Source: Candidatus Agathobaculum stercoravium
GTDB taxonomy: Bacteria; Bacillota; Clostridia; Oscillospirales; Butyricicoccaceae
Reading direction: 5' to 3'
Assembly (NCBI GenBank): GCA_019113065.1
Contig: DXIC01000032.1
Location: 1-37,999 of the forward strand
DNA: 37,999 nt
How positions within the stretch are numbered: the first letter of the stretch is position 1; each line of letters begins with the position of its first letter. The notes under the pieces are model-generated. The model was not told the origin of the DNA, made no database searches, and saw only the letters and a program-made list of their open reading frames with translations. A program made the position numbers and the translations under genes. Positions 1 through 37,999 of the stretch are shown piece after piece.

Positions 1-63
1 AAGGCGCTGCGCAAGCTGCGCCACCCCTCGCGCTCCAAAAAGCTCAAGGACTTCTTAAACTAA
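1..63 (+). CDS. rpoD: RNA polymerase sigma factor RpoD, C-terminal end (5' truncated by window)
   Basis: Only the last 20 codons and the TAA stop are inside the window. They read KALRKLRHPSRSKKLKDFLN, which matches the highly conserved end of the primary sigma-70 factor, where region 4.2 recognises the -35 element. The match to the family tail is very strong even though it is short. A terminator hairpin follows at once. The rest of the gene lies to the left of the window. Confidence 0.9.
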   Translation, partial: KALRKLRHPSRSKKLKDFLN

Positions 64-66
64 ACG

Positions 67-97
67 AAAAAAAGGCGCTCAAATCGAGCGCCTTTTT
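67..97 (+). terminator. Intrinsic terminator after rpoD
   Basis: A 9-bp stem (AAGGCGCTC / GAGCGCCTT) with a five-base loop is followed by a T run and preceded by an A run, so it could work in both directions. It lies four bases after the rpoD stop. Confidence 0.85.
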
Positions 98-296
98 GCA
101 TCCGCGCCGCAGGCGTACATCAAATAGAACCCGACTGAAAAACAGCCGGGTTCATAAAAAATCAGGACATGCGCCTGATTTTTATACAAGTGCGGAGAAA
201 AGTTTCGACAGCGGAGGAACTTTTCGCGGCTTCAGACGCATCCGCGGTTGCCGCGGTGCGTCGTCCTCGCCCGAAAACATGGTTTAGGGCGAATCA
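98..296. other. Hairpin-rich spacer with no gene
   Basis: This stretch holds several inverted repeats: GAACCCG/CGGGTTC (127-153), AAAATCAGG/CCTGATTTT (158-183, terminator-like with T run), GAAAAGTT/AACTTTTC (near 197-224), and GACGCA-CCGCGG/CCGCGG-TGCGTC (235-262). The 63-codon ORF here (96-287) lacks a ribosome binding site and is basic and repetitive, so I do not call it a gene. No promoter was seen. It may be stacked terminators and mobile hairpin debris. Confidence 0.5.
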
Positions 297-323
297 AAAA
301 AAGGCGCTCTTTGGAGCGCCTTT
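297..323 (-). terminator. Intrinsic terminator of rnpB
   Basis: The stem AAGGCGCTC / GAGCGCCTT with a TTTG loop is flanked by seven A bases on the plus strand, giving a T run after the stem on the minus strand. It sits just downstream of the rnpB 3' end. It is nearly identical to the rpoD terminator except in the loop. Confidence 0.8.
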
Positions 324-341
324 TTGCATGTTCTTAATAGT

Positions 342-673
342 GTGACTGGTGCGGTAAGCCGGGTTCTGTCGTTGGACGGTCATCTATCTGGGACGCGCGT
401 TGCCGCGCGCCTCAAGCCGCCAGTCGGGACGGGCGGGCCGCCCATGGTCCCTGTCGGCGTTGCTGCGGATAGAGTTTACAGGCCCCCCATGTTACCATGG
501 GGCGCGGTGAGCTCTTACCTCGCCTTTCCACCCTTACTGCCGCGGGGCGGCAGCGGTATATCTCTGTTGCACTATTCCTGGGGTCGCCCCCGGCGGACGT
601 TATCCGTTATCCTTGCCCTGTGCAGCCCGGACTTTCCTCATGCTGAAAGCACGCGACCGTCTGCACCAGTCAC
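342..673 (-). ncRNA. rnpB: RNase P RNA, bacterial type A
   Basis: This is the catalytic RNA of RNase P, which removes 5' leaders from pre-tRNAs. Read on the minus strand it has the conserved 5' block GAGGAAAGTCCGGGCT, the internal block AGGGTGGAAAGGCG followed by GGTAAGAGCTCACCG, and the 3' block GACAGAACCCGGCTTACC. The two ends pair (GTGACTGGTGC with GCACCAGTCAC, helix P1), which sets the borders and gives about 332 nt. The internal layout fits the ancestral A type rather than the Bacillus B type, as expected for Clostridia. A consensus promoter and a terminator flank it. The plus-strand ORF 324-818 is a shadow of this RNA. Confidence 0.95.
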
Positions 674-680
674 GACAACC

Positions 681-709
681 AGTATACCGCAAAAAAACGT
701 CCCCGTCAA
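681..709 (-). promoter_or_regulatory. Promoter of rnpB
   Basis: On the minus strand there is a -35 TTGACG, a 17-bp spacer and a -10 TATACT. Initiation about seven bases downstream falls exactly at the predicted rnpB 5' end near 673. Confidence 0.85.
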
Positions 710-716
710 ACCAGAC

Positions 717-745
717 TTGCAAAATAAGCGAAAATCCTGTATACT
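717..745 (+). promoter_or_regulatory. Promoter of murD
   Basis: TTGCAA and TATACT are separated by exactly 17 bp on the plus strand. Its -35 lies eight bases from the -35 of the divergent rnpB promoter, so the two transcripts start back to back. Confidence 0.75.
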
Positions 746-777
746 GTACTCTGTGAAAAAGGCGGTGTTACGCATTT

Positions 778-2142
778 ATGACAGCATTGGAACAATATCT
801 CGGCGGACTGTCGGATAAACGGGTCGGCGTCATCGGCGCAGGGGTGAGCAATATGCCGCTCATCCGCATGCTGCGCGCGGCGGGCGTCAAAGTGACCGTA
901 CATGACAAAAAGGAACCCACCGAGCTGGGGGACGGCTATGCCACGCTCGCAACGCTCGGCGTGGACTTCGTGCTCGGCGCGCACTATCTGGACGCGCTGG
1001 ATGAAGATGTGATCTTCCGCACGCCCGGCGTGCATCCGCGCTTCCTGGAAAAGGCGCGGGAAAACGGCTCGGAGATCACCAGCGAAATGGAGCTGTTTTT
1101 CGAGGTCTGCCCATGCCCGATCATCGGCATCACCGGGTCGGACGGCAAAACCACCACGACGACGCTCGTCAGCGAGATCTTGAAGCACGCGGGCTATACC
1201 GTGCATCTGGGCGGCAATATCGGCACGCCACTGCTGCCGCGCGTCAACGAGATGCAGGAGAGCGACCTCGCTGTGGTTGAGCTTTCCTCTTTCCAGCTGA
1301 TGGGCATGAAGCATTCGCCGCATATCGCGGCGATCACCAACCTGACGCCCAACCATCTGGACTATCACAAGGATTTCGACGAGTATGTGCAGGCAAAAAC
1401 CGCGATCTACCGCAGCCAGACCGAGGACGACCGGCTTGTGCTCAACCTGGACGACGAGGTGACGCGCTCGCTGCACGCCTCGGGCAATCTGTTCTGCACC
1501 AGCAAGACGCAGGAGCTGGCCAACGGCGTGTTCCTCAGGGATGGTATCCTGTATATCGCAGAGGGCGGCGCGCGGCGCGAGCTCATGCCTGCGGCGGATA
1601 TCCGCATCCCGGGCGCACACAACGTATATAATATGATGATGGCGGCCGCCATCGTGCAGGGCTATGCATCGGACGACGATATCCGTGCGGTAGCGACGAC
1701 CTTTGGCGGCGTGGAGCACCGCATTGAGTTCGTGCGGGAGAAGGACGGCGTCAAGTATTATAACGACTCGATTGCCTCCAGCCCGACGCGCACCATTGCA
1801 GGGCTCGAGTCCTTCCAGCAGAAGGTGATCCTGATTGCAGGCGGCTATGACAAGCATATCCCGTATGATGTGCTTGGGGGGCCGATCTGCGCGCATGTCA
1901 AGTCGCTCATCCTGACCGGCGCGACCGCGCCCAAGATCCGCGACTGTGTGCTCGCGGTGGAGGGCGAGCATCCGCCGATCGTAGAGGTGGAGAGCCTAGA
2001 GGCTGCGGTGCGCGAAGCACAGTCGCAGGCGCAGGAGGGCGATGTGGTCATCATGAGCCCGGCGAGCGCTTCGTTTGACCGGTTCAAGAACTTTATGGAG
2101 CGGGGCAAGCTCTTCAAAACGCTGGTAAACAACCTCGAGTAA
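778..2142 (+). CDS. murD: UDP-N-acetylmuramoyl-L-alanine--D-glutamate ligase
   Basis: MurD adds D-glutamate to UDP-MurNAc-L-Ala in the cytoplasm, an ATP-dependent step of peptidoglycan precursor synthesis. The 454-residue length is normal for the family. The N-terminal Rossmann-like domain shows GVIGAGVSN (about 17-25). The central ATP-binding domain carries the P-loop GITGSDGKTTT (117-127), the SSFQL block (170-174) and NLTPNHLDYH (188-197). The C-terminal domain has the YNDSIASSPTRT block. The P-loop has SDGKT where many Mur ligases have TNGKT, a pattern I associate with MurD. The ATG at 778 follows a weak GGCGG site and its own promoter. It appears to be a single-gene unit ending at the 2166-2203 hairpin. 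Confidence 0.95.
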   Translation: MTALEQYLGGLSDKRVGVIGAGVSNMPLIRMLRAAGVKVTVHDKKEPTELGDGYATLATLGVDFVLGAHYLDALDEDVIFRTPGVHPRFLEKARENGSEITSEMELFFEVCPCPIIGITGSDGKTTTTTLVSEILKHAGYTVHLGGNIGTPLLPRVNEMQESDLAVVELSSFQLMGMKHSPHIAAITNLTPNHLDYHKDFDEYVQAKTAIYRSQTEDDRLVLNLDDEVTRSLHASGNLFCTSKTQELANGVFLRDGILYIAEGGARRELMPAADIRIPGAHNVYNMMMAAAIVQGYASDDDIRAVATTFGGVEHRIEFVREKDGVKYYNDSIASSPTRTIAGLESFQQKVILIAGGYDKHIPYDVLGGPICAHVKSLILTGATAPKIRDCVLAVEGEHPPIVEVESLEAAVREAQSQAQEGDVVIMSPASASFDRFKNFMERGKLFKTLVNNLE

Positions 2143-2165
2143 ACCCGGCCTCGGATGAATGAGAA

Positions 2166-2203
2166 CAGCCGCCCACGGCATTAGCCGTGGGCGGCTGCTT
2201 TTA
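2166..2203. terminator. Shared terminator between murD and the MATE gene
   Basis: GCCGCCCACGGC and GCCGTGGGCGGC form a 12-bp perfect stem with a short ATTA loop, followed by CTGCTTTTAT. It lies between two convergent genes, murD (+) and the exporter (-), and may stop both transcripts. Confidence 0.75.
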
Positions 2204-2207
2204 TGTG

Positions 2208-3518
2208 TTATGTACGGCGGAAGGCGCGCCATGCGCACAGGAGCGTCAGAATGGCGACAATGGCCTCAACGGCGGGGAAGGTAGCCCACACGCCGCCGAT
2301 GCCGGCAAACGCCGTCAGCGCCAGCAGGACGGGCGGGATGACGATTACCCCGCGCATCAGCGAAATGGCAAAGCCCTGCGCCGAGCGCCCGGACGCGCTG
2401 AAAAACGCGGCGGAGACGATGTTGAAGCCCGCGCACCAGAAGCCGAGGAAATAGATCCGCAGGCCGGATACTGCATAGCCTGCCAGCACAGGGTCGCCCG
2501 AACTGTTGAATGCCGCGGCAATAGGGGCGGCAAAGGTGAACACCGCCGCAAACAACACGGTCGCGATCGCCAGCGCCGTGATGATCCCGTAGCGGTACAG
2601 GCGGCGCAGCGAGCCGGATTCGCCCGTGCCGCTGCTGTGGCTGACCAGCGGCTGGATGCCGGTGGACAGGCCGGTGAAAATCGCAATGGCGACCAGTGCA
2701 AGGTTGGCGACAATGCCATAGGCAGCAACGCCGGTGTTCCCGGCGAGGCGCAGCAGCACCTGGTTGAACAGCAGCAGTACGATGCCCGACGACAGCTCGG
2801 AGATCAGCGAGGGCAGGCCGGGGGTGCAGAGCGAGGGCAGGAGCCGCAGGCGGGGCTGTGTGCGCAGCAGATGGAAGCCGCGGCCGGGCGCGCGCAGATG
2901 GCCGGACAGGATGAGCATGCTGATAATCGGGGAGACACCGGTCGCAAGCGCCGCGCCGAACATGCCCATGCCGAGCGGGAAGATGAAAATATAATCCATC
3001 ACGACATTGGACAGGCTGCCGATAATCATGCCGCTCATCGCGCGGCCCGGGCCGCCGTCGTTCCGGACAAAAGCGAGCAGCACGTTATTCATGATGAAGA
3101 ACGGGCCGAAACAGAGCAGCGTGCGCAGGTATACGCGGGTCAGCGGGAAGGTTTCGGCGTCCGCACCGAGCAGACGGGAGAGCGGGCTGGCCGCAAACAC
3201 GCCCAGCAGCAGGAAAAGCAGCCCCATGGCAAGGCCAAGCCCTACGGCATGCGTAAATGCGCGGTCTGCTTCTTTTTGCTGGTTCTGCGCGCGGCAGATG
3301 GTGAAATGCGTGGCGCTGCCCACGCCGATCATCAGGCCGATGCCGTTCATCAGGTTGTAGAGCGGCAGCGCGATGTTGAGCGCGGCCAGTCCGGTTGCGC
3401 CCGTGCCGCGCGAGACGAAAAAGGTATCCGCCAGGATATAGCAGGAGATACCGACCTGCCCCAGGATACCCGGCGAAGCGTATTTCCCGAAAGCCCGAAG
3501 GCTCATAGTCTGTTCCAA
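2208..3518 (-). CDS. MATE family multidrug/metabolite exporter
   Basis: This is an integral membrane transporter with about twelve hydrophobic segments over some 436 residues, the usual size for MATE exporters, which use ion gradients to expel cationic compounds. The opening block ASPGILGQVGISCYILADTFF and the mid-protein repeat of the same fold (LISELSSGIVLLLFNQ) are typical of the family. The ORF track starts at TTG 3527, but that codon abuts the AGGAGG. The TTG at 3518 has a 10-base spacing and gives an N-terminus (MEQTMSLRAFGKY) that looks more like relatives. The next ATG (3506) is too far from the site. The substrate is unknown. The TetR gene just upstream suggests drug- or ligand-dependent control. 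Confidence 0.85.
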   Translation of the reverse strand: MEQTMSLRAFGKYASPGILGQVGISCYILADTFFVSRGTGATGLAALNIALPLYNLMNGIGLMIGVGSATHFTICRAQNQQKEADRAFTHAVGLGLAMGLLFLLLGVFAASPLSRLLGADAETFPLTRVYLRTLLCFGPFFIMNNVLLAFVRNDGGPGRAMSGMIIGSLSNVVMDYIFIFPLGMGMFGAALATGVSPIISMLILSGHLRAPGRGFHLLRTQPRLRLLPSLCTPGLPSLISELSSGIVLLLFNQVLLRLAGNTGVAAYGIVANLALVAIAIFTGLSTGIQPLVSHSSGTGESGSLRRLYRYGIITALAIATVLFAAVFTFAAPIAAAFNSSGDPVLAGYAVSGLRIYFLGFWCAGFNIVSAAFFSASGRSAQGFAISLMRGVIVIPPVLLALTAFAGIGGVWATFPAVEAIVAILTLLCAWRAFRRT

Positions 3519-3535
3519 TTTGACCAATCCTCCTC

Positions 3536-3595
3536 AAAATAAAAGAGCGCCATGCTTCCCATCTTCAAAGGCCTGCGATGGGAAGTGTGACGCTC
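3536..3595 (-). promoter_or_regulatory. Terminator-like leader hairpin of the MATE gene (candidate attenuator)
   Basis: On the minus strand, GAGCGTCACACTTCCCATC pairs with GATGGGAAGCATGGCGCTC (a 9-bp and an 8-bp stem around a 2x2 internal loop), then TTTTATTTT, directly before the GAGGAGGA ribosome binding site. A second perfect hairpin (TTTTTATC-GCCG-GATAAAAA) sits just upstream. Transcripts from the promoter at 3650-3678 must read through this to express the exporter. Alternatively it is only an end signal for tetR read-through. Confidence 0.6.
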
Positions 3596-3649
3596 AAATT
3601 TTTATCCGGCGATAAAAATTAAGGTTGTTATTGATATGCAGCGATGCTT

Positions 3650-3678
3650 AGTATAGCATGAAGCAGCATGGCTGTCAA
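3650..3678 (-). promoter_or_regulatory. Promoter of the MATE gene
   Basis: TTGACA, 17 bp, TATACT on the minus strand: a near-perfect sigma-A promoter lying between the tetR stop and the exporter. It predicts a leader of roughly 115-125 nt. Confidence 0.8.
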
Positions 3679-3706
3679 GAGGTGGAAGTGCCGGTGCGGC
3701 AAATCC

Positions 3707-4309
3707 CTATTCCTGTGTAATACTGCTGATATGCTCGTAAATGCCGGTTACCCCATTCTCGATGATGCTTTCCAGCAGGGCGACGACCTCTTCTGCACTG
3801 ATATCCGGCATATCACCGTGGATCCATGCGGAAAGCACGGAAATAGTGCCCGGGACAATGTAGGAAAAGGTGAGCATTTTGTGGCTTTCGCTGGCCTCGG
3901 GCATGCGGTTCTGCCAGCCGCGCTGGAACGCATCGTAGATCAACTGCTGCAAGCGACGGACAAAATGCGGGTCGTCCTGATCGTGGCTGAGGGCGTAGAA
4001 CAGCTTTACCTCGCGCGGGGACTGCTTGAAATGCTTGAGGAAATTGACAAGCCGGTCAAGCGTTTGCAGGGAAGGGGGATTCGCAAGCTGTTCTTCGATC
4101 CCTGCAATGATCTGATCCTCAATTTCACTCAGCAGCTCGTGCACGCCCTGGTAATGCAGGTAAAAGGTGCTGCGGTTGATGTCCGCGCGCGCACAGATAT
4201 CCGTGACCGAGATATTGGCCAGCGGTTTTTCACTGACCAGATCGATCAGTGCTTCGCGCAGGGCACGGCGGGTATACTGTACCCGGCGGTTCAGCTTTGG
4301 TTCCGGCAT
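3707..4309 (-). CDS. TetR/AcrR family transcriptional regulator
   Basis: This 200-residue protein has an N-terminal TetR-type helix-turn-helix (about 32-53, ISVTDICARADINRSTFYLHYQ) and a helical C-terminal ligand/dimer domain, the normal layout for this repressor family. The ATG at 4309 follows AGGAGG with a seven-base gap. It lies upstream of, and in the same direction as, the MATE exporter, a common regulator-pump pairing, so I infer that it controls the exporter and itself. Two palindromes overlap its own -35 box. The ligand is unknown. Confidence 0.88.
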   Translation of the reverse strand: MPEPKLNRRVQYTRRALREALIDLVSEKPLANISVTDICARADINRSTFYLHYQGVHELLSEIEDQIIAGIEEQLANPPSLQTLDRLVNFLKHFKQSPREVKLFYALSHDQDDPHFVRRLQQLIYDAFQRGWQNRMPEASESHKMLTFSYIVPGTISVLSAWIHGDMPDISAEEVVALLESIIENGVTGIYEHISSITQE

Positions 4310-4332
4310 GGCTCGTCCTCCTTGGTGATGCT

Positions 4333-4371
4333 ATTTTATCAGCATACTGACTTAAAGTCAACACAGTGTTG
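4333..4371 (-). promoter_or_regulatory. tetR promoter with two palindromic operator candidates
   Basis: On the minus strand the promoter is TTGACT, 17 bp, TAAAAT. The -35 is covered by the perfect palindrome TGACTTAAAGTCA (4348-4360), and a second palindrome, CAACACAGTGTTG (4359-4371), lies just upstream. This placement fits autorepression by the TetR protein (inference). Confidence 0.65.
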
Positions 4372-4390
4372 TTAAGAAAGCGTAAAAGAA

Positions 4391-4417
4391 AAGGTGTTGA
4401 CTGTGTCAACACCTTTT
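4391..4417 (-). terminator. Terminator of the host tRNA-Leu gene
   Basis: An 11-bp perfect stem (AAGGTGTTGAC / GTCAACACCTT) with a three-base loop is followed by TTTTCTTTT on the minus strand. It lies directly after the CCA end of the split tRNA-Leu, so it is the original end signal of that gene. Confidence 0.8.
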
Positions 4418-4471
4418 GGTGCGGATGGGGGGACTTGAACCCCCACGTCCTTGCGAACACTAGCACCTGAA
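4417..4471 (-). other. attL: 3' half of tRNA-Leu(CAG), prophage insertion point
   Basis: Read on the minus strand this is the end of a leucine tRNA: anticodon loop TTCAGGT (anticodon CAG), stem GCTAG, long variable arm, T-arm GGGGG-TTCAAGT-CCCCC, acceptor CATCCGC, discriminator A and CCA. The 5' half (acceptor GCGGATG, D arm, stem CTAGC) is absent to the right, where the sequence turns AT-rich. So integration split the gene here and the rebuilt full tRNA should be at the far right end of the prophage, outside the window. The integrase gene is adjacent. Confidence 0.85.
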
Positions 4472-4664
4472 TTTTATTTGGGGTTGATTTCAAACTAAAA
4501 ATAAAAGTGGAAAAAAGTTTTAATATACGCGGATTATATGATGATAATTATGTATTACGCGCAATGAAAGTTGATGAAAACTGCATGTTCTAATAATTGC
4601 AAATCGGTTCTTTCAGGGACATATTTTTGCACTTTTGTCGTCAAAGTGTCGTCAGAATCCGGGC
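4472..4664. other. Phage attachment arm region
   Basis: AT-rich, gene-free sequence between the attachment core and the integrase stop. It holds two direct repeats GTCGTCA (4637-4643 and 4648-4654), 11 bp apart, one helical turn, which fits arm-type integrase binding sites. Their function is inferred. Confidence 0.45.
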
Positions 4665-5774
4665 TTATTCTGCGCTCTCCTGCGCGGCTTCCGGGGCGTA
4701 CACCGGGCGCAGCGCACTGCGCAGTTGGTCGATTTCATTATGCACATATACTTCGGTGGTGATCTGAATATCCTTGTGCCCGAGCAGTTTCTGGATGGTG
4801 TAGATGTCCACACCATGCCGCCGGAGATAGGTGCCATAAGTGTGGCGCAGTTCATGTGCGGTGAGCGTCGGAACCTCTGGATGAGCGGCGTGCAGATCGC
4901 GCATAAAGCGTCCGAGCTTCTGCGACCAAGAGTAGGGGCTGTGCGGCCGGCCATGTTCGTTCGGGAAAATGTACAGGCTGTCATGCGGCTGTGCGCGGAC
5001 CACCTGTAAGGCTTCATCGCTCAAAGGCAGCGTGCGGAAGCTGTTCCACTTGGGAGGGTTGGCGACAACGCGCTTGTTCTTCAGCGCCATTGATCTCTGT
5101 ACACGGATTGTTCCGGACTGCTCGTCTAGGTCGCTCCACATCAGCCCCAGCAGCTCACCGCGGCGCAGACCAGTCTCCAGCAGCACGATCACTTCGGGCA
5201 TGCGGCCGCGGGCGAAGTCTTTGGTGATCTGGATCTGCTCGTCGCTCAGCACCTGTTTTTCGTGCTTGGTTGCCGTGCTGCGGAATGTGCTATGCTTGGC
5301 CGGGTTTTTATAGCACAGGTCGTTTTCAATCGCAGCCTCAAATAGCGCGTTAAGGATGGAGTTCATCTTTTTCAGGCGGGATTCCGAACACTGCGTCTTG
5401 GTTGCAAAGAAGTTCTGAATATCGACTGGACGAATATCGGTCAAACGTGCCTGTCCAAAGTAGGGGATCAGGTGGCCATTAACTAAACTTTCATAAGTGA
5501 GCGCATAGGTGTTGGCATCGACAAACGGTTTTTTGTAGGTTGTGAGCCACTTTTTCGCCCATGATGTAAAATCATACTGCGAAGGAATGAACGCTTCACC
5601 AGTGCGGGCTGATACCTCAGCGGAGATCTTGTATTCCTCGGCTTTTGCCTTGGCATCAGCAAGACTGACCGTGCTGTAAAACGATTTGCGAATCAGCTTG
5701 CCGCGAAAGTCCCGGCCGAGCGTGGCCTTGTACTCATAGCGGTTGTCTGAGCGGTTCGGTTTCTTTTTCGGCAT
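4665..5774 (-). CDS. int: Phage tyrosine recombinase/integrase
   Basis: This enzyme inserts and excises the prophage by site-specific recombination at the tRNA-Leu site. The 369 residues show an N-terminal arm-binding domain, a SAM-like core-binding domain (about 68-155) and a C-terminal catalytic domain. The catalytic set is complete: R204 in TGLRRGE, K242 in PPKWNSFRTL, H307 and R310 in HELRHTYG, H333 in LLGHKDI and the nucleophile Y343 in EVYVH. The ATG at 5774 follows AAGGGGAT at a good distance. Position next to the attachment site and orientation toward it are typical. It is the last gene of the minus-strand lysogeny block. Confidence 0.95.
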   Translation of the reverse strand: MPKKKPNRSDNRYEYKATLGRDFRGKLIRKSFYSTVSLADAKAKAEEYKISAEVSARTGEAFIPSQYDFTSWAKKWLTTYKKPFVDANTYALTYESLVNGHLIPYFGQARLTDIRPVDIQNFFATKTQCSESRLKKMNSILNALFEAAIENDLCYKNPAKHSTFRSTATKHEKQVLSDEQIQITKDFARGRMPEVIVLLETGLRRGELLGLMWSDLDEQSGTIRVQRSMALKNKRVVANPPKWNSFRTLPLSDEALQVVRAQPHDSLYIFPNEHGRPHSPYSWSQKLGRFMRDLHAAHPEVPTLTAHELRHTYGTYLRRHGVDIYTIQKLLGHKDIQITTEVYVHNEIDQLRSALRPVYAPEAAQESAE

Positions 5775-5820
5775 AGTAAAAATCCCCTTTCCACCATGAA
5801 AAATGTATGGTAAAATAGAG

Positions 5821-5896
5821 GTTGATGATTAGGTGTAGGAATTTAGTCATCAACCCTGCTCCCGCTCTGGTGCTACCAACACCGGGGCGGGATTTT
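5821..5896. promoter_or_regulatory. Inverted repeat and plus-strand terminator-like hairpin between int and the membrane gene
   Basis: GTTGATGA and TCATCAAC form an 8-bp inverted repeat spaced by 18 bases (5821-5854). Next to it, CCCGCTCTGGTG/CACCGGGGCGGG makes a 12-bp stem followed by ATTTTTTATT on the plus strand. The terminator faces against the neighbouring genes and may shield int from plus-strand transcripts; the inverted repeat could be a protein site. Confidence 0.45.
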
Positions 5897-6571
5897 TTAT
5901 TCTTTTCGCATTTTTGCAAACGCCACATACGAAAGAGCTGTTTGCGCTGCTACGAATGCAATCATAAGCGGGAACGCAGCAATCGATACAGAATACAATA
6001 TAGCTCCCGTTAGCGCCAGTTTATGATTATTGGAATACCATGCAGCAATATTAAATGCAAGTCCCAATATTTCAAACGCAGCATGTGGAAGCATCGCAAT
6101 GACCATCATATTGAGCGCGAAGTCCCAAATGGATGCAACTTGGGGAGTGATACCCGTTGCAAGTGCATATACTAACCAGATAGCGTATATTCCGCCAATA
6201 GCCCATGATACGAGCAAAAGGTTCGAGCGTTCAGAACCATAATGGGTCGGCGTTGTATAAAAAGATTCTATACCCTTTGATTTATCAAGCTCGATGATTG
6301 GCTGCTCTATCTGCTTGCGCATCCTGCGGGCATCGCGATCGCTGTATTGCACCGGTGTAACATTCCGCTCAATATAGTTTATGGCTTCGTTGATTTCCTG
6401 CAGAGAATAATTCGTACACAGCCTGAAAAAGTCTGTCATATCAAACCGATTTTTATATACTCCGCGCACCACCGCAAGGTCGATCAAGTCCCCTTCCTTG
6501 TCGAAGTATTCGTGAAGCCGCTCTGTCGTCGCTTCTGTTTCTGCAGGCGTACCGCAATTAGAGTCGCACAT
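5897..6571 (-). CDS. Prophage multi-pass membrane protein in the lysogeny block
   Basis: I do not recognise the family. The 224-residue protein has a soluble charged N-terminal half (about 1-120) and a C-terminal half with roughly four transmembrane segments (SNLLLVSWAIGGIYAIWLVY, then two long hydrophobic stretches, then a final helix ending KMRKE). The start is at ATG 6571 because AGGAGGG lies five bases upstream; the track's earlier start at 6604 has no such site. It lies between int and the immA-like gene in the same direction, so it is probably expressed in the lysogen. A role in superinfection exclusion or host change is possible but unproven. It is AT-rich compared with the rest of the phage. 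Confidence 0.75.
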   Translation of the reverse strand: MCDSNCGTPAETEATTERLHEYFDKEGDLIDLAVVRGVYKNRFDMTDFFRLCTNYSLQEINEAINYIERNVTPVQYSDRDARRMRKQIEQPIIELDKSKGIESFYTTPTHYGSERSNLLLVSWAIGGIYAIWLVYALATGITPQVASIWDFALNMMVIAMLPHAAFEILGLAFNIAAWYSNNHKLALTGAILYSVSIAAFPLMIAFVAAQTALSYVAFAKMRKE

Positions 6572-6587
6572 TTTTACCCTCCTATAA

Positions 6588-6615
6588 TTGACAAATAGTG
6601 CCAATTCTGTATAAT
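6588..6615 (+). promoter_or_regulatory. Promoter of candidate small RNA
   Basis: TTGACA, 16 bp, TATAAT on the plus strand, both boxes perfect. It points away from the membrane gene and into a region where only minus-strand genes lie, so its product must be antisense or non-coding. Confidence 0.6.
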
Positions 6616-6621
6616 ATATTT

Positions 6622-6691
6622 GGAGAGTGTGCGTGTCATATCGTACTTTCCGTAAGACCGTCGAGGGGTAGGAGCCTTGACGGTCTTTTTT
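6622..6691 (+). ncRNA. Candidate prophage small RNA, antisense to the 3' end of the immA-like gene
   Basis: A transcript from the 6588-6615 promoter would run about 70 nt to a strong intrinsic terminator: AAGACCGTC / GACGGTCTT (6654-6687) followed by a T run. The hairpin loop contains GAGGGGTAGGAG, which is purine-rich and similar to a ribosome binding site. The minus strand of the same hairpin has no T run, so it is not an end signal for the immA-like gene. No ORF fits inside. The RNA is predicted only from promoter plus terminator. Confidence 0.5.
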
Positions 6692-6914
6692 CTATCTGAT
6701 CGGCCAGCTGCTCAAGCTGCGCGAGAGGAATAACTTCATTTGTAAAATGATCCTCATAGATATGCCGAAGTTCGTGCATCAGTGCCTTTCTCCGGCTTTC
6801 CTCGCATAAATACTCGCTCACGAAAATCGTGAACTCCATATAGTCGTCTGTTACAACGACGGCCTTAACCTTTGCAGGCAGCGGAGCCAGCCGAGCAAAG
6901 ATTTCAGGGGTCAT
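6636..6914 (-). CDS. ImmA/IrrE-like short metallopeptidase
   Basis: The 92-residue protein carries HELRHIYEDHF (H47, E48, H51), the zinc-binding HExxH motif of ImmA-type proteases, which cleave phage repressors to trigger induction. It is shorter than many ImmA proteins, so it may be a minimal form. It starts four bases after the repressor stop, and its AAAGGAC site lies inside the end of the repressor gene, so the two are likely translated together. This order (cI-like then immA-like) matches the ICEBs1/phage switch in Firmicutes. The 3' end is overlapped by the candidate small RNA on the other strand. Confidence 0.8.
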   Translation of the reverse strand: MTPEIFARLAPLPAKVKAVVVTDDYMEFTIFVSEYLCEESRRKALMHELRHIYEDHFTNEVIPLAQLEQLADQIEKRPSRLLPLDGLTESTI

Positions 6915-6918
6915 CCGA

Positions 6919-7287
6919 TCAGTCCTTTCCCAACATTGCCTCGATCACCTTTACTGCTTTTTCGACATCTTCTTTGGTTGCGTCCTTTGTGAGCTGGAAC
7001 ATCATCTTTAGTTCCGGACGTGTGCGCAGCTGCTCCAAATATTCGGTAAGCTCTTCGTCATCGTTGACGAGGGGCTTTTCTTTTGGCTCTTTTCCTAAAA
7101 GATAATCCACAGAGACCCCAAAATATTCAGAAATCTTTGTAAGATTCTCTGTTTTGAGTGTCTTTATACGTTCCATTTTTAGTTCGGTTAAATTTCCTCT
7201 GCTGATTGAAAGGTCTTTGCACATTTTACCAATGCTAATACCTTTACCTTGGCATAATTCATAGATGCGATTATACAAATCAGACAT
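6919..7287 (-). CDS. cI-like phage repressor, XRE family
   Basis: The 122-residue protein has an N-terminal XRE helix-turn-helix (about 17-36, ISIGKMCKDLSISRGNLTEL), then the typical YFGVSVDYLLGKE linker and a helical C-terminus. It most likely binds the GTAC-containing operators upstream and keeps the lytic promoter off in the lysogen. The ATG at 7287 is chosen because GGGGGCG lies five bases upstream; the earlier start at 7311 has no site. Its promoter is the leftward one at 7422-7450. The downstream ImmA-like protein is its probable inactivator. Confidence 0.88.
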   Translation of the reverse strand: MSDLYNRIYELCQGKGISIGKMCKDLSISRGNLTELKMERIKTLKTENLTKISEYFGVSVDYLLGKEPKEKPLVNDDEELTEYLEQLRTRPELKMMFQLTKDATKEDVEKAVKVIEAMLGKD

Positions 7288-7327
7288 TTTTTCGCCCCCG
7301 TTTTTGTGCACAATAGAAAAGCTCTAA

Positions 7328-7450
7328 TTTTTGTACAAACGAGGTTGACTTGTACTAAACTTTGTACTATAATCAATTCAGACAGGTACAAAAAGTAGTG
7401 CTTATATTTGGTGGTACTTATATAATAGTACAACTTTTAGTACCTGTCAA
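7328..7450. promoter_or_regulatory. Lysis-lysogeny switch: two converging promoters with operators
   Basis: Rightward promoter: TTGACT (7345-7350), 17 bp, TATAAT (7368-7373). Leftward promoter: TTGACA (7445-7450), 17 bp, TATTAT (7422-7427). They face each other with start points about 35 bp apart. The two spacers are nearly the same sequence, TGTACTAAACTTTGTAC and GGTACTAAAAGTTGTAC, and a third copy, GGTACAAAAAGTAGTGC, lies between them (7385-7401). A further TTTGTACAAA half-palindrome lies at 7330-7339. These are the expected repressor/Cro operators. Confidence 0.8.
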
Positions 7451-7478
7451 TGAATTTTACATGGAAGGAGGATTTTTG

Positions 7479-7709
7479 TTGGGAAACACCAAATTTTCCC
7501 CGTTCGGTTTGTGCGTGAAGAAAAGGCTTCTTGACCTCGGTATGACGCAGAAAGAGCTTGAGGAAGAGGTCAATAAGCGCACAGGGCTTTTTGTTGATGC
7601 TGGGTACATGTACAAAATACTGACCGGCCAGCGTGAAGCCCCGAAGATTGCTCAGGCTGTGCGTGAAATTCTTGACTTACCTGAGCAAGAACAGCATAGC
7701 ACATCGTAA
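7479..7709 (+). CDS. Cro-like XRE regulator, first early gene
   Basis: The protein is about 76 residues long and carries a helix-turn-helix region around GMTQKELEEEVNKRTG...YMYKILTGQR, like small phage Cro/antirepressor proteins. The start is TTG 7479, seven bases after AAGGAGG; the track's ATG at 7362 lies inside the promoter and cannot be used by the rightward transcript. It is the first gene after the rightward promoter, with about a 100-nt leader. By position it should compete with the repressor for the GTAC operators. A perfect small hairpin (TAAGTCCG/CGGACTTA) overlaps its stop. Confidence 0.75.
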   Translation: MGNTKFSPFGLCVKKRLLDLGMTQKELEEEVNKRTGLFVDAGYMYKILTGQREAPKIAQAVREILDLPEQEQHSTS

Positions 7710-7748
7710 GTCCGATAAAGCGGACTTAAAAGAAAGGAGCGTGATCCC

Positions 7749-8015
7749 ATGATAACCCCAAAACCAGTGATGGACAAGCTCGCGGAACTGAACCAGCTTT
7801 GCGAAAAGTTTCCGCTCAAGATCCCACTGATCGACTGTGCGGCCTTCCTCGGCATGGAAGCTGAGAGCCTTCGGGCATGCCTCGAGCGGGGCAGCTGTCC
7901 GTTCGGGCTGGGCTGGATCAAGAAGAACGCGCATAACCGCGCATTTTACATCCCGACGCCTACGTTTTATCTCTGGTATACGCAGTGCGCCGGTTTCAGG
8001 GAGGGAACAGCATGA
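7749..8015 (+). CDS. Small phage protein, possible DNA-binding (excisionase-like)
   Basis: An 88-residue protein with an AAAGGAG site nine bases before ATG 7749. The middle (IDCAAFLGMEAESLRACLERGSCPFG) reads like a helix-turn-helix in which a helix-specifying region is followed by a basic wing, and the end (AFYIPTPTFYLWYT) is aromatic. I have the impression this type occurs early in clostridial phages near the Cro gene, where excisionase or recombination directionality factors can lie. No catalytic motif is visible. The function is uncertain. Confidence 0.6.
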   Translation: MITPKPVMDKLAELNQLCEKFPLKIPLIDCAAFLGMEAESLRACLERGSCPFGLGWIKKNAHNRAFYIPTPTFYLWYTQCAGFREGTA

Positions 8016-8224
8016 AACATAAACTTTTCGCCGCATGGCTTGCCATCCCGTTCGCGGCCTCGATCGTATCAGAAAATGGTGTGCCGTTTTCCGTGGTTGC
8101 TTGTATCCTGCTGGCGTGGATCGTGTCCGCGCTGGTGTGGCTCGAGCTGTACCGGCGGCACGAGGAAGAAAAGCGCCAAAGGAGGATGAGCCAATGCCGC
8201 AGGCAGGCACGGAAAGCCGGGTGA
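8012..8224 (+). CDS. Small phage membrane protein
   Basis: A 70-residue protein starting at ATG 8012, which overlaps the upstream stop in ATGA, after an AGGGAGGG site. Two hydrophobic stretches (LFAAWLAIPFAASIV and VVACILLAWIVSALVWLEL) are followed by a strongly basic tail (RRHEEEKRQRRMSQCRRQARK), so it is likely a two-helix inner membrane protein with a cytoplasmic basic end. The function is unknown. Its 3' end overlaps the next gene by 31 bases. Confidence 0.65.
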   Translation: MKHKLFAAWLAIPFAASIVSENGVPFSVVACILLAWIVSALVWLELYRRHEEEKRQRRMSQCRRQARKAG

Positions 8225-8565
8225 TCTGGCGCCACCCGCACGTCCGGTTTGATGTGGTCGAGATTTGCGGGACAAGCCCGCTGGGGCCGCCGTACCGCAT
8301 CCGCGAGGCTGTATTTACGCCGGAGCGGGACGAGCGTGGACAGATCAACGAGACGGTCAATAACAAGGTTTTTAATTCCGGGACGAACAAGTCTTGGAAC
8401 CCGCCTAAACCGATCAAGGCACACCGGGAATACAAGCCGATCACCACGCAGGAGGGTGTGATGATTATGGACATGTACCGCGAGGGCTGGGCGGTCAGTA
8501 AAATCGCACAGGCGGTGCACCGTGACAGGACGAAGGTCAGTGAGTACATTACAATGCAACAATGA
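8194..8565 (+). CDS. Phage protein with C-terminal helix-turn-helix
   Basis: The 123-residue product starts at ATG 8194 after AAAGGAGG; the longer track start (8035) is ignored because it overlaps the membrane gene and has no site. The N-terminal half is a compact domain of unknown type (WRHPHVRFDVVEICGTSPLGPPYRIREAVF). The C-terminal part (GVMIMDMYREGWAVSKIAQAVHRDRTKVSEYI) is a clear resolvase-like helix-turn-helix, so DNA binding is likely. It is part of the early operon. Confidence 0.65.
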   Translation: MPQAGTESRVIWRHPHVRFDVVEICGTSPLGPPYRIREAVFTPERDERGQINETVNNKVFNSGTNKSWNPPKPIKAHREYKPITTQEGVMIMDMYREGWAVSKIAQAVHRDRTKVSEYITMQQ

Positions 8566-8650
8566 AAATGCCGCCCCGGAACGGCAATTCCGAGAGCGGC
8601 AAGTAAAACTTTAGACACCTTTATAATACCCGCAAGGAGGCGGGAAGTCA

Positions 8651-8830
8651 ATGAAAATTGAGACATTAACTGAAAAAATCACAAACGGAAAGTTTTCGGC
8701 AGTCGTGGACTACGCCAGCGACACCGTCAGCGTAGATATCGGGGACGGCAGTGAGCCGTTTGCCATTTCATTCTGCGCGGTGGACGGCCTTGCCGATTTT
8801 CTCGGCATCGTGAAAGAGAGGGTCGACTGA
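8651..8830 (+). CDS. Small acidic phage protein (59 aa)
   Basis: This gene is too short for the ORF track. It starts at ATG 8651, ten bases after an AAGGAGG lying in the loop of a CCCG/CGGG hairpin. The product begins MKIETLTEKITNGKFSAVVDY and is acidic with no cysteines or membrane segment. Its TGA overlaps the ATG of the ATPase gene by one base, which strongly suggests it is translated and coupled. The function is unknown; it may be a partner of the ATPase. Confidence 0.6.
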   Translation: MKIETLTEKITNGKFSAVVDYASDTVSVDIGDGSEPFAISFCAVDGLADFLGIVKERVD

Positions 8831-10746
8831 TGAATATCGAGATCAAGAGCATGGATATCTCGAATTTCAAGGGCATTCACAGTCTGCACCTTGATTTTCA
8901 CAGCGGCGTGAATACGCTGTACGGCGACAACGCCACCGGCAAGACCAGCGTCTATGACGCGCTGACCTGGTTGCTGTTCGGCAAGGACAGTCACGGCAAC
9001 AGTGCCTTCTCGATTAAGCCCACCGGCGCAGCGTCCGGTGTCATGCCTGAGGTCACCGCGGTACTGCTGGTGAATGGCGAGACGCTTATCTTGCGCAAGA
9101 CCCTGCGCGAACGGTGGGAAAAGCATCGCGGCAGCACGGAAGCGAGGTTTGCGGGCAATACCACGGACTATTTTGTGGACGATGTGCCGCGCAAGGAGGG
9201 CGAGTACAAGCGCATCATTGCAGGCTACATAGATGAAGCGCAGTTTAAGCTGCTCACCAGCGTCTACGCCTTCGCCCATGATATGCACTGGAAAGACCGC
9301 CGCGCGCTGCTGTCCGAGATTTGCGGTCTGCCGGATGATGCGATCCTGCTGGCGGGAGCACCGCAGTTTGCGGAGCTGGCCGAAGCCGTCGGCCGCCGGA
9401 CGGTGGACGATTACAAGGCGGCGCTCATGGCGCAGCGCAAGGGCGCGAACGCATCGCTCAATACCCTGCCTGTCCGCATTGATGAATGCGAGCGCATGGT
9501 GCGGGAACTGGCCGGGTTGCCGTTTGAACAGGCACGCCGGACCGCTGAAGCACTGCAGAACGACCGCGCGCGGGTGCAGACCGATCTCGCCAAACTGGAT
9601 GGCGATGCGCTTATCGTCCAAGCAGAGAACGAGCGCGACGAGCTGAACAACCAGCTGCGCGAGCTGGAAAACGAGAACCGCGCCCATCGGGACAGCCAGT
9701 ATGTGCCGGTGGAGGATGAGACGGCCAACCTGATGCACGCAGACGAGCAGGCACAGGAGGCGCTGGATCAGGCCAAGCGCATACAGTCCGACCTGCAGCA
9801 GCGCATCACAGGCGGAAACGCTCGCTTGGATGATTACCGTGACCGCTGGCGTGCGATCGACAAGGAGCAGTTTACCGGCGGCACCTGCCCGACCTGCGGC
9901 CAGACCCTTCCGGCGGCAGAGCTGGATGCGGCAAAGCAGCGGTTTGAGACCAGTAAGCAGGACCGCAAGAACGGCCTGCTCGAGGACAGCAAGCTGCTCA
10001 AGGCTGATATTGCATCCATGCAGACACGACTGCAGGAGGTAGAGACGTCCTTGCCCGGCCTGCAGGCGGCTGCAGATCAAGCTGCGCATGCTCTTGCTGA
10101 TTACACCCCACCTGCGGCACCGGTGATCGAGGATTTGCCGGACTATGCGCGCCGCAAGGAAGCGATCACCCGTTCCATTGACGACTGCAACCGCCGGATT
10201 GAGCGCCTGCGCACGGACAAGCAGGCTGAGCGTGACCGGCTGGAAAGCGAGTATAAGACGATCACCTCTCGAATCCTCGAGAATGACGCCACACTCGCCA
10301 AAGAACAGACGCTTGTGGACACTCGCCGCCGCGTGACCGAACTGCAGGACGAGCAGCGCCGCGCCGCCGCCGAGGTAGAGGAAATGGACCGTATGATCGA
10401 GCTGTGCGAGGAGTTTGCACGGTTCCGCGTGCAGTCGGTTGAGCAGTCGGTCAACAGCAAGTTCAGGCTGGCGCGTTTCAGACTGTTCCGCGAACAGATC
10501 AACGGCGGGTTGATGGACTGCTGCGATGTTACGGATTTGAAAGGGATTCCGCTTGATACAAACGTGAATTCCGCAATGAAGGTGAACATTGGCCTCGATA
10601 TTATTGAGACATTGTCGCAGTATTATGGCGTGCGCGTCCCGCTTTTCGTTGATAACGCCGAGGGTGTAACGGATCTGCTGGAGATTGGCTCGCAGGTCGT
10701 GCGGCTGGCGGTTTCCGCAGAGGATAAGGAGTTGAGGCTAGAATGA
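8830..10746 (+). CDS. Rad50/SbcC-like SMC-family ATPase with zinc hook
   Basis: The 638-residue protein has an N-terminal ABC half-domain with Walker A GDNATGKTS (32-40), long coiled coils (about 190-350 and 360-540), a central zinc hook CPTC in GGTCPTCGQTLP (about 353-356), and a C-terminal half with Walker B-like PLFVDNAEGV (about 602-611). This is the architecture of Rad50/SbcC-type DNA end-processing ATPases; the length is short for SbcC but usual for phage versions. The expected partner is a nuclease; none of the SbcD type is adjacent, though a metallo-beta-lactamase-fold protein is two genes downstream. The ABC signature is not obvious. It probably serves phage recombination or replication. 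Confidence 0.85.
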   Translation: MNIEIKSMDISNFKGIHSLHLDFHSGVNTLYGDNATGKTSVYDALTWLLFGKDSHGNSAFSIKPTGAASGVMPEVTAVLLVNGETLILRKTLRERWEKHRGSTEARFAGNTTDYFVDDVPRKEGEYKRIIAGYIDEAQFKLLTSVYAFAHDMHWKDRRALLSEICGLPDDAILLAGAPQFAELAEAVGRRTVDDYKAALMAQRKGANASLNTLPVRIDECERMVRELAGLPFEQARRTAEALQNDRARVQTDLAKLDGDALIVQAENERDELNNQLRELENENRAHRDSQYVPVEDETANLMHADEQAQEALDQAKRIQSDLQQRITGGNARLDDYRDRWRAIDKEQFTGGTCPTCGQTLPAAELDAAKQRFETSKQDRKNGLLEDSKLLKADIASMQTRLQEVETSLPGLQAAADQAAHALADYTPPAAPVIEDLPDYARRKEAITRSIDDCNRRIERLRTDKQAERDRLESEYKTITSRILENDATLAKEQTLVDTRRRVTELQDEQRRAAAEVEEMDRMIELCEEFARFRVQSVEQSVNSKFRLARFRLFREQINGGLMDCCDVTDLKGIPLDTNVNSAMKVNIGLDIIETLSQYYGVRVPLFVDNAEGVTDLLEIGSQVVRLAVSAEDKELRLE

Positions 10747-11393
10747 GTTTGAAAGCCAAGCGCAAGCCCGCCAACAATATCCCGCCGCTGGATGGTGGCA
10801 CCTACATGGGCGTCTGCGTGGGTGTAATCGATCTGGGCGAGCAGTACAAGCAGTTCAATAAACAGAAGCAAGGAAAATACGTCGAGGAATGCATGTTCAT
10901 CTTCGAGATCCCAAGCGAGCGTGTGCAGGTGGACGAGGAGGACAAGCCCCGCTGGCTGTCCTCCAAACCTTACACTTTATCGCTGCATGAGCGTAGCACG
11001 CTGTACCAGATGCTGACCTCGTGGCGTGGCAAGGCTTTAAGTGATGCGGAACTTGACCCGCAGGGTGGCTTCGACCTGATGCAAATGGCAGGACAGGGCG
11101 CCATGCTGGGCGTATCTGTGGTGGAGAAGGATGACGGTAGCCGACGCAACAAAATCGAAGCTGTTACCGGATTCCCGAAAGGAATTGCACCGCCGCAGCC
11201 GGAAAGCGAGATCCTCGTGTTCGACGCGGACGACCCGAATATGGAGGTGTTCGGCAAGCTGCCGGAGTGGATTCAGAACATTATCCGCAAGTCCACGCAG
11301 TTTGCAGACAATGCGCCCGATGAAAAGGTAGACATCCCGCCGGATCAGGAGACTAAGGCAGAAGAATCAGCAGGAGAGGAGTGCCCGATTTGA
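10743..11393 (+). CDS. Phage replication-associated protein, NGO0469-like
   Basis: The 216-residue protein starts with an ATGA overlap on the ATPase stop. The region DGGTYMGVCVGVIDLGEQ followed by an aromatic FIFEIPSE strand and a PYTLSLHERSTLYQML segment resembles the NGO0469/DUF669 group of phage replication or recombination proteins, which look like OB-fold single-stranded DNA binders. The C-terminal 40 residues are acidic (EETKAEESAGEECPI type), as in SSB proteins. The assignment is from remembered family pattern, so the exact role is uncertain. Position next to the Rad50-like ATPase supports recombination/replication. Confidence 0.6.
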   Translation: MSLKAKRKPANNIPPLDGGTYMGVCVGVIDLGEQYKQFNKQKQGKYVEECMFIFEIPSERVQVDEEDKPRWLSSKPYTLSLHERSTLYQMLTSWRGKALSDAELDPQGGFDLMQMAGQGAMLGVSVVEKDDGSRRNKIEAVTGFPKGIAPPQPESEILVFDADDPNMEVFGKLPEWIQNIIRKSTQFADNAPDEKVDIPPDQETKAEESAGEECPI

Positions 11394-12091
11394 CATTTGC
11401 ATCGCTGGCAAGCAGTTCCAAGGGGAATGCCTATGTGGTGAGCGACGGGGACACGACGCTGCTGCTCGAATGCGGTCTGACCTTCAAGGAATTGCAGAAG
11501 CGGCTTGGTTATCACATGGCAGGCATAGCCGCCTGTCTTGTGAGCCACGAGCATCAGGATCACGCCAAAGCTGCACTGCAGATGTTAAAGCACGGCATGC
11601 CGATGTACATGAGCTATGGAACGGCTGCATCCCATAAGGACCCGATGGACGGCGTGCATATCATCAAGGCAGGGGATACGCTCCGGTTCGGCGCGTTGAC
11701 GGTTGTTCCGTTCCGGACGTTCCATAATACAGATGAGCCGCTTGGCTTCCTGATTGAGGACAGGCGAACAAAGGAACGGCTGCTGTTCGCGGTTGATACG
11801 AGCAATCTGAACATCATTGCGGATCGGCTGACTTATATCGCAGTAGAATGTAATTATGAGGAAAGCTTGTTGGAACGGAGCGACAGAACGCCGTCTTTTT
11901 TGAAAGATCGCATCCGGCACAGCCATTTCGAAATCGACAAGGTAATCCGCTGGATGCACAAGCAGGATCTGTCCGGCGTGCTGGCCATCTATCTGCTGCA
12001 CCTGTCCGCAGGGCACAGCCGGGCGTCCGCCTGGGAGGCGCGTTTCCGGCAGGAGTTCCCGGGCATCAATATTGTGATTTGCGAGGAGTGA
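11390..12091 (+). CDS. Metallo-beta-lactamase fold hydrolase (YycJ/WalJ-like)
   Basis: The protein has about 233 residues and the metal-binding motif HEHQDH (H53, H55, D57, H58), then further His and Asp residues (TFHNTDEPLG, FAVDTSN) of the fold. Relatives include YycJ-type 5'-3' DNA exonucleases and other phosphodiesterases, so a nuclease role in phage recombination beside the Rad50-like ATPase is plausible. The track starts at GTG 11381, but TTG 11390 is better: AGGAG lies eight bases before it and it overlaps the upstream stop as TTGA. The substrate is not shown by sequence. Confidence 0.75.
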   Translation: MTFASLASSSKGNAYVVSDGDTTLLLECGLTFKELQKRLGYHMAGIAACLVSHEHQDHAKAALQMLKHGMPMYMSYGTAASHKDPMDGVHIIKAGDTLRFGALTVVPFRTFHNTDEPLGFLIEDRRTKERLLFAVDTSNLNIIADRLTYIAVECNYEESLLERSDRTPSFLKDRIRHSHFEIDKVIRWMHKQDLSGVLAIYLLHLSAGHSRASAWEARFRQEFPGINIVICEE

Positions 12092-12096
12092 ACAAA

Positions 12097-12486
12097 ATGC
12101 AGAAAAATTTGTGCTTATCTTGCGCAATGGATCTGGCAAAACGGGCCGACATTCGCTCTTTTGGGCGCCCGACGCATTTGGGAATGTGCGCGGCGTGCGG
12201 CGATAGAATGCTGGTGACCGCATACGATGTGCCGGATATTCCGGCCAAGGCAGAAAAGCCGGAAGCCAAAGTAATGGATGTGCCAGCCGTGCCAACCGTC
12301 AAGGCGCAGGAAAACCCGAAAACAGAAGATCAGCCACTTCGGCAGAAAATCACGGTTGAGGTGGATGTGCGCACGGCGAACAAAATCCTGTATTTCTCGT
12401 GCCTCTGGGGCACGGAACAGGGGCGCGTGGTGGACACGCTTATGACTACATTCTTAAGACGCGGAAGGGAGCTGCATGGAAAATGA
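12097..12486 (+). CDS. Phage zinc-finger protein of unknown function
   Basis: The 129-residue product starts at ATG 12097 after GAGGAG. The N-terminus has two Cys pairs (CLSC and CAAC about 25 residues apart), probably one zinc site, then a proline/alanine-rich linker (about 48-75) and a C-terminal domain (ITVEVDVRTANKILYFSCLWG). Zinc binding suggests contact with nucleic acid or protein. I do not recognise the family. It overlaps the next gene in ATGA. Confidence 0.65.
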   Translation: MQKNLCLSCAMDLAKRADIRSFGRPTHLGMCAACGDRMLVTAYDVPDIPAKAEKPEAKVMDVPAVPTVKAQENPKTEDQPLRQKITVEVDVRTANKILYFSCLWGTEQGRVVDTLMTTFLRRGRELHGK

Positions 12487-12860
12487 ACACCGGTGAGGTC
12501 AAGGAGATCAACCTGCTCGATATGATGGGCGGCGCAGTTGGTGAGCGCGTCAGCTATGAGCTGAGCAAGATCATGCGCAACTGTAAAGATCTGAACACTG
12601 AGCCGAAGAAGGCACGCACACTGACCATTGAGTTTTCCATCACGCCGACAGAGGCGCGCGACAGCGCGGCGATCCGGGTATCGGTGAAGAGCAAGCTCGT
12701 ACCGGTCCGTGCGCTGGACAGCACCCTGCTGATCGGCGGCACGGCGGATGATCCGGTCGTGATGGAATACACGGCGCAGGTACCGGGCCAGCGCAATTTC
12801 GCTGGCGGCGAGCAGGAAGAACCCAAGCTGATTAAACTGGCAGACGCCAAGCAGGCATAA
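12483..12860 (+). CDS. Conserved-looking phage protein, unknown function
   Basis: A 125-residue acidic protein beginning MNTGEVKEINLLDMMGG. ATG 12483 overlaps the upstream TGA. The middle (ARTLTIEFSITPTEARDSAAIRVSVKSKL) looks like alternating beta strands. No known motif is visible. It sits in the replication/recombination part of the early operon, and the ATGA overlap supports real translation. Confidence 0.6.
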   Translation: MNTGEVKEINLLDMMGGAVGERVSYELSKIMRNCKDLNTEPKKARTLTIEFSITPTEARDSAAIRVSVKSKLVPVRALDSTLLIGGTADDPVVMEYTAQVPGQRNFAGGEQEEPKLIKLADAKQA

Positions 12861-12873
12861 GGAGGACAAGGAT

Positions 12874-13614
12874 ATGATTAAGGAAGCATTGCAATACATC
12901 GTCGAACTTGGATCGGTTGCTGTGTCGGAAATCAATGGCAGCCAGTATGCGACAAGGCAGCTCCACAGAATTCCGGAAGAGTTGACCGCGGCGCCGCTTT
13001 CGGTACATACCCTCTCGGCGATTATCGACTATATCACGAGTGGCACGGATGAGTGCGCGGAGAGCGATGACAGCATGGACCGCCGGTTTGTGATCCATGT
13101 GGCGGATTATGACCGCGTGTACCTGTACCGCGAGCTGAACAATGACAAGGTGCGCGAGTGCCTTATCGAAGCGGAGTTGTCCGTGCCGTCGTTCCCGTTC
13201 GGCCGCTGGATGGACATGGAGACATTCACCATCAATCTGCAGACGTGTTTCGCGCCGGATGGCGACCGGGACAAGCTGATCCAGCTTGCAGGCACTGTGC
13301 GGACAGATCAGGGCGTTACGGTAGCGGACGACGGTATGACCCAGCAGGTGACTGCGCGCAGCGGCATTTCCCTGATCCAGCAGGTGCCTGTGCCGAATCC
13401 GGTGGAACTGGTGCCGTTCCGTACCTTCACGGAGATTGAGCAGCCCGCAAGCCCGTTTGTGTTCCGCATGCGGCGGGATGGCGATGCGATCATGGCGGCC
13501 TTGTTCGCGGCGGATGCGGATATGTGGAAGCTCGAGGCCATCTTGAATATCCGCGATTATTTTGGCAGCGAACTGCCCGAGGAAATGCGGGACGACGTTA
13601 TCATTCTGGCGTAA
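12874..13614 (+). CDS. Phage protein of unknown function (weakly DUF2303-like)
   Basis: A 246-residue protein with AGGAGG eight bases before ATG 12874. The N-terminal block PLSVHTLSAIIDYI and the later SPFVFRMRRDGD and FTEIEQPAS segments remind me of DUF2303-type phage proteins found near recombination genes, but the likeness is only partial. Mixed alpha/beta composition, no membrane segment, no metal motif. It lies between the zinc-finger/125-aa pair and the replisome organiser. Confidence 0.55.
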   Translation: MIKEALQYIVELGSVAVSEINGSQYATRQLHRIPEELTAAPLSVHTLSAIIDYITSGTDECAESDDSMDRRFVIHVADYDRVYLYRELNNDKVRECLIEAELSVPSFPFGRWMDMETFTINLQTCFAPDGDRDKLIQLAGTVRTDQGVTVADDGMTQQVTARSGISLIQQVPVPNPVELVPFRTFTEIEQPASPFVFRMRRDGDAIMAALFAADADMWKLEAILNIRDYFGSELPEEMRDDVIILA

Positions 13615-13627
13615 GGCAATCCGGCGC

Positions 13628-13663
13628 GGGGCGGTGCAGACCGCCCCAGCCTTGCCCGGCTGG
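13628..13663 (+). promoter_or_regulatory. Two overlapping hairpins before the replisome organiser
   Basis: GGGGCGGT-GCAG-ACCGCCCC (13628-13647) is a perfect 8-bp stem. CCAGCC-GGCTGG (13646-13663) shares two bases with it and pairs with the first bases of the TGGAGG ribosome binding site. The two stems cannot fully form together, so they could tune translation of the next gene (inference). Confidence 0.4.
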
Positions 13664-13673
13664 AGGTGATGCG

Positions 13674-14687
13674 GTGGGCAGGAATCGTAAGAAAGGGCTT
13701 GAATTTTGGATACGGAATATTGGACTGTTCCGCGATCCGAAATTCCGTGTGATGCGCCAGGAATTTGGCGTGCTTGGCCTCTATGTTTACGAGTGCTTAC
13801 TTGATATTGCATACGGGGACAAGGGGTATTACATCAATTATTCAGAATCGGGGCGCGATGATACGCTGTGGTTGCTATCCGAAATGACAGCCGGGCGTTA
13901 TGCTCCGACAGTGGAAACATTGGCGAACGTAGTAGACCGCTTGGTGGCGTGTGGGCTATTCAGCAGCGACCTTTACAAGCGAGGATTTATTACGTCGAAA
14001 AGAATGCAGACGGAGTACTTTACCGCCACATTGGGGCGTACCGCCGTCCAAATCAATTTTGACATTTGGCTTCTGACCGAAGAGGAAATGCGGGAAAAGA
14101 ATCCGAGTGGCAAAAGTTTTGTGCTGCAATCTTTTATTTCTTGGCGAGAAAATAACATATCTGGACAAGAAACTGGTATTTCCGGCCAAGAAAGTACACA
14201 GAGAAGAGAACAGAACAGAAGAGAACAGAACAGAAGAGAACAGAACAGTAGAGAAGAGTACAGTAGAGAACAGCAGAGCAGAGAACGCGCCGCGGCGCTG
14301 GCTGCTGATCTGGAGCGGCTGATTGGAACCGAGATTGATGATAATTTCCGGCTGGACATTGCCCGGTTGATGCAGGCCGGCATGCAGGAAGCGGTTATTA
14401 TGGAGGCTGCACGCCAGACCGGCAATAAGCATCCGCGCAAGCCTGCCGCCTACCTGCGGACCATCCTGCAGGGCTATGAGCGGGACGGCGTGCTGACAGC
14501 GGCCGATCTGGAGGCCACACAGGGCAAGGAGCCGCCGCGCCGACAGCCGCCGGACGATGGATACCTGCATCCGGGCAGTGCGGCGTACGATGAGGAGTGG
14601 GTGCGCCGGGTACGAGAGCACCAGAAAGAGCGTCGGGCGCGTCGGCTGGCGGCAGAGCAGTATGAACAGAAAGAAAGAGGGGATTGA
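13674..14687 (+). CDS. Phage replisome organiser (Lin1244/Lin1753-like N-terminal domain)
   Basis: The protein has about 337 residues and starts at GTG 13674, after GGAGGTGAT. The track's longer form begins inside the hairpin region and is ignored. The N-terminal domain (GLEFWIRNIGLFRDPKFRVMRQEFGVLGLYVYECLL) is a winged-helix type seen in Listeria and clostridial phage replication initiators (DUF4373/Lin1244 group). Then comes a low-complexity basic-acidic stretch (RREQN repeats, about 177-205) and a C-terminal helical domain likely to contact the host helicase loader or DnaD-like partner. The 15-bp DNA repeats in the middle may be the replication origin. Confidence 0.75.
   Translation: MGRNRKKGLEFWIRNIGLFRDPKFRVMRQEFGVLGLYVYECLLDIAYGDKGYYINYSESGRDDTLWLLSEMTAGRYAPTVETLANVVDRLVACGLFSSDLYKRGFITSKRMQTEYFTATLGRTAVQINFDIWLLTEEEMREKNPSGKSFVLQSFISWRENNISGQETGISGQESTQRREQNRREQNRREQNSREEYSREQQSRERAAALAADLERLIGTEIDDNFRLDIARLMQAGMQEAVIMEAARQTGNKHPRKPAAYLRTILQGYERDGVLTAADLEATQGKEPPRRQPPDDGYLHPGSAAYDEEWVRRVREHQKERRARRLAAEQYEQKERGD
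14202..14291 (+). repeat. 15-bp tandem repeats inside the replication gene (possible origin iterons)
   Basis: Three perfect copies of AGAAGAGAACAGAAC (14202-14216, 14217-14231, 14232-14246) are followed by about three degenerate copies to near 14291. They encode the RREQN-type repeat. Repeats inside a phage initiator gene often serve as the origin (lambda O, TP901-1-like phages); here that is inference. Confidence 0.7.
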
Positions 14688-14689
14688 CT

Positions 14690-14920
14690 TTGGCATTGAT
14701 CGAACTGTACGCTGCGCTTTACCAGGAGTATAAGCGCATCCTGACCGACCGGCAGTATGAAGTGCTGTGGCTGCACGAGATCGAGGGCTTGAGCGGCAAG
14801 GAGATCTCGGGAAGGCTGGACATCAGCCAAAGTGCGGTATCGCGGCATCTGACGCGCGGGAAGATAAGCATCCTGAAGGAAATAAAGCGGGAGCGGGCAA
14901 AGCAGGAGGACAACGCATGA
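14690..14920 (+). CDS. Small sigma-70 region 4-like helix-turn-helix protein
   Basis: The 76-residue product contains LTDRQYEVLWLHEIEGLSGKEISGRLDISQSAVSRHLTRGK, which has the layout of sigma factor region 4 or LuxR-type DNA-binding helices. TTG 14690 is preferred to the track's TTG 14684 because AGAGGGG is about seven bases before it. It has no region 2, so it is a regulator rather than a full sigma factor. It overlaps the next gene in ATGA. Confidence 0.65.
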   Translation: MALIELYAALYQEYKRILTDRQYEVLWLHEIEGLSGKEISGRLDISQSAVSRHLTRGKISILKEIKRERAKQEDNA

Positions 14921-15231
14921 AATGGATTTATATCTGCTCCCCGTTACGAGGGGACTATGAAGCAAACACGGCCGCGGCAATCCGGTACTGCGGGGAGGTA
15001 GCGCTGGAAGGTGACTTTCCAATCGCGCCGCACATTTACTGCCCGCAGTTTCTGGACGATACCAAGCCGGAGGAACGGGCGCGCGGCATGGCGATCGGCG
15101 CAGAACTGCTGGAACTGTGCAGTGAGGTGCGTGTTTACGGCGACCACATCAGCGAAGGCATGCAGGCCGAGATCCGGCAGGCGGAGGCGCTGGGCATCCC
15201 GGTACGGTATGTGCGGGGTGACCGCGCATGA
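14917..15231 (+). CDS. DUF4406-type (nucleoside deoxyribosyltransferase-like) protein
   Basis: The 104-residue product begins MKWIYICSPLRGDYEANTAAAIRYC, has PIAPHIYCPQFLDD in the middle and ends in a region with SEGMQAEIRQAEALGIPV. This is the pattern of the DUF4406 family, which folds like nucleoside 2-deoxyribosyltransferases and acts on or senses nucleotides. ATG 14917 and the ATGA overlaps at both ends support the start. It sits directly before the helicase-methyltransferase gene. Confidence 0.75.
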   Translation: MKWIYICSPLRGDYEANTAAAIRYCGEVALEGDFPIAPHIYCPQFLDDTKPEERARGMAIGAELLELCSEVRVYGDHISEGMQAEIRQAEALGIPVRYVRGDRA

Positions 15232-17720
15232 CCTACATGGATTTCCTGCGCAGCAAGATCGTGACCGCCCCGGGAACCGGCTTTACTGTTTCGGACAGTG
15301 ACATAAATCCGGCGCTCAAGCCGCACCAGCGCGATGCAGTGAAATGGGCAGTATCCGGCGGCCGGCGCGGCCTGTTTGAGCGGTTCGGTCTCGGCAAGAC
15401 CGTTCAGGAGCTGGAATACTGCCGCATTGTCACGGAGCATGAAGGCGGTAAGGCGCTGATCGTGCTGCCGCTGGGCGTCCGGCAGGAGTTCACGCACGAC
15501 GCGGTGCAGCTGCTGGACATGGAGCCGCCGCGCTATGTACGCACCATGCAGGAGGCGCAGAGCGCGACCGAAACCATCCTGCTGACCAACTATGAGCGTG
15601 TACGGGACGGCGACATCGACCCGGCCGGGTTTACCGCCTGCTGCCTGGATGAGGCGAGCGTGCTGCGCAGCTTTGGCAGCAAGACCTACCAGACGTTCCT
15701 GGACAAGTTCCGGGGCGTGCGCTTCAAGCTCGTGGCGACCGCAACGCCCAGCCCGAACCGGTACAAGGAGCTGATCCATTATGCCGGGTTCCTTGAGGTC
15801 ATGGATACCGGACAGGCGCTGACTCGGTTTTTCCAGCGGGACAGCTCCAAGGCGGGCAACCTGACACTGTACCCGCATAAGGAGGAGGAATTCTGGCTGT
15901 GGGTATCGACGTGGGGCTTGTTCCTGTCCAAACCGTCCGACCTCGGCTATGACGATACCGGCTATGCACTGCCGCCACTCGACGTGCGGACGCACATCCT
16001 GCAGGATCACTACGGCGACGAGATCGAGCGCGACGGACAGGTCAAACTGATGCGCGATGCAGCGGTCAGCCTGTCCGAGGCGGCCCGAGAGAAGCGGGAC
16101 AGCATTTCCGTCCGTGTAGCCAAGGCAAAGGAGATCGTGGACAGCGACCCAGATGCGCATTTTATCCTGTGGCATGACCTTGAGGCGGAGCGCCATGCGA
16201 TCAAGACGGCCATGCCGGAGACGGTAGACATCTACGGCAGCATGGACTACGACGAGCGCGAAAAGCGCGTGATCGCGTTCTCGGAGGGAAAGACGCGGCT
16301 GTTTGCGACAAAGAAGGAGCTGTCCGGTTCGGGCTGTAACTTCCAGCGGCATTGCCACCGGGCGATCTTTGTCGGCATCGACTATGAATTTAACGATTTT
16401 ATACAGGCCATCCACCGTATTTACCGCTTTTTGCAGACCGAGCAGGTGATTATCGACATCATCTGCACCGAGAGCGAGCAGGAGATCCTGCGCGTGCTCA
16501 TGGAGAAGTGGCAGCGGTATGACGAGTTGGAGCACAAGATGGGTGAGATCATCCGCAAATACGGCCTGCACCAGAACGCCGCAGCGGCGATGGCCAGAAG
16601 CATAGGAGTTGATCGGGTGGAAGTCAGGGGAGAGCGGTTTACTGCGGTCAATAATGACTGCGTGGAGGAGACGGCACGGATGAAGACGGACAGCATTGAC
16701 CTGATCCACACGTCCATCCCGTTTTCCAACCATTATGAATACACGCCCAGCTATAACGATTTCGGGCATAACGAGGACACCAGGCGCTTTTTCGAGCAGA
16801 TGGATTATCTGACGCCCAACCTGCTGCGCATCCTCAAGCCCGGCCGGGTGTTTGCGTGCCATGTCAAAGACCGCGTGCTGTTCGGCAACGCGACCGGTAT
16901 GGGCATGCCGACCATGGAGCCGTTCCACGCAATGTGTATCCGGCATTACATGAAGCATGGGTTTGCCTACTTCGGCATGATCACGGTCGTGACCGATGTG
17001 GTGCGCGAGAACAACCAGACCTACCGTCTCGGATGGAGCGAGCAGTGCAAGGACGGCACCAAGATGGGCGTTGGCTGCCCGGAGTATATCCTGCTGTTCC
17101 GCAAGCTGCCGACCGACCATAGTAAGGCTTATGCGGACGATCCGGTCACCAAGAGCAAGGAGGAATACACGCGGGCGCAGTGGCAGATCGACGCGCACGG
17201 CTACTGGCGCAGCTCGGGCGACCGCCTGCCGACCAAGGCGGAACTGCAAGCCGCGCCGGTGAAGAAGCTGCAGGCGCTGTACCGCAAATACAGCCGTGGC
17301 ACAGTGTATTCGTATGAGGAGCATGTAAAGCTGGCCAAGGAGCTGGACAAGGACGGCCGTCTGCCGGCCACCTTCATGGTAGTGGCGCCGGGATCGTGGA
17401 ACATGGACGTGTGGGACGATATCAACCGCATGCGCACGCTGAACACGACCCAGAGCCGCCGGCGGGAGCAGCTGCACGTCTGCCCGCTCCAGCTGGATAT
17501 TGTAGACCGGATCATCAACCGGTACAGCAATCCGGGCGATCTGGTGTTCGACCCGTTCGGCGGGCTGGGAACAGTACCGCTGGAGGCAATGAAGGCCGGG
17601 CGGCGTGGGTACATGTGCGAGCTGAACCCGGACTACTTCCGCGATGCAGTGGGCTACCTGAAGGCGGAAGAGGAAAAGCAGGAAGCGCCCACACTGTTTG
17701 ATCTGCTGGGGGAGGGATGA
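15228..17720 (+). CDS. SNF2-type helicase fused to a DNA methyltransferase
   Basis: The 830-residue protein has two parts. Residues about 20-440 form a SNF2/DEAD-like ATPase: Walker A GLGKT (about 54-58), Walker B LDEAS (about 138-142), motif III ATATPSPN and a motif VI-like QAIHRIYR. Residues about 460-820 form an amino-methyltransferase with motif order IV then I: HTSIPFSNHYEY (about 494) in place of the usual DPPY/SPPY, and DPFGGLGT (about 772) for AdoMet binding, plus GYMCELNPDY. The target base is probably adenine or cytosine (N-methylation), but the catalytic motif is unusual. ATPase and methylase in one chain suggest a translocating modification enzyme. It overlaps DUF4406 by four bases. 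Confidence 0.85.
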   Translation: MTYMDFLRSKIVTAPGTGFTVSDSDINPALKPHQRDAVKWAVSGGRRGLFERFGLGKTVQELEYCRIVTEHEGGKALIVLPLGVRQEFTHDAVQLLDMEPPRYVRTMQEAQSATETILLTNYERVRDGDIDPAGFTACCLDEASVLRSFGSKTYQTFLDKFRGVRFKLVATATPSPNRYKELIHYAGFLEVMDTGQALTRFFQRDSSKAGNLTLYPHKEEEFWLWVSTWGLFLSKPSDLGYDDTGYALPPLDVRTHILQDHYGDEIERDGQVKLMRDAAVSLSEAAREKRDSISVRVAKAKEIVDSDPDAHFILWHDLEAERHAIKTAMPETVDIYGSMDYDEREKRVIAFSEGKTRLFATKKELSGSGCNFQRHCHRAIFVGIDYEFNDFIQAIHRIYRFLQTEQVIIDIICTESEQEILRVLMEKWQRYDELEHKMGEIIRKYGLHQNAAAAMARSIGVDRVEVRGERFTAVNNDCVEETARMKTDSIDLIHTSIPFSNHYEYTPSYNDFGHNEDTRRFFEQMDYLTPNLLRILKPGRVFACHVKDRVLFGNATGMGMPTMEPFHAMCIRHYMKHGFAYFGMITVVTDVVRENNQTYRLGWSEQCKDGTKMGVGCPEYILLFRKLPTDHSKAYADDPVTKSKEEYTRAQWQIDAHGYWRSSGDRLPTKAELQAAPVKKLQALYRKYSRGTVYSYEEHVKLAKELDKDGRLPATFMVVAPGSWNMDVWDDINRMRTLNTTQSRRREQLHVCPLQLDIVDRIINRYSNPGDLVFDPFGGLGTVPLEAMKAGRRGYMCELNPDYFRDAVGYLKAEEEKQEAPTLFDLLGEG

Positions 17721-17723
17721 TGT

Positions 17724-18815
17724 GTGAAAAGCGTCATCGAGCGTATGCAGGAGGAAAACACGGCCGAAAACATTGAGTTGTTCCGGCAGTACATGCTGCT
17801 GCCCTATGAAGCGAAGAAAAACCATGCCGAGGTGCGCGCGAGGGAGTTTGTCAATGACTGCGCGCGGGAAGGGTTGAACTATCATGTATCCGTCGGCGGG
17901 CTGGACAGCATCACCCTGTTGCTGTTCCTGCGCAGCATCGGTATTGACGCGCCCGCGATCTCGGTTTCCGGGCTGGAAGATATCAGCATCCAGCGCGTGC
18001 ACAAGCAGCTCGGCGTGGAGCGGCTGCAACCTGCTAAGCGGGAGGACGGCAGGCCGTGGGGAAAGGCGCAAATCATTCAGGAATTCGGCTTCCCGGTTCT
18101 GTCCAAGGAGATCGCTTCCAAGATCGAGCTGCTCCAAAACCCGTCGGAGAAAAACGCGACAGTCCGGCACGCGATCATCACCGGCGAGACCGGAGAGTAC
18201 GGCGGCTTTCGCACCGGGACGCGGATGCAGCTTGCGCAGAAGTGGCTCGAGCTGTTCGGCGGCTATGAGAACGAGAATGAGGGGGTTAACTATAAAATCC
18301 CGCCGTTCAAAGTATCATCCAAGTGCTGCTATTACCTCAAGGAAAAACCAGCGGACGACTGGGCAAAGGCGCACAACAGCGTCCCGTTCCTCGGCCTGAT
18401 GGCGTCCGAGGGCGGCCGCCGGCAGAAGTCATTGATGATGCACGGCTGTAACTACTGGGGCAAGACGACGATCCGCTCCTGCCCGTTCGCGATCTTTGAC
18501 CGACAGGATCTTTTACGGCTCGCACTGGAGCTGGATGTGCCGGTACCGGAGATCTACGGCGAGATCGTACGCGACCCGGACGGGACACTGCGGACGACCA
18601 AGGCCCAGCGCACCGGCTGTTCGATGTGCGGGTTTGGCATCCATCTGGAAAAGCGGCCGCACCGCTTCGACCGTCTGCGAGAGAGCAACCCGAAGGAATG
18701 GGAGTACTGGATGCTGCACTGCTGCAAGGATGCGGACGGCACGGAATATGGCTGGGGCCGCGTGCTCGACTATATCGGCGTGGAGTGGCGGCAGGAGATG
18801 CTGGATGGGTTTTGA
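17724..18815 (+). CDS. Phage PAPS-reductase-like (PP-loop) protein
   Basis: The 363-residue protein starts at GTG 17724 after GGGAGGG. The PP-loop reads VGGLDSITLL where canonical members have SGGKDS, so a key Ser and Lys are changed. A Cys cluster occurs in TGCSMCGFGIHLEKRPHRFDRL and further Cys-rich segments lie at SSKCCYYLKEKP and GCNYWGKTTIRSCPFAIFD, fitting an Fe-S or zinc site. This matches phage PAPS-reductase family proteins, related in fold to DndC, the sulfur-transfer partner in DNA phosphorothioation. It directly follows the helicase-methyltransferase, so a DNA-modification link is possible but unproven. Confidence 0.75.
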   Translation: MKSVIERMQEENTAENIELFRQYMLLPYEAKKNHAEVRAREFVNDCAREGLNYHVSVGGLDSITLLLFLRSIGIDAPAISVSGLEDISIQRVHKQLGVERLQPAKREDGRPWGKAQIIQEFGFPVLSKEIASKIELLQNPSEKNATVRHAIITGETGEYGGFRTGTRMQLAQKWLELFGGYENENEGVNYKIPPFKVSSKCCYYLKEKPADDWAKAHNSVPFLGLMASEGGRRQKSLMMHGCNYWGKTTIRSCPFAIFDRQDLLRLALELDVPVPEIYGEIVRDPDGTLRTTKAQRTGCSMCGFGIHLEKRPHRFDRLRESNPKEWEYWMLHCCKDADGTEYGWGRVLDYIGVEWRQEMLDGF

Positions 18816-18828
18816 AGGAGGATAAACA

Positions 18829-19083
18829 ATGAGACCAATTGACGCAGAGATGCTGAAAGAAAAACTGTCCGAAGCGATCAAGGACGCGCCGTTATACATC
18901 CAGGTGACTGTGGATCAGTACATTGACGAAGCGCCCACCCTCACCCCGCCGAACGAGCCGCTGACGCTGGAGCAGTTGCGGGAGGCACCACACGGGAAAA
19001 TCAAAGATAGCACATTGCAAAGTATCTGCAATAGAGCGAATGAAATTGCCCGCCGCCCGCCGGAGGGAGAAACCGATGAATAA
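18829..19083 (+). CDS. Small phage protein, unknown function
   Basis: An 84-residue acidic protein starting at ATG 18829 with AAGGAGG seven bases upstream. It begins MRPIDAEMLKEKL, a beginning I associate with small early proteins of Firmicute phages, and has a proline-rich middle (APTLTPPNEPLTLEQL). No motif is visible. Its C-terminal codons (RRPPEGETDE) carry the ribosome binding site of the HNH gene, and the stop lies eight bases inside that gene. Confidence 0.6.
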   Translation: MRPIDAEMLKEKLSEAIKDAPLYIQVTVDQYIDEAPTLTPPNEPLTLEQLREAPHGKIKDSTLQSICNRANEIARRPPEGETDE

Positions 19084-19453
19084 GCGCCGGAAGTTAAGCA
19101 GATCGGAGCGCATAGCCGTGTTTGATAAAACGCGCGGGCATTGCGCGTATTGCGGGTGCGAATTGAAATTTGCAGATATGCAGATTGATCACGTCGTCCC
19201 GATCAATGGCTGGTCTGAGCAAGGCCGCGATACTCTGGACAATATGCTCCCGGCATGCCGAAGCTGCAACCATTACAAAAGCCGAAGCACATTGGAGGGT
19301 TTTCGCAAAAATGTGGAAAATATGCCATCGGTGCTTATGCGGAACAGCGTGACTTATCGAAATGCTGTGCGTTTCGGGTTAGTTACACCAACACCACATC
19401 CTGTACGATTTTATTTTGAGAATAACCCGCCGGAGGGAGATGATGCAAAATGA
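19076..19453 (+). CDS. HNH endonuclease
   Basis: A 125-residue protein with the classic HNH layout: CAYCG near the N-terminus, DHVVPINGWSEQGRDTLDNMLPACRSCNHYKS in the middle, so two zinc-binding Cys pairs and a His-Asn-His core are present. ATG 19076 follows GGAGGGAG; the track's earlier start (19040) is inside the previous gene. HNH proteins placed upstream of the terminase often help it cut cos DNA with 3' overhangs. This one lies about 1.4 kb upstream of terS, so that role is possible but it could also be a free-standing homing-type nuclease. Confidence 0.8.
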   Translation: MNKRRKLSRSERIAVFDKTRGHCAYCGCELKFADMQIDHVVPINGWSEQGRDTLDNMLPACRSCNHYKSRSTLEGFRKNVENMPSVLMRNSVTYRNAVRFGLVTPTPHPVRFYFENNPPEGDDAK

Positions 19454-20031
19454 GTGAACGCCCGATTTTGATGAACACTGACATGGTGCGTGCCATTTTA
19501 GAGGGGCGGAAAACGGTAACTCGGAGGGTAATAAAACCACAGCCGGAAGGTCAGCCCATTCCCATGACGGCAAATAGCTGTTACCCAGATTGCTTTGGAA
19601 TCGAGGAAACGCCGAAGGTGATTCGGCCTCCATACCAGCCATGCGACATTCTGTGGGTGCGAGAGACATGGACCCGGCTGCCGGAGACCCCGGGCGGGCA
19701 CTTCCGGCCCCGTGGTGTGTATTACTATAAGGCGGGAGAGGATCTACGGCCTGAAAAATACCGCGGGAATGGCTGGCACCCCTCAATCCACATGCCTCGC
19801 GAAGCCGCCCGCATTTTCCTGCGGGTGACGGATGTACGGGTCGAGCGGTTGCAGGATTGCGGGAATGTGCAAGCGAAAGATGAGGGCTGCACATGTAGCA
19901 GCCAGTTCGCCCGCCTCTGGGACAGCACTGTCAAGCCTGCCGACCGCGCCACCCTCGGCTGGGAGGCTAACCCTTGGGTGTGGGTGATTTCGTTCGAGTG
20001 GATCAGTAAGGAGGATATTTATGGGACTTAA
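19450..20031 (+). CDS. ASCH-like phage protein
   Basis: The 193-residue product begins MSERPILMNTDMVRAILEGRKTVTRRVIK, which is the well-known start of phage ASCH-domain proteins (a fold related to PUA RNA-binding domains), and has CDILWVRETWTR and the ADRATLGWEANPWVWVISFEW end that fit too. It is likely an RNA- or nucleotide-binding protein. ATG 19450 overlaps the HNH stop in ATGA. The C-terminal end overlaps the next gene by eleven bases. Confidence 0.7.
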   Translation: MSERPILMNTDMVRAILEGRKTVTRRVIKPQPEGQPIPMTANSCYPDCFGIEETPKVIRPPYQPCDILWVRETWTRLPETPGGHFRPRGVYYYKAGEDLRPEKYRGNGWHPSIHMPREAARIFLRVTDVRVERLQDCGNVQAKDEGCTCSSQFARLWDSTVKPADRATLGWEANPWVWVISFEWISKEDIYGT

Positions 20032-20299
20032 TCTGTGTGATCGGTGTGCTGCTGATTGCAGGCACGAAAGAAATCCGAACGAGATCGTTGTTAAGTGTGG
20101 TGCATATAAGCCGCCTATGACCAACGCCGACCGAATCCGGGGCATGAGTGATGAGGAGCTGGCAAACTTCATTCCAGATTGGAGCTATACAAAAGCCTGT
20201 AAATGCGATGAGCATGAATTTATCGGCTGTGACAATCAGTGTGAGAAGTGCGTTTTTGAATGGCTCAAACAGCCAGCGGAGGAGATCCTGCATGGCTGA
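20021..20299 (+). CDS. Small cysteine-rich phage protein
   Basis: The 92-residue product has AAGGAGG just upstream of ATG 20021. Cys residues lie in CDRCAADC and CKCDEH...CDNQCEKC, enough for one or two zinc sites, around a central MSDEELANFI helix. The MSDEELA block with flanking cysteines is common in small Firmicute phage proteins of unknown role. It ends ten bases after the following small ORF begins. Confidence 0.65.
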   Translation: MGLNLCDRCAADCRHERNPNEIVVKCGAYKPPMTNADRIRGMSDEELANFIPDWSYTKACKCDEHEFIGCDNQCEKCVFEWLKQPAEEILHG

Positions 20300-20462
20300 C
20301 TATTCGCCTGAGATCGAGCGGTATTTGAAATGGAGGTATGGGCGTGAGACAACGCGAAGACTGGTGGGAGTACACCAAGCGGATCATCCGGTCATATCCG
20401 GCGTTGGAGCGGAAACGGAAGGCAGAGGACACGCTCACCGAAAAAGAACAGCGCCGGTATGA
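20292..20462 (+). CDS. Possible tiny gene overlapping the ArpU-like gene (doubtful)
   Basis: ATG 20292 has a perfect GGAGGAG site seven bases upstream and the first codons read MADYSPEIERYLKWRYG. The frame stays open for 56 codons but overlaps the next gene by more than 110 bases in another frame, and that second half looks like a shadow. It may be a short leader peptide that couples translation. I rate it as uncertain. Confidence 0.3.
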   Translation: MADYSPEIERYLKWRYGRETTRRLVGVHQADHPVISGVGAETEGRGHAHRKRTAPV

Positions 20463-20661
20463 CGCTGTGCGTGCAGCGATTGGAGAGACGGAGCGTATGC
20501 CAACAGGAACGCAACGCCTTGCGTTGGTTGACCTGGTGTATTGGAAACGGTCGCATACATTGTTTGGGGCTGCAATGCGGATACCGATCAGCGAGCGCAC
20601 AGCGCAGAAATGGAATGCACAGTTTATCCGGATGACAGAAAAATATTTGGATTTGCCGTAA
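20344..20661 (+). CDS. ArpU/RinA-like late transcription regulator
   Basis: The 105-residue product begins MRQREDWWEYTKRIIRSYPALERK and has a C-terminal helix-turn-helix (SERTAQKWNAQFIRMTEKYLDLP) after a DLVYWKRSHTLFGAAMRIPIS stretch. This resembles ArpU/RinA-type sigma-like regulators that turn on late genes and sit just before the terminase. GTG 20344 is chosen because GGAGG lies seven bases upstream; ATG 20338 abuts the site. The structured RNA at 20696 follows it. Confidence 0.65.
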   Translation: MRQREDWWEYTKRIIRSYPALERKRKAEDTLTEKEQRRYDAVRAAIGETERMPTGTQRLALVDLVYWKRSHTLFGAAMRIPISERTAQKWNAQFIRMTEKYLDLP

Positions 20662-20695
20662 AGTGTGCGGGTTGGATACCTAAAAATAAAATATC

Positions 20696-20780
20696 ATCAG
20701 GGTGTAAGGTGCAATACGCGGCTGCCTCCCGCCGCGCGCGGGTGAAACATAGACCGCAAGCGCCTTACACCTGATTTTTT
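20696..20780 (+). ncRNA. Three-way-junction RNA with terminal U-tract before terS
   Basis: The closing helix pairs ATCAGG + TGTAAGGTGC (20696-20712) with GCGCCTTACA + CCTGAT (20760-20775), about 16 bp with a single bulged G. Inside are two hairpins, CGCGGC-TGCCTCCC-GCCGCG (20717-20736) and GCGGGT...ACCGC (20738-20757). Six T bases follow. It could be the end of the early transcript, an attenuator of the late genes, or a packaging signal. I do not recognise a named RNA family. Confidence 0.6.
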
Positions 20781-20782
20781 AT

Positions 20783-20821
20783 GGGAGCAGGGTATCGCCG
20801 GTTCAACTCCGGCAGCTCCTA
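20783..20821 (+). ncRNA. tRNA-like minihelix (acceptor stem plus T-arm)
   Basis: GGGAGC (20783-20788) pairs with GCTCCT (20815-20820), and between them is a complete T-arm: GCCGG-TTCAACT-CCGGC (20797-20813) with the canonical TTCRANY loop. A discriminator-like A follows. There are no D or anticodon arms, so it is not a working tRNA. It may be a tRNA mimic or a remnant. Confidence 0.55.
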
Positions 20822-20857
20822 AATCGTGCGGGTCAGAATTTATCTGGCGGCTCAAGT

Positions 20858-20881
20858 GCCGGGGCGTATAGTCGTCCCGGC
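20858..20881. other. Dyad hairpin upstream of terS (cos/pac candidate)
   Basis: GCCGGGGCG and CGTCCCGGC form a 9-bp stem (one G-U pair) with the loop TATAGT. It lies 35 bases before terS, where cos sites of many siphoviruses sit. The role is inferred from position only. Confidence 0.35.
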
Positions 20882-20915
20882 TGTGGGCTTATTTGAGAGA
20901 AAGGACGGTGATCTC

Positions 20916-21365
20916 ATGGCAAAAGGCAAATATCAGGAATGGCTTACGCCGGACGGGATCACCCGTCTCGAAGCGTGGGCACGCGACGGTCTGACGGATG
21001 AGCAGCTTGCCGCGAAGATCGGCATTGCGGCAGCGACGCTGTACGACTGGAAAAACAAGTATCCGGGGATTTCCGAGGCCCTAAAAAGGGGCAAGGAGGT
21101 CGTTGACATCGAGGTCGAGAACGCGCTGCTCAAGCGTGCGCTCGGCTACGACTATACGGAAGAGCGCGTCGAGGTCAGCAATGAGAATGGCAAAAAGACG
21201 GTCAAGACCACACAGACGGTCAAGCACGTTGCCCCGGACACGACCGCGCAGATCTTTTGGCTCAAGAACCGTCGGCCGGACAAATGGAGGGACAAGCCTT
21301 CGGATGATAGGGATCAAAGCGATGTCGAGGACCTTTCGCCCTTGGCTGATAAATTAAAACTATGA
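20916..21365 (+). CDS. terS: Terminase small subunit
   Basis: The 149-residue protein has an N-terminal helix-turn-helix (LTDEQLAAKIGIAAATLYDWKNKYPGI) and the block NALLKRALGYDYTEERVEV...APDTTAQIFWLKNRRPDKWRDK typical of small terminase proteins in clostridial phages. It binds the packaging site and brings the large subunit to phage DNA. The ATG at 20916 (MAKGKYQEW) is chosen over the track start 20826, which lies in the structured region with no ribosome site. It overlaps terL in ATGA. Confidence 0.85.
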   Translation: MAKGKYQEWLTPDGITRLEAWARDGLTDEQLAAKIGIAAATLYDWKNKYPGISEALKRGKEVVDIEVENALLKRALGYDYTEERVEVSNENGKKTVKTTQTVKHVAPDTTAQIFWLKNRRPDKWRDKPSDDRDQSDVEDLSPLADKLKL

Positions 21366-22672
21366 AAGTACGAGCAACGATACCTTGGGCGGATTTCAGC
21401 GAGAAGCACAAAATCTATATCAACAACGCCCTGCATAACAAAATGAACGTAGCCGAGGGCGCGATCCGCTCCGGCAAGACCATTGACCACTGCATTATCG
21501 CGGCCATGTATCTGGAGAAGTGCCGGGACAAGATCCATCTTGCCAGCGGCTCCACCATCGGCAATGCAAAGCTGAATATCGGCGTGTGCAACGGCTTCGG
21601 ACTGGAAAACCTGTTCCGCGGCCGCTGCAAGTGGGGCAAGTACAGGGACAATGAAGCCCTGTTTATTCGCACGCAGACAGGCGAAAAGGTCGTGGTGTTT
21701 GCGGGCGGCGGCAAGGCGGACAGCTATAAGCGCATCCTGGGCAACTCGTACGGTCTGTGGATCGCAACCGAGATCAACGAGCACTACGACAGCGAGGACA
21801 GCCGCACGTCGTTTATCAAGGTCGCTTTTGGCCGACAGGCGGCGGCACTGGATCCACTGGTGCTTTGGGACCTGAACCCCTGCGGTCCGAACCATCCGAT
21901 CTACACGGACTACATCGACAAGTATCTGGATGGCTATGTGGGCGGTTATCAATACCAGCACTTCACCATCGAAGATAACCTGTCGATCCCTGAACGTCGC
22001 CGGGAGGAGATCAAAAGCCAGTACGACCCGCAAAGCGTCTGGTATCGCCGGGATATTCTCGGAGAGCGGTGCGTGGCCGAGGGCCTGATCTATCCGCTGT
22101 TTGCGGACAAGCCTGCCCGGTATGCTATCAGCAAAGATAAGCTGCCGGACTTCGACTACATTACCATTGGCGTGGACTTCGGCGGCAACAAATCCGCGTT
22201 TTCCTTTGTGGCGACGGGGATCACGGCAGAGTGGGCGCCTGTGGCGCTGCGATCCCTCCGCATTCCGGCAAAGGGTGTGAGCGTAGAGCAGATGATGAGC
22301 AAGTTTGTCCGCTTTGCGGAAGGCATAGAACAGGACTATGGGCCTGTGGACTATGTATATGCTGACAGCGCCGAGCAGGCCATCATCAATTCCATGTACC
22401 AGCAGACCAAGTATAGCGTGGTCAATTCCGTGAAAGGGCAGATCATCGACCGCATCCGCACCGCTGACCTCCTTCTTTCCACAGGCCGGTTCAAGTATGT
22501 GGAAGGGGAGTGCGACAGTCTGGTGAAAGCCCTGTGCGATGCGGTTTGGGACTCCAAAGCATTGGACGATGTGCGGCTGGACAACGGCACAAGCGATATT
22601 GACACGCTGGACGCATGGGAATACAGTTGGTCGGCGTTCATCAGGCAGATTTTGAGGGAGATAAAGCCATGA
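21362..22672 (+). CDS. terL: Terminase large subunit (packaging ATPase-nuclease)
   Basis: The 436-residue protein has an ATPase domain with a variant Walker A (EGAIRSGKT, 32-40) and Walker B region (GLWIATEINE, 131-140), then an RNase H-like nuclease domain with acidic residues D272 (GVDFGG), D335 (YADSAEQ) and an aspartate in SDIDTLDAW (about 412-418). This fits the PBSX/SPP1-like terminase group. It pumps DNA into the prohead and cuts it at the end. Start and ATGA overlap with terS agree. Confidence 0.93.
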   Translation: MKVRATIPWADFSEKHKIYINNALHNKMNVAEGAIRSGKTIDHCIIAAMYLEKCRDKIHLASGSTIGNAKLNIGVCNGFGLENLFRGRCKWGKYRDNEALFIRTQTGEKVVVFAGGGKADSYKRILGNSYGLWIATEINEHYDSEDSRTSFIKVAFGRQAAALDPLVLWDLNPCGPNHPIYTDYIDKYLDGYVGGYQYQHFTIEDNLSIPERRREEIKSQYDPQSVWYRRDILGERCVAEGLIYPLFADKPARYAISKDKLPDFDYITIGVDFGGNKSAFSFVATGITAEWAPVALRSLRIPAKGVSVEQMMSKFVRFAEGIEQDYGPVDYVYADSAEQAIINSMYQQTKYSVVNSVKGQIIDRIRTADLLLSTGRFKYVEGECDSLVKALCDAVWDSKALDDVRLDNGTSDIDTLDAWEYSWSAFIRQILREIKP

Positions 22673-22797
22673 TAAGTACAGCATTGTTTGTGTGGCTCGG
22701 CGTAAAAGCCGGAATGCCTGCGGGATATTTTGTTCTATGCGGTGTGTATATGTTTTTCCGCATAATTGACGCCTACATAGACTCAAAGAAAGAATAG
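22669..22797 (+). CDS. Tiny membrane protein between terL and portal
   Basis: A 42-residue product from ATG 22669 (ATGA overlap with terL). It is mostly hydrophobic (FVWLGVKAGMPAGYFVLCGVYMFFRIIDAYI) and ends in charged DSKKE, so one or two membrane helices are likely. Function unknown. The tight overlap and the fact that it fills the gap to portal support it. Confidence 0.55.
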   Translation: MISTALFVWLGVKAGMPAGYFVLCGVYMFFRIIDAYIDSKKE

Positions 22798-22807
22798 GCG
22801 GTGAACT

Positions 22808-24184
22808 ATGTTTCAGCAGTTGATCCAGTGGATCAGGACGCTTTTCGGAAAAATTGTTGGGCAGCGAACCCAGCGGGAGATGATGGAAAGCGACAAATAC
22901 AAACGGCAGTATGAGGACACGCGGAGTATCAACTTCGATGCTATCTTTGCTGGTTCTCTCGCCAACAAGTCGGTGAACGACTGCAATATGACGGTCACGG
23001 ACGCAAACGACGGGGAGAGCCGGCGCAGCGCCCTGATTTCCGACGTGCTGACGCCGGTATGGGACAACATCAAGCAGACGCTGACACAGGCGCTGGGCAA
23101 GGGCGGGAAGTTCCTTGTGCCCTATGTGATCGGCGACCGCATCTATGTTGCCGCTCTCGACCAGACCCGATGCGTGGTGAATGAAACCAACGGGGCGGGC
23201 GAGATCGTTTCGCTATCGGTTGTTGCGGAAATCAAGCAGGTCAATAACAACTACTATCAGCGCATCATCGACTATACGCTGGACGGCGGCACGCTTTCGA
23301 TCAAAACCCGCATCATCAATACATCAGGCGGCCCGGTGTCGTTCGACATCACGCCGGAGTGGGCCAGCATCACGCCGGAGATCACGATCGGGAATGTCGA
23401 CCGCGTGCCGGTGGGATTTCTGAAATGCCCCAAGGACAGCCGTCGTGAGGACGACTTCTATGGCGTTCCCATTACATACGGATCCGGGGATACCATCCGG
23501 CAGCTGCATGAATGTATGGCGCAGATCGAGAGCGAATACAAGCTCAAGCGCGCTTTTGTGGGTGCGGACGAACTGCTGTTCGGGAAAGACGGGAAACTGC
23601 CAGACAGCGGGCTGTTCAAGAAGTTCCACACCGGCGGCGCGCTGAATGAAGGCAAGAGCTTTTGGGAGATATTTGACCCGACGATCCGGGACAGCTCCTA
23701 TTATGCCCGATACAATGCCCTGTGCGCTCAGCTGGAAAAAGAGGTTGGCACGTCCAAGGGCGTCCTGACCGAACCGGCGAGCTTCGGCGCCACGGCAACC
23801 GAGATCAAGAGCGCAAACCACGACACCTTCTGTCTGGTGTCCGACATCCGCAAGAACATCCAGTCCTGCTTTGAGGATCTGGCCTATTCCATCGACATGT
23901 ACGCGGAGTTCTTCGGGCTGACCCCGGCGGGAGCGTCAGGGGACTATAAAGTCACGTTTGACTGGGATATGTCCCTTGTGGAGAGCAGCAGCGAGACCTT
24001 TGACCAGCTTTCTGAGCTGGAAAGCCGCGGCCTGATTTCCGGCGCCCGCCTCAACAGCTGGGTTACCGGGCAGAGCATGGAGGATGCACAGGCGGAGATC
24101 GACGCGGTGCAGGCGCAGAAAGCAAAAACGGCGGCAGCCCTGTTGCAGCCGGAGGACTTAGAGCCGGAAGGAGGCAATTTATGA
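22808..24184 (+). CDS. Portal protein, SPP1/A118-like
   Basis: The 458-residue protein follows the terminase at the expected place and shows portal features: N-terminal amphipathic segment, DNDGESRRSALISDVLTPVWDNI-like central stem and wing regions, and a long acidic/alanine-rich C-terminal tail (VQAQKAKTAAALLQPEDLEPEGG). Portals form the dodecameric ring at one capsid vertex through which DNA enters. The phage-type assignment (A118/SPP1 group) follows from its position before a Phage_min_cap2-like minor capsid gene. A good GGCGGTGA site precedes ATG 22808. Confidence 0.85.
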   Translation: MFQQLIQWIRTLFGKIVGQRTQREMMESDKYKRQYEDTRSINFDAIFAGSLANKSVNDCNMTVTDANDGESRRSALISDVLTPVWDNIKQTLTQALGKGGKFLVPYVIGDRIYVAALDQTRCVVNETNGAGEIVSLSVVAEIKQVNNNYYQRIIDYTLDGGTLSIKTRIINTSGGPVSFDITPEWASITPEITIGNVDRVPVGFLKCPKDSRREDDFYGVPITYGSGDTIRQLHECMAQIESEYKLKRAFVGADELLFGKDGKLPDSGLFKKFHTGGALNEGKSFWEIFDPTIRDSSYYARYNALCAQLEKEVGTSKGVLTEPASFGATATEIKSANHDTFCLVSDIRKNIQSCFEDLAYSIDMYAEFFGLTPAGASGDYKVTFDWDMSLVESSSETFDQLSELESRGLISGARLNSWVTGQSMEDAQAEIDAVQAQKAKTAAALLQPEDLEPEGGNL

Positions 24185-24492
24185 AAATCCCTGATTCCGT
24201 CCGCATTGGCGGCGTAGAGTATGAGGTGTTCGACAACCAGCCGTCCCTGAATGACGGCGAAAACCTGCTGTATGGTCAGATCGACTACCGCGAAAGCACG
24301 ATCCGGCTTTCCGATCTGTGCGAAGGGCACCAGATGAAGTGTATCACGCTGCTGCACGAAATCCTTCATGGCATCCGGAACCATGCAGGCCTTGAAGTAG
24401 AAAACGAGGAAGAGGTCGTTGATATGTTCGCTCGCGGCCTGTACCAGGTGTTGCAGGACAACGGCAGGCGGCTGTTTGACCTGGAGGAGTAA
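24181..24492 (+). CDS. HExxH metallopeptidase-like small protein in the head module
   Basis: The 103-residue product contains TLLHEILHGIRNHA, an HExxH zinc motif with a following His, and an acidic stretch EVENEEEVVDMFARGL. Small proteins of this kind lie between portal and minor capsid genes in some clostridial phages. The active-site motif suggests a protease or a former one. ATG 24181 overlaps the portal stop in ATGA, with GAAGGAGG upstream. Substrate unknown. Confidence 0.65.
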   Translation: MKIPDSVRIGGVEYEVFDNQPSLNDGENLLYGQIDYRESTIRLSDLCEGHQMKCITLLHEILHGIRNHAGLEVENEEEVVDMFARGLYQVLQDNGRRLFDLEE

Positions 24493-24495
24493 CCC

Positions 24496-25641
24496 ATGCT
24501 GACCGACAAGCAGATAGAGGATGCTTACGAAATCATCCGCGGGCGCATCGACCAGGTGAACACGGACTATCTGCAAAAGGTCGGGGCGCAGATCAAGGCC
24601 ATTGGGAAGCTGAACCCCTCCAGCATCAACCGGCTGACGCAGATGCGTGTGTACGGCGCGAATGTCCGCAAGATCAAGGAGGAACTTGCAAAGGCGCTCG
24701 ATATGAGCGTGCAGGACGTGCAGCAGCTGTTGGAGCAGGCAGCCAAAGAGGAATATTCCAGTGCGGATTTTCTGGCGGTGGAGCGCGGAAGGCGTATTGT
24801 GCCGCTGGAATATAACTACGCCCTCCAGCAGTACATACAATCCCTTGCAGCGCAGACAGCGAGCAGTTTTTTGAACTACTCCAACACGACGAACATTGAT
24901 GCAGTCTATCAGGAAGTCGTGTCCGAGGCGATCGACGCCGTTTCCCGCGGCGTGACGGATTACAACTCGGCCATCCGCTCAAGTATGCGGAAGATGGGCG
25001 GGGACGGCCTGCGGGTGACCTATGAGAGCGGCGTGACCCGGCGGCTTGATACCGCGATCCGCATGAACATTCTGGACGGCACAAAGCAGATCGCCCAGGA
25101 GGCGCAGCGGCAGATCGGGGAGCAGATCGGCGCTGACGGTGTGGAGCTGTCCGCGCACCCGTATTCCGCGCTTGACCATGAACCGGCACAGGGACGGCAG
25201 TACAGCCTTGCAGAGTATCAGAAGATGCAGAGCGGGCAGGGCTTCCAGGACGTAGACGGCAACCAGTTCGCGCCCTTCCAGCGGCCGATCGGGCAGTGGA
25301 ACTGCCACCACTTCCCAAGCTATATCATTCTGGGCGTATCGCCCCGGCGGTACACAAATGCACAGCTGCGGCAGTGGCGGAAAGCTAATCACGAGGGCTG
25401 CGAGATCGACGGCAAGCACTACACCACCTATCAGGCCAGCCAGCTCATGCGGACACTGGAAACCAAGGTGCGGCAGCAAAAGGATATTGCGAACCTTGCA
25501 AAAGCGTCCGGGGATGATGTGCTCCGCCGGGAAGCGCAGGCCAATATTCGGGACCTGCGCGCCAAGTATGCAGAGGTAGCTCGCAAGGCCGGGCTGCGAC
25601 AGCGGACAGACAAGATGATCATAGAGAGCTATACAAAGTAA
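24496..25641 (+). CDS. Phage minor capsid protein 2 (MuF-like)
   Basis: The 381-residue protein is helical at the N-terminus (IIRGRIDQVNTDYLQKV), carries a central region with SAHPYSALDHEPAQGRQYSLAEY and NCHHFPSYIILGVSPRRY, and ends in coiled basic helices. This is the pattern of the Phage_min_cap2 family, a portal-associated protein related to MuF/SPP1 gp7 that enters the head. GGAGGAG precedes ATG 24496. The structured intergenic region follows. Confidence 0.85.
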   Translation: MLTDKQIEDAYEIIRGRIDQVNTDYLQKVGAQIKAIGKLNPSSINRLTQMRVYGANVRKIKEELAKALDMSVQDVQQLLEQAAKEEYSSADFLAVERGRRIVPLEYNYALQQYIQSLAAQTASSFLNYSNTTNIDAVYQEVVSEAIDAVSRGVTDYNSAIRSSMRKMGGDGLRVTYESGVTRRLDTAIRMNILDGTKQIAQEAQRQIGEQIGADGVELSAHPYSALDHEPAQGRQYSLAEYQKMQSGQGFQDVDGNQFAPFQRPIGQWNCHHFPSYIILGVSPRRYTNAQLRQWRKANHEGCEIDGKHYTTYQASQLMRTLETKVRQQKDIANLAKASGDDVLRREAQANIRDLRAKYAEVARKAGLRQRTDKMIIESYTK

Positions 25642-25644
25642 CGA

Positions 25645-25724
25645 TAAAACCCGCGCTGGCGGTTTTACAATATTTGACCGGCCCGAAGTCGCAAAACTAC
25701 GGGGCCACAGGGGATGCGACCCCC
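25645..25724 (+). ncRNA. Structured leader with predicted kissing loops before the scaffold gene
   Basis: Three hairpins: TAAAA-CCGC/GCGG-TTTTA (25645-25667), GGCCC/GGGCC (25680-25684 with 25102-type arm at 25702-25706) and GGGG/CCCC (25110-type arms at 25710-25723). The loop of the second contains TCGCA (25689-25693) and the loop of the third contains TGCGA (25715-25719), an exact 5-base complement, so a loop-loop kissing interaction is possible. The region lies just upstream of the AAAGGAG site of the scaffold gene. Confidence 0.55.
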
Positions 25725-25755
25725 GCAATCAAAGCGCAGTGGTAAAGGAGATCAA

Positions 25756-26313
25756 ATGAAACGAGAAGAATTGAAGGCCATCGTGGAAGGCATTACCGAC
25801 GAGCAGCTTCAGAAAATTCTGGACATCAACAATGCTGATGTGGAGAAAACGAAGGGTAAGATGCAGCCTGAAATCGACGGCCTGAAACAGCAGGTAGCAG
25901 AAAGCAAGGAGACCATCGCCACGCTGGAAGCCAACAAAGGCGACACTGCCGCCCTTCAGGCCGAGCTTGACAAGTACAAGCAGGCCGAGGAGCAGCGCAA
26001 GCAGGAGGAAAAGGACGCGGCAGAGCGCGCCAAGATCCTGGAACGCTTCAATGCAGCCAAGGGCGATAAGGAGTTTTCCAGCGAATACGCCGAAAACGGT
26101 GTGCTGGATGCGTTCTCCAAGGCCATCATTGACCCTGCCAACACAGGGAAGGGCGACGCGGAACTGTTCGCGTCCCTGACCCACGACAAGGAGGGCGTGT
26201 TCAAGAGCGCCCACCCGCCCGTCAATATGGGCGGTATTAAGGGCGTATCCGGCCCTGACACAGACAATATGACCGACGCCGAGTATTATGCTACGGTGTT
26301 TAAGAAAGGATGA
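25756..26313 (+). CDS. Capsid scaffold protein (phage GP20-type)
   Basis: The 185-residue product begins MKREELKAIVEGITDEQLQKILDINNADVEKTK and has a long coiled-coil centre rich in Glu, Lys, Gln and Ala (about 25-105), then a C-terminal segment that may bind the coat protein. This matches the GP20 minor structural/scaffold family. Scaffolds shape the prohead and leave before DNA packing. ATG 25756 follows AAAGGAG; the track's earlier start (25714) is in the structured leader. Confidence 0.82.
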   Translation: MKREELKAIVEGITDEQLQKILDINNADVEKTKGKMQPEIDGLKQQVAESKETIATLEANKGDTAALQAELDKYKQAEEQRKQEEKDAAERAKILERFNAAKGDKEFSSEYAENGVLDAFSKAIIDPANTGKGDAELFASLTHDKEGVFKSAHPPVNMGGIKGVSGPDTDNMTDAEYYATVFKKG

Positions 26314-26318
26314 TCTGA

Positions 26319-27419
26319 ATGCCCAACGAGTTTATCACCATCAAAAATATTGCACGGCAGACGCTGCCGCGGCTGATCGAGAATCTGGTATTCCCGAACC
26401 TGATCTACAAGGACTACTCCGAAGCCTTTGCTTATCAGGGCGACACCATTCAGGTGCGCAAGCCTGTTATGCTGGAGGCCAGCGAGTTTGTACAGGAGAG
26501 CGGCACCACACCTCAGGATGTGCAGGAGACCAGCGTGGATGTCACCCTGAACCATCTGGCCACGGTTGACATCGAGTTTACCGCCATCCAGCGGGCTACT
26601 AATGTGGACGATCTGAACCGGCTGTTTCTGGAGCCTGCCGCCGTCGCTCTGGCGCAAAAAATCAACGCGGACGGCCTTGACCTGTACAAGGATATCCCCT
26701 ATGTGGGCGGAACCGCCGGAACGACTCCTTCCGAGCTGACCGATATCTCCAATGTGCGCAAGCTGCTGAATATCAACAAAGCGCCTACCACCCTGCGCAG
26801 GGCAGTGTGGGATCCCGAGGCGGACGCTTCCTTTGTGACCATCCCGGCCATCGTCAATGCGGAAAAGTCCGGCTCTACTGCCGCTCTGCGCGAGGGCAGC
26901 ATTGGCCGCATTATGGGCATTGACAACTATATGTCCCAGGCGGTCAAGAGCCACGTTACCGGTGCCACTGGCACCCCGGCGGTTGACCTTTCGGGCGGTT
27001 ATCAGGTTGGCACCACCACCATCCATGTGGACGGCCTTACCACGGCCTTTATCCCGGGCGATCTGTTCACCCTGGGCGACTATACCTATACTGTCGTGGC
27101 TGCCGGCGCGCTGTCCACCGCCGATCAGGACATCACCATCTATCCGGGGCTGAAGGCGGCTGCCGCAAACGACGCTGCTATTACGGTGATCGGTAACCAC
27201 ACCGCAAACCTGGGCTTCCACGAGAACGCCTTTGCGTTCGTCACCCGGCCTCTGGTTGCCCCTGCCGGTGTGGAGAGCTATGTCACCAGCTACAATGGCG
27301 TAACCATGCGCGTGGTGCGTGGCTACGACATGAAGTACAAGAAGGAAATGCTCTCCATGGACGTGCTGTACGGGTACAAGACCATGTATCCCGAGCTTGC
27401 TGTACGGTATCTGGGCTGA
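26319..27419 (+). CDS. Major capsid (coat) protein, P22-like
   Basis: The 366-residue protein begins MPNEFITIKNIARQTLPRLIENLVFPNLIYKDYS and has TIQVRKP and QETSVDVTLNHLATVDIEFTA, the typical start of P22 gp5-like coat proteins in Firmicutes. The middle region (TPAVDLSGGYQVGTTTIHVDGLTTAFIPGD) reads like an inserted domain with beta strands. The C-terminal VVRGYDMKYKKEMLSMDVLYG fits the family. It forms the icosahedral shell. It directly follows the scaffold, the usual order. Confidence 0.85.
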   Translation: MPNEFITIKNIARQTLPRLIENLVFPNLIYKDYSEAFAYQGDTIQVRKPVMLEASEFVQESGTTPQDVQETSVDVTLNHLATVDIEFTAIQRATNVDDLNRLFLEPAAVALAQKINADGLDLYKDIPYVGGTAGTTPSELTDISNVRKLLNINKAPTTLRRAVWDPEADASFVTIPAIVNAEKSGSTAALREGSIGRIMGIDNYMSQAVKSHVTGATGTPAVDLSGGYQVGTTTIHVDGLTTAFIPGDLFTLGDYTYTVVAAGALSTADQDITIYPGLKAAAANDAAITVIGNHTANLGFHENAFAFVTRPLVAPAGVESYVTSYNGVTMRVVRGYDMKYKKEMLSMDVLYGYKTMYPELAVRYLG

Positions 27420-27439
27420 TGAAAGGGAGGGGGAACACC

Positions 27440-27817
27440 GTGTATCTGGATTTCGCTACTTATAAGAGCATGGGCGGGAGCGCCGAAGAGACGGCGTTCC
27501 CCCGCCTGGAATATCTGGCAGAGAAGAAGATCGACCGGTATACCCAAGGACGTGTAAAAGCGATGGAGACCGTCCCCGAGGCGGTGCAGCGGTGTATGGT
27601 GGAGATCATCAACGCCATGTCCACCGCAGACCCCGCGAAAATGGCCGCAGAAGCGCCCTTGAGCGGCTTTTCAAACGACGGATATTCGGAATCCTACGCC
27701 GAACCCGTAACCGCTGAGAGGCTGGAGGCGAATCTATACGGCCTGATTCTGGACTATCTATCCACGGAGACCGACGACAGCGGAACGCCGCTGCTCTGGC
27801 TGGGGGTAGACGCATGA
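27440..27817 (+). CDS. Head-tail connector protein
   Basis: The 125-residue protein starts at GTG 27440 (MYLDFATYKSMGG), six bases after GGGAGGGGG; the track's ATG 27419 lies in the coat stop and upstream of that site. It is mainly helical (FPRLEYLAEKKIDRYTQGRVKAM...EAVQRCMVEIINAM), like gp6/gp15-type connectors joined to the portal. Position after coat supports this. The ATGA overlap with the next gene is present. Confidence 0.65.
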   Translation: MYLDFATYKSMGGSAEETAFPRLEYLAEKKIDRYTQGRVKAMETVPEAVQRCMVEIINAMSTADPAKMAAEAPLSGFSNDGYSESYAEPVTAERLEANLYGLILDYLSTETDDSGTPLLWLGVDA

Positions 27818-28224
27818 AGAACGCCACACAGGATATCACCCTGTATAACTATTATCTCGATCCTGTCACCGGATACGACACCTGCCAGCGGCTTTACATA
27901 CAGGGTGTGTCCGTCTTTGCGCAGACAAAGGTCGAGGTCAGCAAGGACGGGCTGGCTGCCGCCGATGTGTACACCCTACGCATCCCTGAGGCGGTGCCAA
28001 CGGCCCGGTATGTCACGCCCAAACAGTTTCAGGCGCTGGAGGACAAGACGGGATATTTTACACTGTCGGAAGCGGACAAGATCGTATTGGGATGTGCCAA
28101 GGAAGAAACGCCTACGCCGGCGCAGCTGGAAAGTGCTTATGGCAATGGAACAGTGCTGACGATCACGGGCGTAACAGACGACCGGGGCAAGCGCGCGCCG
28201 CACTGGAAGGTGACCGGGAAATGA
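27814..28224 (+). CDS. Head completion-type phage protein (DUF6751-like)
   Basis: The 136-residue product begins MKNATQDITLYNYYLDPVTGYDTCQRLYIQGVSVFAQTKVEV, a beta-rich start that fits small head-completion or stopper proteins found at this position; I associate it with the DUF6751 pattern but without certainty. It ends KRAPHWKVTGK. ATG 27814 overlaps the upstream stop. Confidence 0.6.
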   Translation: MKNATQDITLYNYYLDPVTGYDTCQRLYIQGVSVFAQTKVEVSKDGLAAADVYTLRIPEAVPTARYVTPKQFQALEDKTGYFTLSEADKIVLGCAKEETPTPAQLESAYGNGTVLTITGVTDDRGKRAPHWKVTGK

Positions 28225-28664
28225 AGGTTGTAGCGAAATTTGAAATGGATTCCGCAAAGAAAATCCTTGCAAAGCGGAATTTGGAGCAGGGTGGCGCCGT
28301 GCAGAGGTACATCGACAGCGAGGTGATTCGCCAGTGCGAGCCGTATGTGCCCTTTGATGAGGGCGCTTTGACCCGCTCGGCCAGTCTTGCTACCCGTATT
28401 GGAAGCGGGCTTGTGGTTTATGCCACGCCCTATGCGCACTACCTGTATTATGGCGTGGTGTACGGACCAAACATCCCCATGACCATCGGTGGGGAACAGA
28501 CCTTTCGCTCTCCTGCGGGGCAGGCAAAGCATCCGACCAACCGGAAACTGACGTACAACAAGGAAAAGCATCCGCTTGCCGGTTCGTACTGGTTCGAACG
28601 GATGAAAGCCGACCATAAAAAAGACATTCTGAATGGCGCAAAAAGAATAGCGGGGGTAAAGTAA
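28221..28664 (+). CDS. Minor capsid/head-tail joining protein
   Basis: The 147-residue product from ATG 28221 (ATGA overlap) has a helical start (FEMDSAKKILAKRNLEQGGAVQRYIDSEVIRQCEPYVPFDEG) and a centre TPYAHYLYYGVVYGPNIPMTI with HPLAGSYWFERMKADHK, typical of HK97 gp10-like and Minor_capsid_2-type proteins. These complete the head-tail joint. The stop TAA shares one base with the next ATG. Confidence 0.7.
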   Translation: MKVVAKFEMDSAKKILAKRNLEQGGAVQRYIDSEVIRQCEPYVPFDEGALTRSASLATRIGSGLVVYATPYAHYLYYGVVYGPNIPMTIGGEQTFRSPAGQAKHPTNRKLTYNKEKHPLAGSYWFERMKADHKKDILNGAKRIAGVK

Positions 28665-29137
28665 TGGCCGAAATCAATACAACTGAAAACCTGCGGCTAT
28701 GGCTGCGAACCTGCCCGGCTATTTCCACGATCGACCGCTTTAATGTAGATTTTATGGGGCGTGGGCCGGTGGAATATGCGCTCTACTCCAGCCCGACCAC
28801 AATGGATTCCGGGATAGACGTGCTTGGGAATGTGTTCCTCCGTCCCATTCAGGAGTTAAACTACATCTTCCAGGCGCTGTTCCATTACTCCAAGGACATA
28901 CCGCAGAATTTGAACAATCTGGAGTTCTTCACAGACGTGATCAATTGGATCTACCAGCAGAATGTAACGAAGAACTTCCCGCAAATCGAGGAGGGGACGG
29001 TCCTCTCCATCATGCCCACGCTGTCGCCCTATGTGTACGACGCGGACAGCGACAGCGGACGCTATCAAATCCAACTGAAAATCCGCTATCGGCGGAAACC
29101 TGATGTAGAAAGGATGAAGATCAATGCCCAGAAGTGA
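28664..29137 (+). CDS. Tail terminator/completion-type phage protein
   Basis: The 157-residue product begins MAEINTTENLRLWLRTCPAISTIDRFNVDFMGRGP and has TMDSGIDVLGNVFLRPIQELNYIF, resembling small tail completion proteins that cap the tail tube. It lies between the joining protein and the tail tube gene, the usual place of the tail terminator. GGGGG lies upstream. No motif beyond this. Confidence 0.6.
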   Translation: MAEINTTENLRLWLRTCPAISTIDRFNVDFMGRGPVEYALYSSPTTMDSGIDVLGNVFLRPIQELNYIFQALFHYSKDIPQNLNNLEFFTDVINWIYQQNVTKNFPQIEEGTVLSIMPTLSPYVYDADSDSGRYQIQLKIRYRRKPDVERMKINAQK

Positions 29138-29657
29138 TCTGGATTTCAATACCACAGCCGGCCAGACCGTAGCCCGTGAAATGCTGATCGCCTATCTCAA
29201 CGTAGGCGAGAGCTCAACGCCTGACTGGGCGCCCATTGGCAAGCGCGTCGAGGACAGCTCGATTGAGTTCGACTGGCAGACCGAAACCAAGGTGGACATT
29301 TTTGGCGATACCTACACCACCGGCAAGAAGGCCACCCGCACCCAGACCTTTGATCCCTGTGAACTGGACGGCGCTGACGAGGCGCAGCAGAAGATCTGGA
29401 ACCTTGCGATCAAGGACGACAATGTAAACGCACTGCTCAATCAGGATATGCTGATCGTCCACCTGTACGCAGGCACGGCCAATACGGCGGTCTTTGCCGA
29501 GCGATACTCCGCGTGTTCTGTGCTGCCCACCAGTCTGGGCGGTGAAGGCGGCGGCGCAATCGGCATGCCGATTGACGTAACCTATGGCGGTACCAGAACG
29601 ACCGGTACGGCCGCTGTTTCCGGTGGTACGGTTACATTCACTGCGGACGAGGAGTAA
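29124..29657 (+). CDS. Major tail tube protein
   Basis: The 177-residue product begins MPRSDLDFNTTAGQTVAREMLIAYLNVGESSTPDWAPIGKRVEDSS and has many beta strands, like Firmicute siphovirus tail tube proteins. The C-terminal segment (GEGGGAIGMPIDVTYGGTRTTGTAAVSGGTVTF) forms a last beta hairpin region. It polymerises into the tail tube. Position between tail completion and chaperone genes is as expected. Confidence 0.8.
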   Translation: MPRSDLDFNTTAGQTVAREMLIAYLNVGESSTPDWAPIGKRVEDSSIEFDWQTETKVDIFGDTYTTGKKATRTQTFDPCELDGADEAQQKIWNLAIKDDNVNALLNQDMLIVHLYAGTANTAVFAERYSACSVLPTSLGGEGGGAIGMPIDVTYGGTRTTGTAAVSGGTVTFTADEE

Positions 29658-29662
29658 CGTAA

Positions 29663-30094
29663 ATGAAAGAACTGAATTTTGAATCCGGCCTTGTGACCTA
29701 TTCGATCAACGGGGCGTGCGAGGTGTCGTTTAATCCGACGGACAGCAACTTCGTGGAACGCCTGTACTCCACGTTTGAAGAACTGGACAAAAAGCAGGAT
29801 GAGTATAAGGCACAGGTCGAAAAGCTTTCTGATAAGCGCGAAATCTTTGACTATGTGCATGAACGCGATGCAGAAATGCGCGGCATGATCGACGGCCTGT
29901 TTGCAACGCCGGTGTGCGATGCGCTGTTTGGAAGCATGAATGTTTATGCCATCGCAAACGGGCTGCCGGTATGGTGCAATTTCCTGCTTGCGGTCATGGA
30001 TGAGGTTGACACCACATTCACGAAGGAGCAGAAAGCAACCAATCCGAGAATTGCCAAGTACACAGCCAAGTATCAGAAATACCGCAGGAAATGA
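29663..30094 (+). CDS. Tail assembly chaperone
   Basis: The 143-residue, highly charged helical product (EELDKKQDEYKAQVEKLSDKREIFDYVHERDAEMRGMIDGLF) lies between tail tube and Gp15, the place of tail assembly chaperones that coat the tape measure. The gene ends in TGA TAA and the next gene has its own AAAGGAG, so I see no need for a frameshift fusion product here. GAGGAG precedes ATG 29663. Confidence 0.7.
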   Translation: MKELNFESGLVTYSINGACEVSFNPTDSNFVERLYSTFEELDKKQDEYKAQVEKLSDKREIFDYVHERDAEMRGMIDGLFATPVCDALFGSMNVYAIANGLPVWCNFLLAVMDEVDTTFTKEQKATNPRIAKYTAKYQKYRRK

Positions 30095-30109
30095 TAAAAG
30101 GAGCACAGC

Positions 30110-30685
30110 ATGGGTTACGGTTTGCCAAAAAGCGTAGAAATCAATGGTCAGGAATACGCAATCAGATATGATTTCAGGGTGATTCTTGATATTTTTGAAG
30201 CGCTCAACGACATTGACCTGAACGATCAGGAACGCGCCCTTGCTGTGCTCCAGATGTTTTATGTGGATTTTGATGGCTTGGAGGATTATGACGCCGCGCT
30301 GAAGGCGTGCTTCCAGTTCCTAAACGGTGGGAAGGAAAACCAAAACACCAAAAAGGAGCCGCAACTGGTGAATTGGGAATCCGACTTTTCACTGATTGCA
30401 GCTCCTGTAAACAGGGTTTTGGGATATGAAATTCGTGCAGTGGAATACGATGCGGGGAATAATTCCGGCGGTGTGCACTGGTACACATTTTTGAGTGCGT
30501 ACATGGAAATTGGGGACTGCTTATTTGCACAGGTGATCAATATCAGGGAGAAAAAAGCGAAAGGAAAGCCGCTGAACAAGACGGACAAGGAATTCTACCG
30601 CAAAAACCGCGATCTGGTCGATATTAAAATGCACTATACCGAAACGGAAAAAGACGTTTTGAAGCAGTGGACGGGAGAAAAATAA
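30110..30685 (+). CDS. Bacteriophage Gp15 family protein
   Basis: The 191-residue product begins MGYGLPKSVEINGQEYAIRYDFRVILDIFEALNDIDLNDQERALAVLQMFY, the pattern of the phage Gp15 family, which sits between the tail chaperone and the tape measure in Firmicute siphoviruses and probably acts as the second chaperone. The AAAGGAG site and ATG 30110 are clear. It is AT-richer than the genes before it and is followed by an inserted reverse-strand gene. Confidence 0.8.
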   Translation: MGYGLPKSVEINGQEYAIRYDFRVILDIFEALNDIDLNDQERALAVLQMFYVDFDGLEDYDAALKACFQFLNGGKENQNTKKEPQLVNWESDFSLIAAPVNRVLGYEIRAVEYDAGNNSGGVHWYTFLSAYMEIGDCLFAQVINIREKKAKGKPLNKTDKEFYRKNRDLVDIKMHYTETEKDVLKQWTGEK

Positions 30686-30707
30686 AACCGCCCGGAAAGG
30701 GCGGTTA
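30680..30707 (-). terminator. Terminator of the reverse-strand moron gene
   Basis: AACCGCCC-GGAAA-GGGCGGTT is an 8-bp stem that on the minus strand is followed by TTATTTTTC. The moron's stop lies in its arm. On the plus strand no T run follows, so late transcription could pass through. Confidence 0.75.
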
Positions 30708-31343
30708 CTCGACAGGCACAAACTGTACGTTTAGGCTCATTTCGATATAAATTTTATCGCCGTCGGTCAGCGTCAGATTATTGTAGCTTTTACTCCCTTC
30801 GACAGTGGAGGAATAGCCTCCGATAGAAGACGTAGATTCTCCCATTGTCTGCACCAATCCGGCGGGTTCCAGCGACGCAACATCGCCGCGGAGTACACCC
30901 AAACCCGAGACAGCGATACAGTCGTATTTCCCGGCTGCAATGTCCTGGCCGACTACATAAGTTCCAGGCCCAAAAACGAGGTCTTCACTTTCGATTTCTT
31001 CGGAAGAAGGTGCAGAATCCGATGTATTTTGTGCGGAATTATTCATTGCATTCTCGGCAGTAGCGGGAGAATGATCATTCTGAGACGAAAAAGCAATCTG
31101 TAATGCGCAGAATGCAAATATAAACACAATGATTACAGCGCATAGCATATATGCGGCTTGGTGTTGCTTTTTCCCGCAATGCGGGCAAACGCGCGCGGAT
31201 TTGGCGATTTGCTCCCCGCATTTCTTGCACGTCACAAGCTTGTCTCCCATCCATGCGCTCATGGATTTTGCACCACAGTGCGGGCAGACGGATGCTTTTT
31301 TCGGAATTTCGTTTCCGCAGACTTTGCAAATTTTTGTCTTCAT
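30705..31343 (-). CDS. Zinc-ribbon single-span membrane protein (moron)
   Basis: The 212-residue protein starts with two zinc ribbons: C6/C9/C20/C23 and C39/C42/C53/C56 (CKVCG...CPHCG and CKKCG...CPHCG). A membrane helix follows (about 64-85), then a Ser/Asn/Glu-rich linker and a beta-rich outer domain (DLVFGPGTYVVGQDIAAGKYDCIAVSG). It is encoded against the tail genes between Gp15 and the tape measure, with its own promoter and terminator, so it is a moron likely expressed in the lysogen and altering the host envelope. GGAGGGGATGAG precedes ATG 31343. Confidence 0.8.
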   Translation of the reverse strand: MKTKICKVCGNEIPKKASVCPHCGAKSMSAWMGDKLVTCKKCGEQIAKSARVCPHCGKKQHQAAYMLCAVIIVFIFAFCALQIAFSSQNDHSPATAENAMNNSAQNTSDSAPSSEEIESEDLVFGPGTYVVGQDIAAGKYDCIAVSGLGVLRGDVASLEPAGLVQTMGESTSSIGGYSSTVEGSKSYNNLTLTDGDKIYIEMSLNVQFVPVE

Positions 31344-31365
31344 CTCATCCCCTCCAAATAATTAC

Positions 31366-31394
31366 AATATAACACATTTCATTTCAGAAGTCGA
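31366..31394 (-). promoter_or_regulatory. Promoter of the moron gene
   Basis: On the minus strand there is an extended -10 TGTTATATT with TCGACT 17 bp upstream, just ahead of a GGAGGGG ribosome binding site. It allows expression of the moron while late tail genes are silent. Confidence 0.5.
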
Positions 31395-31414
31395 TAAAAA
31401 GGTGGTGACGGTCT

Positions 31415-33922
31415 ATGGCGGCCGATGGGTCTATTGTATTTGATGTGCAAATTGACGACCAGCAGGCACAAAAAGAATTGAATCGGTTGAATAAGAGGAT
31501 CCAAACCCTTACCGACCAGATATACAGTAAGCAGAAATTACAAATGCCGCTTGTCGAGCAGTCGAGACAGCTTGCCGCACAACTGGATGCCGCTAAAGTG
31601 TCATTGCAAAACATGCAGGGGACAGGAGGCGTTTCTTTCAATGCGGATCAGATAAGCGACCAAAGGGAACGTGTGCGGCTTTTGCAGGCTGAATGGAATA
31701 AAGTGCAGGGAAAGGTCGACCGTTACGAAGATGCAATCCAAAAGGCGACCACTGAACTCGAGATCGCAAAAACCAATGCAGGAGAGATGCAGCAGCGCCT
31801 TGCAGCTGGCAGCACAAGCAGCGAGCGAATGACCAGCGCTTTTAAAAGAGCCAATGCACAGGCAAAGAAGTTTACGCAAAACATCCGAAGTGCCGTGGGA
31901 ATGAGTTTTCTTTTCAGTTTCGCGTTTCAGGCCATGTCCTCTTTCACGGAATGGATGGGGAAGGTAATTCAGGTAAATGACGAAGCCTCTGCCGCGGTTG
32001 CACGATTAAGGGCGGCGTTTCTCACATTGGCGCAGCCGCTTCTTAACATTATCATTCCGGCGTTTACCACATTGGCGAATATCCTGACCGATATGGTAAT
32101 GGGCGCTGCGGCTCTTGTATCTACGCTCTTTGGATCCACGGTGGAAAACTCCAAAGAAGCAGCAGAAGGATTGTATGAGGAAACCAACGCGCTTGAAGAA
32201 ACCGGAAAGGCAGCAGAGGAAGCGAGCAAATCGCTGGCCGCATTCGATGAGATCAACAAGCTTTCCGATAGCACCAAAACGGCTACGAAGCAGGATCCGG
32301 CGGAAGGAATCCAGCCTGACTTTGCTGGCCTGGAAGAGGGTAATAGCTGGATTGCCAATATGATGAGTCAGGTTGCGGGGTGGGTCCCTGTTGCGTTGAT
32401 GCTCGGCGGAATTGCACTTATTGCAATCGGCGCGGCGATGGGCAGCCTCCTGCTGGTTACAGCCGGATTGGGCATTCTAGGATTTGGCATACTATCCGCC
32501 GTTGAAAATGAGCAGTTACAGTCGTGGGCGGAGACATTAGGCCTAAACAATGTGCAGGAATTTGTCGTTTTGGCAGTGATGCTGGGTGGAATCGCTATTA
32601 CGGCCATTGGCGCATCAATGGGGAATATCCTGATGGTCGTTTCCGGTTTGGCCCTGATCGGTATTGCCGTTGCTTATGCCACTCAAAGCGGCATGATGCA
32701 AGACTGGGCGGAAACTCTTGGGTTATCCAGGGCGGCTCAATATGTCACCGCTGCATTGCTGATTGGCGGCATGGCCCTTGTTGTTATTGGCGCGGTCACA
32801 CGAAACTATCTGATGATTGTTGCCGGCCTGGGATTACTTTCTGCGGGTATTTATGTTGGAGCGCAAAGTGGTGTCCTGCAAAGCTGGTGGGACGCGCTTC
32901 AGTTATCCGGCGCGGCCGGTTGGGTAACAGCAGGCCTGCTGATTGCAGGCATGGCATTTGTCGTTTTCGGTATTATCCTGCGGAATGTCGCAATGGTTAT
33001 TTCGGGCGTTGGGCTTTTTGCAGCGGGCGTCGCGGTCGGCGCTGGATCAGGAACTTTTGAATCATGGTGGGAAGTCTTACAGCTCCCTCAGGCGCAAAGC
33101 TGGGTTACCTCTGCGCTATTGATCGGCGGTATCGCGCTGACGGTAATCGGTATTGTGACCGTCAATATTGCGATGTTCATCGGCGGTCTGGCCATGATTT
33201 TTGCGGGCATCAATTACGGTGAGCAGTCCGGCACCTTTGACAACTGGTGGGATGTGCTCGGCTTGGAGCACGCGGACAGCTATGTCACCGCCGCGCTCCT
33301 GATCGGCGGCATGGCTCTGGTCGTGTTTGGCATCGTGACCGCGAATGTCCTGATGGTGATTGGTGGCCTTGCGCTTTTGGGCGTTGCGGCCGTATACGGC
33401 AGCAGCACAGGTACATTTGAGAGCTGGTCGGATGCGTTGCATCTGGACGACGTTGCGGGTAAAGTGACCGCAGCGATTATGCTTGCAGGCATTGCTTTGA
33501 TCGGAATCGGCGCCTCAACGCTGAACCCTGTGCTGGTTCTCGCCGGTCTGGCACTGCTGGGTGTTGGTGCAATCGGCAATTACCTGACTGGAGATGGCGG
33601 AACGGGAAGTGCGCGCTCACGCATGCTTGCGGCTCCAAATTTCCAGCAATATGAGATCCCCGCGCTGGCAAGAGGTGCAGTCATCCCGCCCAATCGTGAA
33701 TTCCTTGCCGTATTGGGCGATCAGAAAAACGGCACCAATATCGAGGCGCCGGTTTCCGAAATCGAAGCCGCTGTTGCGCGAGGTATGCAGAAGTACATCG
33801 GAACAGGAGGCGGCCAGCAAACCGTTATTTTGGAGGTAGACAAGAAGGTTCTGGGCCGCGTCGCCTATCAGGTGAACAAGGAAGAAAGCCGCCGTATTGG
33901 CGTGAATTTGGTAGGTGTGTGA
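31415..33922 (+). CDS. Tail tape measure protein with seven 60-residue hydrophobic repeats
   Basis: The 835-residue product has an N-terminal coiled coil (about 15-150), a hydrophobic segment (about 160-240) and, from residue about 327, tandem repeats exactly 60 residues long, each with two glycine-rich hydrophobic helices (for example LLIGGMALVVIGAV) and a tryptophan segment such as SGTFESWWEVLQL. The C-terminal part (about 730-835) is polar. Tape measures set tail length and enter the host envelope during DNA injection. The low-complexity membrane repeats may form a channel. GGTGGTGA precedes ATG 31415. Confidence 0.85.
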   Translation: MAADGSIVFDVQIDDQQAQKELNRLNKRIQTLTDQIYSKQKLQMPLVEQSRQLAAQLDAAKVSLQNMQGTGGVSFNADQISDQRERVRLLQAEWNKVQGKVDRYEDAIQKATTELEIAKTNAGEMQQRLAAGSTSSERMTSAFKRANAQAKKFTQNIRSAVGMSFLFSFAFQAMSSFTEWMGKVIQVNDEASAAVARLRAAFLTLAQPLLNIIIPAFTTLANILTDMVMGAAALVSTLFGSTVENSKEAAEGLYEETNALEETGKAAEEASKSLAAFDEINKLSDSTKTATKQDPAEGIQPDFAGLEEGNSWIANMMSQVAGWVPVALMLGGIALIAIGAAMGSLLLVTAGLGILGFGILSAVENEQLQSWAETLGLNNVQEFVVLAVMLGGIAITAIGASMGNILMVVSGLALIGIAVAYATQSGMMQDWAETLGLSRAAQYVTAALLIGGMALVVIGAVTRNYLMIVAGLGLLSAGIYVGAQSGVLQSWWDALQLSGAAGWVTAGLLIAGMAFVVFGIILRNVAMVISGVGLFAAGVAVGAGSGTFESWWEVLQLPQAQSWVTSALLIGGIALTVIGIVTVNIAMFIGGLAMIFAGINYGEQSGTFDNWWDVLGLEHADSYVTAALLIGGMALVVFGIVTANVLMVIGGLALLGVAAVYGSSTGTFESWSDALHLDDVAGKVTAAIMLAGIALIGIGASTLNPVLVLAGLALLGVGAIGNYLTGDGGTGSARSRMLAAPNFQQYEIPALARGAVIPPNREFLAVLGDQKNGTNIEAPVSEIEAAVARGMQKYIGTGGGQQTVILEVDKKVLGRVAYQVNKEESRRIGVNLVGV
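32393..33590 (+). repeat. Seven 180-bp in-phase repeats in the tape measure gene
   Basis: The same block (encoding ALLIGGMAL-type sequence) begins at 32393, 32573, 32753, 32933, 33113, 33293 and 33473, exactly 180 bp apart with no indels. The copies have diverged in DNA sequence but keep the protein pattern. Six are full length and the last is partial. Confidence 0.85.
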
Positions 33923-33923
33923 A

Positions 33924-34319
33924 TTGAGTTACATCAAGTTAAATGGGGTGGAATTTGACGCGAATGTCGCGATTTCCTCGTATAACCGGCATTTTGACGT
34001 GCTCGACGGGGATAATGCCGGTCGCACGCTGTCGGGACTGATGAGCCGGGATGTGATCGGTACTTATATCGGCCATCAGATCACAGTGTTCCGCAGGGGT
34101 GACAACTATCAGGGGCTGGATGCCTTCTGGGACTATCTCATCGAACATTCGGTTGATGATTCGGTATTGCTCGAAGCTGCGGACGGTCAGACGACGATTT
34201 CTTATCAGGCATACTACACAAGCGGTTCGCAGGACTTGGAAAAGGTCGAGAATGGCATCAATTATTGGGGCGAAATACAGATCAGTTTCGTCCCGATGGA
34301 CGCACAGATCAAACCGTAG
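33924..34319 (+). CDS. Distal tail-type protein
   Basis: The 131-residue product begins MSYIKLNGVEFDANVAISSYNRHFDVLDGDNAGRTLSG and is beta-rich, like small distal tail proteins located between the tape measure and the baseplate protein. TTG 33924 is chosen because AGGTG lies about seven bases upstream; the track's GTG 33915 is inside the tape measure's end. The protein ends FVPMDAQIKP. Confidence 0.65.
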   Translation: MSYIKLNGVEFDANVAISSYNRHFDVLDGDNAGRTLSGLMSRDVIGTYIGHQITVFRRGDNYQGLDAFWDYLIEHSVDDSVLLEAADGQTTISYQAYYTSGSQDLEKVENGINYWGEIQISFVPMDAQIKP

Positions 34320-34322
34320 GAG

Positions 34323-36443
34323 GTGTTTACTATCAGCAACAGGATTGAATATCTCGATCATGTGTTCGAGGGGCAGGCCATCAAAAGGGGCAACCCCTAC
34401 TATGCCCGGTCGCTGACCTCAAGTTCTCTTGAAATTGATTCGTTTGACTTTGAGGTGCTCAGCTCCGACACCACCCTGACAAAATTCGTGCGCAACACGC
34501 CGCTGACCTACTACCACGACGACGTGCAAATGGGCATCTTCTACGTCCAGAAGATATCGCGCATTAACGGTTATGCATACCGCTTTGAATGCACGTCCAC
34601 CGTCGGCCTGCTGGATGAATCCTACCACAACGGCGGGATCTATACCGGCGAGACGGTGAAAGAGGTCGTCGAGGACATCTGCGGGCCGTTCCCGGTCTGG
34701 ATCAAAACCAACATCCAGAATATCCAGCTATACGGCTGGCTTCCCATCGCGACCCGCCGGGAAAACCTGTCGCAGGTGCTGTTTGCCATCGGCGCAACGC
34801 TCAAGGTGGACTACAACGGCACACTCCGCGTCGAGGGGCTGTGGGACGGCCAGTCAACCGAGATCGACGCAGGCCACATGCATGCCGGCGGCTCAGTGGA
34901 ATACAGTACGCCGGTGACGCAGGTCATCGTGACCGAACACGCCTACACCGCGAACGCGACTGAGACGACCGAGCTGTTCAGCGGCACGACCGCGGCAGGG
35001 GACAAGATCACATTCGACGAACCCTGTTATGATCTGGCGGCGGAGGGTTTCAGCATCCTCGAGGCGGCCGCCAATTACGCGATCGTAAGCGCAGGCAGCG
35101 GCACCTTGATAGGCAAGAAATACGTCCACACCACCCGCCAGATCGTCAAGGACGTGCAGCCGGCAGCCCGTGAGCTGGTCTCGCAGTCGGACAACATTGT
35201 CACGGTTGAGAATGCGACGCTGGTTTCCCTTGTGAACGCGAATGCGGTTGCGGACAGGCTGGTGAATTACTACGCCTGCACGGAGCGCATCGTAAACAAG
35301 ATGGTGACGCAGCGCGAATCGCCGGGCGATGTGGTGAGCGTGTATCATCCATACGAAGACATCGCGGTGCAGGGCTGCATGGAATCGTCGGATGTCACGG
35401 TATCGGGCAAACTGGCGTCGGCGGAAAGCATCCTGATCGGCTACACCCCGTCGGACATCGGCGAGCAGGAATACTATGACACGGTTGAGGTCGTCGCCCA
35501 GTCGGGCGCATGGACCGTGCCGGAGAACGTCACATCGATCCGCATTGTGCTGATCGGCGGCGGGCAGGGCGGCGCGAGCGGACGGAAAGGCGAGGACGGG
35601 GAAACTGGTACTTCGTCTCCGGGCGACGGCGGCGCGGGTGGCCTTGGCGGGGATGGCGGTTCCGGCGGCAAGATCAATCAGGCCGAAATCACCGTGGAGC
35701 CGGGTTCCGTCCATCAGGTTTCTATTGGTACCGGTGGCACGGGCGGCGCATTTTCCGGTGACGGAAACAATGCGGGCAATGCTGGCACCGATACGACGTT
35801 CGACGCTTACACATCGGCCGACGGCGCGTCATCGCCGAACGGGATAACCGACCCTGTCAATCAGGTCACCTATGCCACACCGGGGGACACCGGCGGCAGT
35901 GGTGCGGATGGCGGCAAGGGCGGCAGCTGGTCGGAGAGTGCCCATCCGGGCGGATCGGTTGGCAATTATACTGGCGGATCCCCGGGCGAGGATGACAGTG
36001 TAATCCTCTCGAACGCCGAATATTACGCCTTTGCGGGTGGCGGCGGTGGCGCTGCCATGGGCGCAAACGGCGGAAATGGTGGAGATGGCGATGTATCCCA
36101 CGTCGACGACCATCTGGGGCAAGGCCCCGGCTATTTGGGACAGGGCGGCTCTGGTGGCAACGGTGCAAGCGCTACTCTAGCTCCTTTGCAGGCATCTGGC
36201 TATGGAACCGGTGGCACCGGAGGGTATGGCGGTGGCGGTGGCGCTGGAGGCGGCGGCACGCAATCCACCTTTACTTGGGATAGCGCCGGGGGCACTGGTG
36301 GCAACGGAGGCTTGGGCGGCACAGGCGCACCGGGGTGTGTCTTGATCTATTACCGCGTCTATGCGGCATCGAGCGCCGGTCGGTTTCTCACCAAAGACGG
36401 CTTGGGATTTAACGAGCTTCACAACAGAATGGTGGTGGTTTGA
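34323..36443 (+). CDS. Baseplate/tail protein with glycine-rich C-terminal domain
   Basis: The N-terminal part (about 1-370) resembles siphovirus baseplate proteins (YLDHVFEGQAIKRGNPYYARSLTSSS...). From residue about 410 to 680 the sequence is very glycine-rich (GGAGGLGGDGGSGG, GGGGAGGGG and similar), interrupted by short hydrophobic turns, as in glycine-rich tail adhesins that pack as polyglycine helices. It probably contacts the host surface. The only good ribosome site, AGGAGGTG (34318-34325), overlaps GTG 34323 and lies eight bases before ATC 34332, so the true start may be ATC. Confidence 0.75.
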   Translation: MFTISNRIEYLDHVFEGQAIKRGNPYYARSLTSSSLEIDSFDFEVLSSDTTLTKFVRNTPLTYYHDDVQMGIFYVQKISRINGYAYRFECTSTVGLLDESYHNGGIYTGETVKEVVEDICGPFPVWIKTNIQNIQLYGWLPIATRRENLSQVLFAIGATLKVDYNGTLRVEGLWDGQSTEIDAGHMHAGGSVEYSTPVTQVIVTEHAYTANATETTELFSGTTAAGDKITFDEPCYDLAAEGFSILEAAANYAIVSAGSGTLIGKKYVHTTRQIVKDVQPAARELVSQSDNIVTVENATLVSLVNANAVADRLVNYYACTERIVNKMVTQRESPGDVVSVYHPYEDIAVQGCMESSDVTVSGKLASAESILIGYTPSDIGEQEYYDTVEVVAQSGAWTVPENVTSIRIVLIGGGQGGASGRKGEDGETGTSSPGDGGAGGLGGDGGSGGKINQAEITVEPGSVHQVSIGTGGTGGAFSGDGNNAGNAGTDTTFDAYTSADGASSPNGITDPVNQVTYATPGDTGGSGADGGKGGSWSESAHPGGSVGNYTGGSPGEDDSVILSNAEYYAFAGGGGGAAMGANGGNGGDGDVSHVDDHLGQGPGYLGQGGSGGNGASATLAPLQASGYGTGGTGGYGGGGGAGGGGTQSTFTWDSAGGTGGNGGLGGTGAPGCVLIYYRVYAASSAGRFLTKDGLGFNELHNRMVVV

Positions 36444-37360
36444 TGTCAACGTATTATACCAGCAAATACAGCGGTGAGGAAATCGATGCATTACTTGATG
36501 GCGTGGCCGTCTTCGGCGGCGCGACGACCCCGCAGGGAGCGCTTGCCAACCTGGGCGCGGGGGTGCGACCGAATCTGCTGATAAATCCATTTTTTGAGGT
36601 GAATCAGCGGGGGCAGACAAGTTACAGCAGCACATACGGTGTATATACCGTTGATGGTTGGCTGCTCAACAATGCTGAAACAGCAACAGTAAATGTGCTA
36701 TCCAATGGGGTGCAAATCGTTGCCGGAACCGTCACTGCGCAGTTCAGGCAGTATCTCGAATCTTTGTCGGATGGAGTATACACGTTATCGTTCCTGTTTA
36801 CCGACGGTTCGCTGGGATATGCGGTATATGAAAAATCCGGTACGGCATATACCCGGAAGGACTATACTCCATCGAATGTATGGGGCATGGGAATGCAGGA
36901 TACCAGCGGAAAACCGACTGCGTACATGTATGTACAAGCCGGAATGAGTGCGGCTCCTGTCGCATCAAAACTTGAATCGGGCGAAGGCCAGACCCTCGCC
37001 TATCAGGACGATACCGGCGCATGGCAGCTCCTGCCGCAGCCGGAGAGCGATTATGCGACGCAGCTGGCGAGGTGCCAGAGGTATTACCTGCCGATTGATC
37101 AAATGGAGTACCGCGCTGGGCAGGTAGGAACAAATTATATTAGTTTTTCTGTTCCGACTCCGGGGACAATGAGAACAAACCCTGTTTTGGCTGGGACAGC
37201 CAATATCAAAGCAACGAATGGAACGACGCAAAGCGGATTTGCAATATCGTTTGTAACGCGTGGCGGAATTGCACGCGCTTATGCGGCCAAAAATGCGCAT
37301 GGACTTACAGATGCGATAATCGCATTTGAATCCGGCTCGGCGTTGTCTGCTGAACTGTGA
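36443..37360 (+). CDS. Tail fibre/receptor-binding protein
   Basis: The 305-residue product begins MSTYYTSKYSGEEIDALLDGVAVFGG, followed by NLLINPFFEVNQRGQTSYSS...YTVDGWLLNN, a pattern I know from gut-phage tail fibres and carbohydrate-binding tail modules. ATG 36443 shares one base with the upstream TGA; the track's TTG 36440 has no advantage. It lies after the baseplate protein, where receptor-binding proteins are usual. The sugar target is unknown. Confidence 0.7.
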   Translation: MSTYYTSKYSGEEIDALLDGVAVFGGATTPQGALANLGAGVRPNLLINPFFEVNQRGQTSYSSTYGVYTVDGWLLNNAETATVNVLSNGVQIVAGTVTAQFRQYLESLSDGVYTLSFLFTDGSLGYAVYEKSGTAYTRKDYTPSNVWGMGMQDTSGKPTAYMYVQAGMSAAPVASKLESGEGQTLAYQDDTGAWQLLPQPESDYATQLARCQRYYLPIDQMEYRAGQVGTNYISFSVPTPGTMRTNPVLAGTANIKATNGTTQSGFAISFVTRGGIARAYAAKNAHGLTDAIIAFESGSALSAEL

Positions 37361-37368
37361 GGTGCCAC

Positions 37369-37999
37369 ATGAACGAAAACACATCAAAAGTATATGTCCT
37401 TCTGGACGACCAAAGCCGCATTATCCGCTGCGAAGGCGGCTACACCACTCCCAATGACCTGACCGACTGGGTGCAGATCGACGAGGGCACGGGGGACAGG
37501 TACAACTTGTGCCAGAGCCATTATTTCGACGGCGGCCTTTACACCGACGACGGCTTTCCGCGGTACAAGCTCGCAGACGGCGCGCCGGTGCTGCGCTCAG
37601 ATGAGGAAATCGAGGCGGACAGGGCGGCGATACCTGCGCCGGAGCTGGACATTACCCCGCAGCTGCGCGTGGCGGCAATGGCCTTTGTAGCGAGTGCGAC
37701 CACGATCCCGGACGCGCAGGCGCTTGAGATGCCCGACCTTTTCCCGACGTGGGAGACTGTGCTCGCAGAGGGCAAGGAGCTTGTCGCAGAGCGCGTCATC
37801 AGCAAGGACGGCCAGCTGCACCGCGTGGTGCAGGCGGTCACGCCGCAGGAGCACCAGCCGCCGGACGGCGAGGGTATGCTCGCAATCTATCGCCCGATCA
37901 ATCCGGAGCACGCAGGCGACAAGTACGACCCCATCCCGTACAGCGGCAATATGGAGCTGGAGGCGGGGCTGTACTACACGCAGGACGGCGTACTGTACC
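37369..37999 (+). CDS. Tail fibre-associated protein, 3' end outside window
   Basis: This frame is open to the window edge and so is absent from the ORF track. ATG 37369 follows GAGGTG. It begins MNENTSKVYVLLDDQSRIIRCEGGYTTPNDL and runs about 210 codons to a segment PIPYSGNMELEAGLYYTQDGVLY typical of Firmicute phage tail-fibre or carbohydrate-binding C-terminal repeats. Overlap with the preceding receptor-binding gene is absent; the gap is eight bases. Function by position: tail fibre or fibre-associated. Confidence 0.65.
   Translation, partial: MNENTSKVYVLLDDQSRIIRCEGGYTTPNDLTDWVQIDEGTGDRYNLCQSHYFDGGLYTDDGFPRYKLADGAPVLRSDEEIEADRAAIPAPELDITPQLRVAAMAFVASATTIPDAQALEMPDLFPTWETVLAEGKELVAERVISKDGQLHRVVQAVTPQEHQPPDGEGMLAIYRPINPEHAGDKYDPIPYSGNMELEAGLYYTQDGVLY

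Follow-up and report, generated by a model that had tools for sequence, protein, structure and literature searches.

In the window (the whole 37,999-nucleotide stretch analysed here), a tyrosine-integrase prophage carries a lysis-lysogeny switch that is probably a mutual-exclusion toggle, in which two promoters facing each other are governed by shared operators. The predicted lytic promoter pR (7345–7373, + strand; TTGACT-TGTACTAAACTTTGTAC-TATAAT) and the predicted lysogenic (cI) promoter pL (7422–7450, − strand; TTGACA-GGTACTAAAAGTTGTAC-TATTAT) each match the sigma-A consensus at 11/12 positions with a 17-bp spacer, and they point at each other as the original prediction had proposed. With starts estimated as ~7 nt past the −10 hexamer, transcription is predicted to begin near 7380 (+) and near 7415 (−), giving converging starts ~36 bp apart, in agreement with the ~35 bp first put forward. 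A promoter scan of 5 kb returned 14 promoter-like sites versus 4.2 in shuffled sequences, and pR and pL were among the best three. The spacers of pR and pL are identical at 14/17 positions (chance for one pair ~5 × 10−6), confirming that they are near copies, and the third 14/17 match noted between them is GGTACAAAAAGTAGTGC (7385–7401), compared with the pL spacer. Both promoters recur in homologous loci, pR at the same position; in Flavonifractor phage Castelnaud (ON453903) the pR hexamers are identical and only the spacer centre differs, while the counterpart of pL is TTGACA-17-TAATAT.

Predicted operators and neighbouring palindromes

Three predicted 16-bp operators occupy this region. O1 (GTACTAAACTTTGTAC; 7352–7367) lies inside the pR spacer and O2 (GTACAACTTTTAGTAC, read on the other strand as GTACTAAAAGTTGTAC; 7428–7443) inside the pL spacer, both being exact GTAC-N8-GTAC palindromes, and the weaker O3 (GTACAAAAAGTAGTGC; 7386–7401), which carries a single arm mismatch, lies between the two starts. 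These two exact palindromes are the only ones in the 38-kb window, where 0.10 would be expected from shuffles, and GTAC tetramers are concentrated around them (7 within 7333–7443 versus 118 across all 38 kb). In Castelnaud, O1 and O2 keep their arms while their centres change, as expected for palindromic repressor sites, and O3 is conserved too; third operator copies were also found in several related loci (L002, L005, L006, L107 and others). Together with the co-variation described below, this conservation supports the view that the GTAC palindromes behave as repressor operators. A half-site-like sequence upstream of pR (TTTGTACAAA; 7330–7339) is likewise invariant in Castelnaud. A fourth operator half at the GTAC of position 7414 was rejected, as this tetramer is absent from Castelnaud.

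Genes around the switch and proposed mechanism

The identification of the region as a lysis-lysogeny switch was borne out by its flanking genes, as a CI-like and a Cro-like gene diverge from the promoter region. The cI-like gene (6919–7287, −) encodes a 122-aa repressor composed of a helix-turn-helix (HTH) domain (helices 19–26 and 30–37) and a helical tail. Profile matches to HTH_19/HTH_26 were above the cut-off and phrog_8 was also matched, the only NCBIfam match being a sub-threshold one to RstR. The nearest solved sequences are Stl and ICEBs1 ImmR (the PDB gave three sequence matches, the ImmR DNA-binding domain among them at E=0.0044), and the nearest folds to the modelled CI are those of SinR, ImmR and DdrO. 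CI is an HTH repressor related to ImmR and lacking an S24/LexA-like peptidase domain. The lambda repressor undergoes RecA-stimulated self-cleavage; from the known biology of repressors without a peptidase domain, this route is unlikely for CI.

On the other side, the cro-like gene (7479–7709, +; 76 aa), with a TTG start after AGGAGG, matches the transcriptional repressor family phrog_1468 (E=4.6 × 10−11). Downstream of cI, a small gene (6636–6914, −) encodes a 92-aa HExxH protein, a candidate anti-repressor protease with HELRH and a downstream E-x-x-A, in which H47, E48, H51, E68 and A71 are invariant in 10 relatives. Its phage metallopeptidase matches are weak, as are its profile-search matches (MJ1213, E=0.033; IrrE, E=0.43–0.49); searches of Pfam (including Peptidase_M78) and NCBIfam gave no significant match, and a fold search with the modelled protein gave no meaningful one. 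A tyrosine integrase (4665–5774) and a large terminase (21362, among the rightward phage genes) mark the prophage. By eye, positions 4420–4470 beside the integrase resemble a leftward tRNA gene in its 3′ part and are a likely attachment site; ARAGORN reports no complete tRNA there.

The sequence itself shows the genes and sites, their geometry and conservation, the co-variation and the exchange of the cassette; promoter activity, protein–site assignments, interference and proteolysis are what we infer from these elements. Transcription from pR would run rightward into cro and the lytic genes, and transcription from pL would run leftward into cI, the small protease gene and further genes. Across the ~36-bp gap each polymerase would have to cross the other promoter, and simultaneous occupancy of both would hardly be possible, judging from known polymerase footprints and from phage 186, where pR inhibits pL; transcriptional interference of the 186 type between pR and pL is likely by this analogy. 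CI dimers would bind the 16-bp palindrome: at O1 they would block pR and thereby free pL from interference, whereas at O2, within pL, they would cap CI's own synthesis, and O3, which follows both starts closely, may contribute to co-operativity or serve as a roadblock. Cro would probably use the same sites with a preference for O2, shutting pL. At induction, the HExxH protein probably inactivates CI via its helical tail, much as ImmR is inactivated by ImmA.

A further set of signals lies at the end of the protease gene. Within 6588–6692 there is a perfect 12/12 promoter (TTGACA-16-TATAAT, +), with a strong hairpin and T run within ~70 nt of its predicted start; the predicted 71-nt RNA (fold −33.5 kcal/mol, z=−5.3), from a region conserved in a related locus (L003), is a possible small antisense RNA directed at the end of the protease gene. 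An Rfam scan of 6300–8000 returned nothing credible. A leftward ATGACA-17-TATTAT (6611–6639, −), upstream of a 235-aa gene (5897–6604), overlaps this perfect rightward promoter and forms a second opposed pair in the same prophage.

Promoter geometry among relatives of the repressor

CI homologues were gathered from related genomes, GTDB genomes and IMG/VR, and the 300 bp upstream of each was scored for the best opposing promoter pair in 150 dereplicated regions, with a summed pair score of at least 20 for counting, at least 22 for a stricter set, and dinucleotide shuffles as the control. In this survey, biased in that it samples homologues of one CI, the best pair at a score of at least 20 was face-to-face in 103/150 regions and back-to-back in 11/150 (shuffles, 2.05 and 1.6), and at a score of at least 22 in 63/150 and 1/150, respectively (shuffles, 0.05 and 0). 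Predicted face-to-face promoters are hence the rule among relatives of this CI. Clustering of the DNA-binding domain at 50% identity gave only 23 clusters (9 mainly face-to-face, 6 back-to-back, 7 undetermined and 1 tied), so that independent origins of the geometry are few. In one locus (L004; genome G046, contig 27), several CI-like HTH copies lie in tandem around 23816–25427.

The same scan was applied to named phages, with control geometries checked against the literature or record annotation (record annotation in the case of TP-J34). It returned back-to-back promoters for TP901-1, phi11, phi13, A118 and TP-J34, and face-to-face promoters for 186, Castelnaud, IPP44, MM1, SM1, B025, bIL310, 315.6, phiFL2B, phiARI0460-2 and phiRgPS_6; since both known geometries were recovered in the controls, the method does not simply favour one of them. 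The expectation that most Firmicute switches are divergent therefore holds for the five back-to-back phages but fails among the relatives of this CI, to which the known phages MM1, SM1, B025, bIL310, 315.6 and phiFL2B belong.

In the related prophages that were searched, the opposed layout is kept while the operator sequence drifts between relatives. Start-to-start gaps in related loci range from ~15 to 118 bp, with groups near 36, 41–48, 60–65 and 91–118 bp, the last including streptococcal, enterococcal and listerial loci and many near-duplicate promoters. Among loci with 17-bp spacers on both sides, 25/88 spacer pairs within a locus were alike at 11/17 or more positions, compared with 124/7656 cross-locus pairs. 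A downstream HExxH gene was present at 74/104 face-to-face loci versus 17/45 other loci; such a gene suggests an ImmA-like anti-repressor.

These data also bear on a simpler account, in which the convergence is real, operator occupancy alone sets the state and polymerase interference is negligible. Steric repression of both promoters would be satisfied by one operator in each, and the layout is kept across the full range of start gaps, over which the strength of interference should vary widely. Occupancy alone, however, gives converging promoters no gain, yet face-to-face pairs outnumber back-to-back ones by 103 to 11, and interference by pR on pL is documented in 186 (PMC7498355); we regard this account as unlikely, if still worth serious consideration, and retain the toggle with interference as the preferred reading.

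Co-variation of repressor and operator

The protein that reads the palindromes was approached through 25 MSxLY-type CI homologues whose operators have GTAC or TTAC arms. The CI column most informative on the outer operator base was residue 32 (z=6.6), followed by residue 3 (z=5.5) and then residues 28, 26 and 20; that residue 3, outside the HTH, scores too suggests that shared ancestry inflates the co-variation to some degree. In the modelled CI, residue 32 falls within helix 30–37, the second HTH (recognition) helix, and a serine at this position was found in 8/14 TTAC-type versus 0/11 GTAC-type homologues (Fisher P=0.003). The co-variation favours CI as the operator binder. Binding mainly by Cro or by a host regulator would accommodate the fact that cro lies in the same exchanged cassette as the operators (see below), since co-segregation then does not single out CI; but the best co-variation with the outer operator base resides in the CI recognition helix, and the 2.2-Mb host genome holds just 31 GTAC-N8-GTAC sites, O1 and O2 being two of them, which makes such an assignment improbable.

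Exchange of the immunity cassette

Comparison with the related locus L003 delimited an exchangeable immunity cassette (7085–7681) that comprises the DNA-binding half of cI, the promoters and operators, and most of cro. Identity to L003 is 96% at 6580–7084, at most 48% across 7085–7681 and 86% over the 64 bp at 7682–7745, placing the left junction in the CI linker and the right junction near the end of cro. The replacement cassette of L002/L003 has a different operator, and its promoters again converge. The CI head is 77% identical to that of Castelnaud and 30% to that of L002, whereas the corresponding values for the CI tail are 26% and 100%, and the HExxH protein is 95% identical to its L002 counterpart. 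In these comparisons the CI head moves as a unit with the operators and cro, and the CI tail with the protease; this is the expected pattern if operator recognition resides in the head and the protease acts on the tail. Castelnaud carries nearly the switch of the window, with the same promoters and three sites and a Cro that is 55% identical, but its protease has no detectable similarity to that of the window; a shared CI head and Cro beside an unrelated tail and protease indicate modular exchange. A palindrome in the cI leader (TTGTGCACAA; 7304–7313) is present in the window, Castelnaud, L002/L003, L028, L037 and L157, and persists in relatives whose surrounding cassette has been replaced.

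The idea that only one strong promoter (for example pR) is active in vivo, the other arising incidentally from AT-rich operator palindromes beside TATAAT-like sequence, draws on the facts that consensus matches by themselves are no proof of activity and that the predicted operators abut the −10 hexamers, but Castelnaud has both promoters and both reach at least 10/12 in many non-homologous cassettes with unrelated operators, which leaves it very improbable.

Comparison with known switches

A convergent switch is already known in P2-like coliphages and has been predicted for two prophages of Clostridium clostridioforme (PMC11318856); besides the latter report, we found no other on a Firmicute convergent switch in the open-access literature that was searched. 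New here are the layout with an operator in both promoters, its spread, its co-variation with CI and the boundaries of the cassette. We tentatively suggest, as a possibility that we hold at rather less than even confidence, that the window belongs to a large, mostly unrecognised class of Firmicute switches combining 186-like converging promoters with lambda-like shared operators. Within it, the window would represent a subclass with gaps of 33–38 bp, where joint initiation would be precluded and the DNA itself would be the toggle, and the cI head, operators and cro would be swapped together while the cI tail and protease stay constant. The well-studied Gram-positive switches that we scanned have back-to-back promoters; should facing promoters prevail in this CI family, a decision mechanism studied mainly in P2-like coliphages would operate in many gut, streptococcal, enterococcal and listerial prophages. 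Furthermore, operators that vary within a constant layout provide ready material for deciphering CI specificity, and through an exchanged cassette superinfection immunity could change in one recombination step. The switch of the window becomes testable through Castelnaud, which has an almost identical switch and was induced from F. plautii YL31; PMC10197239 lists it with the other induced prophages of the OMM12 mouse consortium.

As in the window, cI and cro/mor diverge in TP901-1, phi13, phi11, A118 and TP-J34, with palindromic operators between them where studied. All five have back-to-back promoters, the arrangement that defines a lambda/TP901-1-type switch and that the window lacks. TP-J34 has a repressor and metalloprotease module and is nonetheless back-to-back, so the link between geometry and protease is not a strict one.

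ImmR/ImmA modules resemble the window in pairing a short HTH repressor that lacks a peptidase domain with a downstream, co-directional HExxH gene, and differ in that the HExxH protein of the window is a 92-aa form without a Pfam Peptidase_M78 match. ICEBs1 differs further by its divergent promoters, as reported for it and for LM41 phi2; for LM41 phi5 and phi12 of C. clostridioforme, which have ImmR/ImmA-like modules, convergent promoters were predicted and 186-like interference was suggested (PMC11318856). The phage phiARI0460-2, from pneumococcal strain 08B02743, is of the ImmAR type (PMC12637031).

In P2-like phages, the lytic and lysogenic promoters face each other at 40–60 bp, with pR inhibiting pL in 186; repressor sites cover the lytic promoter, and the Apl/Cox direct repeats lie between the promoters or over the lysogenic one (PMC7498355). 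The window shares with them the facing promoters (~36 bp), the divergence of cI and the first lytic gene, and a lytic promoter that the repressor could occupy. It departs from them in having one palindrome type in both promoters and in the middle; no separate direct-repeat operators of the Apl/Cox kind were found between its promoters, the sites being copies of one GTAC palindrome, and its first lytic protein is Cro-like (phrog_1468 repressor) rather than Apl/Cox-like. The parallel with 186 drawn in the original prediction thus extends to the converging promoters, whereas the operator layout is distinct from that of 186 and the P2-like phages.
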